This document shows, in pieces, positions 1 to 64,000 of a stretch of DNA of 64,000 nucleotides. The notes below the pieces were generated by a model. It saw only the letters and a list, made by a program, of their open reading frames with translations, was not told the origin of the DNA and ran no database searches. The position numbers were made by a program, and so were the translations under genes. The DNA is from Thermomonospora catenispora (GTDB taxonomy: Bacteria > Actinomycetota > Actinomycetes > Streptosporangiales > Streptosporangiaceae), in contig NZ_RRYT01000003.1 of assembly GCF_006363815.1 (NCBI RefSeq), positions 62,001 to 126,000 on the forward strand. Direction: 5' to 3'. Each line of letters opens with the position of its first letter. Positions within the stretch are counted from its first letter, which is position 1.

Positions 1-1
1 G

Positions 2-388
2 CGCTATGTGGCCCGTGCGTCCCTCGCCGTGGCCGCCGCCGCCCCCACCGCCCCCCTCGTCCTGGTCGGCCGGAGCGCCGCGGGCCCGCTGCTGCCCGCC
101 ATGGCCGCCGCGCAACGCGCCGCCCACCGCGCCGTGGGCGGATACGTCTTCGTGGACGCCGACCCGCCCGCGCCCCGCGCCCCGGCCGCGGGCCACGCCC
201 ACGCCCTCGATGCGGCGCCCCCCGTCCCCGCCGACTGGCCGGAGGCGCCCTGCGGCTATCTGAGCACCGCAGGCGAGACCCCTCGGGTGCGTCAGGCCCG
301 CCTGCGGGGCTGGCAGGTCACCGTCCTCGCCACCGGGTCGGCGGACCGCCTGGCCGCCGCCCTGGACGCCCTCATCGGCGCCCTGTAG
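2..388 (+). CDS. C-terminal part of an alpha/beta-hydrolase-like protein (5' truncated)
   Basis: The frame is open from base 2 to a TAG at 386-388, so only the last 128 or so residues are visible and the start lies left of the window. The segment VLVGRSAAG resembles the G-x-S-x-x-G nucleophile elbow of alpha/beta hydrolases. The C-terminus (GWQVTVLATGSADRLAAAL) looks like the last strand and helix of that fold. Substrate and exact family cannot be told from this fragment. It converges with the TPR gene on the other strand, 14 bases away. Codon use is strongly GC at third positions, which supports coding. Confidence 0.55.
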   Translation, partial: RYVARASLAVAAAAPTAPLVLVGRSAAGPLLPAMAAAQRAAHRAVGGYVFVDADPPAPRAPAAGHAHALDAAPPVPADWPEAPCGYLSTAGETPRVRQARLRGWQVTVLATGSADRLAAALDALIGAL

Positions 389-402
389 CCGCCGGTGGGC
401 CC

Positions 403-984
403 TCAGGCCTGCTTGAGGAGGTCGTCGAGCATCGCGTCGTACTCGTCCTCGGGCCGGCCGAGGTCGATGCGGGCGCGATAACGAAGGCGCAGCAGGGCCT
501 CCAGGCTGTCCTCGGCGACGCGGCCCTCCTCGTCGGGGGCCTGCTCGCGGACCGACAGCACCACGTCGGCGCCCCGGGTGGCCCACTCGTAGGCGCCGCT
601 CACATCGCCGTGGGCGTAGAGGATCTCGGTGACGGTGCGGTAGACCTCCGGATCGCGCGGACGGTCGGCGCTGATCCGGTCGAGCAGGGAACGGGCCTCA
701 TCGGTCTCCCCCAGCTCGAACAGGGCGTCGGCGAGGTAGACACGGGGATCCCCGTACGTCTCGCCGCCGTCCTCGATCGCCTGCCGGTACAACTCGGCGG
801 CCTTGGCGTGGTCTCCGGCGTGCTGCCACTGCTCGCCGGCGCGCAGCAGGATGTTCGCGCGGGAGACCCCTCCGGAGACCGACGCGGCCAGCTCCGACAG
901 CCGCCGCGCCGCCGATGCGTGATCGCCAGTGCGCAGGGTGTCGAACTCCAGATCGTCGAGATCGTCTTCCGTCACATGCGTCAC
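403..984 (-). CDS. Tetratricopeptide-repeat protein
   Basis: A 193-residue soluble protein, mostly helical, with no signal peptide or membrane segment. Residues about 45-150 hold TPR-like helix pairs, for example ILLRAGEQWQHAGDHAKAAELYRQA and the next repeat with YLADALFELGETDEARSLL. These show the usual spacing of small and aromatic residues. TPR proteins act as protein-protein scaffolds; no catalytic motif is visible and the partner is unknown. The start is GTG at 984, with another GTG three codons in; neither has a good ribosome site. The NYN gene upstream ends about 110 bases away on the same strand, so the two could share a transcript. Confidence 0.75.
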   Translation of the reverse strand: MTHVTEDDLDDLEFDTLRTGDHASAARRLSELAASVSGGVSRANILLRAGEQWQHAGDHAKAAELYRQAIEDGGETYGDPRVYLADALFELGETDEARSLLDRISADRPRDPEVYRTVTEILYAHGDVSGAYEWATRGADVVLSVREQAPDEEGRVAEDSLEALLRLRYRARIDLGRPEDEYDAMLDDLLKQA

Positions 985-1092
985 AGTTCCACGCTACCCG
1001 CCGGTCGTCGTGCGGAGCGGGATATTCGCCGATGATCGTGAACCGGGACGGAAGCGTCGAACCGGACGGTCGGGGACCGGAGCCGGCGACGG

Positions 1093-2409
1093 TCAACGAC
1101 GAGAGCGCTCGAGGGCGTCCCAGAAACCCCGGCGCAGGGCGTGCCGGACCTCATCGTGCAGCAGGAAGTCGATGGGCAGCGAAGACCCCTGCAGCAGACG
1201 GGCCTCCAGGTCCGAGGGCATGCGGGGCTTGCGGGCCAGCACCGCCTCCAGCCAGAGGGCGGGCGCGTCGCGGGCCACCGACTCGCCGAAGTCCTGGCCC
1301 TCCTTGTGCGCGGCCTTCACCGCGTCGGACAGGGTGGGCGCCTGGCTCTGCTGCGGCACGGCCGGCAGATGGGCCGCCTGCTGCGGACCGGTGGGGATCG
1401 GGGAGCCGGAGGGGCCCGCCGGCGACGACTGCCCGTACCCCGTCGGCGGGGCGGGCGCGGGCTGGACGGGCGAGGGCGGCGCCTGTGCGCCCGTCGACGG
1501 GCCGGACGCATGGTGGGCGCCGGTCGACGGGCCCGACGTCTGGTGGGCGCCGGTTGACGGGCCGGACGCGCCGCCCAGGGAGGCGTAGCCGGCGGCGGGC
1601 TGCTGGTCCGTGGAGGTCGTCCCCAGGCTCCGCATCCCGGTGCTGTTCAGGGCGGACCCGTACGACCCGTTGGAGGAGGACGGCAGCGGCTGCGGGCCGC
1701 TGTTGGACGACGATCCGCCCGAGGCGGGGCCGAGCGACGGTCGGCCGGTGATGGGGGAGGACGGCGGCGGGGCCGAGTGCGGCCCGGTCGATATCGGCGC
1801 GGACATCGTCTGCCCGGTGCTGGTGCCGTGCCCGTTGGACAGCGGCGACACCGAACCGCCGCCCTGGTCGACGCCGCTGAGCAGGTTCACGTACGGGCGC
1901 AGATGGTTGGCGCCGATCTCGATCAGGTCGTCGCACTCCTGCCGCAGCGCCCGCGAGATCGTCCAGTTCCCGTCCACCGCCACGTGCACGATCGTGACCC
2001 GGATGCCGAAGTCCTGGACGTCGGCGATGGCGGGGGCGAGGTCCTCGTCCCCGCTGACCACGATCGCGTCGGAGATCGCCCGGTTGCGGGCCAGCGTCAT
2101 CAGGTCCCGGTGGATCTCGGTGTCCACGCCCTCGCGGCGGCCCGGCCGGATCCGCCCCAGCCGCAGCTTCAGCCCGGGCAGGTCGGCCAGCGCCTCATGC
2201 TCGGGGGAGCGCCGGCCCTCGACGGTGGCCTCGTACCAGTAGCAGCGCAGCAGCGGCATCCCGGTGCGCTCGCGGCCGAGATTGCCCAGCAATTGCAGCA
2301 GGCCGGGGAAATCCCACGACACCGTCTCCCGGTGGCGAGTGCCATGCACCGCCATCGCGCCGTCCGCCAGCAGGTAACCGGCGTCCACGAACAGCGCACA
2401 GCGATCCAT
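1093..2409 (-). CDS. NYN (LabA/DUF88-type PIN-like) domain protein with long disordered tail
   Basis: 438 residues. The N-terminal 170 or so form a NYN domain, the PIN-like fold of putative RNA-cleaving nucleases. The expected acidic residues are present: LFVDAGYLL near the start, D-T-E-I-H-R-D near residue 96, and VVSGDEDLAPAI near residue 120. From about residue 175 the chain is low complexity, rich in Ser, Gly, Pro and Thr, with three tandem SGPSTGA units. A short conserved-looking helical end follows (AAHKEGQDFGESVARDAP and onwards). RNA as substrate is inferred from the family. ATG start at 2409. Confidence 0.82.
   Translation of the reverse strand: MDRCALFVDAGYLLADGAMAVHGTRHRETVSWDFPGLLQLLGNLGRERTGMPLLRCYWYEATVEGRRSPEHEALADLPGLKLRLGRIRPGRREGVDTEIHRDLMTLARNRAISDAIVVSGDEDLAPAIADVQDFGIRVTIVHVAVDGNWTISRALRQECDDLIEIGANHLRPYVNLLSGVDQGGGSVSPLSNGHGTSTGQTMSAPISTGPHSAPPPSSPITGRPSLGPASGGSSSNSGPQPLPSSSNGSYGSALNSTGMRSLGTTSTDQQPAAGYASLGGASGPSTGAHQTSGPSTGAHHASGPSTGAQAPPSPVQPAPAPPTGYGQSSPAGPSGSPIPTGPQQAAHLPAVPQQSQAPTLSDAVKAAHKEGQDFGESVARDAPALWLEAVLARKPRMPSDLEARLLQGSSLPIDFLLHDEVRHALRRGFWDALERSRR
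1487..1575. repeat. Three 30-bp tandem repeats inside the NYN gene
   Basis: Three near-identical 30-bp units begin at 1487, 1517 and 1547, each starting GCGCC(C/G)GT(C/T)GACGG. On the minus strand they encode SGPSTGAxxx units of the disordered tail. Copy number is likely to vary between strains. Confidence 0.8.
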
Positions 2410-2780
2410 GTCGCACCGCCCTTCCTCAGTTGGGACCCGTTCGGCGGCCGGCTCTGCGGGCCGGGCCGGAGGGGTCCGCCGATCCTGGTGTCATCGCCGG
2501 TGACCCACGATCCCGCCGGGCGGACGCCGATCTGTGCAGGGACCCCCGGGCACCTTCAGCGTCGTGCAGCCCTCGGGCACCCCAGAGCGACCAGACGGCC
2601 GGCCACCGATTGACCACGCGGACCTCCACGAACGTTGGGAGTGGACGGTACCAGTCGTTCCGGCTGACCGGAATCCTTCGCCATGATCTTTTACAGGGGT
2701 GTCCCACTGGCGGTTCGATCGTAGATCGAACCGGCGGCCGACGGTATTAAGAGGACTTCAAGAGTTCACGCGTCGGTCGC
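2410..2780. other. Intergenic region between NYN and PhoD genes
   Basis: 371 bases with no convincing gene. It contains one perfect dyad at 2711-2733. It should also hold the minus-strand promoter of the NYN gene and the 3' end of the PhoD transcript. No clear -35/-10 pair was recognised. Confidence 0.5.
2711..2733. promoter_or_regulatory. Perfect 10-bp inverted repeat (operator or terminator)
   Basis: Arms CGGTTCGATC and GATCGAACCG are separated by GTA. It lies 48 bases past the stop of the PhoD gene on the minus strand. There is no T-run after the stem, so it may be a protein-binding dyad rather than a terminator. Confidence 0.5.
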
Positions 2781-4379
2781 TCACCGCGACAGCGCGGCGA
2801 CGGAGCGCTCCTCCAGGCGTCCCTCGGTGACGGCGGCCTCCCAGCGGACCTGAGCCCGTCGGCCGTCGATCTCGATCGTGGCGATCATGTTGTCGAACCA
2901 CGGCCCCCGGGTCAGCCGCCACCGCAGCGGCGGCCGGGGCACCCCGGCCAGCGCCGCCAGCCCCCGGAACATCCAGGCCGTCCCCGGCGTGCAGGCCACC
3001 GCGTTCGCCCAGCGGAACGCGCCGGTCAGCGGGTTGCGCAGCGGGGAGCACACAACCTGGGAGATCGGGGCCGCGGTGTCCGGGGCGGTGACCCGCGCCA
3101 GGTACGAGTAGTGCACATCGCCGGACAGGAACGCCACCGACGCCGGGGCGGCGCCGCGTTCGCCCCGCGCCACCGCGGTCACCTCGGCGGCGACCGTGCG
3201 GAAGGAGTCCGCGAACGCCGCCCAGTGCTCCAGGTCGGCGGCCTGGCGGAGCCTCTCGCCGAACCGCGCGCCCAGCCGGCCCCAGGCGCCGCCGGAGACC
3301 GCCTCGTTCCAGTTCTCGGCGTGGTGGATGGGGCGCGGCAGCAGATACGGCAGCGAACTGACGATCAGCAGGTGGTCGCGGTCGCCCCGGCACTGCTCGC
3401 CCAGCCAGGCCATGTCGGCGTCGTGGAGCATGGCGCGCCGCTCGGGGGTCAGCAGCCGGGCGCACCTGCTGTCCGCCACGATCAGCCGGGTCGCGCCCAG
3501 GTCGCGGCGGTAGCTCCACCGGGTGCCGTCGGGCCGCAGGTCGGCGCGTTCGGCGAACGCGTCCACCAGGTCGGCCGCGTCGCGGTCGCCGGCGTCGCGG
3601 ACCTGGGCGTACAGCGGGTCGGCGGCGCGTTCGGCCGGCGACAGGTTGCCCAGGTGCTGATAGATCCAGTACGAGCCCAGCCCGCCGACGATGCGCCGGC
3701 GCCACCACGGCAGCGACCGCATCTGCTCGCGCCAGGCGTGGGAGGTGTTCCAGTCGTCCCGCACGTCGTGGTCGTCGAAAATCATGTAGGTGGGGACGGT
3801 GGACAGCAGCCAGCGCACCGCCGGGTCGGTCCGCCAGGCCAGCCGGTACAGGTGGGCGTACTCGGCGAAGTCGGCCAGCTCGCCCCGCGGCTCGCTGTCG
3901 GGGCCGCGCCGCCGGTGGATGAACTCGACGATCTCCTCGCCCAGCTCGTCGGCGTACACCTGATCGCCGATCAGCAGCAGCGCGGTCGGCGGCTCGCCGC
4001 CGTCGGCCAGCCGGTGCGCGTACGCCGTGAGCGCGTCGGGGCCGTGCACGCCGCGGGGGTCGGGGCTGCGCCGGCAGGAGCCGAACGCCAGCCGCAGCCG
4101 CTCGCCGCCGTCGGGGGTGCGGATGACGCTGGGCGGGAACCGGTCGTCGCCCGGCTCCGGCCAGACCACTTCGCCGTCCAGCCGCACCTGGTAGGGGGTC
4201 TGTGAGCCCGGCTCCAGGCCGTCGATCTCCACCAGTGCGTAGTGGTGGCCGTGGACGGTGAACGTCCGGGCGGTGGCGCCGAGGACCTCGACCTCGCAGG
4301 GGCGGTCGGTCTCCACCCAGACGGTCGCGGTGCGCTCGTCCACGTGGCGGAGCAGCGGACCCAGAACCAGTTCGGTCAT
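2781..4379 (-). CDS. PhoD-type alkaline phosphatase/phosphodiesterase family protein
   Basis: 532 residues in the PhoD-like metallophosphatase family. An N-terminal beta domain (TELVLGPLLRHVDERTATVW) is followed by the metal-binding core. Visible metal-site motifs are FGSCRRSP, LLIGDQVYADE, FDDHDVRDDWN and SGDVHYSYLARV, in the expected order. Members hydrolyse phosphomonoesters or diesters using Fe/Ca-type centres. There is no signal peptide, so this one appears cytoplasmic, unlike secreted PhoD. I chose ATG 4379 because family members start just before this beta domain. A GTG at 4436 would add 19 residues, and neither start has a strong ribosome site. It is divergent from the SDR gene. Confidence 0.85.
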   Translation of the reverse strand: MTELVLGPLLRHVDERTATVWVETDRPCEVEVLGATARTFTVHGHHYALVEIDGLEPGSQTPYQVRLDGEVVWPEPGDDRFPPSVIRTPDGGERLRLAFGSCRRSPDPRGVHGPDALTAYAHRLADGGEPPTALLLIGDQVYADELGEEIVEFIHRRRGPDSEPRGELADFAEYAHLYRLAWRTDPAVRWLLSTVPTYMIFDDHDVRDDWNTSHAWREQMRSLPWWRRRIVGGLGSYWIYQHLGNLSPAERAADPLYAQVRDAGDRDAADLVDAFAERADLRPDGTRWSYRRDLGATRLIVADSRCARLLTPERRAMLHDADMAWLGEQCRGDRDHLLIVSSLPYLLPRPIHHAENWNEAVSGGAWGRLGARFGERLRQAADLEHWAAFADSFRTVAAEVTAVARGERGAAPASVAFLSGDVHYSYLARVTAPDTAAPISQVVCSPLRNPLTGAFRWANAVACTPGTAWMFRGLAALAGVPRPPLRWRLTRGPWFDNMIATIEIDGRRAQVRWEAAVTEGRLEERSVAALSR

Positions 4380-4479
4380 ATCTGGCATCTGTAGTGCACG
4401 CGCGACGGCCGCGTCCACCGTGGAAGGGCTCCCCACGGGGGTTACCAGTGGGTAGGGGGATGGTCTACCCTGCCATCAC

Positions 4480-4497
4480 TGCCAGCTGGAACTGGCA
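4480..4497. promoter_or_regulatory. Imperfect dyad upstream of the SDR gene
   Basis: TGCCAG and CTGGCA arms flank CTGGAA, 39 bases before the SDR start codon. The bases just left (4441-4476) carry GTTACCAGTGGG and TGCCATC, which resemble parts of the dyad in front of the MerR gene at 5578. A shared regulator, probably the MerR protein, is inferred. Confidence 0.5.
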
Positions 4498-4535
4498 TGG
4501 TCATGAGGCGACGTTCTGGGCGGGGAGGAGCCGCG

Positions 4536-5438
4536 ATGGCGAAGGCGAATGCGGCGGGAAGCGCGGCGGGACAGGTCGTGGTGGTCACCGGGGCGGCCCG
4601 GGGCCTGGGGGCGCTGATCGCCCGGCGGCTCGCCGCCCGCGGCGCCACCCTCGCGCTGCTCGGACTGGAGCCCGAGCAGCTGGCCGAGGTCGCCGCCTCC
4701 TGCGGCCCCGACGCCGGCTGGTGGGAGGTCGACGTCACCGACGACGAGGCCATGGCGCGCGCCGCCGCCGAGGTCGTCCGGCGGTACGGCCGCGTCGACG
4801 TGGTCGTCGCCAACGCCGGCATCGCCACCGGCGGCCCCGTGCAGTACTCCGACCCCCGCACCTTCGCCAAGGTCATCGAGGTCAACCTGCTGGGCAGCGT
4901 GGCCACCGCCCGGGCGTTCATCCCCGCGCTGCGGGAGAGCCGGGGCTACTTCTTCCAGGTCGCGTCGCTGGCCGCACTGTGCGCCGCCCCGATGATGGCG
5001 GCCTACTGCGCCAGCAAGGCCGGCGTGGAGGCGTTCGCCCATTCCCTGCGCGCCGAGCTGGCCCCGCACGGGGTCAAGGTCGGCGTCGGCTACCTGAGCT
5101 GGACCGACACCGACATGGTCCGCGGCGCCGACGAGAACGAGGTGCTCCGCGACATGCGCGCGGGCCTGCCGTTCCCGGCGGGCCGCACCTATCCGCTGGA
5201 GCCCACCGCGGAGCGCCTGGTGGAGGGCATCGTCCGGCGCCGCGCCCACGTCTACGGCCAGCGCTGGATCCCCGGCATGCAGCTGGTGCGCGGCTTCGTC
5301 CCCGCCGTCGTCACCCGGCACGCCCGCCGCGTCATGGCGGAGGTGGAGCGCCGCTGGCTCGCCGCCGGCGCCCCCAGCACCCTCGTGGGCGCCGGCGGCG
5401 CCGCCGCGGCCTCCGCCGACTCCGCCACGACCTCCTGA
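4536..5438 (+). CDS. Short-chain dehydrogenase/reductase (SDR)
   Basis: 300 residues, classical SDR fold, NAD(P)-dependent oxidoreductase. Visible motifs are the nucleotide-binding TGAARGLG near residue 16, VANAG near residue 90, the catalytic Ser in FQVASLAAL, and YCASKAG with catalytic Tyr and Lys near residue 156. The C-terminal extension is typical of lipid- or alcohol-type SDRs, but the substrate is not apparent. ATG 4536 is preceded by GGGGAGGAG at 4522-4530; in-frame starts further up lack such a site. A MerR-family gene follows on the same strand about 190 bases on. Both have dyads in front, suggesting one regulon. Confidence 0.9.
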   Translation: MAKANAAGSAAGQVVVVTGAARGLGALIARRLAARGATLALLGLEPEQLAEVAASCGPDAGWWEVDVTDDEAMARAAAEVVRRYGRVDVVVANAGIATGGPVQYSDPRTFAKVIEVNLLGSVATARAFIPALRESRGYFFQVASLAALCAAPMMAAYCASKAGVEAFAHSLRAELAPHGVKVGVGYLSWTDTDMVRGADENEVLRDMRAGLPFPAGRTYPLEPTAERLVEGIVRRRAHVYGQRWIPGMQLVRGFVPAVVTRHARRVMAEVERRWLAAGAPSTLVGAGGAAAASADSATTS

Positions 5439-5577
5439 CGGTCTCCCGGCGACCGTCCGAACGGACTCCAGGCGGCTTCTCGAGGGCCTCCTCACGACCT
5501 TCGTCCGTCGACCGCGGCCCGGCCGCCTGCCGGGCCGCGCCGCCGCCCGAGCCGCCGGCCCGGACCGGGGACCGGTG

Positions 5578-5599
5578 GTTGCCAGTGGGAGATGGCAAC
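5578..5599. promoter_or_regulatory. Perfect inverted repeat in front of the MerR-family gene
   Basis: Arms GTTGCCA and TGGCAAC are separated by GTGGGAGA. The repeat ends 28 bases before the likely GTG start of the MerR-type regulator. This is the usual place for an autoregulatory operator, and similar half-sites occur before the SDR gene. Confidence 0.6.
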
Positions 5600-5627
5600 G
5601 TGGTGGGCCGGGCGATACGGTGAGCGG

Positions 5628-6386
5628 GTGAGCGAAAGATCGGCGCAGGCCGAGCGGGAGTACCGGATCGAGGAGCTGGCCGAGGCGGCGGGAGTCCCGG
5701 TCCGCACGCTGCGCTACTACCAGGAGCGTCGGCTGCTGCCGCCGCCCAAGCGGCGGGGCCGGGTGGCGGTCTACTCGCACCGGCATCTGCAGCGGCTGCG
5801 CCTGATCTCCGAACTGCTGGACCGCGGCTACCGGCTGGATGGGATCGAGGAGCTGCTGACCGCCTGGGAGCAGGGCCGCGACGTGGGCGAGCTGCTGGGC
5901 TTCCAGTGGGCGGTGACCGCGCCGTGGAGCCGGCGGACCGAGACCGAGATGACCATGGAGGAGCTGGAGGAGCTGTTCGGCGACCAGCTCACCCCCGACG
6001 TGCTCGACGAGGCGGTCGAACTCGGCTACATCGAGATCCGCGGCGACCGGATCGTGCACCGGGTGCCGCGCCTGATGGAGGCCACCGCCGCCCTGGTCGC
6101 CGAGGGCATCCCGCTGGCCGAGCTGCTGGCGCTGAGCTGGGAGCTGGAGGCGGCCTTCGACCGGATCGCCTACACGTTCGTGCGGCTGGCCCGCCGCCAC
6201 CTGATCGGCCGGATGAGCCAGCCGCCGACGCCCGAGGAGCTCGCCCGGGTGGCCGAGGCCGTCGAACGCCTCCGGCCGGTCACCCGCACCGTCGCCGACG
6301 AGCACTTCGCCCGGGCCATGGACCGCCGCATCCGCAAGGAGTTCGCCCAGCTCGCCCCGCGGCTGACCGGGACGGACCGCTCCTGA
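5628..6386 (+). CDS. MerR-family transcriptional regulator
   Basis: 252 residues. The N-terminal winged helix has the MerR signature: YRIEELAEAAGVPVRTLRYY near residue 12, then the dimerisation helix. The C-terminal region (about 110-250) is helical and unlike the metal-sensing MerR types; there is no Cys pair, so a small-molecule or protein effector is more likely. GTG 5628 was chosen because the MerR domain then starts at the normal place. An ATG at 5592 would add 12 residues but lies inside the inverted repeat. It probably controls itself and the SDR gene upstream (inference from shared dyads). It converges with the small gene at 6483-6650. Confidence 0.85.
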   Translation: MSERSAQAEREYRIEELAEAAGVPVRTLRYYQERRLLPPPKRRGRVAVYSHRHLQRLRLISELLDRGYRLDGIEELLTAWEQGRDVGELLGFQWAVTAPWSRRTETEMTMEELEELFGDQLTPDVLDEAVELGYIEIRGDRIVHRVPRLMEATAALVAEGIPLAELLALSWELEAAFDRIAYTFVRLARRHLIGRMSQPPTPEELARVAEAVERLRPVTRTVADEHFARAMDRRIRKEFAQLAPRLTGTDRS

Positions 6387-6448
6387 TCGGGGACGCGGGA
6401 CCGGCGGCCCCGGCCGAGCCGAGACCGCCGATCTCCTGCGGGCGACCC

Positions 6449-6470
6449 GGGCGGGCGCACGCGCCCGCCC
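6449..6470. terminator. GC-rich hairpin between convergent genes
   Basis: Arms GGGCGGGCGC and GCGCCCGCCC with a 2-base loop. It lies between the MerR stop (6386) and the end of the small minus-strand gene (6483), so it could end both transcripts. No T-run. Confidence 0.5.
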
Positions 6471-6482
6471 GCCGAGAGCGGG

Positions 6483-6650
6483 TCAGCGTCCCCGCGCCAT
6501 GTTGCGGGTGGGCAGACGACGGACGTTGGGACGGGCGCCGCGCGCCAGGGCCGCCGAACGACGGCTCTGGACATCGCCGCAACGGGAGAACGGGTCGGCG
6601 CCCTTCCCGACCTTCTTGACGCCTTTCTTGGCAGAGGAGACTTTTCGCAT
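6483..6650 (-). CDS. Small basic protein, 55 residues, not recognised
   Basis: ATG at 6650 is preceded by GGAGGT with 8-base spacing, one of the best ribosome sites in the window, and the frame ends with TGA at 6483. The product is short and very basic, with a Lys-rich start (MRKVSSAKKGVKKVGKG), a single Cys in DPFSRCGDVQSRR, and an Arg-rich end. It has no membrane segment. The charge suggests nucleic-acid or ribosome binding, but I recognise no family and assign no function. A good promoter (6976-7006) lies about 320 bases upstream with no obvious gene between, implying a long leader. Third-position GC is high as in neighbours, with some A-rich codons at the 5' end, as in strongly translated genes. 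Confidence 0.7.
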   Translation of the reverse strand: MRKVSSAKKGVKKVGKGADPFSRCGDVQSRRSAALARGARPNVRRLPTRNMARGR

Positions 6651-6975
6651 GAAGGACTACCTCCGGGCAGGCTGAAACACGGCTTTGGCGGCCGTCGAAA
6701 ACGGTCAGGAAAATGCGGCGTCGAAACGGCGGTTCAACGGGAGACACGCCGATCGGCGCATGTCGTCGGCGACGCACGAACCGATTCACACGACGGAGAC
6801 GAAACGGGGACCGCCTGCTGCGAACGAGCTCGGGGACGCGTGCGACGAGATGAACGAGCGAACGCCGAAGAGCGGCGGGACGGGGAGCATGGAGGGCGCG
6901 TTCCTGCGGCTGTGGCGCCGGAGGACGGCCGCTGCGGAAGGCTCAACCCGGAAGAATCACTTCTCCATGGCCATG

Positions 6976-7006
6976 ACACTAGCAGCCCGACACCCGGAGA
7001 TGTCAA
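6976..7006 (-). promoter_or_regulatory. SigA-type promoter for the small basic protein gene
   Basis: On the minus strand TTGACA (7001-7006) and TAGTGT (6976-6981) are separated by 19 bases, or 18 if CTAGTG is used. An A-rich stretch lies upstream of the -35. The start would be near 6969, giving a leader of about 320 nt. Confidence 0.5.
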
Positions 7007-7370
7007 CAGAAAAAGCAAAAAATGCCGTCCGCCGCACGCAGTCGCCGTGGGGAACGGATGGGAGCGGCCGGTGTCGAACCGAACGGCCCGGCATTCCGCG
7101 CGCCGTGCCGCGGGGCGAGGCGAGAAAAGGCATGCGACGGGGCCGGCCGGTGCGGCGCCCGCCCCTCGTCGGACGGTGGACGAGACGCGGAGTCGACTCG
7201 CCGGCCGGCCGAGAGGGCGGGCGTCCACGGCGGCGTGCGGCGCCGAGCACGGCCGGCGGCTCGGCGCCGCACACCGCCGTCAGCGGTCCACGCGCCAGCG
7301 GCGGATCACCTCGCCGTCTCCTCCGCGGTCGCCGGCCCCGGCGGCGCCGGAGGCCGACGGGGGGATGAGG

Positions 7371-7406
7371 CGACCGGTCACCGGCGCGCGGGCCGGTGAC
7401 CGGTCG
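7371..7406 (-). terminator. Terminator hairpin after clpB
   Basis: A perfect 14-bp stem: CGACCGGTCACCGG pairs with CCGGTGACCGGTCG across 8 bases. It starts just past the clpB stop codon. Minus-strand transcripts of the dnaK-clpB operon probably end here. Confidence 0.7.
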
Positions 7407-7410
7407 GGGG

Positions 7411-10002
<2,592 letters not shown>

Positions 10003-10022
10003 GATCGCTCTCCGATGGTCGT

Positions 10023-10474
10023 TCAGGTTCGGTCATTGCGCTCGCGCCACAGCGCCACGCTCGCCTGCCGGATCGGCACCAGGTCGCCTCCGGTGGGGCC
10101 GGTCCGCCCGCGGCGCAGCTGGCCGGCCAGCCGGGCGGCGACCGCGCGGGTGGATTCGAGCTCGTTGGACAGCTCCTCGAGGGTGGCGCGCAAGCGGGCC
10201 AGTTCGTCGCGGAGCCGCTGGTTGTCGCGTTGCAGTTCCAGGATGTGCTTGATCCCGGCGAGGTTGATGCCCTCCTCCTGGGACAGCCGCTGGATCTCGC
10301 GCAGCATCACGATGTCGCGCATCGAGTAGCGGCGGCCCCGGCCTGCGGTGCGGTCCGGGGACACCAGTCCCAGCCGGTCGTAGGTGCGCAGCGTCTGCGG
10401 GTGCAGGCCGGACAGCTGTGCCGCCACCGAGATCACGTAGACGGGCGTGTCGTCGCCGAAATGGTCCATGGGGA

Positions 10475-10478
<4 letters not shown>
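10023..10478 (-). CDS. hspR: HspR heat-shock repressor (MerR family)
   Basis: 151 residues. An N-terminal MerR-type helix-turn-helix is seen in [20 protein letters not shown], followed by the wing [11 protein letters not shown] and a coiled coil ([20 protein letters not shown]). HspR binds HAIR repeats and represses chaperone operons, with DnaK as co-repressor. Its place directly after dnaJ is the classic actinobacterial arrangement. ATG 10478 overlaps the dnaJ stop (ATGA), implying coupled translation; an ATG three codons on is an alternative. Its likely target is the HAIR-like dyad at 14421-14443. Confidence 0.95.
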
Positions 10479-11632
<1,154 letters not shown>

Positions 11633-11732
11633 GGCGCCCCGCTTTCGTACTCTCGCGTTCTCGTCGTCAGGTTCTCAGGTCAGGCTCCGTCCGGCCCGCG
11701 CCGCGCGGGCGGCGCGGGCCGGACGGAAGGGA

Positions 11733-12424
11733 TCACTTGTCGTCGGACGAGCCGGACTCGCCGGAGGAGTCGGGCTCGCCGGCGGCCTCGGCGGTCGGCT
11801 CCTGCTCCTGCTTCGGCTCCTCCGGCTCGGGCGGCTCGCCCGGCTCGGCCACCGCGACCCGGGCGGGCCGCAGGATGCGCTCGCCGAGCCGGTAACCCGG
11901 CTGGAGCACCTCGCTGCAGGTCGTCTCGGTCACCTCGGGCGAGTACGAGTGCAGCAGCGCCTCGTGCACCGTCGGGTCGAACGGCTCGCCCTTCTCGCCG
12001 TACTGCTGCAGTCCCAGCTTGGTGAGCGTGGCCTCCAGCGCCTCGGCGACCGACTTGAAGCCGCCGGTCAGCTCGCCGTGCTCACGCGCCCGGCCGATGT
12101 CGTCGAGCACCGGCAGCAGCTCGGTCAGCACGTTGGCCAGCGCCTGCTCGCGGACCGCCGCCCGATCACGCTCGACTCGCTTGCGGTAGTTGGAGAACTC
12201 CGCCTGGACCCGCTGCAGGTCCTCGGTGCGCTCCTGAAGCTGGGCCTTCAGCTTGTCGATCTCCTCGTTCTCGGCGGGAGGCGAGGCGGTGCCGGACTCG
12301 GCGGCGGGGCCGGGAGCGGCCTTCTGCTCGGCGGGCCGCTCCCGCACCTTGCCCGTCTCCGGGTCGATGCGCCGCTTGTCGCGGATCACCGGGCCCTCGC
12401 GCTCCTCACCCGCGTCAGGTGAGC

Positions 12425-12428
<4 letters not shown>
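11733..12428 (-). CDS. grpE: GrpE nucleotide-exchange factor
   Basis: 231 residues. The central long helix (about 55-115, [19 protein letters not shown]) gives dimerisation. The C-terminal beta domain ([39 protein letters not shown]) inserts into DnaK to release ADP. The N-terminus and the acidic Glu/Pro/Ser-rich tail are longer than in Gram-negative GrpE, as is usual in actinobacteria. The GTG start at 12428 overlaps the dnaK stop (GTGA), so translation is coupled. Confidence 0.96.
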
Positions 12429-14287
<1,859 letters not shown>

Positions 14288-14420
14288 GGTCTTCGTCCTC
14301 CGTCGTCACTCGGCCGTCCCCGAGGGCGGCCGCTTCATCGGGTGCCCGCGGTGAGCGGGCACGCGGTTTGCAGTCCGTTCCGCGGTACAGGGTGCCTACC
14401 GTGGTAGGTCGTGTCAAATT

Positions 14421-14443
14421 AGTTGAGTCTTGTGGGCTCAACT
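14421..14443. promoter_or_regulatory. HAIR-like HspR operator upstream of dnaK
   Basis: AGTTGAG and CTCAACT are perfect inverted arms across 9 bases. The known HAIR consensus is CTTGAGT-N7-ACTCAAG; this site matches as GTTGAGT-N7-GCTCAAC, with two changes per arm. A second half-site TTGAGT sits at 14471-14476. A TTGACA at 14412-14417 (minus strand) lies beside it. Confidence 0.75.
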
Positions 14444-14734
14444 TTGCTGCTGCTTCTGCTAACAAGACGGTTGAGTCCGTTATTCCGTTCCCGGCCGGCG
14501 CCCGGCGGCGGGTCCGCGGACGGCCGCCGGAGCCGAGCGGATGAACCGGCGACGACCGGGCGCCGACCCGGCGGCGGGGCGGTCCGGCGGTGAGGGGGAA
14601 GTCGAGGGGAGCGGCCCCCGCTCTCTCGACCCCGCCGCGCCCGCGCCGCTGCGGCCGCTGAGAAGCCCCGGTCCCGATGCCCGGTCCCCGCTCCTCGCGC
14701 TCCGCCGCGGCCGTTGTGAAATGTCGTGAAAAGC

Positions 14735-14773
14735 AAGCGGCGGCCACGGGCGATGTGCCCGCGGCCGCCGCTT
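14735..14773 (-). terminator. Terminator hairpin for the gene at 14996-15430
   Basis: AAGCGGCGGCC pairs perfectly with GGCCGCCGCTT, with further inner GGGC/GCCC pairing. Read on the minus strand the stem is followed by GCTTTTC, a short T-run. It insulates the hypothetical gene from the dnaK promoter. Confidence 0.65.
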
Positions 14774-14995
14774 TCATCCGGGACGGAGGTCCTCGTGATG
14801 ACCGGTCTCACGACCGGGAGGCGGCGATGACGTCCTCATCGCGGGGGCGCGGACCTTCGTCCCCGCGAGGAGGGGACGCCCGCCGAGGGGATGAAGGAGA
14901 TCGCGCCCGCCCCCGTACGCCGCCGGAAGAGCCCGCACGTCCTCGGCGGGCGCTTCCGCGTGCTCTCCGGCGCGGCGGCGAGAGGGCGGGGGACG

Positions 14996-15430
14996 TCAGC
15001 CATGGCAGCCGTCCGCGACGCCGACGACCGCGAGCTGCACATGGGTCGAGCCGCCGGAGAGCCAATAGCCCCAGCAGATGTCCGTGCCGCAGGACAGGTC
15101 GTACAGCGCCCGTCCGAACAGGGTCTCGGGCTCGATCGCCGTGGCGGCCTGCCCCGCGCTCGGCCTGATGGACTCCCACTGCCCCCGCAGCCACTCCACC
15201 GCGCTGTCGGGGGTCTTGGCCACGTGCTGGAGGGTGCGCGCCGGCTTGCGCAGCCAGTCACGGATGATCTTCGGTGCCGCGTCGGTGTTCGGATCCTCGC
15301 GCACCAGGTCGTTGCCGAACGTGGCCCCGTCCATGCGGGCCATGTAGCAGTGCCAGTGCAGTCCCTTCTCCCGCCAGTCATCGCGAGGACGACGCCAGTA
15401 CGCGTCGTAGTCGAACGGTGCGATGCTCAC
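14996..15430 (-). CDS. Hypothetical protein, 144 residues
   Basis: Not recognised. The likely start is GTG 15430 with AGGTGG directly upstream (short spacing). A longer frame reaches 15544, but its extra N-terminus is low-complexity Ala/Gly/Pro and looks non-coding. The product is soluble and Trp-rich (YDAYWRRPRDDWREKGLHWHCYMARMDG), with two Cys in LSCGTDICWGYW near residue 115. No signal peptide or membrane helix. The paired Cys and many aromatics suggest a compact domain, but no catalytic motif can be named. It stands alone with its own terminator downstream. Confidence 0.6.
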   Translation of the reverse strand: MSIAPFDYDAYWRRPRDDWREKGLHWHCYMARMDGATFGNDLVREDPNTDAAPKIIRDWLRKPARTLQHVAKTPDSAVEWLRGQWESIRPSAGQAATAIEPETLFGRALYDLSCGTDICWGYWLSGGSTHVQLAVVGVADGCHG

Positions 15431-15571
15431 GCCACCTAAGTCTGCCCCGCCGCTCCGGCGGCCGGCCGCAGCCGACCCGGCCGGCGCGGGTGCGGCCGGC
15501 GGGACACCGGTGAGACGCCGACGAGACGCCGACGAGACGCGCACCGGGCGCCGCTCCGGCGGCCGGCCGCC

Positions 15572-16207
15572 TCACGCGATGCGGCGGACCAGCACGATGA
15601 CGTCGGTGAGCGGGCCGGTCACCCCGCCGGGGCCGGTGGCCAGGCGTTCCTGGACGGCCAGGCGTTCGGGGCGGTAGCGGGCGGGGTCCAGGGCCATGCC
15701 CTCGTGGATCTCCTGGGGGGTGGAGAAGCGGACGTGGTGGGGGTGGGGCTCGGGCGCCCAGGGCGGCACGGAGCCGTGTTCGACGACGAACAACAGGCCG
15801 CCGACGGTCAGGGCCCCGGCCGCCCGGCGCAGGAGCCCGTCGCGGGCGGACTCCTGGTGGCAGTGCAGGAACAGGGACGAGACCAGGTCGTAGGCGCCGT
15901 CGGGGAAGGTGCGGGTCAGATCATGCCGCTCGGTGGTGATGCGGTCCGCGACTCCCGCGCGTTCGGCGAGCGCGCGCGTCCGGTCCAGCGCGGTGGGGGA
16001 GATGTCGACGGCGGTGACCCGCCAGCCCCGGGAGGCCAGATGAACGGCGTCGCCGCCCTCGCCGCAGCCCAGGTCGAGGGCGCGGCCGGGGGACAGGGGC
16101 GCGACGAGATCGACCAGGGGCCGGTTGGGCTCACCGCTCCAGACCTGGGAGCTGCCGGCGTAGCGCTCTTCCCAGAGCCGTTCGGCCTCGTCGTGCGGTT
16201 CGTTCAT
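15572..16207 (-). CDS. Class I SAM-dependent methyltransferase
   Basis: 211 residues. Rossmann-type methyltransferase: motif I is ALDLGCGEGGDAVHLA near residue 44, followed by VTAVDISPTALDR with the acidic residue that holds the SAM ribose. Motif IV/V regions are YDLVSSLFLHCHQ and a late GGLLFVVEHGS. The sequence resembles the Tellurite-resistance/UbiE-like small methyltransferases, but the substrate is not evident. ATG 16207 has GGAGG in front; the frame continues upstream only into low-complexity sequence. The leader holds a hairpin (16226-16243) close to the ribosome site. Confidence 0.85.
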   Translation of the reverse strand: MNEPHDEAERLWEERYAGSSQVWSGEPNRPLVDLVAPLSPGRALDLGCGEGGDAVHLASRGWRVTAVDISPTALDRTRALAERAGVADRITTERHDLTRTFPDGAYDLVSSLFLHCHQESARDGLLRRAAGALTVGGLLFVVEHGSVPPWAPEPHPHHVRFSTPQEIHEGMALDPARYRPERLAVQERLATGPGGVTGPLTDVIVLVRRIA

Positions 16208-16225
16208 CGGAAACCTCCGAGGAGA

Positions 16226-16243
16226 CCCCGCCTGAAGGCGGGG
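16226..16243. repeat. Isolated CCCCGCC-TGAA-GGCGGGG hairpin
   Basis: A perfect 7-bp stem and 4-base loop followed by AGGGAGTC. Similar hairpins are found at the right ends of IS200/IS605-type elements in actinobacteria, but no transposase is near. On the minus strand it sits just upstream of the methyltransferase ribosome site, so it may instead affect translation. Confidence 0.35.
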
Positions 16244-16643
16244 AGGGAGTCGGCGCGGATCCTTCGGGTCGGGGACGGGGCGGGGGAGGATCACGGCGCT
16301 CGGGCCTCGGCGCCGTTCTTCGTCGGTCTCGGTGGGTCTCGGTCGACCTTCGTCGGAATGGTGCCCGTGATCTGGGGGGATGCGCAGCCCGGTCGGCGTT
16401 TCGGAGCGGAGGCGGGGAGGGTTTCGGTGCGGGCGCAAAGAGGACGCGGAGGGGAAGGCAGAAGGGAAGCGGAGAGGAAGCGGAGAGGAGGGCGCCGGGC
16501 GTCGGGGGCGCGTCGAGGTTGTGCGGGGCCACAGCGCGGCTCGCGCCACCCCTTCTACCTGCACATTTGTTTGCAGGTGGGCGGAGTCGGGAGGTATACC
16601 ACGACTTCGGCGGGTGACGGGCCGTTCGGCCTAGTGACCGCAT

Positions 16644-16663
16644 ATGCTACTCCCGAGTAGTAT
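16644..16663. promoter_or_regulatory. TetR-type dyad upstream of the EtfD-like gene
   Basis: CTACTC-CC-GAGTAG is a perfect dyad at 16647-16660, extended to 20 bp as AT(G)CTACTC/GAGTAG(T)AT with one mismatch. It lies 80 bases before the TTG start. Size and symmetry suit a TetR-family operator. Confidence 0.5.
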
Positions 16664-16742
16664 TTCGGCCCCCGGATGCTGGGCTGTCCGTCGCGAGCCC
16701 TACGCTGACAGCCGACGCCCGTACCTTCAGGAGGACGGAACC

Positions 16743-18899
16743 TTGCAATACGCGGTCACGTTGATCGTTGGGCTCGTCGGTACGGCGGTGGCGGTTGCGC
16801 TGGCCGGCCGGCGGGTGTTGTTCCTGTGGAGGCTCTTCAAGAGCGGACAGCCCGACCCCGAACGGGTGCTTCAGGTCAAGCGTGACCCGAAGGGCGACGT
16901 GAAGGGCCAGGTCGTCGAGGTCTTCGGGCAGCGCAAGCTGCTGAAGTGGACCGTGGCGGGAGCCGCGCACTTCGCGGTGATGTGGGCCTTCTTCCTGCTG
17001 GCGACCGTCTACCTGGAGGCGGGAGTTCAGCTGCTGTTCGGGCTCGAGGCGCACATCCCCTTCCTGCAGACCTGGCCGCCGATCGGGTTCGTGCAGGACA
17101 CCATCGCGCTGGCCTGCCTGGCGGGTCTGGCCACCTTCACCGTGATCCGGATCCAGAACTCGCCCAAGCGGCTCGACCGCAAGTCCCGCTTCAAGGGCTC
17201 GCACACCGGCGGCGCCTGGCTCATCCTGTTCATGATCTTCAATGTGATCTGGACGATGTTCGCCTTCCGGGGCGCCGAGGTGGCGAACGGGAACTTCACC
17301 TACGGCAAGGCCGCCTACGCCTCCTACGGCGTCGGCCAGCTGATGAAGAACCTGGGCGAGCCCGAGTCCGGTCTGCTGGTCTTCCTGGAGGCCGCCTTCC
17401 TCCTGGCGCACATCGGCGTCGCGCTGGTCTTCCTGATCATCGTCGTCAACTCCAAGCACCTGCACATCTTCCTGGCGCCGCTGAACGTCATGTTCAAGCG
17501 CCGCCCGGACGGCCTGGGCGCCGCCCAGCCGATGATGAGCAACGGCAAGCCGCTGGACTTCGAGGAGGCCGACCCCGACACCGACACCTTCGGCCGCGGC
17601 AAGATCGAGGACTTCACCTGGAAGGGCTTCCTGGACATGGCGACCTGCACCGAGTGCGGTCGCTGCCAGTCCCAGTGCCCCGCCTGGAACACCGGCAAGC
17701 CGCTGTCGCCGAAGATGGTCATCCTCGAGCTGCGTGACCACGCCTTCGCCAAGGCCCCCTACATCCTGGCCTCCGAGGAGGAGCGGGAGAAGTTCACCGA
17801 CGAGCAGAAGGCCGCCATGCAGGTGGACAAGGAGCTCGTCGGCGAGGACGGCGTCATCCACCCCGACGTGCTGTGGTCGTGCACCAACTGCGGCGCCTGC
17901 GTCGAGCAGTGCCCGGTGGACATCGAGCACATCGACCACATCCTGGACATGCGCCGCTTCCAGGTCATGATCGAGTCCTCGTTCCCCAGCGAGGCGGGCG
18001 TGATGCTCAAGAACCTGGAGAACAAGGGCAACCCGTGGGGCATGTCCGAGATGAAGCGCCTGGAGTGGATCGAGGAGCTCGACTTCGAGGTCCCGGTCGT
18101 CGAGGACTCCATGCCCGAGGACGCCGAGTACCTGTTCTGGGTCGGGTGCGCCGGCGCCCTGGAGGACCGCGCCAAGAAGACCACCAAGGCCGTCGCCGAG
18201 CTGCTGCACATCGCCGGCGTCAAGTTCGCCGTGCTCGGCCCCATGGAGGCCTGCACCGGTGACCCGGCCCGCCGGCTGGGCATGGAGTTCATCTTCCAGA
18301 TGCTCGGCCAGCAGAACGTGGAGACCCTCAACGAGGCCGGGGTCAAGAAGATCGTGGCGACCTGCCCGCACTGCTTCAACACCTTGGCCAACGAGTACCC
18401 GCAGATCGGCGGGAACTACGAGGTCGTCCACCACACCCAGCTGCTGGCCAAGCTGGTCGAGGAGGGCAAGCTCACCCCGGTCACCCCGATCGAGGAGAAG
18501 ATCACCTACCACGACCCCTGCTTCCTGGGCCGTCACAACAAGGTCTACAAGCAGCCGCGCGACATCATGGCCACCGTCCCGGGCGTCAAGACCCAGGAGA
18601 TGCACCGGCACAAGGACCGCGGCTTCTGCTGCGGCGCTGGCGGCGCCCGGATGTGGATGGAGGAGCGCATCGGCAAGCGCATCAACACCGAGCGGGTGGA
18701 CGAGGCGCTGACCACCGACCCCGACACCGTCTCCACCGCCTGCCCGTTCTGCCTGGTGATGCTGGGCGACGCCATCAACGAGAAGAAGAACGCCGGACAG
18801 GCCAAGGAGAGCCTGGAGGTCGTCGACGTCTCCCAGCTGCTGATCCGCTCCATCAAGGGCGAGGACGCCGCTCCCAAGGAGCCCGTCGCCGCCGAGTGA
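16743..18899 (+). CDS. Membrane iron-sulfur oxidoreductase, EtfD-like (heterodisulfide-reductase-related)
   Basis: 718 residues. The N-terminal 250 hold about five membrane helices, forming a NarI-like part. Two 4Fe-4S motifs follow: CTECGRCQSQCP near residue 301 and CTNCGACVEQCP near 380. Two CCG domains (cysteine-rich, HdrB type) come next, the second with FCCGAGGARMW near residue 627. Homologues in mycobacteria (EtfD, Rv0338c) pass electrons from electron-transfer flavoprotein to menaquinone during fatty-acid oxidation; that role is inferred here. TTG 16743 was chosen because AGGAGG lies 8 bases upstream and the first helix starts there. A strong terminator follows. The dyad at 16644 may bind a fatty-acid-sensing TetR regulator. 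Confidence 0.85.
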   Translation: MQYAVTLIVGLVGTAVAVALAGRRVLFLWRLFKSGQPDPERVLQVKRDPKGDVKGQVVEVFGQRKLLKWTVAGAAHFAVMWAFFLLATVYLEAGVQLLFGLEAHIPFLQTWPPIGFVQDTIALACLAGLATFTVIRIQNSPKRLDRKSRFKGSHTGGAWLILFMIFNVIWTMFAFRGAEVANGNFTYGKAAYASYGVGQLMKNLGEPESGLLVFLEAAFLLAHIGVALVFLIIVVNSKHLHIFLAPLNVMFKRRPDGLGAAQPMMSNGKPLDFEEADPDTDTFGRGKIEDFTWKGFLDMATCTECGRCQSQCPAWNTGKPLSPKMVILELRDHAFAKAPYILASEEEREKFTDEQKAAMQVDKELVGEDGVIHPDVLWSCTNCGACVEQCPVDIEHIDHILDMRRFQVMIESSFPSEAGVMLKNLENKGNPWGMSEMKRLEWIEELDFEVPVVEDSMPEDAEYLFWVGCAGALEDRAKKTTKAVAELLHIAGVKFAVLGPMEACTGDPARRLGMEFIFQMLGQQNVETLNEAGVKKIVATCPHCFNTLANEYPQIGGNYEVVHHTQLLAKLVEEGKLTPVTPIEEKITYHDPCFLGRHNKVYKQPRDIMATVPGVKTQEMHRHKDRGFCCGAGGARMWMEERIGKRINTERVDEALTTDPDTVSTACPFCLVMLGDAINEKKNAGQAKESLEVVDVSQLLIRSIKGEDAAPKEPVAAE

Positions 18900-18923
18900 C
18901 CGGATCGGCCGCCTGAGGCCCCG

Positions 18924-18959
18924 CTGCGCCCTTCCCCGGACCGCCGGGGAAGGGCGCAG
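18924..18959 (+). terminator. Strong terminator after the EtfD-like gene
   Basis: A perfect 16-bp stem: CTGCGCCCTTCCCCGG pairs with CCGGGGAAGGGCGCAG around the loop ACCG. It starts 24 bases past the stop codon. Confidence 0.8.
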
Positions 18960-19398
18960 CCGTGTCTCCGCCCCGCGCGCTCCGGTCGCGTTCCGGGGCG
19001 TGCCGCGGGCTCCATGGAGCCCGGGCGGGTCCGGCTCCCGAGGGCGCGCCACGGGCCCGTCATGGGACCTTGAAACGGGATCGCGCATCTGCGCGGGCCC
19101 GAGACCGACCGGTCCGCGAGCCTCCCGGGGCGACCTTGAAGGACCGGGGGCCTGTGCAGGGCCCTCCGGTCGTTCTCCGTACGGCCGAGGCGGGCTTCAA
19201 GGCGTTCAGGACCTTCAGGGTGTTCAGGACGCCGACAGACGATCGACGGACGACGGGCGACGGACGACGGGCGTTGTGCCGGCCGTGGCGCGACTTGTGC
19301 GGCCCCGGGGACGGAGGAATCTCTCCGGCGGTGCTCTCGGCGGTTCTCCGGTGAACGGAGCCGGGATTCCGGCCGTTCACCCATGATGATCAATGCGA

Positions 19399-19416
19399 TC
19401 ACGTACAGTGACGTGA
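19399..19416. promoter_or_regulatory. Inverted repeat TCACGT-N6-ACGTGA
   Basis: Perfect 6-bp arms in the AT-richer stretch upstream of ectA, about 350 bases before the start. Probably an operator; the binding protein is unknown. Confidence 0.4.
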
Positions 19417-19457
19417 GCGGCCGACCGAGAGGCCGGACATAAAAGTCGTTTCAATCG

Positions 19458-19488
19458 GATCACAGGTTTACATCAGAATCCTGTGATC
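19458..19488. promoter_or_regulatory. Perfect 9-bp inverted repeat overlapping a CRP-like site
   Basis: Arms GATCACAGG and CCTGTGATC are 13 bases apart. The right arm runs into the CRP-like sequence at 19482-19497, so two factors could compete here. Confidence 0.5.
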
Positions 19489-19497
19489 TAGGTCACG
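19482..19497. promoter_or_regulatory. CRP-family binding site
   Basis: TGTGATCTAGGTCACG matches the TGTGA-N6-TCACA consensus of CRP-family regulators at nine of ten defined positions. It lies about 270 bases before ectA, in the only AT-richer part of the gap. Confidence 0.55.
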
Positions 19498-19763
19498 GTT
19501 AAATTTGACTGACTCGTACTGTTTTCCACATGTCCCGCCGAGTGGACGGGCAGATCTGACGGCCGATCAGGAAGCGTTGTCAATCGGCTGAAAAGGCAGG
19601 TGACGCGTCGGTTCACAGGGGGGTCGCGCAGGGTTCGCCGTAACTCCCCGTAGCCGCCGTCCGCGCGAAAGGGCGTCCCCTACCCGCTTTCTCCTTGTTT
19701 TAAACACCTTCCGTGATCGAACACTCCGGGGGTCGTGAGGGACGTCGGCTACGTTCGGTGCAC

Positions 19764-20303
19764 ATGGCCGCGACCCCCCTTCGTGCAGGCACCCGTGACC
19801 TTCGGCTCGACGACGAGATACGGCTGTCCCGTCCGGAGCTTTCGGACGGGCGGGAGCTGTGGCGGATCGCCCGTGACTCGCGCTCCCTGGACCTCAACTC
19901 CCCCTACGGATACGTCCTGTGGTGCCGGGACTTCGCCGACACCTCCGTGGTCGCCCGCGACCGGAAGGGGCCCTGCGGGTTCGTCACCGGATACCTGCGA
20001 CCGGCCGCCCCCGACACCCTCTTCGTCTGGCAGGTGGCGGTGGACGACCGCCGCCGCGGACAGGGCCTGGCCCGCCGGATGCTCGACGAGCTGACCGCCC
20101 GCGACCCCGGACGCCGCTTCCTCGAGGCCACCATCACCCCCGGCAACATCGCCTCGGCGCGACTGTTCGAATCCTTCGCCCGCGCCCGCGGCTGCGAGCT
20201 GGTCCGCCGCGAACTCTTCCCCGCCGACCTGTTCCCCGGACCCGACGACCACCCTCCCCACGAGCCCGAGGTGCTGTACCGCATCGGGCCGCTCACCGAC
20301 TGA
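19764..20303 (+). CDS. ectA: L-2,4-diaminobutyrate acetyltransferase
   Basis: 179 residues. It acetylates L-2,4-diaminobutyrate with acetyl-CoA to the N-gamma-acetyl form, the second step of ectoine synthesis. GNAT fold: substrate region LDLNSPYGYVLWCRDFADTS, acetyl-CoA loop VDDRRRGQGLARRML, and the conserved ITPGNIASARLFESFAR end. It is first in ectABCD. ATG 19764 gives the usual EctA length. A GTG at 19713 would add 17 atypical residues. No ribosome site is seen, and TACGTT just upstream could be a -10 for a leaderless message. Regulation probably involves the dyads at 19.4-19.5 kb. Confidence 0.95.
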   Translation: MAATPLRAGTRDLRLDDEIRLSRPELSDGRELWRIARDSRSLDLNSPYGYVLWCRDFADTSVVARDRKGPCGFVTGYLRPAAPDTLFVWQVAVDDRRRGQGLARRMLDELTARDPGRRFLEATITPGNIASARLFESFARARGCELVRRELFPADLFPGPDDHPPHEPEVLYRIGPLTD

Positions 20304-20372
20304 CGACCGCGCCTTCGACCGTCCAGGACCTCATCTCCCAGGCCCCCACCCGTTCATGGAAGGCAACGACGA

Positions 20373-21632
20373 ATGCACGTGTTCGAACGTCTCGAGTCCC
20401 AGGTCCGCAGCTACTGTCGAGGCTGGCCCACGGTCTTCCGCACCGCGCAGGGCAGCACCGTCACCGACGAGTCCGGCCGGGTCTACCTCGACTTCTTCGC
20501 CGGCGCCGGCTCCCTCAACTACGGACACAACAACCCGCTGCTGAAACAGAGACTGCTGCGCTACCTCGCCGACGACTTCATCGTGCACAGCCTGGACGCC
20601 CACACCGTGGCCAAACGCGAGTTCCTCCAGGCCTTCCACGACATCGTGCTGGCCCCGCGCGGACTGGACTACAAGATCCAGTTCCCCGGCCCGACCGGCA
20701 CCAACGCCGTCGAGGCGGCGCTCAAGCTGGCCCGCAAGTACACCGGGCGGGAGACCGTGGTCAGCTTCACCAACGCCTTCCACGGCATGACGCTGGGCTC
20801 GCTGGCGGTCAGCGGCAACTCGATGAAGCGCGGCGGCGCCGGGGTGCCGCTCAACCACACCTCCACCATGCCCTACGACAACTACCTCGACGGGAGGACC
20901 CCCGACTTCCTGCTGTTCGAGCGGATGCTGGCCGACAGCGGCAGCGGGCTGGACAAGCCCGCCGCGGTGATCGTGGAGACCGTGCAGGGCGAGGGCGGGC
21001 TCAACGCCGCCCGGCCGGAGTGGCTGCGCGGGCTGGCCGACCTGTGCCGCCGCCACGACATCCTGCTGATCGTCGACGACGTGCAGATGGGCTGCGGCCG
21101 CACCGGGCCGTTCTTCAGCTTCGAGGACGCCGGCATCGTCCCCGACATCGTGTGCCTGTCCAAGTCGCTCAGCGGCTACGGGCTGCCCCTGGCGGTCACC
21201 CTGCTGCGTCCGGAGCTGGACGTGTGGGAGCCGGGCGAGCACAACGGCACCTTCCGCGGCTTCAACCCCGCCTTCGTGACCGCCACCGCCGCCCTGGAGT
21301 ACTGGACCGACGATCGGCTCCAGCAGGAGACCCGCGCCAAGGGCGAGCTGATCCGCCGCGCCCTGACCGGCCTCGTCGACGGCCTCGGCGACGCGGTCAC
21401 CGGGCTGCGCGGCCGGGGCATGGCCCAGGGCATCGCCTTCGCCGACCCCCGCGCGGCCGGCCGGGTCTGCGCCCAGGCGTTCCGGCGGGGCCTGCTGATG
21501 GAGACCTCCGGCCCCGAGGGGGAGGTCGCCAAGCTGCTGCCGCCGCTGACCATCACCGAACGCGAACTGACCGACGGTCTGCAGATCCTCGCCGAATCCG
21601 TCACCGCGGCCCTGGAACTGCAGCCGGCCTGA
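20373..21632 (+). CDS. ectB: Diaminobutyrate-2-oxoglutarate aminotransferase
   Basis: 419 residues, class III PLP aminotransferase. It makes L-2,4-diaminobutyrate from aspartate semialdehyde and glutamate, the first committed ectoine step. Visible motifs: [15 protein letters not shown] near residue 30, [20 protein letters not shown] near residue 108, the PLP-contacting [13 protein letters not shown] near residue 230, and catalytic Lys in [10 protein letters not shown] near residue 265. Length and order match EctB exactly. It starts 70 bases after ectA with GGAAGG upstream. Confidence 0.97.
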
Positions 21633-21768
21633 CCCGCCGCCCGGGGGCGGCGTCTCCGCGCCGCGGCCGCCCGCTCCCTCCGGTCCTCCGCTCGAAGCGG
21701 GCGACCGTCCTTCGCCGCCCCCGGCGCGGGCCCACCATCACCGGACCCGGAGACGAAAGCGAGCCACT

Positions 21769-22164
21769 GTGATCGTCAAGACCCTCGACGAGGTCATCGG
21801 AACCGAACGCGACGTCGAAGCCGCCACCTGGCGCAGCCGCCGCCTGCTGCTGGCCAGGGAGAAGGTCGGCTTCTCCCTGCACGACACCGTCCTGTACGCC
21901 GGCACCAGCACCTCGATGTGGTACGCCAACCACATCGAGGCCGTCTACTGCATCGAGGGCACCGGCGAACTGGTCAACGACGAGACCGGGGAACGCCACC
22001 CGCTGGCCCCTGGCACCCTGTACGTCCTGGACGGCCACGAGCACCACACCGTCCACGCCCACACCGACCTGCGCACCGTCTGCGTGTTCAACCCGCCCGT
22101 CACCGGACGCGAGGTCCACGACGAGAACGGCGCCTACCCCCTGCTCACCGAGGACGATTCCTGA
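21769..22164 (+). CDS. ectC: Ectoine synthase
   Basis: 131 residues, single cupin domain. It closes N-gamma-acetyl-diaminobutyrate to ectoine by loss of water. Motifs: [19 protein letters not shown] near residue 47 and [15 protein letters not shown] near residue 83, which contain the Glu, Tyr and His metal ligands known for EctC. GTG start at 21769, 137 bases past ectB, with GAAAGCGAG upstream. Confidence 0.97.
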
Positions 22165-22241
22165 CCTTCCCGGCCGAGCACGGGCCGGGAGCCCTCCCGC
22201 CGCCGGCGACCCGGCCCGTCCCGCACCGAAGGGAGAGAACC

Positions 22242-23123
22242 ATGGTCGACCTGTATCCCACCCGCGGCTCCTGCGAACCGGCCTTCATCGACCGCCGGGA
22301 TCCGGTGGTCTACGGGACCGCGGACGACGGGCCGTTCGACGCCGAGACCCTGGCCGCCTACGACCGCGACGGCTTCGTGACCATCGAGCGGCTGATCACC
22401 CCGGAGGAGGTCGAACGCTACCGCGCCGAGCTGCGCAGGCTGAGCGAGGACCCGGCGCTGCGCGGGGACGAGCGGGTCGTCACCGAGAAGTCCTCGACGG
22501 AGATCAGGTCGATCTTCGAGGTGCACCGCATCAGCGAGGTCTTCGCCGAGCTGGCCCGCGACGAGCGGGTGGTCGGCCGGGCCCGGCAGATCCTCGGCTC
22601 GGACGTCTACGTGCACCAGAGCCGGGTCAACTACAAGCCCGGCTTCAAGGGCAGGGACTTCTACTGGCACTCGGACTTCGAGACCTGGCACGCCGAGGAC
22701 GGCATGCCGCGGATGCGGGCGGTGAGCATCTCCATCGCCCTCACCGACAACTTCGTCTGCAACGGCGGACTGATGATCATGCCGGGGTCGCATCGCACCT
22801 TCGTCTCCTGCGTGGGCGAGACCCCGCCCGAGCACTACCGCGAGTCGCTGAAGGACCAGGAGATCGGCACCCCCGACCCCGAGAGCCTCACCGCCTTGGC
22901 CGAACGGCACGGCATCGAGCTGTGCACCGGCCCGGCCGGCTCGGCGGTCATGTTCGACTGCAACTGCATGCACGGCTCCAACGGCAACATCACGCCGTTC
23001 CCCCGGTCGAACGTGTTCTTCGTCTTCAACAGCGTCGAGAACACCTGCGTCGAGCCGTTCGCCGCCCCGCAGCGGCGCCCCGAGTTCATCGCCGCCCGCG
23101 ACTTCACCCCCGTGGGCGCCTGA
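22242..23123 (+). CDS. ectD: Ectoine 5-hydroxylase
   Basis: 293 residues, Fe(II)/2-oxoglutarate dioxygenase of the PhyH type. It converts ectoine to 5-hydroxyectoine. The EctD signature FYWHSDFETWHAEDGMP (about residues 142-158) includes the H-x-D iron ligands; the distal His is in NCMHGSNGN near residue 246. ATG 22242 is preceded by GGGAGAG. Its presence means the cell can make hydroxyectoine, a stronger desiccation and heat protectant. Confidence 0.97.
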   Translation: MVDLYPTRGSCEPAFIDRRDPVVYGTADDGPFDAETLAAYDRDGFVTIERLITPEEVERYRAELRRLSEDPALRGDERVVTEKSSTEIRSIFEVHRISEVFAELARDERVVGRARQILGSDVYVHQSRVNYKPGFKGRDFYWHSDFETWHAEDGMPRMRAVSISIALTDNFVCNGGLMIMPGSHRTFVSCVGETPPEHYRESLKDQEIGTPDPESLTALAERHGIELCTGPAGSAVMFDCNCMHGSNGNITPFPRSNVFFVFNSVENTCVEPFAAPQRRPEFIAARDFTPVGA

Positions 23124-23167
23124 CCGGGCCCGGGCCGCTCCGACCGGGCGGGTACGCCCTTTGAGAC

Positions 23168-23199
23168 CGTCCCGCCGGCCCCGAGTCGCCGGCGGGACG
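23168..23199 (+). terminator. Hairpin between ectD and ehuB
   Basis: 12-bp perfect arms CGTCCCGCCGGC and GCCGGCGGGACG with an 8-base loop, 44 bases after the ectD stop. No T-run, so it may attenuate rather than block read-through into ehuBCDA. Confidence 0.6.
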
Positions 23200-23237
23200 T
23201 CCGGCTCTCCGTTCCCCCTTGGAAAGAAAGGACGACG

Positions 23238-24161
23238 ATGACGTCACCGATGTCCCGGCGGGATCTGCTGCGGCGGTCGGGCCTGGCCGCCGCCGCCATC
23301 ATCGGCGGTCCCGCGCTGCTGAGCGCCTGCTCCAAGGCCGAGGACCCCGCGACCTCCGCGGGCGGCGCGCTGGAGCGCGTCAAGGCGGCCGGCAAGATCA
23401 AGGTCGGCTTCGCCAACGAGGCTCCCTACGGGTTCCGCGACAAGAACGGCCGGCTCACCGGGGAGGCCCCCGAGGTCGCCCGGGAGATCTTCAAGGCGCT
23501 GGGGGTGAACGAGCTGGAGCCGGTGCTGGTGGACTCCTTCGGCGCGCTCATCCCGGGCCTGAACGCCGGCAACTACGACGTGATCGCCGCCGGCATGTCC
23601 ATCACGCCCGAACGCTGCGGCCAGATCGCCTTCTCCGACCCCGACTACGCCGGCACCACCGCGCTGCTGGTCAAGCAGGGCAACCCCAAGGGCCTGAAGA
23701 CCTTCGCCGAGATCGCCGCCGACTCCGGCGTCAAGGTCGCCGTGCTGGAAGGGGCGGTGGAGAAGGGATACGCCGAGGCCTACGGCGTCAAGAGCGGCCA
23801 GATCCAGGTTTACCCCGACGCCAACGCCGCCTTCCAGGGGCTGCTGGACGGCCGGGTCGACGCGGTCGCCCTGACCTCCATCACCCTCAACTGGAACAAG
23901 CGGCAGCACTACGCCGACGCCCCGATCGAGGTGACCCCGTCCTTCGTGCCGGTGATCGACGGCAAGGAGGAGGTCGGCGCCGGCGGCTACGGGTTCCGCA
24001 AGGCCGATACCGAGCTGCGCGAGGCCTTCAACGCCGAGCTGAAGAAGCTGCAGGACTCCGGCCGGCTGCTGGAGATCGTCAAGCCGTTCGGCTTCACCGC
24101 CGCCGAGATCGACGCGGCCAAGAAGCTGACCGCCGACCAGTTGTGCAAGCCGACCTCCTGA
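23238..24161 (+). CDS. ehuB: Ectoine/hydroxyectoine ABC transporter substrate-binding lipoprotein
   Basis: 307 residues. The N-terminus has a twin-Arg region (SRRDLLRRSG), a hydrophobic stretch, and the lipobox LLSAC, so it is an exported lipoprotein, perhaps by the Tat route. The rest is a family-3 (amino-acid type) binding protein: KAAGKIKVGFANEAPYGF, SITPERCGQIAFSDPDYAG. Its position after ectABCD and before matching permeases and ATPase is the EhuABCD arrangement, which imports (hydroxy)ectoine. ATG 23238 has GAAAGGA upstream. Confidence 0.93.
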   Translation: MTSPMSRRDLLRRSGLAAAAIIGGPALLSACSKAEDPATSAGGALERVKAAGKIKVGFANEAPYGFRDKNGRLTGEAPEVAREIFKALGVNELEPVLVDSFGALIPGLNAGNYDVIAAGMSITPERCGQIAFSDPDYAGTTALLVKQGNPKGLKTFAEIAADSGVKVAVLEGAVEKGYAEAYGVKSGQIQVYPDANAAFQGLLDGRVDAVALTSITLNWNKRQHYADAPIEVTPSFVPVIDGKEEVGAGGYGFRKADTELREAFNAELKKLQDSGRLLEIVKPFGFTAAEIDAAKKLTADQLCKPTS

Positions 24162-24177
24162 TCCGACCGGTCCCACG

Positions 24178-24933
24178 ATGAACCCTTGCAGCAGCGACCT
24201 GCCCGGCACCGTCGGGGAGGCGATGCCGTTCCTGTGCGACGGCGCGCTGGTCACCGCACAGGCCACGCTCGGCGGCGCGGCGCTGGCCCTGGTGCTGGCG
24301 TTCGCCGCCGGGCTGGCCATGCTCTCGCCCCGCCGCCTGGTGCGCGTCCCGGCCCGGGTCTACATGGAGTTTTTCCGGGGCACCTCGGTGATCGTCCAGA
24401 TGTTCTGGATCTTCTTCGCGCTCCCCGTGCTGACCGGATACCGGCTGGCCCCGCTGGCGGCCGGGATCCTGGCGCTGGGCCTCAACCTGGGCGCCTACGG
24501 CGCGGAGGTGGTGCGCGGCGGGGTGCTGGCCGTGCCGCGGGCCCAGCGGGAGGCGGCCATCGCCCTCAACTTCAGCCCCTACCAGCGGATGCGGTACGTG
24601 ATCATGCCGCAGGCGCTGGCCGCCATGCTGCCGCCGCTGAACAACCTGCTCATCGAGCTGCTCAAAGCCACCTCGCTGGTGTCGGCGATCTCGGTGGGCG
24701 ACCTGATCTTCGAGAGCAAGGCGCTGATCAACTCCGGCAGCGACCGGGCCGTGGTGATGGTCCTGGTCATGGTGATCTACCTGCTGTACGCGGGGCTGAT
24801 CACCGCCGTGATGCGGCTGCTGGAACGCCGGATGGCCCGCATGCTCGGCCGGGAGGTGCGCCCGCTGTGGCCGCGTCGTCGCCGCCGTTCCGCCGGCGGT
24901 GAGCTCACCGTCGCCGCGGGAGGTGCGCGATGA
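24178..24933 (+). CDS. ehuC: Ectoine/hydroxyectoine ABC transporter permease
   Basis: 251 residues, His/Glu/Gln/Arg/opine-type permease with about five membrane helices. The loop that touches the ATPase is seen in GVLAVPRAQREAAIALNFSP near residue 118. It probably forms a heterodimer with EhuD. It starts 16 bases after ehuB and overlaps ehuD by 4 bases (ATGA). The C-terminal tail is Arg-rich. Confidence 0.92.
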   Translation: MNPCSSDLPGTVGEAMPFLCDGALVTAQATLGGAALALVLAFAAGLAMLSPRRLVRVPARVYMEFFRGTSVIVQMFWIFFALPVLTGYRLAPLAAGILALGLNLGAYGAEVVRGGVLAVPRAQREAAIALNFSPYQRMRYVIMPQALAAMLPPLNNLLIELLKATSLVSAISVGDLIFESKALINSGSDRAVVMVLVMVIYLLYAGLITAVMRLLERRMARMLGREVRPLWPRRRRRSAGGELTVAAGGAR

Positions 24934-25586
24934 CCTGGGATTGGGGGCGGGCCGGCGAGATCGCGCCCGAGCTGTTCACCACCGGGCTGAAGGTCACCGC
25001 CCAGGCCACCCTGGGCGCCGCCGTGCTGGCCTTCCTGCTGGGCCTGGTGCTGGCGCTGGCGCTGCGCGCGCCCACCCGCTGGGTGCGGCTGCCGGTCCGC
25101 GTCCTGATCGAGCTGATCCGCAGCACCCCGCTGCTGGCCCAGCTGTTCATCCTCTACTACGTCCTGCCGTCCGCCCTCGGCATCACGATGGGCGCCCTGA
25201 CCACCGGGATCGTCGGGCTGGGCGTCCACTACGCCTGCTACACCGCCGAGGTCTACCGGGCCGGCATCGATAACGTCCCCAAGGGCCAGTGGGAGGCCGC
25301 GGTCGCGCTCAACCTGCCGCGGCTGCGGGTGTGGACCAGCGTGATCCTGCCACAGGCCGTCCGCAAGGTGCTGCCGGCCCTGGGCAACAACCTGATCGGC
25401 ATCTTCAAGGAGTCCCCGCAGCTGGCGCTGATCACCGTGGTGGACGTGCTGGGCCTGGCCCGCCAGCTCGGCTCGGAGGACTTCCGCTACCTGGAGCCGC
25501 TCACCCTCGCCGGGCTGTTCTTCCTGGTCGTGGCGATCCCCTCGTCCATCCTCGTTCGCCGTCTGGAGCGCCGTCTTGAAAGCTGA
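24930..25586 (+). CDS. ehuD: Ectoine/hydroxyectoine ABC transporter permease
   Basis: 218 residues, second permease of the same family. Coupling loop: YRAGIDNVPKGQWEAAVALN near residue 110. Segments such as LAFLLGLVLALAL and LTLAGLFFLVVAIPSSILV are membrane helices. It overlaps both ehuC and the likely start of ehuA, so the four transport genes are translationally linked. Confidence 0.92.
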   Translation: MTWDWGRAGEIAPELFTTGLKVTAQATLGAAVLAFLLGLVLALALRAPTRWVRLPVRVLIELIRSTPLLAQLFILYYVLPSALGITMGALTTGIVGLGVHYACYTAEVYRAGIDNVPKGQWEAAVALNLPRLRVWTSVILPQAVRKVLPALGNNLIGIFKESPQLALITVVDVLGLARQLGSEDFRYLEPLTLAGLFFLVVAIPSSILVRRLERRLES

Positions 25587-26382
25587 TCCGAAAGCCGATC
25601 CGACCGCCGAACCGCAGTACATGATCCGCTTCGACAAGGTCGGCAAGCGTTACGGCGACCACCAGGTGCTGCGCGACCTGGACTTCACCGTGCGTCCCCG
25701 GGAACGCTGCACGCTGATCGGTCCCAGCGGATCGGGAAAGACCACCATCCTGCGCCTGCTGATGACCCTGGAACGGGTCACCAGCGGCACCATCGAGGTG
25801 GACGGGGAGCTGCTCAGCCACATGCGCCGCGGCGACCGGCTCGTCCCCGCCGACGAGAAGCACCTGCGCCGCGTCCGCCGCAAGGTCGGGATGGTCTTCC
25901 AGCAGTTCAACCTGTTCCCCAACATGAACGTGCTGCGCAACATCACCGAGGCGCCGGTGCGGGTGCTGGGCCGGTCCCGCGAGGAGGCCGAGCAGCGCGC
26001 CATGGAGCTGCTGGAGATGGTGGGCCTGTCGGGCAAGGCCGACGCCCACCCCGGCAGGCTCTCGGGCGGTCAGCAGCAGCGCGTCGCCATCGCCCGCGCC
26101 CTGGCGATGGAGCCGGAGATCCTGCTGCTGGACGAGGTCACCTCCGCCCTGGACCCCGAGCTGGTGGCCGGGGTGCAGTCGCTGCTGCGCGACATCGCGA
26201 GCGAGGGGAACCTCACCATCCTGTGCGTCACCCACGAGATGAACTTCGCCCGCGACATCTCCGACCGCGTCCTGATGTTCGACCACGGCCAGATCGTGGA
26301 GGAGGGGCCGCCCGAGAAGATCTTCAGCGATCCGGTCGAGCAGCGCACCCGCGACTTCCTGCAGGCCGTCCTGCAGACCTGA
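25576..26382 (+). CDS. ehuA: Ectoine/hydroxyectoine ABC transporter ATPase
   Basis: 268 residues. Walker A GPSGSGKTTILRLL, Q-loop VFQQFNLFPNMNV, signature LSGGQQQRVAIARAL, Walker B ILLLDEVTSALD and the switch His in CVTHEM are all intact. It powers EhuBCD. The start may be TTG 25576, overlapping ehuD, or ATG 25621, which begins directly at the domain (MIRFDKVGKRYG); the extra 15 residues carry no motif. Confidence 0.93.
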   Translation: MKADPKADPTAEPQYMIRFDKVGKRYGDHQVLRDLDFTVRPRERCTLIGPSGSGKTTILRLLMTLERVTSGTIEVDGELLSHMRRGDRLVPADEKHLRRVRRKVGMVFQQFNLFPNMNVLRNITEAPVRVLGRSREEAEQRAMELLEMVGLSGKADAHPGRLSGGQQQRVAIARALAMEPEILLLDEVTSALDPELVAGVQSLLRDIASEGNLTILCVTHEMNFARDISDRVLMFDHGQIVEEGPPEKIFSDPVEQRTRDFLQAVLQT

Positions 26383-26444
26383 CCCGCATCCGCCGACGTC
26401 CCCGCCCCCGACACCCGGCCCTCGAGCCGGGGGAAAGGTCCGTC

Positions 26445-27200
26445 ATGGCGTCCACGGAAGAGGAGCACTACCGGCGGCTCGCCGCCACCTACGAGCGCAA
26501 CTGGGCCGACCGCCCCGAGTATGTGGAGTGGATGGCCGACCGCATCCTCGCCTGGCTGTCGCCCTCCGGGCGAGAGCGGTTCGTCGACATCGGCGCGGGC
26601 ACCGGGCTGTTCCTGCGGCGGCTGATGGAGCACGCCTCGGCCGAGCGGCCGATCGTCTGCGTCGACCCGTCCCAGCCGATGCTGGACCGGCTGCCCGACG
26701 ATGAGCGGCTGTCCCCGCTGCGCGCCACCGCCGAGCAGATCGCCTCCGGCGAGGTCGCCCTGCCGTATGAGACGGTCGACGCCTTCACCTTCAAAGAGTC
26801 CGTCCACCATGTGCGGGATATCCCGCAGACCCTGCGCGGGCTGGCCGAACGACTCTCCCCCGGCGGGCGGATCCTGATCGTGACGCTGCCGCCGCGGCTG
26901 GAGTATCCGCTGTTCCCGGCCGCTCTGGACCGGTTCGCCGAACGTCAGCCCGCCCTGGAGGACCTGGTCGCCGCGTTGGAGGAGGCGGGACTGCGGACCG
27001 AGTGCCGGATCGAGGAGTACACCGTCGTCATCGCCCGCGACCAGTGGATCGACCTGGTCCGCAACCGGTGGATGTCGGTGTTGTCCAGCTTCTCCGCCGA
27101 GGAGATCGAGGACGGCGTCGCCTGCATCGAGTCCCGCCACCCCGAGGAGATCCTCACCTATCCGGACCGGTTCGGCTTCATCCGCGGCGTGCGGGCCTGA
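26445..27200 (+). CDS. Class I SAM-dependent methyltransferase in the ectoine locus
   Basis: 251 residues. Motif I is FVDIGAGTGLFLRRLM near residue 44 and the acidic motif is VCVDPSQPMLDRL. Later regions are VDAFTFKESVHHV and SPGGRILIVTLPP. Its final 100 residues are unlike UbiE. It lies 62 bases after ehuA on the same strand with GGAAAGG before ATG 26445, so it is probably co-transcribed. It faces a betaine-type transporter across a shared terminator. A role in making or modifying a methylated osmolyte is tempting but unproven; no glycine/sarcosine methyltransferase signature was recognised. Confidence 0.8.
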   Translation: MASTEEEHYRRLAATYERNWADRPEYVEWMADRILAWLSPSGRERFVDIGAGTGLFLRRLMEHASAERPIVCVDPSQPMLDRLPDDERLSPLRATAEQIASGEVALPYETVDAFTFKESVHHVRDIPQTLRGLAERLSPGGRILIVTLPPRLEYPLFPAALDRFAERQPALEDLVAALEEAGLRTECRIEEYTVVIARDQWIDLVRNRWMSVLSSFSAEEIEDGVACIESRHPEEILTYPDRFGFIRGVRA

Positions 27201-27250
27201 CCGGCCCGGGGACCGCTCGGACCGGACGACGCTCCGGACGGGCGGGCCCC

Positions 27251-27276
27251 GGGCCGGGTCCGCTCAGACCCGGCCC
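27251..27276. terminator. Bidirectional terminator between convergent operons
   Basis: Perfect 10-bp stem: GGGCCGGGTC pairs with GACCCGGCCC around CGCTCA. It lies in the 89 bases between the methyltransferase and the betaine-binding protein gene. Confidence 0.7.
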
Positions 27277-27289
27277 GAGGCCGGCCGGC

Positions 27290-28177
27290 TCAGCCGGTGA
27301 TGCCGGAGACGAAGTCGGGGTTGGCCTTCAGCCACTCGTCGACGGCCTTCTGCGGGTCGCCTTTGTACTTGTTCTCCAGCAGGTCCTCCAGCGAGCCCAG
27401 CTGCTGGTCGTTCATCGTGAACTTCTTCAGCCACTGCGCCACGTCGGGGAAGTCCTTGCTGAAGCCCTTGCGGGCGACCGAGCTGATCTCCTCGGCGCCG
27501 CCCATCGAGCCCTTGGGGTCCTCCAGGTCCCGGATGTCGTAGGCCGCGTACGCCCAGTGCGGGCGCCACAGGGTCACCACGATGTCCTTCTTGGCGTCGA
27601 GGGCCTTCTTCAGCTCGGCGAGCATGGCGGCCGTGGAGGAGGCGGTGACCGTGTACTCGCCCTTCAGCCCGTAGTCGGGCAGCATCTTGGTGGAGGAGAT
27701 CCGGTACAGGCCCGAGCCCGACTCGATGCCGATGATCTTGCCGCCGTAGTCGCCGCCCTTGCCCTTGAGGTCCTCCAGGGACTTCAGCGGCGAGTAGGAG
27801 GGCACCGCGATGGTCAGCTTGGCGTTGCTGTACCAGACCCCGAGCTGCTCCAGGTCCTTGTTGTAGCGCTTCCAGTAGTCCTCGTGGGTGGTCGGCAGCC
27901 AGGTGTCCAGGAACAGGTCGATGTCGCCCTTGGCGACCCCGGTGAACAGCGGGCCGACGTCCAGGCCCTTCACCTCGACCCGGTAGCCCTTGTCCTTGAG
28001 GATCCGCTCCCACAGGTGGCTGGCCGCCTCGCCCTCGGCCCAGCCGGTCGGCAGGCCGATGGTGATCGTGTTGTCGGTCTCGCCGCCGCCGCTCTCGCCG
28101 CCGCAGGCGGTGGCGGCCAGGGTCAGCGACAGGGCGACTGCGGTGATCTTGGCGAGTGCTGTGAAGCGCAAGCGCAC
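27290..28177 (-). CDS. proX: Glycine betaine/proline-type ABC transporter substrate-binding lipoprotein
   Basis: 295 residues. The signal sequence ends in a lipobox (TLAATACGG), so it is a membrane-anchored binding protein. The mature part is the OpuAC family: ITIGLPTGWAEGEAASHLWE, DLFLDTWLPTTHEDYW (aromatic cage region), TLWRPHWAYAAYDIRDLEDP. It binds quaternary ammonium osmolytes such as glycine betaine (inferred from family). GTG 28177 was chosen since AAAGGA lies 6 bases upstream; a longer frame to 28201 lacks a site. Third gene of its operon, 66 bases after the permease. Confidence 0.9.
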   Translation of the reverse strand: MRLRFTALAKITAVALSLTLAATACGGESGGGETDNTITIGLPTGWAEGEAASHLWERILKDKGYRVEVKGLDVGPLFTGVAKGDIDLFLDTWLPTTHEDYWKRYNKDLEQLGVWYSNAKLTIAVPSYSPLKSLEDLKGKGGDYGGKIIGIESGSGLYRISSTKMLPDYGLKGEYTVTASSTAAMLAELKKALDAKKDIVVTLWRPHWAYAAYDIRDLEDPKGSMGGAEEISSVARKGFSKDFPDVAQWLKKFTMNDQQLGSLEDLLENKYKGDPQKAVDEWLKANPDFVSGITG

Positions 28178-28243
28178 GGATTTCCTTTCGACGAACGGCA
28201 CGGCGCATCCGGCGCCATGGCGGGACGGGAACGGTCCCGGCTT

Positions 28244-29125
28244 TCAGGCGGCCGCCTTCTCCGCGCGGGCCACGGCCGAGCGCTCACCCAGCGAGGACGT
28301 GACCCGGTCCAAGAAGATGGCCAGCACCACGACGGCGATGCCGCCTTCGAAACCGAGGGCGATGTCGGTGCGCTGGATGCCCTCCAGCACCGTGTTGCCG
28401 AGGCCCTCGGCACCGACCATGCCGGCGATGACCACCATCGACAGTGCGAGCATGATGACCTGGTTGACCCCGGCCATGATCGTGGGCAGGGCCAGCGGAA
28501 GCTGAATGCGCAGCAGGATCTGCCGCGGCGGGGCGCCGAAGGCCTCGCCCGCCTCGACCATCTCCCGTTCGACGTTGCGCACGCCCAGCTCGGTCAGCCG
28601 CACGCCGGGCGGCAGCGCGAACACGATGGTCGCCACCGCCGCGGGGACGGGACCGACGCTGAAGAAGAAGATCGCCGGGATCAGGTAGACGAACGGCGGC
28701 ATGGTCTGCATCAGGTCCAGCACCGGACGCAGCGCCTTGCTCACCAGCTCGCTGCGGGCGGCGGCGATGCCCAGCGGTACCGCCAGCGCCACCGCGACCA
28801 GGGCGGACACCAGCACCAGGGCCAGCGTGTACATCGCCGGCTCCCACAGCCCCATGTTGTCCACCAGCGCCAGCCCGAGCAGGGCGAACAGGCCGAACCG
28901 CCATCCGCGCAGCCACAGTCCCAGCGCCGCCAGCGCGAGGGTCAGCAGCAGCGCCGGCGGGGCCGTCAGCAGGTCGGTCAGGGCCTGCACGGTGGTCTCG
29001 ACCGCCGTGCTGATCAGATCCAGCAGCCAGGAGGCGTTGTCGGTCAGCCAGTCGACCAGCCCCTCGAACCAGGTCCCCACCGGCAGCCGGGGGAGCTCCA
29101 TGGATGCGACCTCAGCCCTGGACAA
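28244..29125 (-). CDS. proW: Glycine betaine/proline-type ABC transporter permease
   Basis: 293 residues with about six membrane helices. The BPD-type coupling loop reads EMVEAGEAFGAPPRQILLRIQLP near residue 190. The sequence VLDLMQTMPPFVYLIPAIFFF is characteristic of ProW/OpuAB permeases. It overlaps the ATPase gene by 14 bases, giving coupled translation. Works with the ATPase and binding protein to import compatible solutes under osmotic stress. Confidence 0.92.
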   Translation of the reverse strand: MSRAEVASMELPRLPVGTWFEGLVDWLTDNASWLLDLISTAVETTVQALTDLLTAPPALLLTLALAALGLWLRGWRFGLFALLGLALVDNMGLWEPAMYTLALVLVSALVAVALAVPLGIAAARSELVSKALRPVLDLMQTMPPFVYLIPAIFFFSVGPVPAAVATIVFALPPGVRLTELGVRNVEREMVEAGEAFGAPPRQILLRIQLPLALPTIMAGVNQVIMLALSMVVIAGMVGAEGLGNTVLEGIQRTDIALGFEGGIAVVVLAIFLDRVTSSLGERSAVARAEKAAA

Positions 29126-30380
29126 CGACGTCCTCCTTCTCCCCGTTCGGCTCCCCGTCCGGCTCCCCGTCCGGCTCCTGCGGCCCGGGGCGTTCCTGCA
29201 CGTCGCCGTCGGCGCTGAGGGCCGCCAGCAGCGTGACCGGAGGGATCACCCCCACCAGCGCCCCGGCGTCGTCCACCACGGGGACCGGCAGCGTGCTCTC
29301 GGCGCACCGGCCGAACAGGTCGGCCACCACGGTGTCCGGGGAGACCGGGTCGAGATCGTCGTTGATCAGGTCGTCGAGCGTGTCGACCTGCATCCGGACG
29401 GCCTCCACGACGTCGACGGCGCGCACCGAGCCCAGCAGCTTGCGGTCGCGTCCCAAGACGAAGGCCTCGGAGGTCTGGTGCTTGCGCATGGTCCGCAGCG
29501 CGGTGCGGGGGCCGCCGCCCGCGGGCACGGTCACCAGCGCCGGTTCCATCACCGAGGCGGCGGTCAGCACCCGGGTGCGGTCGACGTCGGCGACGAACTG
29601 CGCGACGTAGTCGTCGGCCGGGTCGGTGAGGATCTGCTCGGCCGTGCCGATCTGGATGATGCGGCCGGCGCGCATCATGGCGATCCGGTCGCCGATCCGC
29701 ATGGCCTCGTTCAGGTCGTGGGTGATGAACACCACCGTCTTGCCCAGCTGCGCCTGCAGGTCCAGCAGCAGGTCCTGCACTTCCCGGCGGATCAGCGGGT
29801 CCAGCGCGCTGAAGGCCTCGTCCATCAGCACGATGTCGGTGTCGGCCGTCAACGCGCGGGCCAGTCCGACCCGCTGTTTCATGCCGCCCGACAGCTGGCC
29901 GGGCAGCTTGTCCTCCCAGCCGGCCAGCCCGACCAGTTTCAGGAAGTGGCGCGCCCGCCGCTCCCGCTCCCGCCGGTCGACGCCCTGGACCTCCAGCCCG
30001 TAGGCGGCGTTGTCCAGCACCGAGCGGTGCGGGAACAGCGCGAAGTGCTGGAAGACCATGCTGATCTTTTCCTGCCGCAGCAGTCGCAGCTGCTTGGCGG
30101 GCAGATGCGCGATGTCCCGGCCGTCGATCTCGACCCGGCCCGCGGTGGGTTCCAGCAATCCGTTGAGCATTCGGAGCAGGGTGGACTTGCCGGACCCCGA
30201 CAGCCCCATGACGACGAAGATCTCGCCGCGCTCCACTGTGAAAGATGCGTTGACCACGGCCGGGGTCACCCCCAGCGCACGGAGCTCGTCGATGTCCGCA
30301 CCCGCGGCCAGTCGACGAGCGCCCTCGGCCGCCTTGCGGCCGAAGAGCTTGGTGACGTTCTCTGCGCGGATGATGGACAC
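29112..30380 (-). CDS. proV: Glycine betaine/proline-type ABC transporter ATPase with CBS domains
   Basis: 422 residues. ATPase domain: Walker A GLSGSGKSTLLRML near residue 59, VFQHFALFPHRSV, signature LSGGMKQRVGLARAL, Walker B IVLMDEAFSALD. Residues about 280-395 form two CBS domains, which in OpuA sense ionic strength and gate transport. The acidic tail ends with repeats of PDGEPDGEP. First gene of a three-gene operon; ATG 30380. A TTACGTAA palindrome lies about 120 bases upstream. Confidence 0.93.
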   Translation of the reverse strand: MSIIRAENVTKLFGRKAAEGARRLAAGADIDELRALGVTPAVVNASFTVERGEIFVVMGLSGSGKSTLLRMLNGLLEPTAGRVEIDGRDIAHLPAKQLRLLRQEKISMVFQHFALFPHRSVLDNAAYGLEVQGVDRRERERRARHFLKLVGLAGWEDKLPGQLSGGMKQRVGLARALTADTDIVLMDEAFSALDPLIRREVQDLLLDLQAQLGKTVVFITHDLNEAMRIGDRIAMMRAGRIIQIGTAEQILTDPADDYVAQFVADVDRTRVLTAASVMEPALVTVPAGGGPRTALRTMRKHQTSEAFVLGRDRKLLGSVRAVDVVEAVRMQVDTLDDLINDDLDPVSPDTVVADLFGRCAESTLPVPVVDDAGALVGVIPPVTLLAALSADGDVQERPGPQEPDGEPDGEPNGEKEDVVVQG

Positions 30381-31175
30381 CGATCTCCTCCCGATCGGCC
30401 GTGCGACCCGAAGGTCTGCTCCGCGAGGAGCGCACGGCCAGAGCCCCCGGCCCCCTCGGGGGTATCAGGCGGCTCTTATCGGTCAACCTCCAATAGTGTG
30501 ATTTACGTAACAAAATGTGGAATTTGCCCACGACGGACTCGCCGTACGCTATAGGGCCGTCGCCGGTTGTGCACAGGTAGTTTATTTAGATGTGACCGGT
30601 TCTGAACGGACGAGTGATGTGCGTTCGGTGACACCTGCGTTACTCATCGTGGCGGTCGGGGGTGCGGCGGACCGTGCTGCGGTCGGTCCGTTTCCGCATG
30701 ATCGCGCTGCTCAGAGCGGTTGCGCCCGGTGACGGAGCGGGGACCGAAAGGCAGGGGCGGATCCTCGTCGCGAACTCGTCACGGACTCGTCGCGGACTCC
30801 TTGTGGACCTGTCGTGCACTCCTCGCGAACCCGTCGGCGGGCGATCGTGAGGTCGGCCACATCCCTTCGCCCGACGGGACCCTCGCTTCCGATCGCCCCT
30901 CGGGAGCGTTCACCGCGGCGGTGACGGGGGAGTCGATCGCCCGACCCCGGTGACGCAGGCGGATCGCGCGGCCGCGCCCCGTCTTTCCGCAGATATCGAT
31001 CATGAGACGTCGATCATGACGCGTCCCTCCGGCCCGCTTTCCGCACCGGATTCGCGGCGCGGGGTCCGAGGGGCGTGGGTTCTGGGCGGCCCGAGTCCGC
31101 AATGATTTCTTGCGAACCCTCTTCTGCCGTGTGCATCAAAGTGACAATGAAAGGGTCAAAACGCAAGGAGGGGGC
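30381..31175. other. Intergenic region between divergent genes
   Basis: 795 bases. Near the proV side it is AT-richer (30480-30600), with a TTACGTAA palindrome at 30503-30510, and should hold the transporter promoter. About 30765-30840 has degenerate 11-12-bp repeats of CTCGTCGCGGA type. At 30996-31019 the 10-mer TCGATCATGA occurs twice, 14 bases apart. No gene seen. Confidence 0.5.
30503..30510. promoter_or_regulatory. TTACGTAA palindrome before the betaine transporter operon
   Basis: The palindrome lies within the longer GTGATTTACGTAACAA, in the AT-rich stretch about 120 bases upstream of proV. It is a candidate operator of a GntR- or TetR-type regulator. Confidence 0.35.
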
Positions 31176-32237
31176 ATGACGATCCGGGGGAGCGGCGAAG
31201 AGTCGATCGGTCGCGATGAGGGGCCATGGCGCGCATTCGTCGAGGACCTGCGGAGGCTGGCGGGAACGGCGACCTTGGCGGAGCTCAGCGCCAAGATGGG
31301 GTACAGCGCCTCCGAACTCACTCAGCGACTGAACCCCGCTAATGGCGACATTCCCGAACAATTCGTTCGTGCATATGCAGAAGCATGTGGCGCGAACCCT
31401 GAGGAGTGGGCGCAGCGTCGCCGCGAAGCCCTGGAAGCGCTCACAACGGCGGGGGCGTCCGGCGATCCGCAGCTGTTCCTCTCCGCGGAGAGGTCCGTCG
31501 GCACGCTCGAGCCCCACCCCGCCGGGCCGCGCTCCTTCCGCCACCGCTTCGCCGTCATCGCCTTCGCCGCCGCCAGCGGCCTCGTGGTGCTGACGGGCAC
31601 GGTGGTCAAGGCGCTGCTCGACGACACCGCGCCTCCTCCGGACGTCGCGCCGTCCGCGGCCTCGAGCGACTCCCCGGCCCTCGTCATCCCGACCGTCACG
31701 CACACCGTCACGCCGAGCGCCGCGCCGGCGGTCTCCGCGAAGGCCTCCTCAGACCCCCCTCAGAACCCTCCGGCGAAGACCTCATCGGACGACCCTCCGG
31801 CGAACGCCGCCGGCCTTCCGACGCACGAGTGCCGCGACAACTGGACCAAGTCGTCGGTGGAGCTCGTGTTCGTGATGCCGTGCATCAAGCGCGACTCCGG
31901 CGGGATATCCATCTACACCAAGATCAGGTCGGACAAGCAGAGCGGGTCCGCGCAGGAGGTGACCGTCTGGATCTGGCTCATGAAGCACGACCGTCACCTC
32001 GTCCAGAGCCGCCAGGCCCACCTGACGCGAAGCGAGAAGAGCCTGCGACGCTGCCGGATGCGCCTCCCCAACGGGGGCCGCGTCATGACCTGCGGGCCGT
32101 TCAAGGTCCCCCCGCCGGACAAGGCGGGGTCCTACACCACCTCCAGCAGCGTCCGCACGCACGACGCCGCCTACCCGCCCGGCTGGGACGACCCCGGGTT
32201 CTCCGGCACCCAGGGCGGCCTCGTCACCTGGCCCTGA
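31176..32237 (+). CDS. Membrane-anchored helix-turn-helix protein
   Basis: 353 residues. The N-terminal 85 hold an XRE-like helix-turn-helix (LAELSAKMGYSASELTQRL). One membrane helix follows at about 123-146 (FAVIAFAAASGLVVLTGTVV). Then comes a Pro/Ser/Thr-rich linker and an external domain of about 140 residues with Cys in THECRDNW, VMPCIKR, RRCRMRL and MTCGP. The layout suggests a cytoplasmic DNA-binding head and an outside sensor, similar to other actinobacterial HTH-TM proteins; the signal is unknown. ATG 31176 follows AAGGAGGGGG. It stands alone. Confidence 0.8.
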   Translation: MTIRGSGEESIGRDEGPWRAFVEDLRRLAGTATLAELSAKMGYSASELTQRLNPANGDIPEQFVRAYAEACGANPEEWAQRRREALEALTTAGASGDPQLFLSAERSVGTLEPHPAGPRSFRHRFAVIAFAAASGLVVLTGTVVKALLDDTAPPPDVAPSAASSDSPALVIPTVTHTVTPSAAPAVSAKASSDPPQNPPAKTSSDDPPANAAGLPTHECRDNWTKSSVELVFVMPCIKRDSGGISIYTKIRSDKQSGSAQEVTVWIWLMKHDRHLVQSRQAHLTRSEKSLRRCRMRLPNGGRVMTCGPFKVPPPDKAGSYTTSSSVRTHDAAYPPGWDDPGFSGTQGGLVTWP

Positions 32238-32395
32238 TCGCGGGCCGGGTCATCGGGCGGGGCCGCGGGCGATGCACCGGAAGGAGGCGCGGAAACCGCA
32301 GGCGCCCGGCGGGGGCGCGACCGGGACGCGCGTTCCGGCGCCCGCCCGCCGTAGGGCGCGGACCGGGCGCGAGGCGGTCCGCCTCACACCTCGGC

Positions 32396-32971
32396 TCAGA
32401 CCTTGGTGCGATGGAAGTTCAGGTAGGACCGCGACGGTGTCGGCCCCCGCTGGTGCTGGTAGCGCGAACCGTACTGCGTGGACCCGTACGGGAACTCCAC
32501 CGGCGAGCTGGTGCGGAACAGGCACATCTGCCCGATCTTCATTCCCGGCCACAGCTTGATCGGCAGCGTCGCCACGTTCGACAGCTCCAGCGTCACATGC
32601 CCGGAGAACCCCGGGTCGATCCACCCCGCCGTCGAGTGCGTCAGCAGCCCCAGCCGCCCCAGCGAGGACTTGCCCTCCAGCCGGGCCGCGAGATCGTCCG
32701 GCAGCGTGAACACCTCATAGGTGGAGGCCAGCACGAACTCTCCGGGATGCAGCACGAACGGCTCGTCCCCGTCCGGCTCCACCAGCCGCGTCAGATCAGG
32801 CTGCTCCACCGCGGGATCGATGTGCGGGTACCGGTGGTTCTCGAACACCCGGAAGTACCGGTCGAGCCGCACGTCCACGCTGGACGGCTGGATCATCTCC
32901 GGATCGAACGGCTCGATCTTGACCCGTCCCGCCTCGATCTCGGCCCTGATGTCACGGTCGGAGAGCAGCAT
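32396..32971 (-). CDS. dcd: dCTP deaminase
   Basis: 191 residues, typical Dcd length. It deaminates dCTP to dUTP (some members also release pyrophosphate, giving dUMP). Trimeric dUTPase-like fold: [17 protein letters not shown] start, [31 protein letters not shown], and HVTLELSN with the catalytic Glu. The C-terminal tail ends in [12 protein letters not shown], which closes the active site. ATG 32971 was chosen since proteins of this family start exactly here. Cytoplasmic nucleotide metabolism; no operon partner. Confidence 0.96.
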
Positions 32972-33079
32972 GCCGGTAAAGGTACCGCTCTCGTCTCTCG
33001 TGCTCCGCCCCGCCACGGGTGGCCAACCGTCGAACATCCGCTACCATAAGAACGCGGCTGCATCTTCGGTAAGCCGCAG

Positions 33080-33150
33080 GCGAGTGTAGTTCAATGGTAG
33101 AACTCCAGCTTCCCAAGCTGGTAACGCGGGTTCGATTCCCGTCACTCGCT
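33080..33150 (+). tRNA. tRNA-Gly (anticodon CCC)
   Basis: 71 nt without encoded CCA. Acceptor arms GCGAGTG and CACTCGC pair fully. The anticodon stem CCAGC/GCTGG encloses TTCCCAA, giving CCC at positions 34-36. The T arm is GCGGG-TTCGATT-CCCGT. A strong hairpin follows. tRNA-Gly genes are common island insertion sites, and lower-GC foreign-looking DNA lies 3 kb downstream, but no repeated 3' end was found. Confidence 0.97.
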
Positions 33151-33158
33151 CTGATGTG

Positions 33159-33198
33159 AAGGCCCAGGCCAGGGGTGTGAACCCCAGGCCTGGGCCTT
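33159..33198 (+). terminator. Terminator after tRNA-Gly
   Basis: AAGGCCCAGGCC pairs with GGCCTGGGCCTT, and inner GGGG pairs with CCCC, giving a stem of about 17 bp. It starts 9 bases past the tRNA. Confidence 0.8.
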
Positions 33199-33420
33199 GA
33201 ACGTTTCCGCGCCCTGCAGGCCGTCGTGCGATCAATGCGCACTCAGGGCGCGGGCCTTTCCGCAGGTCGTGAAAGCGCAGCCGGAGTCCCCGTCGCACAG
33301 GCCCGTGTGCTCTCACCGAGCGGTCTTGGGCAAGGCGCTCGCCGGCGGCGGGTGCGGGCGGCCGCCCGTCCGGAGCGGGGATGCAGTCTCCCCAGATCGA
33401 TCCCGGTCCGGCCGGGCGGC

Positions 33421-34260
33421 CTAGCAGGTCCCCTCATCGGCCCCGAGCCGATCCGCCGCGACGGCGGCCACCGCTTCAGGGGCGGCCACGGCCAGTGCTT
33501 GAAGAACCGAGTCGGGGTCGAGAGTGATCAGACATGCGGCGAGCAACCGCCTGGCGGCGGCGTTGTCTCCGCTGCCGTCCAGCATCCGGTCCAGCCGGGC
33601 GCGGTCGGTGGCCGGTTCGACCATCCGCGGCAGATCACCGGCCTCCAGCAGCATCTTCAGATGGCCGCGCAGCAGATACTCCGGGGTGTCCGCCGGCCGG
33701 CCCCGCTTCTGGTAACCGTCGGCCCAGGCGTGCAGGCGTTCCCGCCAGCGGTCCAGTTCACCGCTGAGGCGGCGCAGGGCGCTTCGCCGCAGCTCCTCAT
33801 GGGTCGGCGCGAACACCGGCCCCTGCTCCTGCCGGGCGCTGTCAAGGCTGGAGAGGACCCGGCCGGTGACCGCCTGCAACACCCGCTCGATCTCCCCCTG
33901 GGAGGATCCGGTCAGCTCCGCCGGGCCCCGGGCCGACAGGCCGCCGCCGGAGGCGGCCGGCAGACCCAGCAGCTCCCGGCCCGGCCCGCCGCCGTCGATC
34001 AGAGTCCGTCCCCGCCGCCGGTCACGCCTCGGTCCCCGTTCAGCCCGTCGACCACCAGCACCAGCCGCTCACCGTTACGGGTGCACCGGCGGGCGGCCTT
34101 TTCCAGCAGCAGGGGAAACCATTCCCACGGAGGGACGCCGGTCAGCGCAACGGGCAACGGTTCGCCGGTGACCTCTGTCAGCTGCGGCGGCACCGCCTCC
34201 AGGAACGCGACCCGGTCGTCGCCGGATCGGGTGAGTGCGTTCCCAGGGGCCGCGTCGTGC
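33421..34260 (-). pseudogene. Remnant of a STAND/NACHT-type ATPase gene
   Basis: Two pieces of one protein type are in line but broken. Minus-strand bases from about 34260 to 34000 read AFLEAVPPQLTEVTG, then RLVLVVDGLNGDRGV, a Walker-B-like segment of actinobacterial STAND ATPases. That frame soon stops. A second frame from about 33990 to 33421 reads LLGLPAASGG and IERVLQAVTGRVLSS, typical of the winged-helix part that comes much later in such proteins, then a helical end. The ATPase core between them is deleted and the N-terminus is missing. STAND proteins are signalling or defence switches; this copy should be non-functional. Confidence 0.65.
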
Positions 34261-34397
34261 CCCGGACCCCGCGATGCGAGGCGTCACGGAGGGCGTTCCG
34301 ATATCGGGAATCCGCGGTGGGGTTCCCCGGCTCCGGGGAGGTCCGGCCCCACGCGGGCGCCCGTGGCCTGTGGCGGCGTGACCAAGGAGTGAACGCG

Positions 34398-35018
34398 ATG
34401 AACTCCCGCAGCCGATCGTCTCCGGCCGTACGTCGGCGGCGGAGAAGTGAAGTGGTGAAAACTGCGGGGATGGAATTCTTCTGCTATCACCGCGACCGGC
34501 CGGGGTCCATGGCGCTGCGTTATGAGCTGCTGGAAGAGCACTGGTCCTACATGGACCGGTACGCGGCGGAGATGATCGCCCGCGGTCCGACCTTCGCCGA
34601 GGACGGCGAGACGCTCACCGGCAGCGTGCACATCGTCGACCTTCCCGACCCCGCGGCCGCCCGCGCGTTCGCCTTCGACGAGCCGAGTTACCAGGCCGGC
34701 GCGTACCGGGACGTGCTGCTGCGTCGCTGGCGGAACATGCTGGGACGCACCATGTGGGACTTCCCCGGCGGCCGGACCGGCGGCGACCGGTTCCTGGTGC
34801 TCGGCCTCGGTCCGGAAGGGGACGCCGACCTCGTCGTTCCGCCCGACCAGGACGAGTTGATCGCCTTCGGGCCGCTGCTCTCCGACGACGGCGCCATCTG
34901 GGTGGGCACGGCGGCGCTGGTCAGGGCGCCGGACTCGGACGCGGCCCGCGCCGTCCTGGATGCGAACCGGTACGCCGCCGTCGAGGTCCACGCGTGGGAG
35001 TTCGGGGGACGCCGGTGA
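34398..35018 (+). CDS. YCII-related protein
   Basis: 206 residues. The core begins MEFFCYHRDRPGSMALRYELLEEHW and contains a ferredoxin-like YCII fold, with ARGPTFAEDGETLTGSVHIVDLPD and later IAFGPLLSDDGAIWVGTAALV. Two halves look like tandem YCII units. Activity in this family is mostly unknown. ATG 34398 has AAGGAG 11 bases upstream, but it adds an Arg/Ser-rich 24-residue leader. The conserved part starts at ATG 34470, which has a weaker site. No operon partner is evident; the next gene is 130 bases on. Confidence 0.75.
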   Translation: MNSRSRSSPAVRRRRRSEVVKTAGMEFFCYHRDRPGSMALRYELLEEHWSYMDRYAAEMIARGPTFAEDGETLTGSVHIVDLPDPAAARAFAFDEPSYQAGAYRDVLLRRWRNMLGRTMWDFPGGRTGGDRFLVLGLGPEGDADLVVPPDQDELIAFGPLLSDDGAIWVGTAALVRAPDSDAARAVLDANRYAAVEVHAWEFGGRR

Positions 35019-35148
35019 CCGCGCCGGGCGTCCCGCCCTCCACGGCGACGGAAGCCGTGACGACCGCTACGGACGGCCGGGCGGCGTAGGAGCGGGAGCA
35101 TGTGATCGTGCGGATCGGGTCGGCGGAAGCCGGCGGTCGTCACCACGT

Positions 35149-35838
35149 TTGTCCACGCTCGCGGCGCGGGATTACCGTGCCGCAGTGGACCTCTTCTCAC
35201 GCTCGTGGGCGGCGCTGCGCAGGGCCGTCGCCGAACTCCCGGACGAGGCCTTCGAACGGCCCTCCGGCTGTGCCGGCTGGCTGGTGCGGGACCTGGTGTG
35301 CCACCTGATCATCGACGCCCAGGACGTTTTGATCACCCTCGCCACTCCCGCCGACACCGAGCCGACCGTCAACGCGGTGACCTACTGGAACCTCGTGGAG
35401 CCTCCGACCGGCGAGGACCCGCTGGACGCCCTGACCGTCCGGCTGGCCGCCGCATACGAGGAACCGCGCCTGCTCAAGTTCCACCTCGACGACGTCGGCT
35501 CCGCCGCCGGACGCGCCGCCGGGCTCGCCGACCCCGCCGCCCGGGTCGGCACGCGCGACGAGGTGCTCACCGTGGCCGACTACCTCTCGGCCTACGTCAT
35601 GGAGTGGACGCTGCACCACCTCGACCTGATCGCCCACTTGCCCGATGTCGCGGGACCGCCCCCTGAGGGCCTGGCCCGGTCCCGCGCGATGCTGGAAGAG
35701 ATCGCGGGGACCCCGTTCCCTGCGTCCTTCACCGACGAGGACGCGCTGCTCGTGGGCACGGGACGGCGCGCCCCGACCGACGCGGAGAGAGCCGCGCTGG
35801 GAGAGCTCGCGACGAGGATCCCGTTCGTCCTCGGCTGA
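35149..35838 (+). CDS. Maleylpyruvate-isomerase/DinB-like family protein
   Basis: About 229 residues. The N-terminal domain is the four-helix DinB/MDMPI fold: AVAELPDEAFERPSGCAGWLVRDLVCHLI, with metal-type His residues in VCHLIID, and YVMEWTLHHLDLIAHL near residue 155. Members are often mycothiol-dependent enzymes in actinobacteria; the substrate here is unknown. The start is uncertain: TTG 35149 and GTG 35185 both fit the domain and neither has a clear ribosome site. Confidence 0.75.
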   Translation: MSTLAARDYRAAVDLFSRSWAALRRAVAELPDEAFERPSGCAGWLVRDLVCHLIIDAQDVLITLATPADTEPTVNAVTYWNLVEPPTGEDPLDALTVRLAAAYEEPRLLKFHLDDVGSAAGRAAGLADPAARVGTRDEVLTVADYLSAYVMEWTLHHLDLIAHLPDVAGPPPEGLARSRAMLEEIAGTPFPASFTDEDALLVGTGRRAPTDAERAALGELATRIPFVLG

Positions 35839-36316
35839 GCCGCCGCGCCCGCCGCCGGTGATGCGTACACGAGATCTCCCGCTCCCAGCGGAAAACCTTT
35901 GAGCCGCCGCGGCCGCTGAGAGTGCGCGGTGCAGACGACGCAGGTGTTCGGTTTGTTATGGCGTCAGGCCGCGGCGGCTTCATGGCCGCCTGACGTCGGT
36001 GATCGTGACAGGGGCGGGCCTGCCGAGATCGCTCGACCGTCGTGCAGGGAGCAACGAGAGGACATCAGCGTCCGCTCAGACCGGACATCACCGAGCAGGG
36101 CACCGTTCTGCGGTGCGTCCGGCGGCAGTCGGATGACATCGGCGTGCTTCCGGCGGGCGGGGGATGCTCGTCGCGTCACGGCGTCCCCTGGTGCCGGACC
36201 GGACGATTCACCGGCTTCTCGAACGAGATGGCGCCGGACCCTTCGCCGGGAGTGATTCGGGCTTGGCGCGGACGGCGCCGAGCCCTCGACGGGCTGCTAC
36301 ACAGGTTCCTGTGGGG
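35839..36316. other. Intergenic region at the edge of the low-GC cassette
   Basis: 478 bases. An imperfect hairpin (CGTCAGGC at 35962 with GCCTGACG at 35988) could end the DinB-like transcript. The rest shows no gene-like frame. The change from high to lower GC falls near 36300, so this is the likely left boundary of the inserted cassette. Confidence 0.45.
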
Positions 36317-36754
36317 TCAACCCAGATGCTGAATCGTGACGTTTTCCCAGTGCTGAGCGAGGTATTCGGCGACTAGCCGCCGATGGCAGTGGTGCGCCTT
36401 CTCTTCGCTGCAGAGCAGGACCGAGTTGTCGATCAGCTCTTGCGGCACGGTGTCCTCGATGCGGCGCCGCCTCATCAGTTCCAAGAACCGATCTTCGTAG
36501 CTCTTCCAGCTTGCGCCATTCTTTTTGTAGTCATCGAGCATTTCCTTCGTGGGTGCGAGGTCAATTCGGTGAACATAATCCATGCCGCAGATCTCGTGGA
36601 GGAAGTATCTCAGGTCATCGCGTTTGGCGAATCCTGCAAGTTGTGAAACATTGTTCAGTCGGATGTCGATCAGCTTTTTTGCTCCCGACTGGCGCAACAA
36701 GTTGAAGAACTGCTCGGCGGACTTCTTTGTGAATCCGATAGTATAGATGATCAT
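36317..36754 (-). CDS. DUF488 family protein (short form)
   Basis: 145 residues. DUF488 hallmarks: the start IIYTIGFTKKSAEQFFNLL, the LIDIRLNN strand, and near the end SVLLCSEEKAHHCHRRLVAE with the conserved Cys, Glu and CHR-type motif. Family members are small alpha/beta proteins of unknown biochemistry, suspected to be nucleic-acid or nucleotide related. Third gene of a tight cassette; it overlaps the previous gene by 4 bases (ATGA). Third codon positions are much richer in A/T than in flanking genes, indicating recent transfer. Confidence 0.85.
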   Translation of the reverse strand: MIIYTIGFTKKSAEQFFNLLRQSGAKKLIDIRLNNVSQLAGFAKRDDLRYFLHEICGMDYVHRIDLAPTKEMLDDYKKNGASWKSYEDRFLELMRRRRIEDTVPQELIDNSVLLCSEEKAHHCHRRLVAEYLAQHWENVTIQHLG

Positions 36755-37365
36755 CTGCTCGGCGCCTTGTGGAGTCGAAAATTCTCGTTGTAGTACGCGA
36801 TTTTTTGCTCCTGGCGACTGAGGGCCATCGCCATGCGCTCGGTCGGGGTGTAGAGAAGGTCGTCCTCGATCAGGTCGAATTTGGCCATCAAGCGTCGCAT
36901 CGCCGCTGGGTGGCTCTCGATGCTTCCGTCGCCATGGATGTGGTCAACGGTGACTCCCCGCTCCGTGAGAACACGTGCGATGAGGATCGTGCGGTGGCAG
37001 TCCAGTGGCTCCTGCTCGGTGCACATGACGGCGATCCGTTCCGTTTGCATTCCCCGCAACAGGCGTTCAATTCCTTTGGAGAATTCTGGGGTTTGAGCGA
37101 GGCGTTCATATCGCACGCGCCCATCGATGTAGCAGGAGGGGTTGTTCGACCGCGCCCCGAGTTCTCCACCGAGGAATACATACTTTATGCCGCAGTCGTG
37201 CAAGCCGCGCTTCACCATGTCCCGGTTGAACTGGGGCGCGAATCGACTGACGGGTACCGAGCGTACATCCGCGACGGCTGTTACTTCGTGCTGCTGGAGC
37301 AAGCTTTGGAAGACTGGGAAGCTGTGTGTAGAATGTCCGATTGTAAATATTTTTCTGTAGGTCAT
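36751..37365 (-). CDS. DUF488 family protein (long form)
   Basis: 204 residues. It begins KIFTIGHSTHSFPVFQSLL, followed by AVADVRSVPVSRFAPQFNRD and the signature AVMCTEQEPLDCHRTILIARVL near residue 112, with Cys, Glu and Cys-His-Arg. This is the more typical DUF488 member; the shorter partner downstream is a diverged relative. It is sandwiched between the dual-OB gene and the short DUF488 gene with 4-base overlaps on both sides, so the three proteins are probably made in fixed ratio and act together. Confidence 0.88.
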   Translation of the reverse strand: MTYRKIFTIGHSTHSFPVFQSLLQQHEVTAVADVRSVPVSRFAPQFNRDMVKRGLHDCGIKYVFLGGELGARSNNPSCYIDGRVRYERLAQTPEFSKGIERLLRGMQTERIAVMCTEQEPLDCHRTILIARVLTERGVTVDHIHGDGSIESHPAAMRRLMAKFDLIEDDLLYTPTERMAMALSRQEQKIAYYNENFRLHKAPSR

Positions 37366-38060
37366 CTACTGCTGTCCGCTTCGGTCTTCGCTCGCTCGAT
37401 GATGGCCGCCACCAGTTTATAGGAGTAGCCCTCGAAGGGTTCGCCAAGACTCACTGTCAAGAATGCTTCACCTAGCGTGTACAAGCCGTCTGGCTTTTCT
37501 CTGTATTCGCTCCTGTAGCTTGGATCGGTTACCCGCAGCTTGTAGTGACATCTATTATAGTAGAATTTTGCGCTGAGTCTTTTGCGGCCTTTGGTGTACA
37601 CCTCTAGTGTTACGCGGCTGACCCGAATTAGCTTAAGTGATTCTGTCAGAGTTATTGTCAGCTCGCCTGGAATGCGGTCATTGAAGTCTCGGTTGGGGGG
37701 GTATCCATTGATCCATAGAGTCTTGGGACGCTGTTCTAGCTCAAGTAGCCTGTTCCAGTCGGCTCGCCCTACTTTTCTCAGCTTTTTTCCATCTTCAAGG
37801 AGCCAATTCTCTCGCTGGAAGCTGTATGCCTTGTACTTCTCGATGTTTACGGGCTTCTTGAGTGGCACGGATATGATGTCAAGCGCGCGCGGTTCCGATT
37901 GATCTTCGAATTTCTGCCTGTCTTCAGGGATTGCGCCGCTCGGAGCTTTGCTGACGGGGCGGATCCATTCGCTTTGGGCGTCGTCAGTAATCCCTGCGAT
38001 GCAACGCCCACCATTCTTGTAGGAATTTGCAAGGCATATAAGCCTCCTAAATTTTGTCAC
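37362..38060 (-). CDS. Probable dual-OB-domain protein of the DUF488 cassette
   Basis: 232 residues. The start RRLICLANSYKNGGRCIAGI and WIRPVSK, then DIISVPLKKPVNIEKYKAY, resemble the dual OB-containing domain found beside DUF488 genes; I make this match from memory and with moderate confidence. OB folds bind nucleic acids or nucleotides. GTG 38060 is preceded by GGAGGG at short spacing, and the first codons themselves contain AGGAGG. First gene of the cassette. Codon use is AT-rich at third positions. No membrane segment or catalytic motif seen. Confidence 0.65.
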   Translation of the reverse strand: MTKFRRLICLANSYKNGGRCIAGITDDAQSEWIRPVSKAPSGAIPEDRQKFEDQSEPRALDIISVPLKKPVNIEKYKAYSFQRENWLLEDGKKLRKVGRADWNRLLELEQRPKTLWINGYPPNRDFNDRIPGELTITLTESLKLIRVSRVTLEVYTKGRKRLSAKFYYNRCHYKLRVTDPSYRSEYREKPDGLYTLGEAFLTVSLGEPFEGYSYKLVAAIIERAKTEADSSR

Positions 38061-38910
38061 ATGCCCTCCGAGTAATGCGCTTCGCCTCGGGGGTGACTGT
38101 AGCGCAAATGGTCGAGAAAATCAGCTCATTGATGTTGCGCGGGCTTCTAGGATGGACGTTTGAGTTGAATCAACTTGGGGTTGGATGAGTTATTGTTGCT
38201 GTCTCTGGTGAGATGCCTTCGCTTCGAAGGTTCTATGCTCGGCATCTAGAAGGTTTCGTTGGCTCGCCTTGCCTCGATGACAGATAGTGAACACCGTGCC
38301 AGTCAGTAGGCTGTTTCCTCTCAGTTGATGTCGTGATGTGGGTGATGCTCATCGAATGATGTCGGTTGGCCAACCGGGTGGGCGTGGGGTTATCAGCGTT
38401 TGACAATGCCTGCTCGATGGTGGGGCGGGCTTGGGCAAGGCCCTCGATGAGGAGAGGTTCTCTGCCGAGAGACCTGATGGAGCTCATGAGGCATCGGGAT
38501 GGGCTTACTGAGGAGTCGGTGTTAGTGGTGTAGCGATACCTTGGAACGCGTGTCGGCCCAGGCAGTGCGTGTCCTGAGGGTTTTGGTAAGTTCGCCATCA
38601 TGTATAGGGTCGTCCGCTTATCGGTGGCGGGATCGCGCTGCCACGACACGGTGATCCCGCCCGCCACGGGCTTGCGAACACGGTCGATGAGATGAACGCC
38701 TGGAGCCGGCTGGCTCCGAGAAACGTGACCAGTCCTTATGGGCCGCTATAGCACCTGTCCAAGTGGCCGATTTCGGCCATGGTCAAACCGAGTTCCCCGA
38801 CCTGACTTCGCCAAGGTGTGAGGATGACCCGTCCCCGCAACAATCGGCTGGCCAGAGGAGTCCTCGGCGACGAGGACCGGCCATGCTCGGCCGGTCGGAC
38901 CGGAGCCCGC
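38061..38910. other. Low-GC to high-GC transition downstream of the cassette
   Basis: About 850 bases. It must hold the minus-strand promoter of the DUF488 cassette; a TACAGT near 38095 could be its -10. One frame at 38233-38667 looks partly protein-like. A TGGCCGA-TT-TCGGCCA palindrome lies at 38764-38779, near the right compositional boundary. Confidence 0.45.
38233..38667 (-). CDS. Doubtful or degenerate small frame
   Basis: 144 codons. The first 40 residues (AGGITVSWQRDPATDKRTTL, then YMMANLPKPSG) and the 20 in-frame codons upstream (VHLIDRVRKP) read like real protein. The remainder is Ser/Thr/Pro-rich and unstructured. It may be the tail of a decayed mobile-element gene. No ribosome site. 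Function unknown. Confidence 0.25.
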   Translation of the reverse strand: MAGGITVSWQRDPATDKRTTLYMMANLPKPSGHALPGPTRVPRYRYTTNTDSSVSPSRCLMSSIRSLGREPLLIEGLAQARPTIEQALSNADNPTPTRLANRHHSMSITHITTSTERKQPTDWHGVHYLSSRQGEPTKPSRCRA

Positions 38911-39488
38911 TCAGGATTCGCGGCCGGCCGCGATCACATGGTGAGCGGTGTCGGCCACGGCTTGCGGATCGACCCGGGCCATCACCTCGAGCAGCGCCGT
39001 GGGCGGTGTGTCGACCGGGGCCGCGGCGAGAAGCCGCCGGAAGGAGCGGGGATCGGTTTTCTCGACGAGCGGTGCCGATGTCCACGCCTGCTCGGACGAG
39101 GCGAGAGCGGAGCGGACGTCGGTCTCGGCCTGCTCCGTGCGCCCGGCCTCGGCCGGTGCCCGGAGCAGGCCGCGCGACGCCTCCGCCCGATCGTCCGGGT
39201 CGGGGATGGAGCGGACGGCGGCCTCGGCCCGTTTCGCCTCTCCTACCTCGACCAGCGTCCGGACCAGCTCACTGAGCACGCACGCCCGTTCATGCGCGTC
39301 GGTGACGGACCGGGCGGTCCTCTCGGCGGCGACGGCGATCTGACGGGCCCGCTCCGGTTCCCGGCCAGAGCTAGTGCTCGGGCCAGGTCGCTCAACGCCC
39401 CTGCCTGCAGGAACGGGTGAGGGATGGCACGGGCGACGGGACGCGCGCGGGCCCGGGCGCTCCGGAGAGCGCTTTGTGAGAACGGCAC
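38911..39488 (-). pseudogene. Frameshifted TPR-like repeat protein remnant
   Basis: Minus-strand sequence from 39488 to about 39360 reads IPHPFLQAGALSDLARALALAG. After a frame change near 39360 it continues as EPERARQIAVAAERTARSV, ELVRTLVEVGEAKRAEAAV and RSIPDPDDRAEASRGLLRAP, down to a stop at 38911. These are the degenerate A-x-x-I-x-D-P repeats found at the C-terminus of actinobacterial STAND ATPases. No start or N-terminal domain is present and the frames do not join, so it is a relic. Confidence 0.6.
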
Positions 39489-39730
39489 GCGGCCGGAACG
39501 GCCCGAGTCGGGCTTCTCGACGCGACCGAGCAGGCGGGGAGACCGCTGGGAACGGCGGCGTTCCGTGCACGCCGGACGGTCTTCTCACCGGTCCGGTGGA
39601 CCGCTTCCCCTTCGGGAGCCGTCCGGGTTCCCGGTGCGTTGCGGCTGCGACGAGCGGCTTCGCCGGGCACGCGGAGACGCATGCGGACGCTCGGGCGAGG
39701 CCGGCTCGCCGCAGCCGGGCCGCCGGGGCG

Positions 39731-40984
39731 TCAGGTCCAGGTGACCGGAAGCGCGCGCAGCCCCCGCACCAGTCCGCCGCGCACCCACTGGAGCTCCTCC
39801 TCGGGGACGGCCAGGCGCAGGCCGGGCAGCCGGTGCGCCAGTGCGGTGAGGACCTCTTGGATCTCCAGGCGGGCCAGGTGCGCCCCGAGACAGAAGTGGG
39901 GGCCGTGCCCGAAGGTCAGATGGGGGTTGGGGGTCCGGTCCAGCCGGATCTCCTCGGGCGCCTCGAAGATCTCCGGGTCGTGGGCCGCCGAGGTCTCGTG
40001 GGCGACGAAGACGGCGTCGCCGGCCTTGATCGGCTGACCGGAGACCACGGTGTCCTCGGTCGCCACGCGCGGGGCGGGCGGCAGCGTCCCCACCGGGACG
40101 ACCCGCAGCAGCTCCTCCACCGCGGTGGCCACGGCCCGGGGATCGCGGGCGCGGTCGCGGAAGTCCGCCCACAGTCCCGGCCGGCGCAGCAGGGTGTAGA
40201 CGATGCCGCCCAGGACGTTGACGGTGGTCTCATAACCGGCGACGAGGATGATCATCGCCAGGTTGATCATTTCCTGTTCGTCGATGACGCCGTCGCGGTG
40301 GGCGCGCAGCAGGGCGCCGGCGACGTCGCCGGGACCGTCGGAGTCGCCGGCCCGATCCGTGCGGGCGGAGCTCCCCAGCAGCAGGCGAGCCAGGTAGGCG
40401 TACATCGACTGCTGGGCTTGGGCGACCTCTTCGGCGGTGTGGCCGGTCAGGGTGGTGAACGCCTGCGCCCAGGCCGAGAAGGCGGGCCTGTCCTCGGCGG
40501 GGACGCCGAACAGCTCCCCGACGATCGTGACCGGCAGCGGCATGGTCAGCCGGGAGATGAGGTCGGCCGGGGGGTCGTGGGCGACCATGGCGTCGATGAG
40601 CTCGGACACCAGGCCGCGGACCCACGGCCGGAGCCGCTCCACCTGGCGGGGTGAGAAGGCGTGGTGGACGACGCGGCGCAGCCGGGTGTGCTCCGGCGGG
40701 TCCATGTCGACCAGGTAGACCATCGTGCGCCGGCCGGGGCTGTGGTCGACCGCCGCGGCCCGGGAGAAGCGGGGGTCGGACAGCACGTGCCGCACGTCGG
40801 CGTGGCGGGTGACGAGCCAGGCGGGGGTGTCCTGGCCGGGCACGGTGACCTTGGCCACCGGGCGGCTCTTGCGCAGCTCGTCGTACAGCGGGTCGATGTC
40901 GAAGTCGTATGACGCCGGGAGGGGCAGGACGTCGGCGTCATCGCCGCCTTCGCGTCGGGCGAGAGCGTCGTCGGTGGTCGTCAT
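39731..40984 (-). CDS. Cytochrome P450
   Basis: 417 residues, soluble bacterial P450. I-helix oxygen-binding motif AGYETT near residue 246, E-x-x-R in EELLRVVP near residue 290, and heme loop FGHGPHFCLGAHLAR near residue 350 with the Cys ligand. The N-terminus (LPLPASYDFDIDPLYDELR) resembles CYP105/CYP107-type hydroxylases of secondary metabolism or xenobiotic breakdown. No ferredoxin gene is adjacent, so it must use redox partners encoded elsewhere. ATG 40984. Confidence 0.95.
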   Translation of the reverse strand: MTTTDDALARREGGDDADVLPLPASYDFDIDPLYDELRKSRPVAKVTVPGQDTPAWLVTRHADVRHVLSDPRFSRAAAVDHSPGRRTMVYLVDMDPPEHTRLRRVVHHAFSPRQVERLRPWVRGLVSELIDAMVAHDPPADLISRLTMPLPVTIVGELFGVPAEDRPAFSAWAQAFTTLTGHTAEEVAQAQQSMYAYLARLLLGSSARTDRAGDSDGPGDVAGALLRAHRDGVIDEQEMINLAMIILVAGYETTVNVLGGIVYTLLRRPGLWADFRDRARDPRAVATAVEELLRVVPVGTLPPAPRVATEDTVVSGQPIKAGDAVFVAHETSAAHDPEIFEAPEEIRLDRTPNPHLTFGHGPHFCLGAHLARLEIQEVLTALAHRLPGLRLAVPEEELQWVRGGLVRGLRALPVTWT

Positions 40985-41512
40985 GGCGTCCTTCCGCTCG
41001 GCATTCGGGCAGAGGGGCGTGCAGGGCCCCGCCGTCGTGGGGCGTCACCGCGACCGCCCGGCGCTCACCGCGGAATCACCGCCCTGCCGCCGGGCGGTGA
41101 CATCCGCTGAAGGCGCTGGTCACAGCGCTGTGTGAAATGTCCGTATTTGATCATTTCGGCGCCGGGTTCTGTGCGCGTCCCCCCATTGCCATGCGTTATG
41201 CCCCGTCATGCGGCGAGCAGAGCGGAAGGAAAGAAGAATCTGTCCTGTGGTGATCGTGCGGCCGCATCCGGCCGTCTTTTCCCGGGATTTTTACCTTGTT
41301 CCTTACCGGTGTGTGCATATGCAGCAAGAGCCGTGCGGTCGTGCGGCGACACCGGTGCGGGTGAGGTGAGAGAGCGATCGTGGACCGGGCGCTTCACGGT
41401 GCGCGCCGTCGCGCACGGCGCGGCGAGGGGCGGACGTCCCGGCCCGCCCGGAGCGTCCGAAGTGCGCGCTCCTCGTGCGAGGGGTCGCTGGACGCCGTGC
41501 GCGGCGCGACCG
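40985..41512. other. Intergenic region upstream of the P450
   Basis: 528 bases. It must carry the P450 promoter on the minus strand. An AT-richer stretch at 41120-41330 could hold it, but no clear -35/-10 was assigned. No gene seen. Confidence 0.4.
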
Positions 41513-42013
41513 TCAACGGGAGCGCGGGACGGCGTCGCCGCCCGCGCGGCGGGACGCGATGTACAGCGCCCATGCCACCGGCGGCAGGATGAGGTCGAGC
41601 CACAGCGGCGGGCCGATGTTGCCGGGCTTGGTGTTGTCCTCGGCGATCCAGTAGTAGAAATGGCCCACGGCGTCGCCGAGGTACTGGATGGACAGGACGG
41701 TGATCACCGCCAGCCAGAAGCCGCCGCGGAACCACAGGCACATGATGGCGGTGACGGCGATCGACAGGTCGCCCATCGCGTTCTCGAACTGGAAGCCGCC
41801 GTTCCCGCGGGTGTAGCCGATCTCCTCCGCGGTGGCGGGGCCGTCGAAGAGGTGGGCGCCGGCCCCCAGGAGCCCTTCGATCCCCACGGCCACCACCAGC
41901 CACCACACCAGGTAGATGTCGGCGGTGGGGCCTGCTCCGGGCTCGGCCTTGCGCCTGCGCCACTGAACGGTCGCTCCGATGAGCGCGATGATCGGCAGTA
42001 AGAGGATCTCCAC
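41513..42013 (-). CDS. DUF6790-like membrane protein
   Basis: 166 residues with four likely membrane helices (first at residues 1-15, then WWLVVAVGIEGLLGAGAHLF, about 75-105, and 130-150). Motifs GNGGFQFENAMGDLSIAV and YLGDAVGHFYYW match the DUF6790 family as I know it; function unknown. GTG 42013 is preceded by GGAGGTGGG. The upstream region carries a TCGGTGA direct repeat. Confidence 0.75.
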   Translation of the reverse strand: MEILLLPIIALIGATVQWRRRKAEPGAGPTADIYLVWWLVVAVGIEGLLGAGAHLFDGPATAEEIGYTRGNGGFQFENAMGDLSIAVTAIMCLWFRGGFWLAVITVLSIQYLGDAVGHFYYWIAEDNTKPGNIGPPLWLDLILPPVAWALYIASRRAGGDAVPRSR

Positions 42014-42346
42014 ACCCCACCTCCAGACACTCGGTGACAGAGAGTTTACTTTCGGTGATCGGAAGGGGGGCGGGGAGGGGTCCGTCCGCGCCGGGACGAC
42101 GGACGGGGCCGCGTGCTCGTCGGAGAGCCCTCACAGGCCTTCGTGTCCGCGGGACGCCGGGCGGACACGAGGGGACGGCGCCGCGCGTTCACGGGACGAC
42201 GGGCCGAGGGGGCCGACCTCGCGTCGATCGAGGACCGGCCGTCCCGGGAGCGGGACGTCCGCCCCGCGGCCGCCCGGCGGGGCGGACGATCGAGACGCGG
42301 CGCCCGCCCGCCCCGGCGAGGACGTCCGCGAGGTCGGTCGCGGGCG
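42014..42346. other. Intergenic region between two minus-strand genes
   Basis: 333 bases. Near the left edge lies CTCGGTGACAGAGAG then TTTACTTTCGGTGATCGG, a direct repeat of TCGGTGA around an AT-rich core, probably the promoter/operator of the DUF6790-like gene. The rest is GC-rich without a gene. Confidence 0.45.
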
Positions 42347-42778
42347 TCAGGAGGACCCGGCGGATTCGCAGCGGGCCTTCAGGCCCTGGGCCTCCATCTC
42401 CAGGTAGCGGCGGGTGAGCCGGCCGGTGAAGAGGGAGACGAGACGCACCAGCGGGCCGGTCTGCTCGAGGGTCAGCTTCACCCCGGTCCGTCCGTCCTCG
42501 GTGGAGGTGAGCTCGTGGCCGGCGACGGTGGTGACGCCCGGGCTCGTGGACTCCCAGGTGAACGAGGCGTTCGGGGTCAGCTCGGTCACCCGCCACACGG
42601 CGGTGGGGAGCCGGGGCTGGGAGACCTTCGCGGTGCTGCCGGGACGCAGCGGGCCGGCGTCCTGCCGTTGCACGCGGGTCATGGACTCCGACCATTCCGG
42701 CCAGCGTTCCACGTCGATGAGGACTTCCCAGACCCGCTCCACAGGGGCGTCGATGACGGTGCTCGCCTCGTAGCGCAT
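42347..42778 (-). CDS. SRPBCC (polyketide cyclase/START-like) family protein
   Basis: 143 residues. The N-terminus MRYEASTVIDAPVERVWEVL and WPEWSESM are classic for the SRPBCC ligand-binding fold. The helix near the end (GPLVRLVSLFTGRLTRRYLEMEAQGLK) closes the pocket. It binds or modifies a hydrophobic ligand; none can be named. ATG 42778. Confidence 0.85.
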   Translation of the reverse strand: MRYEASTVIDAPVERVWEVLIDVERWPEWSESMTRVQRQDAGPLRPGSTAKVSQPRLPTAVWRVTELTPNASFTWESTSPGVTTVAGHELTSTEDGRTGVKLTLEQTGPLVRLVSLFTGRLTRRYLEMEAQGLKARCESAGSS

Positions 42779-43163
42779 CAAGACTCCCGGGCGTATCACG
42801 ATGATCTGGGACGTTCCTATCAAAAAAGGTTCCGCCGGGACACCTATGGCGCCTTTTCGTTGCGTGTTCCAGTGCGCGCTTTCACCGGTCCGGTCCCGGG
42901 GCCCGCGTCCGAGGAATGCAGCCGGCTTCGACCCTTCGGGGACGGCGAGAAGCCGAAGACCTCGGCCGACGCCTCGGGGACCCGGCCCGGAGGGCTTTTT
43001 CAAGGCCGCTCCGTCGCACCGGCGGAGCCGCCTCATCGCCGCACCGGCGGCGCGAACGCTCCACGGTCCGCCGTCTCGTTCCCGCGCCGTCGACGCGTCC
43101 GACGGCGGGCCGTGATCCGCTCGGTCCTCCGGCCGGCCGTGCGCGGGCGCCTGGACTCCCGGC
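42779..43163. other. Intergenic region between divergent genes
   Basis: 385 bases. AT-rich bases at 42810-42830 include TTGATA on the minus strand (42818-42823), a candidate -35 for the SRPBCC gene with GTGATA 18 bases on. No gene-like frame. Confidence 0.4.
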
Positions 43164-43430
43164 ATGACGTTGACCGAGGCCGCCCGGATGATCCTCACCG
43201 AGTCGACCGCCCACCCGGAGCCGATGCGCACCGCGCGGCACGCCTGCGACGAGTGCGTCGCCGGGCGCACGCCCGCCCACCGGGTGCTCAGCGGGATGCT
43301 GCGGGAGGCCGCGCGCAAGGGCGTGTACCCGGCGCTGCGAGAGCGGTACGGGGAGCGCGCGTTCGAGGACATGGTCATGGCGATCGCGCGGGAGGTGGAC
43401 CGGCGGGCCCCGGTGCCCGCTCGCAGGTGA
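43164..43430 (+). CDS. Hypothetical protein, 88 residues
   Basis: Not recognised. The frame has almost exclusively G or C at third positions, supporting coding. The protein is helical with one Cys pair (ACDECVAGRTPAHRV) and ends GERAFEDMVMAIAREVDRR. No membrane segment. ATG 43164 lacks a good ribosome site. Possibly a small metal- or nucleic-acid-binding protein, but this is a guess from the Cys pair only. Confidence 0.5.
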   Translation: MTLTEAARMILTESTAHPEPMRTARHACDECVAGRTPAHRVLSGMLREAARKGVYPALRERYGERAFEDMVMAIAREVDRRAPVPARR

Positions 43431-43546
43431 TCTGGGCCACATGGGTGTGATTCGATCCCACGAAGGGACCGATCGAGGACATTGTTTCGGAACGCGCACG
43501 GGGGCGTCGTGATCGAATCCACCCTGAGAGACGTTCCGAGGACGGG

Positions 43547-43714
43547 ATGCACAGACGGATGGTCCGCTGGGCGATCGTGGCGGCCGTGCTGATCGCGGCC
43601 GGTGCGCTGCCGGGCGACGGCCCGCCGCGCATCCGGCTGGACGATGTGACGGAGGCGCTGTCGTTCTTCCGCGACGTGCGGCCCGCCGTCGTTCACGGGG
43701 ACCCCGGCTCCTGA
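43547..43714 (+). CDS. Small exported or membrane peptide, 55 residues
   Basis: ATG 43547 is preceded by GAGGA, and TGA is at 43712. The N-terminus is a good signal or anchor: MHRRMVRWAIVAAVLIAAGA, with positive residues then a hydrophobic stretch. The remainder is GDGPPRIRLDDVTEALSFF, then RDVRPAVVHGDPGS. Not recognised. The codon pattern is GC-rich at third positions. It may be a secreted peptide or a small membrane protein. Confidence 0.45.
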   Translation: MHRRMVRWAIVAAVLIAAGALPGDGPPRIRLDDVTEALSFFRDVRPAVVHGDPGS

Positions 43715-43934
43715 GCGGGGGTGCCGTTCCCGCTGCCCGTCCGCCACGATGGAGGAGGACGCCTCCGGCGCCGACGACCCGCCGACACCGGCGACGGCGG
43801 CCCGCTCGGCGCCCTCGGAGCCGGCGTCCGATCCGTGCGGCGCACCTGGAGGTGGGAGGGATCGCTCGTCTGCTCCATCGACGACCGGCGCGAGAGTGGG
43901 CGGCCGACGATGCGGGCGGCCGTGCCGGGCGGCC

Positions 43935-44330
43935 GTGAACGGGTTGTTCGTCTACGGGACGCTGCGGTTCCCGGCGGTGCTCGAGGCGCTGCTGGAACGG
44001 GTGCCGCCGATGGAACCGGCCAGGGCTCCGGGATGGCGGGCGCGGGCGCTGCCCGGGGCGGTCTACCCCGGGCTGATCCCCGACCCGGGCGCGACGACGG
44101 ACGGGAGGCTGATCCTCGGCCTGACCCCGGCGGAGATCTCGCTGCTCGACGAGTACGAAGGCGATCTGTACGAGCCGCGGGTGATCGCGCTGGACGGGGG
44201 ACGGACCGGCCGCGCCTATCTGTGGAAGGGGCCCGTCGAGGAACGCGACTGGGACCCCGAACTGTTCGTCCGACGGCATCTGACGGCGTATGTCCAACGA
44301 TGCCGGGCATGGCGGGAAAGTCGCGGCTGA
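43935..44330 (+). CDS. Gamma-glutamylcyclotransferase-like (GGCT/AIG2 fold) protein
   Basis: 131 residues. The start [20 protein letters not shown] is the signature of the GGCT fold. [20 protein letters not shown] and [12 protein letters not shown], with the catalytic-type Glu, follow. Enzymes of this fold cyclise gamma-glutamyl amines; the substrate is unknown here. GTG 43935 puts the first strand at the right place. Confidence 0.8.
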
Positions 44331-44442
44331 GGCGGCGGTCACGGAACCGTTGACGTGGTCGCTTTATCAAAGTGGAAAGGCAGGGTATCGGTCGTTCACA
44401 TGGTGTTCATTTGACCTGGGCGTGGCTTCACGTGGGTCGGGG

Positions 44443-46560
44443 ATGATGATGAGCATGGGCGTCAATCCAGGACAAACGCTCTCTTGGGGAGAAGGGCTGC
44501 CGGAAGGCCGCTACCTCGATCGGGAGGAGAGCTGGCTCCGGTTCAACCAACGCGTCCTGGAACTGGCCGAGGATCCGACGCTGCCGCTGCTGGAACGGGT
44601 GCGCTTCCTGGCGATCTTCGCCACCAACCTGGACGAGTTCTTCATGGTGCGGGTGGCCGGGCTGGCCCGCCGGATGGCCACCGGGCTGGCGGTCAAGTCG
44701 GCCAGCGGCCGGCGCCCCCGCGAGGTGCTGGAGCGCACCGCCGAGGTGGCCGGCGAGCTGATGCAGCGGCACGCCGCCGTCTTCCACGAGCAGATCCTGC
44801 CCGCTCTGGCCGCCGAGGGCATCCAGATCCTGCGCTGGGAGGAGCTGTCGCGGACCGAGCAGGAACGGCTGCACCGGCTGTTCCGCGAGGAGATCTACCC
44901 GGTGCTCACCCCGCTGGCGGTGGACTCGGCGCACCCCTTCCCCTACATCAGCGGCCGGTCCCTGAACCTGGCGGTGATCGTCCGCGATCCCGACACCGAG
45001 GCCAGCATGTTCGCCCGGGTCAAGGTCCCGCCGCTGCTGCCGCGCTTCATCGAGGCGTCCCCGGACCGGTTCACCCCGCTGGAGGACGTGATCGCCGCCC
45101 ATCTGGGGCAGCTGTTCGTCGGCATGGAGGTGGTCGAGCACCACGTCTTCCGGGTCACCCGCAACCAGGACCTGGAGATCGACGAGGACATCAGCGAGGG
45201 TCTGCTGCAGGCGCTGGAACGGGAGCTGCTGCGCCGCCGGTTCGGCCCGGTGGTGCGGCTGGAGGTGGAGGAGACCATCTCCCCCGAGGTGCTGGAGATG
45301 CTCACCGAGGAGCTGGGCGTCGACGAACGGCAGATCTACAAGATCCGCGGGCCGCTGCACCTGGGCGGGCTGCACGCCATCGCCGACCTGGACCGGCCGG
45401 AGCTGAAGTACCCGCCGTTCGTGCCGTCCAAGGAGGCGGTGCCGATCGACGCGGACATCTTCGCCGCCATCCGGGAACGGGAGGTGCTGATCCACCACCC
45501 CTACGACTCGTTCACCACCACCGTGCAGCGGCTGATCGAGGACGCCGCCGCCGACCCGCATGTGCTGGCCATCAAGCAGACCCTCTACCGCACCAGTGGC
45601 GACTCGCCCATCGTGGACGCGCTCATCGACGCGGCCGAGGCGGGCAAGCAGGTCGTCGTGGTGGTGGAGCTGAAGGCCCGGTTCGACGAGCGCGCCAACA
45701 TCGAGTGGGCGCGCAAGCTGGAACAGGCCGGCTGCCATGTGGTGTACGGGTTCGTCGGTCTCAAGACGCACTGCAAGCTGTCGCTGGTGGTGCGGCAGGA
45801 CCCGGACGGGACCCTGCGCCGCTACTGCCACATCGGCACCGGCAACTACAACCCCAAGACCGCCCGCCAGTACGAGGACCTGGGCCTGCTGACCGCCGAT
45901 CCGGAGGTGGGCGAGGACGTCAGCACCCTGTTCAACCACCTGACCGGCTACTCCCGGCAGACCTCCTACAACCGGCTGCTGGTGGCTCCGCGCAGCCTGC
46001 GGTCCGGGCTGGTGATGCGGATCGAACGGGAGATCGACCACCACCGGGCGGGCCGGCCCGCGCACATCCGGATCAAGTGCAACGGACTGGTCGACGAGGT
46101 GATCATCGACGCGCTGTACCAGGCGTCGCGGGCCGGGGTGCCGGTGGACATCTGGGTGCGCGGGATCTGCGCGCTGCGGCCGGGGGTGCCGGGGCTGAGC
46201 GACAACATCCGGGTGCGCAGCGTGCTGGGCCGGTTCCTGGAGCACTCCCGGGTGTTCGCGTTCGAGGACGGCGGCGAGCCGGAGGTGTGGATCGGCAGCG
46301 CCGACCTGATGCACCGCAATCTGGACCGGCGGGTGGAGGCGCTGGTGCGGGTCACCGACAAGGCGCACCGCGCCGAGCTGGTCCGGCTGCTGGACCTGGC
46401 CATGGACGAGGGCACCGCCAGCTGGTGGCTGGGGCCGGACGGCGAGTGGACCCGGCACCAGTACGCCGGGACCGGCGAGCCGGGCTCCCGGGGCGAGCCG
46501 CTGCGGGACATCCAGCGGCATCTGATGAAGACCAGGCGGTGGAGGACGGTGGATGGGTGA
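44443..46560 (+). CDS. ppk: Polyphosphate kinase 1
   Basis: 705 residues, the usual PPK1 size. It builds polyphosphate from ATP reversibly. N domain: [19 protein letters not shown] and [17 protein letters not shown]. The core has two PLD-like domains; [20 protein letters not shown] (about residue 460) holds the His that is autophosphorylated. The C-terminal [19 protein letters not shown] is also conserved. Start chosen at ATG 44443; ATG 44455 is equally possible. It overlaps the NUDIX gene by 8 bases, so they form an operon. Confidence 0.95.
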
Positions 46561-47482
46561 TTCATCCGGCGGGTCGGTGATCCGGGCGGCGGGCGCGGTG
46601 GTGTGGCGCGAGGGCCCGGCCGGCCCCGAGGTCGCGCTGGTGCACCGGCCCGCGTACGACGACTGGTCCTTCCCCAAGGGCAAGCTCGACCGCGGCGAGC
46701 ACGTGCTGCAGGCGGTGCTGCGCGAGGTCGAGGAGGAGACCGGGATGGCGGTGCGGCTGGGCCGCCGGCTGCCCGCCACCGCCTACCTCAAGGACGGGCG
46801 GCCCAAACGGGTCGACTACTGGAGCGCCGTCGCCGTGGGCGGCACCGCGTTCCGGCCCGGCAGCGAGGTCGATCGGCTGCAGTGGCGGACGGTCGAGGCC
46901 GCCGCGCGGCTGTTGACCTATGAGCGGGACGTGGATCTGCTGCACGAGTTCGCCGCCGGGCCGCTGCGGACCCGGCCGGTGGTGGTGCTGCGGCACGCCG
47001 CGGCGGGGGACAAGAGCCGGTGGCGCGATCTGGACGCGCTGCGTCCGCTGGACGAGCGGGGACGCCGCGACGCGCAGCTGCTGGCCCGGCTGCTGGGGGC
47101 GTTCGGCCCCGCCCGGCTGCACAGTTCGCTGACCGCCCGCTGCCTGGAGACGCTGCTGCCGTTCGCGCTGCGGACGGGGGTCGGGCCGGTCGCCGAGCCG
47201 GCGTTCACGGTCGGCCGGAGCGATCCCGAGCGGGCCTGCGCCCGGATGGTGGAGCTGGTCGAGGCGACCGACGGGCCGCTGGTGGTGTGCACGCACGGCG
47301 AGTTCGTCCCCGACCTGGTGGTCGAGCTGTGCCGCCGGTACGGGGAGAAGGTCCCCGAGGACCCGTCGTTGCGCAAGGGAGGGTTCTGGGTGGCGCATCT
47401 GGGCGACGATCGGCTCACCGGCCGGACCTCGCTCGCCGCCCTGGAGCGCCACTTCGCCGACCCGCGCCGATCGGCGGCGTGA
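46553..47482 (+). CDS. NUDIX hydrolase fused to histidine phosphatase (MutT1-like)
   Basis: 309 residues. The N-terminal NUDIX domain has the full box in [22 protein letters not shown] (about residues 43-64). The C-terminal half is a histidine-phosphatase domain beginning [15 protein letters not shown] near residue 143; [12 protein letters not shown] is the second His motif. This two-domain form matches mycobacterial MutT1, which hydrolyses 8-oxo-(d)GTP and diadenosine polyphosphates. It follows ppk with an 8-base overlap and converges with the CYTH-CHAD gene. Confidence 0.93.
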
Positions 47483-47489
47483 GGAGGCC

Positions 47490-49028
47490 TCAGGAGGAGA
47501 TCCGCCGCCAGGTCTCCTCCAGATGGGACAGGGACTCCAGGGCCTCGCAGCGTTCGACGCCGTAGAGGACGCCGAGCACGAACGCCTCCCGGGGAGGGAC
47601 GCCGCGTTCGGCGGCGGCGCCTTTGAGCCACTCCATGGCGATCACGCCGTCCTGGTGGCCGCCGAGGACCTCCTGCAGGCGTTTGGCGTCGGCGGCGGTG
47701 CGCCGGGCCGCCTCGGCGCGGGCGGGATCGAGGTCGGCGAGCGCGGCGGCGGCCAGCTCGGCGGCGTACCGGACGCGTTTGGCGGCCTTGCGGAGGTCGT
47801 GCCGGGCCTCTTCGGGATCGTCGGCGACGGCGATCGCGGCGTGCTTCTTGGCCATCCGCCGCCACTGGCGCCCGACCAGCCGGGGCAGCTCCTTGACGGC
47901 GGCGCGGTCGGCGCGCTCGCCCAGCGGTGGATCGGTGAGCAGGGCGTCGAGGGCGTCCAGCAGCGCGAAGTACCGGTCGGTCTTGAGGTGGGCGTTCAGC
48001 CGGCGGTAGGCGGACTTCTCCCGTTTGGCCAGCTCTTCCAGCCAGGACTGGGGCTCGGCGACGTCGAATCCCAGCGGCCGGGCGAGCCGGTCGGTGAACC
48101 GCATCCGCAGCACCTCCAGGTCGCGGACCTCGCCCAGCACCGCGGCCAGCCACCGCAGCTCCGGCTCCAGCGCCGCGATGCGCTCGGCGTCCAGCACGGG
48201 GGCGAAGCTCTTCAGGGCGCTGCGGATCCGGCGGGTCGCCACCCGCATCCGGTGCACCGCGTCGAACTCGGCCAGCCGCGCCTTGGGGTCGAACTCCAGC
48301 ACCGCCTCCACCTGCCGGGCCAGATAGCCGAGCACGGCCGCGCCCGCCGTGTGCGGGGGCGCCGCCGCGGGCCGGGGCCGGCCGCCGTTGAACGGCACCG
48401 TCATCACCGGCGCCAGCACCCGGCTCAGCTTGGCCGAGCCGTCGGCCTTGCGGGCGCCGGCCTTCTTCAGCAGCTTGCCGGCGGCCTTGAGCAGGCCGGG
48501 CTCTCCGGCGGGGCCCAGCTCGACCTCGATCTCCCGCCACCCGGTCGCCGGCGGCTCGGCGCCCTCGGCCGCCGCCGGGTCGACCAGGCGGCCGACCACC
48601 ACGTCGTCGGTGACCTCGGCGAGCACCCGGCCGTCGGCGTCCAGCAGATCCACGACGGTCCGTTCGGTCTCCAGCGTCGCCACCGGGCGCAGCGGCGCCC
48701 CGCGGGTCTGCGCGGCGACCAGCGAGGCCAGCCGCGCCGGGACGATCGTGGGGCGACCGAGCGAGGCGCGCAGCTCCCGCTTGCTGTCGGGGCCCACCGG
48801 GATCTTCAGATGCCAGCCGGCGTCCTCGCCGCCGCGTCGTCGCCGCAGGGTGATGCCGCGGGCGGCCAGCCGGTGGTCGTCGGTGTCGAAGTAGGTCGCC
48901 ATGAGCACATGCGTGCGGGGTTCGCTCACCGACGCGACCCCGGGAAGACCGGACAGGTCCGGCATTGTGAAGTCGTCGTCGGCGTCGTATTTGCGTTCTA
49001 CCTCAAGCTGGCTTTTCGGGTCGGCCAC
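47490..49028 (-). CDS. CYTH-CHAD domain protein
   Basis: 512 residues. The N-terminal CYTH (triphosphate tunnel) domain starts with LEVERKYDADDDF, carrying E-x-E-x-K; Arg/Lys-rich strands follow. The CHAD domain (about 225-500) shows its conserved basic helices VHRMRVATRRIRSALKSF and ARHDLRKAAKRVRYAAELA. CYTH domains hydrolyse inorganic triphosphate or bind polyphosphate, and CHAD binds polyphosphate. Lying beside ppk, it most likely works in polyphosphate turnover or localisation (inference). ATG 49028. Confidence 0.92.
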   Translation of the reverse strand: MADPKSQLEVERKYDADDDFTMPDLSGLPGVASVSEPRTHVLMATYFDTDDHRLAARGITLRRRRGGEDAGWHLKIPVGPDSKRELRASLGRPTIVPARLASLVAAQTRGAPLRPVATLETERTVVDLLDADGRVLAEVTDDVVVGRLVDPAAAEGAEPPATGWREIEVELGPAGEPGLLKAAGKLLKKAGARKADGSAKLSRVLAPVMTVPFNGGRPRPAAAPPHTAGAAVLGYLARQVEAVLEFDPKARLAEFDAVHRMRVATRRIRSALKSFAPVLDAERIAALEPELRWLAAVLGEVRDLEVLRMRFTDRLARPLGFDVAEPQSWLEELAKREKSAYRRLNAHLKTDRYFALLDALDALLTDPPLGERADRAAVKELPRLVGRQWRRMAKKHAAIAVADDPEEARHDLRKAAKRVRYAAELAAAALADLDPARAEAARRTAADAKRLQEVLGGHQDGVIAMEWLKGAAAERGVPPREAFVLGVLYGVERCEALESLSHLEETWRRISS

Positions 49029-49587
49029 GCATGCTCTCCTCGATGTCGACGTCCCTGGCGGGCGGGTGAATCGGAGATGACGCCCCCGTGACCAGCATTA
49101 CACGTCCCGGTAAACGGCGTTGAGGCCCGGGACGGTGAAAAGGCCGGTTCAGGGTGAGCGGGGATGACAAGGCGGCGGTGAGGCGGCGGCCCGCCGGCGC
49201 GGCTTCGGGGAGGCGTGTGAGGGACCTGATCGGTGCGGCGTTCAGGGCGATGCCCGGGTCGTCCTCCCGCCCGTTCGCCCGTCCTTGTCCCGCCCGTCGC
49301 GCCGCGGACGGCGCGCCGTCCGGCGCATCCGGTACGGCGGGATCCTGTGACCGAGATCGCTCCCCGGCCCGCCCTGCACGGCCTGCGCGGCCTGCGCGGC
49401 TTGCGCGGCCTGCACCGGGTGCGCGCCCCGGGCCGGCCGTGCGGCCTCGCAGGCGTCGGCGGGCGGATCGGTCCGCATCGCCCCCGGGCGGGGCGCCGCG
49501 GGGCGGGCGGGCGACCCCGCGGACCCTGGGGCGTTCGGCGCCGACCGGTGTCGATCAGGCGTCGATCGGGAATCGATCAGGTGTCGA
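49029..49587. other. Intergenic region with a decayed duplicate and short repeats
   Basis: 560 bases with no intact gene. It contains a degenerate inverted copy of part of the PP2C gene (about 49250-49480) and an 11-bp tandem repeat (49550-49604). The promoter of the CYTH-CHAD gene should lie near 49050-49120. Confidence 0.6.
49250..49480 (-). repeat. Decayed inverted copy of the PP2C linker-coding segment
   Basis: Read on the minus strand, this stretch lines up with 54251-54525 of the PP2C gene. Both contain GATCCGCCCGCCG, GCCGCACGGCCGG, a run of GCGCAG-type repeats, GGTCACAGGA(T/C)CCCGCC, GCCGGACGGCG and GGAGGACGACC, in that order. Conceptual translation gives DPPADACEAARP and QAAQAAQAAQ against DPPAGAREAARP and QPAQPAQAAQ. 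The copy has indels and no domain-coding sequence. Confidence 0.75.
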
Positions 49588-49604
49588 TCAGGAGTCGGTC
49601 GGGT
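49550..49604. repeat. 11-bp tandem repeats at the 3' end of the GNAT gene
   Basis: Five diverged units of GTCGATCAGG(N). The GNAT stop codon lies inside the fourth unit, so the repeats may have reshaped the C-terminus. Confidence 0.6.
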
Positions 49605-50082
49605 CCGGGTACTCGATCAGGTGGTACTTCATCCCCATGTGGCTGGGGCGGAAGCCCATCTTCTGGTAGAACCGGATGGCGTTCGGACGCTGGCGGTCGG
49701 TGGTGAGCTGGACCACGCGGCAGCCGCGGGCACGGGCCTGTTCGATGACCCATTGGATGAGGGCCTGACCGACGCCGCGGCCGCGGTATTCGGAGGCGAC
49801 GCGGACGCCTTCGATCTGGGCTCGCTCGCCGCCGGTGTAGGTCAGGCCGGGGATGTAGGTGAGCTGGAGGGTTCCGGCGATCTCGCCGTCGATCTCGGCG
49901 ACGATGATGGAGTTGTTGGGGTCGGCGTCGATCGCCTCGAAGGCCCTCCAGTAGGCCTCCGGCAGCTCGTCGCCGGGGGACTCGCGGGTACTGCCGAGCG
50001 GATCGTCGGCCAGCAAGCGGACGATCGCGGGCACATCCTCCCGGACAGCCTCGCGGAAGGTCACCTTTTGATCACGAGTCAC
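49588..50082 (-). CDS. GNAT family N-acetyltransferase
   Basis: 164 residues. Full GNAT fold: FREAVREDVPAIVRLLADD start, NSIIVAEIDGEIAGTLQLTY, acetyl-CoA loop VASEYRGRGVGQALIQWVIE near residue 96, and RPNAIRFYQKMGFRPSHMGM. Such stand-alone proteins acetylate small amines, antibiotics or protein N-termini; the substrate is unknown. ATG 50082. It is divergent from the Wbl operon and shares the region with twin palindromes. Confidence 0.9.
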   Translation of the reverse strand: MTRDQKVTFREAVREDVPAIVRLLADDPLGSTRESPGDELPEAYWRAFEAIDADPNNSIIVAEIDGEIAGTLQLTYIPGLTYTGGERAQIEGVRVASEYRGRGVGQALIQWVIEQARARGCRVVQLTTDRQRPNAIRFYQKMGFRPSHMGMKYHLIEYPDPTDS

Positions 50083-50128
50083 GAGGCTCAGGGTATCCGC
50101 ACGGTAGGACCGATAAGTTACCCTCGCT

Positions 50129-50155
50129 TGTAGTACTACGGCCTGTAGTACTACG
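50129..50155. promoter_or_regulatory. Twin palindromes between GNAT and the Wbl operon
   Basis: TGTAGTACTACG occurs twice, at 50129-50140 and 50144-50155, with GCC between (15-bp period). Each holds the perfect palindrome GTAGTACTAC. The ACTAC...GTAGT arrangement across the centre is similar to BlaI/CopY-type operators. It sits 44 bases before the first gene of the Wbl operon. Confidence 0.65.
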
Positions 50156-50198
50156 TTGGGTCCAGCATCCCACCCCGGATCCCCTGGAGGCCGCCGTC

Positions 50199-50543
50199 AT
50201 GGTCGCCCTCGCCGACCTGCACCGTGCCGTGCCCGCGCCGTTCTCCCGGCCCGGCGCGGCGGAGGACCGCCGTCTCCACACCGACCCGGCGTCCGTCGAC
50301 CCTCGCGGCGGCGAGCAGCCGGGCGGCGGGCCCGTCGGCGCGCTGCGCGAGCGCTGCGCCGCGGTGATCGACGCCGAGCTGGCCCGACTGGCCGGTCGCA
50401 GCTCCCTGGACCGTGGCGCACTGGAGACCGTCGCCGACGCGCTGCATCGGCTGGCCGACTCCCTGCTGCTGGATCGGGTGAGGGAGGCCCACCTCGAGCC
50501 GCCCGTGCTGGCGGCGCTGTTCGACCTGGAGAGAACATGCTGA
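50199..50543 (+). CDS. Hypothetical protein upstream of Wbl gene
   Basis: 114 residues. The first 45 residues are disordered. Residues about 48-105 are helical: GALRERCAAVIDAELARLAG, then RGALETVADALHRLADSLLL. This part vaguely resembles the dimerisation domain of glutamyl-tRNA reductase, but no catalytic domain is present, so I give no function. ATG 50199 has GGAGG 9 bases upstream. It overlaps the Wbl gene by 7 bases, so the two are co-translated. Confidence 0.65.
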   Translation: MVALADLHRAVPAPFSRPGAAEDRRLHTDPASVDPRGGEQPGGGPVGALRERCAAVIDAELARLAGRSSLDRGALETVADALHRLADSLLLDRVREAHLEPPVLAALFDLERTC

Positions 50544-50833
50544 ACCCGGACAAGCACTGGACCGACGACGCCATCTGCCGCGGTGCCGACCCCGAGCTGT
50601 TCTATCCGATCAACTACTCGGTGCCGGTGATGGTCGAGCAGGTCCGGGAGGCCAAGTTCATCTGCGCCCAGTGCCCGGTGCGGGCCGAGTGCCTGGACTG
50701 GGCGCTGCGCGCCGGCGAGCCCGACGGGATCTGGGGCGGCACCACCCCCGAGGAGCGCCGCTACCTCCGCCGGGAGCTCCGCGAGCGCCGTCGCGCCGCC
50801 TCTCGTTCCGGCCGCGCCGCCACCGCCGCCTGA
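50537..50833 (+). CDS. WhiB-family (Wbl) transcription factor
   Basis: 98 residues. Four cluster Cys are present: AICRGADPELF, then FICAQCPVRAEC (C-x-x-C-x5-C), binding a 4Fe-4S cluster. GIWGGTTPEERR is the beta-turn that contacts SigA, followed by an Arg-rich tail for DNA. Wbl proteins are actinobacteria-specific regulators of development and redox stress. Which Wbl class this is cannot be settled by eye. The gene starts inside the previous frame. Autoregulation through the twin palindromes is possible. Confidence 0.93.
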   Translation: MLNPDKHWTDDAICRGADPELFYPINYSVPVMVEQVREAKFICAQCPVRAECLDWALRAGEPDGIWGGTTPEERRYLRRELRERRRAASRSGRAATAA

Positions 50834-51069
50834 AAAGAGACATCACGGACCCGGCGTCTTGAAAGTGATGATTCGCTGAACCGGCATCGCGGCAATGGAG
50901 TCGGAGATGATTTTCTGGCCGGGTAGGTAAAACTACATATTCCGGGCGTTCGGCCGCCGATATCGTCCACATGGCCCGGATGCGCACGCGTGGTGTGAAT
51001 AATGTGCGCCGTGTCGAATGTGTGGACGGTCCGTTGACGAAGATCGATCCGGTGGTCGATGCGCCGGAA

Positions 51070-52365
51070 ATGTCGGAAATAGTCAGGGAGCTTCGTGCTC
51101 TCGCCGCACATCCGCGGCTGTCGGCGCGCGAGCGGCACCTGCGGCGCCTCGCCGATGACCTGGACGCCGGCCGCGATCTGGACCGCTGGGCCCAGATCGA
51201 CCTGTACGCGGCGTTCGCGCGCGAGGAGACGATCGGTCCCGCCGCGCACGGCGTCCGACGGACCCGCGCCGGCGCGGTCCTGGACCTGGCGTCCGGCCTG
51301 GTGATCTTCATTCCGATCCTGATCACCTGGTTCGGCCTGTTCAGGGCCACCGCCGCGTACCGGATGAGCCGCGGGGACACCGCCCTGGCCGGCAAGTCCT
51401 TCCTCGAGCAGTGGCAGACCGGCTTCCACGGCCGGCTGCCCGCCTGGCTCTACTTCGACCGGATCGCCTGGTGGACGGTGCTGGCCATCGTGCTGCTGAT
51501 GGCCCTCTCGGCCGGGCACACGCTGTGGCGGCGCCGCGAGGAGGGACGGGACAGGCGGGAGCGCACCGCGTTGATGAGCCGGCTCACCGCCGCGCTCACC
51601 GACGTCGACCTGGAGCTGAGCCGGCTCCGGCTGACCGACGCCGCCCAGCTGCGGCGCAGCGCGGCGCACCTGACCGACGCCTCCCGGGAGCTGGGCAAGG
51701 TCGCCGACCAGGTGCGCACCGTGGAGCGCGAGGCCGCCGAGAGCCTGCGGCTGGTGAACCAGGTCGTCGAACGGGTGAATCGGCTCGCCGACACGGTCAA
51801 CAGCAGCGGGGACGCCGTCCGCGCCGCCGCCGACGACGGCGAACGGATCCGCAAGGCGCTCGAGGACGCCGTCCACCGGCTGCGCACCGCCCTCACCGAC
51901 GGGCAGCGGGAGCACGCCGCCGCGATCGCCGCCGCCCTGGAGCGCAGCGGCGAGGACATCCGCACGGCGCTGGAGGACTGGCGCACCGAAGGCGCCATCT
52001 ACTCCCACCGGCACGAGACCGCGACCGACCATCTGGCCGCGGTCGCCGGGGGCATCGAGGAGCTCCTGCGCCGCACCGTGCAGTCCCTGGGCGAGCTGCC
52101 CGCCGCCGTCGACCGCCTCGAGGACCACGCCGGCCAGGCCGCCGAGCGCCTGGAGCGCACCATGACCGACACCTCGACGCGGATCGCCGCCGACCTCACC
52201 GGGGCGGCCGAACGGCTCAACACCGAGGTCGGGGCGCTGCTCGCCGGGCTGCCGGAGGGACACGCCCGGCAGGTCGCCGCCGAACTGGCCGCGCTGCGCA
52301 CAGCGGTGGAGGGGCTGAGCGACCAGATCGCCCGGACCGGCAGGCGGAAGCGGTGGCCGTGGTGA
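51070..52365 (+). CDS. Membrane protein with long coiled-coil tail (first gene of VWA-PP2C-kinase operon)
   Basis: 431 residues. Two membrane helices, about 68-92 (AVLDLASGLVIFIPILITWF) and 132-152 (IAWWTVLAIVLLMALSAGH), are joined by an external loop. A Gln/Glu/Arg-rich heptad-like tail of about 270 residues lies in the cytoplasm (DASRELGKVADQVRTVEREA). No catalytic motif. The layout resembles MotA/TolQ/ZorA-type subunits with a long tail, but with two instead of three or four helices. ATG 51070 was chosen; the frame extends to 50971, but those codons lose the GC third-position bias. It overlaps the next gene by 13 bases. Confidence 0.75.
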   Translation: MSEIVRELRALAAHPRLSARERHLRRLADDLDAGRDLDRWAQIDLYAAFAREETIGPAAHGVRRTRAGAVLDLASGLVIFIPILITWFGLFRATAAYRMSRGDTALAGKSFLEQWQTGFHGRLPAWLYFDRIAWWTVLAIVLLMALSAGHTLWRRREEGRDRRERTALMSRLTAALTDVDLELSRLRLTDAAQLRRSAAHLTDASRELGKVADQVRTVEREAAESLRLVNQVVERVNRLADTVNSSGDAVRAAADDGERIRKALEDAVHRLRTALTDGQREHAAAIAAALERSGEDIRTALEDWRTEGAIYSHRHETATDHLAAVAGGIEELLRRTVQSLGELPAAVDRLEDHAGQAAERLERTMTDTSTRIAADLTGAAERLNTEVGALLAGLPEGHARQVAAELAALRTAVEGLSDQIARTGRRKRWPW

Positions 52366-52829
52366 GGTCCCGGCTGCCGACGATCGCCCTCGCCGGCTGG
52401 CTGCTGGCGGACCTGCTGCTGGCCTTCTCCATCGTGGTGCTCGGCACCCAGGAGCCGCCGCCGCGTCCGCGCGCCTCCTCCACGCCGTCCCCGACCCCCA
52501 GCCGGCCGCCCGCTTTGGAACGCCGGTACGTCCAGGTCAGCCTGAACGTCGACCCGGACGCCGCCGCACGCGGCGAGGAGTCCGCGGTCGAGGCGATCCG
52601 CCGGGCGATCCGCGCCCAAGGCCCCCGGCTGGCGGGCCGCCGCGCCGGCATCGTGCTGACCTTCGGCGCCCAGCACAGCGGCGGCGAGAGCTTCGCCAAC
52701 GACGTCAACAAGCTCCTGCCCCGCGCCGACGACCTGCTCTTCGGCGACGTCGCCACCCGCGACTTCCAGCTCCTCGGAGCCTCCGGCGGAGCGGTGCTGC
52801 TGAACATCTACCTCTTCTACGACCACTAG
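52353..52829 (+). CDS. Single-pass membrane protein with MotB/ZorB-like helix
   Basis: 158 residues. One N-terminal membrane helix (about 9-31) reads IALAGWLLADLLLAFSIVVL, with an Asp in the first half, as in the proton-carrying helix of MotB, ExbD and ZorB. A Pro-rich linker (QEPPPRPRASSTPSPTPSRP) follows. The outer domain, about 90 residues, has YVQVSLNV and RRAGIVLTFGAQHSGGES, which recall an OmpA-like fold but lack its clear signature. Likely partner of the preceding membrane protein. Start among GTG 52353/52359/52362 is uncertain. Confidence 0.65.
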   Translation: MAVVRSRLPTIALAGWLLADLLLAFSIVVLGTQEPPPRPRASSTPSPTPSRPPALERRYVQVSLNVDPDAAARGEESAVEAIRRAIRAQGPRLAGRRAGIVLTFGAQHSGGESFANDVNKLLPRADDLLFGDVATRDFQLLGASGGAVLLNIYLFYDH

Positions 52830-52838
52830 GAGACTTCC

Positions 52839-53507
52839 ATGAGCCAGCAGGTCCTCCCCTTCTACCTGGTGTGCGACGAGTCCTACTCGATGGACGGCGC
52901 CCCCATCGACGCGATCAACAAGTCGCTGCCCGAGATCCACCAGGAGATCGGCGGCAACCCGGTCGTCGCCGACAAGACCCGGTTCTGCCTGATCAGCTTC
53001 TCCAGCACCGCGCAGGTGCTGCTGCCGCTGTCGGACCTGAGCGAGGTGACCTCGATGCCCGCCATGGCGGCCTCGGGGAGCACCTCCTACACCGCGGCGT
53101 TCACCCTGCTGCGCGACACGATCGAGAGGGACGTCGCCGCCCTCAAGGCGGCCGGCCACCAGGTGCTGCGGCCGGCGGTGTTCTTCCTCACCGACGGGCA
53201 GCCCACCGACGACGACTGGGTGAGCGCCTACCAGCGCCTCACCGACCCCTCCTGGAAGCCCCGGCCGAACATCCTGGCGTTCGGCTTCGGCGGGGTGAAC
53301 GTCGACACCATCCAGCAGGTCGCCACCGTGCGCGGCTTCCTCGCCGACGGCTCCCTGGGCCCCGCCCAGGCCTTGCAGGAGTTCGCCCAGTCCCTGATCC
53401 AGTCGGTGATCAACTCCGGCACCTCCGCCGACGCCGGGGGCGGCATGAGCCTGGCCATGCCGGACAAGGTCCCCGGCTTCACCACCGTCCCCGCCGACCC
53501 GGTGTGA
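52839..53507 (+). CDS. TerY-like von Willebrand factor A domain protein
   Basis: 222 residues, cytoplasmic VWA domain. The MIDAS metal site is intact: DESYS (D-x-S-x-S) near residue 13, the Thr loop ASGSTSYTAAF near residue 78, and FFLTDGQPTDDDW near residue 112. This is the TerY branch, found with PP2C phosphatases and kinases. VWA domains bind partner proteins through the bound metal. It starts 9 bases after the membrane protein gene and is followed by PP2C, so it probably bridges membrane and kinase/phosphatase parts. Confidence 0.9.
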   Translation: MSQQVLPFYLVCDESYSMDGAPIDAINKSLPEIHQEIGGNPVVADKTRFCLISFSSTAQVLLPLSDLSEVTSMPAMAASGSTSYTAAFTLLRDTIERDVAALKAAGHQVLRPAVFFLTDGQPTDDDWVSAYQRLTDPSWKPRPNILAFGFGGVNVDTIQQVATVRGFLADGSLGPAQALQEFAQSLIQSVINSGTSADAGGGMSLAMPDKVPGFTTVPADPV

Positions 53508-53547
53508 CCCCCGCCCGGTGATCGACCCCAGACCGAGAGGGAACGCC

Positions 53548-55689
53548 GTGCGCGCATTCGACGACCCGACCCCCGAGGACCGGCCCGAGCAGCGGCCCGA
53601 ACACCCCCGCCGCGACGAGCCCGCCGCCCCGCCGCCCCGCGACGCCGCGGGGTATCGGCCGCAGTACGCCACCGATCCGCATGCGGCGGCGCCACCGCCT
53701 CGATCCGGTACGCCGCCCGCGCAGTCTCAGCCCGCCGGCGAGTGGACGCCGGTCCATCCGTCCCGTTCCGGCGGCACGCCCCCTCCGCATTGGGGCGAGC
53801 AGCACCCCTCACCGGCGCCCCGATCGGGGCATCAGCCGCCGGGGCAGTACCCGCCGCAGCCGTACGGGCCGCCCGCCCCGCCGCCCGGCCCGGCCTACCC
53901 GCAGGACGCGTCGGCGGCCCCGCCCGGGCATCCGCACGGGGCGCCTCAGCAGTGGTACGCCCCCGCACCACCGCCCTACGACCCCTCCCCCTACGGCGTT
54001 CAGCCCGCCGTGCAGTGGACGCCCCCCGAGGAGGCCTACGCCTCGCCTCCGCCCGGGGGACGTCCCGACGGCCCTCGGCCGCCCGCCGGGAACCCCGTCG
54101 CCTACCACGGCTACCAGCCCTATCCGCAACCGCAGCCCACTGAGGTCCGGCCGGCGGAGGACGCCGGGAGCACCGCGCCCGGGGCCGGACCGACCGACGC
54201 CTCCCGGCAGGTGCAGGACGTCCGGCGGCCGGAGGCGCCGGCCGACCCCACGCGGATCGATCCGCCCGCCGGCGCCCGCGAAGCCGCACGGCCGGAGCGG
54301 TCCGCATCGGACGCGCACCCGGCGCAGCCCGCGCAGGACGCGCAGCCCGCGCAGCCCGCGCAGCCCGCACAGCCCGCGCAGCCCGCGCAGGCCGCGCAGG
54401 CCGAGGACCGCCCCCGCCCCCGGTCACAGGACCCCGCCATAGGGGATGTGCCGGACGGCGACCGGTCGCGGCATGAGGGGCGGGAAGGAGGACATGCGGA
54501 CGGACGGGAAGGCGAGCAGGAGGACGACCTGGAGGCGATGGTGCGCGCGGTGCAGTCCCCGCCCGCGGGCGGGTCGCACCGGCAGGAGGCCCGGCCTCCC
54601 GAGCGTTCCGGCGCCACCGCCGACGCCGCGGCCGACGCCCCGGCGGACACCGGGGCCGACGCCGCGCCCGACACCGGGACCGGGGCCGAGCGGTCCGCGC
54701 GGCAGGCGGAGCCGGCAACGGACGCCGCGTCTCCGCCCGCCGGGCGGAGGACCCGCCCCCAGCGGCCCAGGATCAAGCTCACCCGGCACCGGGACGATCC
54801 CGCGCCGGAGAGCGAGACGCCCTTCCCCGCGCCGGTGACGTTCGGAAAGGTGCACCCCCGGGCCGGGGAGGCGCGCGGGCTGCCTCAGGTGGAGCAGGCG
54901 GTGCCGGACACCGTGCTGGATCTGGCGGAGTTCGAAGGGCTGGCGGTCCGGGCGGCCTCGTTGCGCGGCGACGACCACCGCTACACCGGCAAGCCCCGGC
55001 AGGACTCGCTGGGCCTGTGGACGGTGCGCCGGGAGGGCCGGCCGGATCTGCTGGTGGCGGCCGTCGCCGACGGGGTCGGCAGCCGCCCACTGTCGCATCT
55101 GGGGGCGGCGTGGGCCTGCCGGCTGCTTCGCGATCAGGTCGCCGCGCACGCCGACGAGGTGCTCGTCGAGGGCGACCCCGATGAGCTGGGGCGGCGGATC
55201 GTCGAGCGGGTCGCCGCGGCGATGACCGACCGGGCCGAACGCGAGCGGCTGCGGCCCGCCGACCTGTCGACCACCCTGGTCGCGGCCGCCGTCGAGCTGA
55301 CCGGTGCGTCCTCGCCGCAGACCCCGCGCCGGTGCTTCGTGGTGCGGGTCGGCGACAGCACGGCGTATCTGCTGCGCCGGGGCGAGTTCGGGGAGGTGTT
55401 CGACGACGCCCGCGACGAGGGGGAGATCGCCGACTTCGTCACCGCCGCGCTGCCCACCGGCGTCGGTCGGGTTCAGGTCGCCGTGGAGACCGTCGGCGCC
55501 GACGACGTCTTGGTGCTGTGCACCGACGGGCTCACCGGGCCCATGCGGAACGCGGAGGTGAAGGACCGGCTGGCCCGCTGGTGGAGCGGACCGGCGCCGA
55601 CGGCGCTGGAGTTCGGCTGGCAGCTCGGGTTCCGGGCCAGGTCCTATGGCGACGACCGCACCGCCGTGTGCGTGTGGGGGCGCCGATGA
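53548..55689 (+). CDS. PP2C-type serine/threonine phosphatase with long low-complexity N-terminus
   Basis: 713 residues. About 430 N-terminal residues are disordered, rich in Pro, Ala, Gln and Asp, with PAQ repeats at about 54318-54405. The C-terminal domain is PP2C: KPRQDSLGLWTV (first metal Asp), LLVAAVADGVGSRPLSHLG, VLCTDGLTGP and GDDRTAVCVW with the last metal Asp. It removes phosphates placed by the kinase encoded next. GTG 53548 has GAGAGGG 8 bases upstream; a GTG at 53518 lacks one. It overlaps the kinase gene by 4 bases (ATGA). Part of the linker segment is duplicated, inverted, at 49.3 kb. Confidence 0.88.
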   Translation: MRAFDDPTPEDRPEQRPEHPRRDEPAAPPPRDAAGYRPQYATDPHAAAPPPRSGTPPAQSQPAGEWTPVHPSRSGGTPPPHWGEQHPSPAPRSGHQPPGQYPPQPYGPPAPPPGPAYPQDASAAPPGHPHGAPQQWYAPAPPPYDPSPYGVQPAVQWTPPEEAYASPPPGGRPDGPRPPAGNPVAYHGYQPYPQPQPTEVRPAEDAGSTAPGAGPTDASRQVQDVRRPEAPADPTRIDPPAGAREAARPERSASDAHPAQPAQDAQPAQPAQPAQPAQPAQAAQAEDRPRPRSQDPAIGDVPDGDRSRHEGREGGHADGREGEQEDDLEAMVRAVQSPPAGGSHRQEARPPERSGATADAAADAPADTGADAAPDTGTGAERSARQAEPATDAASPPAGRRTRPQRPRIKLTRHRDDPAPESETPFPAPVTFGKVHPRAGEARGLPQVEQAVPDTVLDLAEFEGLAVRAASLRGDDHRYTGKPRQDSLGLWTVRREGRPDLLVAAVADGVGSRPLSHLGAAWACRLLRDQVAAHADEVLVEGDPDELGRRIVERVAAAMTDRAERERLRPADLSTTLVAAAVELTGASSPQTPRRCFVVRVGDSTAYLLRRGEFGEVFDDARDEGEIADFVTAALPTGVGRVQVAVETVGADDVLVLCTDGLTGPMRNAEVKDRLARWWSGPAPTALEFGWQLGFRARSYGDDRTAVCVWGRR
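54318..54405 (+). repeat. PAQ-encoding 9-bp repeats in the PP2C gene
   Basis: About nine copies of GCGCAGCCC or close variants encode (PAQ)n in the linker. The DNA is slippage-prone, so length may vary among strains. Confidence 0.75.
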
Positions 55690-56642
55690 GCCTGCTCGAC
55701 GGATCGGACCTGCGGCTGGGCGACCTGGAGGTGGGGGACAGTCTCGGCCGGGGCGGGCAGGGGGCGGTGCACGAGCTGCGCGGGCCGTGGGCGGACTACG
55801 TCTACAAGGAGTACCTGGTCCCGACGGTGAACGGGGACGCCCTGGCCCGGCTGGTGCGGGTCCCCGGGGGGATGCCGTCGCATGAGCGGGATCTGCTGCT
55901 GGCGCAGGCGGCCTGGCCGCTGGCCCGGGTGGTGGACGGCGGCCGGGTCACGGGGTTCCTCATGCCCAGGGTGCCCGCGCCGTTCTGGGGACGGCGCGCC
56001 AAAGGGCCGGCGCTGCGGGAGCTGCAGTATCTGCTGTACGACCCCAAGCCCTTGTGGGGGGACATCACCCCGCTGGACGGGCCGGGGCGGCTGGAGATCG
56101 CCCGGCGGGCCGCGTCGCTGTTCCTGCTGTTGCACTCCCATCGGCTGGTGGTGGGGGACGTGTCGATGCGGAACCTGCTGTGGTCGCCGTCGCCGCCGGC
56201 GGTCTATCTGCTGGACTGCGACGCGATCCGGCGGGTGGGCGAGCGGCCGGTGCTGCCGCAGCCGCAGACCCCCGACTGGACCGATCCGCAGCAGCCGTCG
56301 ACCGGCCCCGATCTGGACACCGACCGCTACAAGCTCGCCCTGCTGGTGACCCGGGTGCTGTGCAAGAGCCCGGATCTGCGGCCGGGGGAGGAGCCGGTGT
56401 TCGTGCCGGGGCTTCCCGAGCGGGTGAAGGCGGAGGTCGCCGCCAGGTTCGCCGAGGCCGCCCGGCCGCGCGGGCTCAGGCCCGACGCCGCCCAGTGGGT
56501 CAGGGCGCTGGACGAGCGGGGGACGATCGAGCTGCCTCCGCTGCCGCCCGTGCGCACCCCGCCCGATCTGCCCAAGGCCCCCCTCGGCGGAGGGCCGATA
56601 CGACGGCCGACCATTCGGCTGCGACCGCCCGACCGACGATGA
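55686..56642 (+). CDS. Divergent protein kinase of the TerY-P triad
   Basis: 318 residues. Glycine loop SLGRGGQGAVHEL near residue 19 and catalytic Lys in YVYKEYL near residue 40. The catalytic loop is VVGDVSMRNLLW, where HRD is replaced by V-G-D but Asp and Asn remain. The metal loop is LLDCDAI in place of DFG. These changes are typical of YegI-like kinases found with TerY-type VWA and PP2C proteins. The Pro-rich tail ends at residue 318 without membrane helices. It overlaps the PP2C gene and ends the operon. Confidence 0.85.
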   Translation: MSLLDGSDLRLGDLEVGDSLGRGGQGAVHELRGPWADYVYKEYLVPTVNGDALARLVRVPGGMPSHERDLLLAQAAWPLARVVDGGRVTGFLMPRVPAPFWGRRAKGPALRELQYLLYDPKPLWGDITPLDGPGRLEIARRAASLFLLLHSHRLVVGDVSMRNLLWSPSPPAVYLLDCDAIRRVGERPVLPQPQTPDWTDPQQPSTGPDLDTDRYKLALLVTRVLCKSPDLRPGEEPVFVPGLPERVKAEVAARFAEAARPRGLRPDAAQWVRALDERGTIELPPLPPVRTPPDLPKAPLGGGPIRRPTIRLRPPDRR

Positions 56643-56769
56643 CCGCATCAGGCCATTCCCGCAGACATGGGCATACGGTGTGAGATCGGATATGTCGGGC
56701 ACCATTTGCGGTGGTGCGGCGTTGTCATGGCGACGCCATTGCCCAGGGAGGTCTGACGGAGGCGGCGAG

Positions 56770-57384
56770 ATGGGTTATCCCGTGGTTCCGCAGCGACGGG
56801 GTCGGTCGGAAGGGCTGATGACGCACGCGACCAGGGCGGTCTCGGCGGCCCTGCTGATCGGCGCGGTGACCGCGGGAATGTGGGTGCTGGAGGTTTTCGA
56901 CTACGCGCTGGGCGGGGCGCTGGACCAGTACGGCATTCGCGCCTGGGACCCCTACGAGCTGCCGGAGATCTTCACCGCGCCGTTCCTGCACGGAGGATTC
57001 GAGCATCTGCTGGCCAACACCATGCCGTTCCTGGTGCTGGGGTTCCTCGCGGCGGCGCGCGGGATCGGGCGGTTCCTGCTGGCCAGCCTGATCATCATCG
57101 TGGTCGGCGGGCTGGGGGTGTGGTTCACCGGGTCCCCGACCGTGGACACCCTGGGCAGCAGCATCCTGATCTTCGGGTTCTTCGGCTATCTGCTGGGCCG
57201 CGGGGTGTTCGAGCGCAGCCTGCTGGACCTGGTGATCGCGCTGGGCGTCGTGCTGGTCTACGGCGGGCTGATCTACGGGATCATCCCGACCGACACCATG
57301 ATCTCCTGGCAGGGCCACCTGTTCGGGCTGATCGGCGGGGTGTACGCCTCCTTCGTGCTGCGCCGCCGCCCGGAGCTGTACTAG
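56770..57384 (+). CDS. Rhomboid-family intramembrane protease
   Basis: 204 residues with six membrane helices. FTAPFLHGGFEHLLANTMPF (helix 2, His and Asn) and the catalytic pair TLGSSILIFGFFGYLLGR (Ser) and WQGHLFGLIGGVYAS (His) are present, so it should be an active serine protease inside the membrane. Substrate unknown. ATG 56770 has GGAGG 6 bases upstream and is preferred over ATG 56818. It ends 18 bases before the convergent SDR gene. Confidence 0.9.
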   Translation: MGYPVVPQRRGRSEGLMTHATRAVSAALLIGAVTAGMWVLEVFDYALGGALDQYGIRAWDPYELPEIFTAPFLHGGFEHLLANTMPFLVLGFLAAARGIGRFLLASLIIIVVGGLGVWFTGSPTVDTLGSSILIFGFFGYLLGRGVFERSLLDLVIALGVVLVYGGLIYGIIPTDTMISWQGHLFGLIGGVYASFVLRRRPELY

Positions 57385-57402
57385 GAGCCTCGGGGGCCGC
57401 GA

Positions 57403-58182
57403 TCAGGAGCCGCGCCGGGCGGGACGCACCGACACGTCCGTGACGGCGGCGTCGCGCGGCGTCTGCAGCGCCCCCACGATCACCCGCGCCACCGTGGCGG
57501 GATCGGCGAACTCGTCCGGGTCGTAGGGGCGGCCCTCCTGGGTCCGCACCTTGCGCTGCATCTCGGTGGCGGTGCGGCCCGGGTAGACGCTGGTCACCCG
57601 CAGTGCGGGCTCCTCGGCGCGCAGCGAGTCCGCCAGCGCCCGCAGACCGTGCTTGGCGGCCGCGTACGCGGACCAGCCGGGGTTGGCGCGCAACCCGGAG
57701 CCGGAGTTGACGAAGACCACATGCCCCTCGGCGGCGCGCAGTGCGGGCAGCAGCAGCCGGGTCAGCTCGGCGGCGGACACCAGGTTGACCATGAGCTGCT
57801 CGATCCACTGGTCGGCGGTGAGCTCGGCGACCGTCCCCAGATCGACCACGCCCGCGCTGTGCACGACCCCGTCCAGCCGGTCGGGCAGACGGGCGGCGGC
57901 CAGCGCGGCCTCCAGCCGGCGCGGCTCGGACAGGTCCAGCACCACGGTCTGCACGGTGCCGCGCTGCCCGGCCACCGGCTGCGGGGCGCCGGCGTCGCCG
58001 CGGACGAGGACCTGGGTGCGGGCGTGCGCGCCGCTGCGCAGCGCCGAGGCGACCTCGGCCAGCCGCTCCGGCGAGCGCCCCACCAGCACCAGATCGTGTC
58101 CCTGGTCGGCCAGCATCTCCGCCAGCGCCGCACCGATGCCGCCCGTCGCCCCGGTGATCAGGTACGTCCCCATGTCCGCCAT
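57403..58182 (-). CDS. Short-chain dehydrogenase/reductase
   Basis: 259 residues. NAD(P) motif TYLITGATGGIGAALAE at the start, GVVHSAGVVDLG (N-A-G variant), FVNSGSGLRAN with catalytic Ser, and YAAAKHGLRAL with Tyr and Lys. RVTSVYPGRTATEM is typical of fatty- or sugar-type SDRs. The substrate is unknown. ATG 58182, or ATG 58173 three codons in. Confidence 0.92.
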   Translation of the reverse strand: MADMGTYLITGATGGIGAALAEMLADQGHDLVLVGRSPERLAEVASALRSGAHARTQVLVRGDAGAPQPVAGQRGTVQTVVLDLSEPRRLEAALAAARLPDRLDGVVHSAGVVDLGTVAELTADQWIEQLMVNLVSAAELTRLLLPALRAAEGHVVFVNSGSGLRANPGWSAYAAAKHGLRALADSLRAEEPALRVTSVYPGRTATEMQRKVRTQEGRPYDPDEFADPATVARVIVGALQTPRDAAVTDVSVRPARRGS

Positions 58183-58431
58183 TGTCGCCGATCATCCGGC
58201 ATCGGGCGGGCCCCGACGGGCCGATTCCGGCGCGGGCGCCCGCGCCCCGGGGCGGCCGGCCCCGATGACCGGCTCCGAGGGCGGACGGACGCCCGGCCGC
58301 GAGCCCGATGCCGGGCGCATCGCACCGGAACGCCCGGCATCGGACCGACACCGGAACGCGCGACGCCGCCGCGACCTCTCGGGGATGTCCGCGGCGGCGT
58401 CGACGGAACGAAAGGGCTCGAAAGGCGAGGC

Positions 58432-59220
58432 TCAGAAGAACAGGCCCCTGCGGCGTGCGGCCTGGTCCAGGTACTGGGTGATCTGCTGCTCCCAGTCGAC
58501 GTTCGCGCAGGTGGCGTAGTCCACGGTGAAGCTGGCGAACGCGTCGTGGCCCTCGGTCAGCAGACCGCGGCGCTTGGACAGCTCCAGCACCACCTCCATG
58601 GAGCTGGGGCCGGCGACGAAGGTGACCTCCAGCTCCTTGATGCCGTTGATGTACCGCGGCGGCGGGTAGAACTCGATCTCCTGGTAGAAGGGCAGCTGCT
58701 GGTTCACGCCCCAGATCCGGCCGCGCTCGCAGTCGGCGCTGCGGAACTGGAAGCCGATGTTGCCGAACGCCGCCAGGATGCGCTCCTGCGCGGGCAGCGG
58801 GTGCACCGCGATCGGGTCGAGGTCGGTGGCGTCGACCGCACGGGCGACCTCCAGCTCGGTGGCCACGCCGACGGTGGTGCCGTGCAGCGGGTGGCCGTAC
58901 ATGTGGGTGAGCGGCGCCTCCCAGGGGATCTGCATGCTGAAGGGCAGGGTGTGCCGGGCGCCCTTCGGCAGCATGAAGTTCTCGGTGAGCCGGACCTTGG
59001 CGTACTCCATGTCGGTCGTGTACTCGCTGTCGCCGGACTCGACCTCGACACGGCTCTTGAGCGCGACCGACAGGTACTTGATGTCGGAGTCGTGCTCGCC
59101 CCCCATGATGTGCACCTCGCCGGTGATGGTCTCACCGGGCCGGGTGTTGGGGTTGTGCAGCACGGTCTCGACGGACGGTCCTCCGACGCCCAGCGCCTTC
59201 AACAGCTTTTTGAAGACCAC
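58432..59220 (-). CDS. Spo0M-like sporulation-control family protein
   Basis: 262 residues, arrestin-like fold. VFKKLLKALGVGGPSVETVL start, PGETITGEVHIMGGEHDSDI, and FQFRSADCERGRIWGVNQQL match the Spo0M family, first known from Bacillus and widespread in actinobacteria. Spo0M is thought to act in morphogenesis and stress; biochemistry is open. GTG 59220 has AGGAGG 8 bases upstream. It is divergent from the gas-vesicle operon with 500 bases between. Confidence 0.9.
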   Translation of the reverse strand: MVFKKLLKALGVGGPSVETVLHNPNTRPGETITGEVHIMGGEHDSDIKYLSVALKSRVEVESGDSEYTTDMEYAKVRLTENFMLPKGARHTLPFSMQIPWEAPLTHMYGHPLHGTTVGVATELEVARAVDATDLDPIAVHPLPAQERILAAFGNIGFQFRSADCERGRIWGVNQQLPFYQEIEFYPPPRYINGIKELEVTFVAGPSSMEVVLELSKRRGLLTEGHDAFASFTVDYATCANVDWEQQITQYLDQAARRRGLFF

Positions 59221-59545
59221 GTGATCACCCTCCTGAGGTCGTTGCGCCGACCTCCCGTGCTCGGTCGCCGCTCGAAGTCGTACGTCTGTTAGGCGCACGG
59301 GACGATCCGCGCGTTCCCGCGGGTCTCGCGGCTCACCCGCTGGAAGTCCACATCGTGGCGCACCGGGTGCGCTCTCGAAAGAGACGGGCGGTGACGAGAG
59401 CGTCACGGATGCGCCGGCGCGCCCGGGAGCGCCGGTCCGGCCCGGTCGCCGGTGAGCGGTCCGTGGGCGGGCCGCCGGCGGGGACCGGCCTCCCTCGCTG
59501 GCGGCCGGTCGTCGCCGCTTGTCCCTCTTTTGGCCTGGGACGACG

Positions 59546-59570
59546 GTTTCCTGACCGGCGATTCGGGTAG
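59546..59570 (+). promoter_or_regulatory. SigB/SigF-type promoter of the gas-vesicle operon
   Basis: GTTT, 15 bases, then GGGTAG. This fits the actinobacterial stress sigma consensus GTTT-N15/17-GGGTAT, differing only in the last base. It lies about 150 bases before the first gas-vesicle gene. Confidence 0.65.
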
Positions 59571-59592
59571 AGCGCCCCTGCTTGTGGATATC

Positions 59593-59610
59593 ACGGACAT
59601 ATTGGTCCGT
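59593..59610. promoter_or_regulatory. Dyad downstream of the gas-vesicle promoter
   Basis: Perfect arms ACGGAC and GTCCGT, 6 bases apart, just downstream of the expected transcription start. The position suits a repressor site. Confidence 0.45.
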
Positions 59611-59721
59611 AAGGGTATCGACACGGACACATCCGGATCCCCCGCGCATCCTCTGTGACCTTGAACGCCGTGGAGGACGGCGATCGATCCGCACCGTGCG
59701 TCCGCGCCGCGAGGGGGGATC

Positions 59722-60345
59722 GTGAACAAGGCACAGTTGATCATCGCCGTGGGCGCCGGCTACCTCCTGGGGCGGACCCGCAAGCTGCGCTGGGCGTTGG
59801 CCCTCGCCGGCGTCGGGGCGTCCCGCAAACTGCCCGGGAACGCCAAGGAGCTGACCGCCCAGGGCGCCCGGATGCTGGGATCCTCGCCGGAGACCAAGGA
59901 GCTCGCCCAGACCGCCTGGGGCCGGCTGACCGAGGCCGGCCGCGCCGCCGCCATGGCCGCGCTCAGCAGCCGGCTCGAGGACCTGAACGACCGCCTGCAC
60001 GAGCGGACCGACCTGCTGCTCGCCGAGACCGAACCCGAGGAGGGCGCGGACGGGCCCCCCGATGAAGAGCCCCGCGACGAGGAGCCCCGCGCGGAGGGAC
60101 CGCGGCGGGCCCGCGGGGACCGGCGGGACGCCGCGAAGGAGCGGGACCGCGAGGAGGGGCCCGCGGAGGAGGCTTCGGCGGCCCGCGACGCCGGGACCCG
60201 CCCGTTGCGCCGGCGTCGCGGCACGGTCGAGGACGCCGCCGAGGACGCGGCGGAGCTGGTGACCGATCGGCCGGTCCGGGGACGCCGGACCGGCGGTCTG
60301 GCCGGGCGCGTCGCAGGCAGCCGGACACGGAGGCGAGCGGAATGA
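59722..60345 (+). CDS. Gas-vesicle cluster protein, GvpY-like
   Basis: 207 residues. The N-terminus NKAQLIIAVGAGYLLGRTRK is a short hydrophobic segment typical of the Y-type protein in Streptomyces gas-vesicle clusters. A helical part (about 40-95, LTEAGRAAAMAALSSRLEDL) and a highly charged Glu/Arg/Asp tail follow. The molecular role is not established; an assembly or membrane-tethering factor is possible. GTG 59722. It overlaps the next gene (ATGA). Confidence 0.75.
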   Translation: MNKAQLIIAVGAGYLLGRTRKLRWALALAGVGASRKLPGNAKELTAQGARMLGSSPETKELAQTAWGRLTEAGRAAAMAALSSRLEDLNDRLHERTDLLLAETEPEEGADGPPDEEPRDEEPRAEGPRRARGDRRDAAKERDREEGPAEEASAARDAGTRPLRRRRGTVEDAAEDAAELVTDRPVRGRRTGGLAGRVAGSRTRRRAE

Positions 60346-61796
60346 CGCACAAGACCCTCACCGGCTCCGCGCGACGGGCCGCCGACTCCGCGCAGCAGGG
60401 CACCGAGTCCGCACAGCGGACCGCCCGCAAGACGCCGGTCGGTCGATTCGCCGACGAGCTGCCCACCGACCGGCTGGTGACGGAACTGCAGGATCTGGTC
60501 GGCGCGCTGGGGACGCGGGCGTTGGACTCGGTGATCGGCAAGATCGACGACGCGACGGACCGGCTGACCGACTACGCCGCGAAGGGCGGCGGGCCGGGAC
60601 TGCTGGCCGCCCTGACCGGAGCCGGGGGCAAGACCGGTGACGGGAAGGGCTCCCGGATGCGGTCGCTGCTCGGCTCCGGGCTGGGCGCGCTCGGCGGCAC
60701 GCTGAAAAGCACCGTGGCCGGCGGCGCCACGGGCGACGACCGCGCCGAGGACGACGGCGGCGTGGTCAAGGGCGCGCTCGGCGGCGCGGTGCAGGGCGCG
60801 GTCGGCGGCGCGCTCAAGGCGGTGACCGGACGCGGCAAGGGCAAGGGCGGCAAGCTCAAGGTCACCAACATCGTCGAGACCGTCGACGTCGGCGTCCCGG
60901 TCCGGCTGGCCTACGACCAGTGGACCTCGTTCCAGCAGTGGCCGAACTTCACCAAGAAGGTCGAGAGCGTCGAGCAGGGCGACGACGAGCGGCTCACCTG
61001 GAAGGCGCAGGTCTTCTGGTCCCATCGAGAGTGGGAGTCCACGATCGTCGAGCAGATCCCCGACCGGCACATCGTCTGGCGCTCCAAAGGTCCCAAGGGC
61101 TATGTCGACGGCGCGGTGACCTTCCACGAGCTGGGCCCCGAGCTGACCCGCATCGTCGTGGTGCTGGAGTACCACCCGCAGGGCTTCTTCGAGCGCACCG
61201 GCAATCTGTGGCGGGCCCAGGGCCGACGGGCGAGGCTGGAGCTCAAGCACTTCCAGCGGCATGTGATGACCAGGACGCTCCTGCACCCGGAGGAGACCGA
61301 GGGCTGGCGGGGCGAGATCCGCGACGGCGAGGTGGTCAAGGATCACGAGACCGCGCTGCGTGAGGAAGGCCGCGCAGAAGACCGGGAGGAGCCCGAGGCC
61401 GTCGAGGAGGAGGCCGAAGAACACCGGCCTTCGGACGTCGACGGGGAGGCCGGGGTCGCCGAAGAGGAGACCGGCGAAGGCGCGTCCGAGCCCGTCGACG
61501 AGGAGGCCGACGAAGGCGAACCGGAGGCCGTCGACGAGGAGGCCGACGAGGAGGACGGTGAAGACGGGCCCGAACCGGTCGAGGAGACCGGCGAGCCCGA
61601 AGCCGCCGGCGAGACGGCCCCCGAGGGGCCCGAGCCGGAGGAGGGCGAGCCCGCGGAGCGTCCCTCCCGCCCCGCCCGCGAGGAGCCCGAGCCGAAGCCC
61701 CGCAGGGCGCGGCGTCCGGTCGTCCGGCGCGGCGCGCAGCCGGCCGCGTCCTCCGATGAGCGGCGCACCCGCCGAGGAAGAAGGACCGAGCAATGA
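60342..61796 (+). CDS. Gas-vesicle cluster SRPBCC protein, GvpZ-like
   Basis: 484 residues. The N-terminal 160 are helical and Gly/Lys-rich. Residues about 170-310 form an SRPBCC domain: [60 protein letters not shown]. The last 150 residues are an extremely acidic repeat ([17 protein letters not shown]). SRPBCC members in Streptomyces gas-vesicle clusters are called GvpZ. The ligand is unknown. It overlaps both neighbours by 4 bases. Confidence 0.75.
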
Positions 61797-62269
61797 CCAC
61801 GGCCGTCCAACCCGCGGGCGGAGGCGGCGGGTCGTCCGCCGGCGGGCTCGCCGACGTCATCGACACCATCCTCGACAAGGGCCTGGTGATCGACGCCTAT
61901 GTCAGCGTCTCCCTGCTCGGCATCCAGCTGCTGACGGTGGACGCCCGCGTCGTCGTGGCGAGCGTGGAGACCTATCTGCAGTTCGCGGAGGCGACCGACC
62001 GGCTGGACCTCACCGAGCACGAGAAACCCGGCGTGGGCGACCTGGTGGGCGGACCGCTGCCCGGCGAACGCTCGGGCGAGGCGGAGGACTCCGACCGGCG
62101 GGCCCTGCAGGCTGCCCCGGTCGACGCCGAGGCCGACGACGAGGCCGCCTCCGGCGAGAAGGCCGGATCCGTTCCCGACGCGGCCCACGAGGCGGGCCCC
62201 CGCGAGGAGGCCGAGGCCGTTCCCCGCCGCGGGCGCCGCCCCGCACCGGACCGGCCCCGGAAGGACTGA
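61793..62269 (+). CDS. gvpA: Gas vesicle structural protein GvpA (extended actinobacterial form)
   Basis: 158 residues. Residues about 20-70 carry the GvpA fold: [20 protein letters not shown] then [20 protein letters not shown] and [15 protein letters not shown]. GvpA forms the hydrophobic ribs of the gas-filled shell. The long, charged C-terminal tail is usual in Streptomyces-type GvpA but absent in cyanobacteria. It overlaps the SRPBCC gene and is followed 1 base later by gvpF. A GvpJ role is an alternative, but a separate J-type gene is present. Confidence 0.85.
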
Positions 62270-62270
62270 G

Positions 62271-63038
62271 ATGACGACCGATCAGCGGGAGACGGGCCGG
62301 ACGGACTCCGCCTGGTACGTGTACGGCATCGTTCCCGCGGACGTGGAGACCGCCGCCGACGTGCGCGGCGTGGACGGCCGCCGGGTGCAGGTCGTCCGGC
62401 ACGGCGACGTCGCCGCCCTGGTCAGCGAGATCGACCCGGGCACCCGGCTCGGCCGCCCCGACGATCTGCTGGCCCACCAGCGGCTGCTGGACGACGCCGC
62501 CGTCGACGCGCCCGTGCTGCCGTTGCGGTTCGGCGCGGTCATGACGACCGCGCAGGCGGTGGCAGAGGATCTGCTGGCGCCCAACCGGCAGGGGTTCGCC
62601 GAGGCGTTGGCGAACCTGGAGGGCCGGGTGGAGTACGTGCTCAAGGGCCGCTTCGACGAGCGCACGGTGCTGGGCGAGGTGGTCCGGGAGAACGCCGAGG
62701 CGGCCCGGCTGCGCGAGCGGATCCACGGCCGGCCGGAGACGGAGACCCACCGGGACCGGGTGCGGCTCGGCGAGCTGATCCACCGGGAGATCGAGGCCCG
62801 GCGGCGGGCCGTCACCGAGCGGCTGGTCCGGGAGCTGTCCCCCTGCTGCGTCGCGAGCGCGGTGCGGGATCCCACTCACCATCTGGACGCCGTGCACGTC
62901 GCCCTCCTGGTGGAGGACGCGCGGCGTCCGGAGCTGGAGGAGGCGGCGGCGACGGCCGTCCGCGCCTGGGCGGATCGCGTCGAGCTGCGGCTGCTGGGCC
63001 CGCTCGCGCCCTGGGACTTCGTCGTGACGCCGGGATGA
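62271..63038 (+). CDS. gvpF: Gas vesicle protein GvpF/L
   Basis: 255 residues. The start AWYVYGIVPADVE, the core HQRLLDDAAVDAPVLPLRFG near residue 75, and LREELS-type helices then DAVHVALLVEDARRPELEEA match GvpF/GvpL. These bind GvpA monomers and are needed for assembly. ATG 62271 follows the gvpA stop directly. Confidence 0.9.
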   Translation: MTTDQRETGRTDSAWYVYGIVPADVETAADVRGVDGRRVQVVRHGDVAALVSEIDPGTRLGRPDDLLAHQRLLDDAAVDAPVLPLRFGAVMTTAQAVAEDLLAPNRQGFAEALANLEGRVEYVLKGRFDERTVLGEVVRENAEAARLRERIHGRPETETHRDRVRLGELIHREIEARRRAVTERLVRELSPCCVASAVRDPTHHLDAVHVALLVEDARRPELEEAAATAVRAWADRVELRLLGPLAPWDFVVTPG

Positions 63039-63051
63039 GGAGGGGAAGCGG

Positions 63052-63294
63052 ATGAACCTGCTGTCGCTGCCCTGGAGGCTGCCGTTCCTGCCCCTCCAGG
63101 GAGTGCTCAAGATCGCAGAGATCCTGCAGGAGGAGGCCGAACGGGAGACCGGCCATCCGTCGGCGATCCGCGCCCGGCTGGAGGAGCTGGAGCAGGCCCG
63201 TGCGGCCGGCCGGATCTCCGCCGAGGAGGAGGAACGGGCGATGCAGGAGATCCTCGCCGAGGCGCTCGGCGAGCCGCCCGCCTCGCCTCGCTGA
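63052..63294 (+). CDS. gvpG: Gas vesicle protein GvpG
   Basis: 80 residues. LLSLPWRLPFLPLQGVLKIA and the following helix with EEAERETGHPSAIRARLEEL, then AGRISAEEEERAMQEIL, are the standard GvpG pattern. Minor assembly protein, probably a coiled coil. ATG 63052 has GAGGGGAAG upstream. Confidence 0.92.
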   Translation: MNLLSLPWRLPFLPLQGVLKIAEILQEEAERETGHPSAIRARLEELEQARAAGRISAEEEERAMQEILAEALGEPPASPR

Positions 63295-63322
63295 CACCGC
63301 GAACGCACTGATCGGGGGAGAT

Positions 63323-63652
63323 GTGCGCACCGAGGAGGCCCGCACCGGCGGGCGCGAAGAGCACGAGGAGGCGGCGCGGAACGCGGACCTGTCGGTGGTG
63401 GAGGCCGCCAAGGCCGCCGTGCGGCAGGTCGCCGACGTCATCGCCAAGACCCCTGAGGGGGTCGTCTCGGTGGAGCCGGTCGAGGACGGCTGGGTCGTCG
63501 AGGTGGAGACGCTGGAGGACCGCCATGTCCCGTCCTCCTCCGACGTGCTGGCGATCTATGAGATCGAGCTGGACACCGACGGCGCGCTGGTGGCGTATCG
63601 CAGGACGCAGCGCTACCGGCGCGGCAGGGGTCCCTCAGGGGAGGAGCGATGA
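63323..63652 (+). CDS. gvpO: Gas vesicle protein GvpO
   Basis: 109 residues. After a charged leader, VEAAKAAVRQVADVIAKTPE and VEPVEDGWVVEVETLEDRHV, then DVLAIYEIELDTDGALVAYR and TQRYRRG, match GvpO. It is required for vesicle formation and may affect gvp expression. GTG 63323 follows GGGGGAGA. It overlaps the last gene by 4 bases. Confidence 0.92.
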   Translation: MRTEEARTGGREEHEEAARNADLSVVEAAKAAVRQVADVIAKTPEGVVSVEPVEDGWVVEVETLEDRHVPSSSDVLAIYEIELDTDGALVAYRRTQRYRRGRGPSGEER

Positions 63653-64000
63653 TGCCGGGCCGACCGCCGCAGCAAGGGTCCATCGTCTCCTCCTACGGCG
63701 GCGGCCGCGCCGACCGCCAGCCCGCCAATCTCGGCGACATCCTGGAGCGGGTGCTCGACAAGGGCATCGTCATCGCGGGCGACATCCGGGTGAACCTGCT
63801 CGACATCGAGCTGCTGACCATCAAGCTGCGGCTGCTGATCGTGTCCGTGGAGACGGCCAAGGAGCTGGGGATCGACTGGTGGGAGCACGACCCCTGGCTG
63901 AGCGGACGGCAGCGCGAGCTGGAGGAGGAGAACCGGCGGCTGCGCACCCGGCTGGAGGCCCTGGAGGAGGGGGAACCGTCCCGGCGGGAGCTCCGGGCCC
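63649..64000 (+). CDS. gvpJ: Gas vesicle protein GvpJ (3' truncated by the window edge)
   Basis: 117 residues visible. A GvpA-like domain at about 25-75 reads NLGDILERVLDKGIVIAGDI and RVNLLDIELLTIKLRLLIVS; ELGIDWWEHDPWL then marks the J-type member of Streptomyces clusters. The tail is a coiled coil. GvpJ is a minor shell or tip protein. ATG 63649 has GGGGAGGAG upstream and overlaps gvpO. GvpL-, S- and K-type genes may lie beyond the right edge. Confidence 0.88.
   Translation, partial: MMPGRPPQQGSIVSSYGGGRADRQPANLGDILERVLDKGIVIAGDIRVNLLDIELLTIKLRLLIVSVETAKELGIDWWEHDPWLSGRQRELEEENRRLRTRLEALEEGEPSRRELRA

Follow-up and report, generated by a model that had tools for sequence, protein, structure and literature searches.

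Two membrane protein genes directly precede a VWA/PP2C/kinase triad in Thermomonospora catenispora, and the arrangement raises the question of whether the five products form one machine and what such a machine would do. The window, the whole 64,000-nucleotide stretch of contig NZ_RRYT01000003.1 analysed here (positions 62,001 to 126,000), carries these genes as a co-directed, tightly spaced operon between 51070 and 56642, and the open reading frames and translations, obtained with a simple gene-calling script, uphold the gene calls and coordinates of the initial annotation:

51070 to 52365, + strand: P0001, large membrane protein with two transmembrane (TM) helices and a long coil; ORF opens at 50971
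52353 to 52829, + strand: P0002, small membrane protein with one TM helix, exported
52839 to 53507, + strand: VWA protein, cytoplasmic, YegL homologue
53550 to 55689, + strand: PP2C phosphatase, PphC homologue; ORF opens at 53518
55686 to 56642, + strand: protein kinase, YegI homologue

In the sequence the P0001 and P0002 genes overlap by 4-13 nt, gaps of 9 nt and 10-42 nt separate P0002 from the VWA gene and the VWA gene from the PP2C gene, and the PP2C and kinase genes overlap by 4 nt. The PP2C start was placed at 53550 because a ribosome-binding site precedes it. For P0001 the originally annotated start at 51070, which has an equivalent in most relatives, is preferred to 50971. Compared with the nearest relative (L021, same genus), the 33 codons between 50971 and 51070 show 4, 5 and 3 changes at codon positions 1-3, and the next 100 codons show 7, 12 and 21; lacking a third-position excess, the extra codons do not evolve like coding sequence, and the upstream start was dropped. 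A promoter scan of the operon gave no match with the sigma-70 consensus used, which is ill-suited to this genome.

The annotated neighbours are rhomboid, SDR, Spo0M and polyphosphate genes. A polyphosphate cluster at 44290-49028 encodes polyphosphate kinase, a NUDIX/His-phosphatase protein and a CYTH-CHAD protein; a 93-nt tRNA-Glu (ctc) called by ARAGORN at 49858-49950 (+ strand) is longer than a normal tRNA-Glu; and a gas-vesicle GvpL/GvpF gene (PF06386, 1.9e-61; 62271-63038, + strand) lies close to the right end of the window. A rhomboid protease gene (PF01694; 56680-57384, + strand) starts 37 nt after the operon, and L021 encodes a 4-TM protein of similar size at the equivalent place. No rhomboid-like gene was seen after the operon in the other relatives examined, and the protease is therefore not counted as a member. 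The early observation that no terD lies nearby holds for the whole contig, the TerD homologues of this genome being on other contigs only.

The three downstream genes encode a phosphorylation triad with conserved catalytic features. The VWA product matches the Pfam VWA family (2.7e-8), and its metal-binding MIDAS site is intact, with D13, S15, S17, T82 and D119 invariant in relatives and in YegL. The PP2C domain (Pfam, 1.8e-28) spans residues 483-692 of the ORF from 53518 and follows a long Pro/Ala-rich N-terminal region; the aspartates of its QDS, ADG, TDG and GDD motifs are all present. The window kinase has no match in Pfam; it keeps the Gly-rich loop, K41, D158, N163 and D177 and is alignable with YegI. 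Judged by these residues, all three proteins look active. Searched against E. coli, the family profiles match YegL (1e-21), PphC (1e-11) and YegI (1e-18), each its own counterpart, which indicates that the triad is real and of the YegL/PphC/YegI (TerY-P-like) kind. In common with TerY-P and the E. coli set it combines VWA, PP2C and Ser/Thr kinase genes in one operon, and it differs from TerY-P in having two membrane genes in front and no ter genes nearby. TerY-P kinases carry a C-terminal zinc ribbon (PMC11090510, describing the triad of Anantharaman, Iyer and Aravind 2012). The kinase of the window contains two Cys altogether, about 20 residues lie beyond its kinase domain, no OB-fold was seen on its C-terminus, and none of the listed relatives has a CxxC in its C-terminal extension. 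The TerY-P assignment made at the outset is thus correct as to the company of the three genes and their homology to the E. coli set, and does not extend to strict membership because the kinase lacks the zinc ribbon. PADLOC, whose library may hold no triad models, gave no match to the triad proteins at E<=1.

Whether the membrane genes belong with this triad can be judged from gene neighbourhoods. A GTDB genome scan with P0002 yielded 80 named loci, in Streptosporangiales, Streptomyces and relatives, Glycomyces, Virgisporangium and Chloroflexota. The P0001 gene is close to the P0002 gene in all of them but one truncated locus, and the order P0001 then P0002 is kept in nearly all. All five genes are present in 39 loci, 37 in the standard order and two differing in order or flank. 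The layouts comprise the five genes only (28 loci), the five genes followed by BrxD-BrxHI (nine), BrxD-BrxHI upstream of the five genes (one), the five with the first two swapped (one), truncation after the VWA gene (two), the membrane pair with a kinase and BrxD-BrxHI (two), the pair without a same-strand triad (34) and other arrangements (three). The P0002-to-VWA gap is 1-114 nt in 40 of 41 loci. Recurrence of one order in 37 of 80 loci argues that the set is not a product of chance. These loci were all sampled through the membrane gene, so a reverse search was made from the VWA gene. In 201 family genomes it found 23 homologues at E<1e-60, 20 of them beside P0002; by coordinates, 19 of these abut the P0002 gene and the twentieth is some 2 kb from it. 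Of the 25 weaker VWA matches, none lies beside P0002. Since strong VWA homologues adjoin P0002 and weak ones do not, the membrane pair is part of the system, as had been proposed from the single locus and contrary to the refuting case set out with that proposal, in which the pair would not be conserved beside the triad elsewhere; the genomic linkage of pair and triad is strong. The distribution is patchy, with P0002 genes in a minority (44) of the 201 family genomes and missing from two of the four other genomes of the genus.

The small membrane protein gives the clearest indication of what the pair may be. P0002 consists of one TM helix, a Pro-rich linker and an exported domain of about 100 residues, and its TM motif AGWLxADLLL contains an aspartate, Asp20, that is invariant in 45 alignment rows. 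Single-sequence searches of Pfam, NCBIfam and PDB returned nothing useful, Pfam scans being negative. With a profile searched against all PDB sequences, ExbD takes ranks 1 and 2 (E 0.058 and 0.22), TolR is among the matches listed (E 2.0), and Asp20 aligns with the ion-carrying Asp of both. Alignment to ExbD/TolR by hhalign gives a probability of 83-87.5% and a score of 39-41; among 48 decoy families the probability is 9.5% at best and the score no higher than 25, and the reversed profile has a probability of 0.4%. The exported domain yields a confident structure model whose fold matches are not decisive: chorismate mutase (Z 8.4) is slightly ahead of OmpA (7.9) and MotB (6.3), with SiiA at 6.4. 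That P0002 is a remote relative of ExbD/TolR, and a candidate B subunit, is well supported at the level of sequence profiles.

P0001 is harder to place. Its TM helices (residues 100-118 and 165-183, numbered from 50971) follow a cytoplasmic N-terminal helical domain, enclose a short outer loop and lead into a charged helical inner tail of about 270 residues. This layout corresponds to that of ExbB minus its first TM helix, with two TM helices instead of the three or four of MotA, ExbB and TolQ, and the long tail recalls the cytoplasmic extension of ZorA, which is needed for defence (PMC11890865). Single-sequence searches of Pfam, NCBIfam and PDB gave nothing useful; no sequence similarity to MotA, ExbB or TolQ was detected, hhalign against ExbB and MotA gave no signal above equally high controls, and the families listed for 56 members do not include MotA_ExbB. 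The core is modelled confidently (AlphaFold2 pLDDT 94.5). Among 350,542 chains Foldseek ranks ExbB 1-4 with this model, at an E of about 1 that is weak and not significant, and VIA-align gives Z 6.1 amid many helical proteins, a level of helical background. PADLOC matches to ZorA are confined to the coiled coil and were discarded, and a ZorA search of 119 genomes of the phylum gave weak matches of coiled-coil type only. P0001 is a plausible candidate A subunit (ExbB/TolQ/ZorA-like). The membrane sensor or motor suggested by the initial annotation is therefore supported on the side of P0002, by its ExbD/TolR-like profile, and not on that of P0001, with two TM helices and no MotA/ExbB/TolQ match in sequence; a motor nature of the complex is moderately supported.

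A link to BREX comes from relatives of the window operon. In 11 loci a BrxD-BrxHI gene pair begins a few bases past the kinase gene. Two representative pairs match the PADLOC models at 1e-182 and 3e-162 (BrxD) and at 0 and 3e-298 (BrxHI), Pfam PF10923 also supports the pairs, and by coordinates 14 BrxD genes lie beside P0002 in the 201 family genomes. All 11 kinases with BrxD downstream extend 167-333 aa past the matched kinase region, and the last ~104 aa of their tails match the C-terminus of a protein encoded upstream of BrxD (E 1.6e-21 to 3e-8). A protein with this C-terminus immediately precedes BrxD in all six BREX-2 loci examined, and three of the six were confirmed as PglZ (PF08665). 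PglZ is the usual neighbour of BrxD in BREX-2. Kinases without downstream BrxD, including that of the window, gave no match to the PglZ-like domain; a 376-aa extension on one of them (L061) was considered as a docking tail and rejected, as it stems from a truncated profile match and does not match the docking domain. Read most simply, the PglZ-like domain would be where BrxD-BrxHI docks, and the kinase would have replaced PglZ. The BrxD proteins of this system and those of BREX-2 are split by a single branch of the tree with 100/100 support, and the VWA tree places the BrxD-bearing clade as sister to the window (97/91).

The window operon itself is a short form, with no docking tail on its kinase and no BrxD; the long form, with both the tail and BrxD-BrxHI, occurs in Streptosporangiales, for instance in Microbispora rosea (L038). 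A defence role is likely because kinases of the relatives are tied by domain fusion to the BrxD-BrxHI of BREX. The suggestion that the operon could be a defence system thus gains from the relatives and not from the window: the role is probable for the long form, and for the short form we infer it from those relatives, since no full BrxD was found in the window genome and its kinase has no tail. Short forms in Streptomyces have flanking genes common to many genomes, a pattern as compatible with a resident gene set as with a mobile defence set. Two Herbidospora loci (L074, L075) retain the membrane pair, a kinase with docking tail and BrxD-BrxHI, and are missing VWA and PP2C; where other kinases have the two catalytic aspartates, theirs has VGNLS and VGCDG and is probably dead. 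Inactivation of the kinase along with the loss of VWA and PP2C would fit a triad that works as one switch. In Streptomyces lichenis (L060, 1-7529) genes of BREX-2 type, for a protein with a PglZ-type C-terminus, BrxD and BrxHI, with AbiU between, adjoin the five-gene operon; this upstream BrxD-BrxHI was rejected as a second association, given that it sits with AbiU and the PglZ-type protein and that its BrxD groups with BREX-2. The available portion of PMC12839542 describes BrxHI and BrxD as a tightly linked dyad with an uncharacterised role, and the arrangement of pair or triad with BrxD-BrxHI is not described in that portion of the open-access literature.

The membrane pair, an unannotated family with no match above the curated cut-off in Pfam or NCBIfam, also has other partners. 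In other genomes it adjoins GAP1 and GTPase genes; in one locus (L102) it is beside a dynamin-like/SrfB-like pair, and in another (L036, 11342-20480) beside a cluster of genes for a type I-like methyltransferase, a PD-T4-6-type kinase, a UvrD helicase and a DruE-like helicase, which looks like a separate MADS-like defence cluster. In eleven actinobacterial loci, mostly Streptomyces, the pair faces a separate kinase-PP2C-VWA set in convergent orientation, usually accompanied by GAP1; in one Chloroflexota locus it comes after a VWA-PP2C-kinase set. A gene for a ~720-aa protein directly follows the pair in L083 (10460-12625) and, as equivalents, in 13 other loci, in most of which its orientation is convergent with that of a kinase-PP2C-VWA(-GAP1) set; the L049 copy has no match in Pfam or PADLOC. 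Taken together, these neighbourhoods make the pair look like a membrane module that can be exchanged among the conflict systems of actinobacteria. The GAP1-N2 GTPase-centric systems share the theme of actinobacterial kinase, PP2C and standalone vWA genes, and many have TM components, according to the accessible part of PMC7159879, an open-access source in which that part describes no ExbBD-like pair. The membrane pair adjoins such sets in Streptomyces and relatives, whereas the genes annotated around the window operon include no GAP1 or DO-GTPase.

Two further systems invite comparison. With Zorya ZorAB (PMC11890865) and the ion-driven ExbBD/TolQR/MotAB complexes, the operon shares an A-then-B pair whose B protein has a TM Asp and an exported domain, an A protein with a long cytoplasmic helical tail and, in relatives, defence-type partners. 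It differs in the two TM helices of its A protein, which has no detectable MotA_ExbB, and in the presence of the phosphorylation triad; ZorB had no PADLOC match in the window operon, and ZorC, ZorD and ZorE are absent among its annotated neighbours. With BREX type 2 the long-form relatives share BrxD-BrxHI and the PglZ-type C-terminal domain of the kinase; the operon differs in lacking PglX, PglY, PglZ and PglW, a kinase being in the place of PglZ, and none of PglZ, BrxD, BrxHI and PglX/Y/W is present in that of the window. The Shango SngB/SngC models also score on the long-form BrxD-BrxHI.

The reading we consider best, at somewhat better than even odds, is that the operon encodes an envelope-anchored motor or sensor that controls a phosphorylation switch in phage defence. 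Its five products would act as one signalling machine at the cell membrane. P0001 and P0002 would form a complex of the ExbBD/TolQR/ZorAB type, possibly with a 5:2 assembly and use of ions, that has the exported domain of P0002 as its outer anchor and extends into the cytoplasm through the helical tail of P0001. An envelope change, phage attack being the likeliest, would alter this complex; the VWA protein would relay the change to the kinase/phosphatase pair, and these two enzymes would determine a reversible state of phosphorylation. In the long form the PglZ-type domain of the kinase could then hand the signal to the BrxD-BrxHI ATPase-helicase, which would act on DNA, while the short form in the window might act through a different phosphorylated target or through a flow of ions across the membrane pair.

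How the membrane pair and triad came to be adjacent, how the pair works and what the switch serves could each be explained otherwise. Chance adjacency of the pair and an unrelated triad would account for the 34 of 80 loci in which the pair has no adjacent same-strand triad, but 11 of these have another, convergent kinase-PP2C-VWA set, and with five genes kept in 39 loci and 20 of 23 VWA homologues by P0002 this explanation is refuted by conservation and carries almost no weight. A more serious contender, to which we would give about one chance in three, is that the pair is a passive sensor or scaffold, a coiled-coil receptor joined to a cell-wall binder that positions and switches the kinase with no ion-driven motor. 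The two TM helices of P0001, its coiled-coil tail, the missing MotA_ExbB match and the weakness of its ExbB fold matches are all as expected of a scaffold; less readily explained are the invariant TM Asp of P0002 in register with the ion-carrying residue of ExbD and TolR, a profile match far above decoys and the A-then-B gene order of nearly all loci.

The switch might instead serve housekeeping, as an actinobacterial counterpart of YegL/PphC/YegI that signals envelope state or growth through a membrane sensor, with BrxD-BrxHI as a late side branch and the short form unrelated to phage. The homology of the triad to the E. coli proteins is consistent with such a role, and so are the majority status of the short form, its flanks shared by many Streptomyces and the ordinary character of the other genes in the window (polyphosphate kinase, NUDIX, CHAD, rhomboid, SDR). 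A patchy occurrence, even within the genus, is not what a housekeeping function would predict, however, nor is recurrence of the membrane pair beside unrelated conflict-type systems or fusion of the sister-clade kinase to a BREX docking domain, and we regard this alternative as unlikely. Recurrence of the set in dozens of species, together with one branch bearing a BREX docking tail and two BREX genes, makes it probably an undescribed immune system.

For the reading as an envelope-anchored switch in phage defence, the most far-reaching version, offered tentatively, is a new class of immunity. An ExbBD/ZorAB-like stator in a Gram-positive envelope would turn a phage-induced change into kinase activity; the kinase would dock and control BrxD-BrxHI through a transplanted PglZ C-terminal domain; and the same pair would be an exchangeable front end for other conflict systems, such as GAP1/GTPase and kinase-MTase-helicase clusters. 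If true, a protein-phosphorylation switch would be added to the few known motor-type defence systems, and motor-type defence would be brought into monoderm actinobacteria. The long form offers a handle on an open question in BREX, that of the role and recruitment of BrxD-BrxHI: a ~100-residue C-terminal domain of PglZ travels with BrxD-BrxHI outside BREX, and is for that reason the predicted docking site. The membrane pair, for its part, represents a protein family that has gone unannotated and recurs beside several conflict systems.
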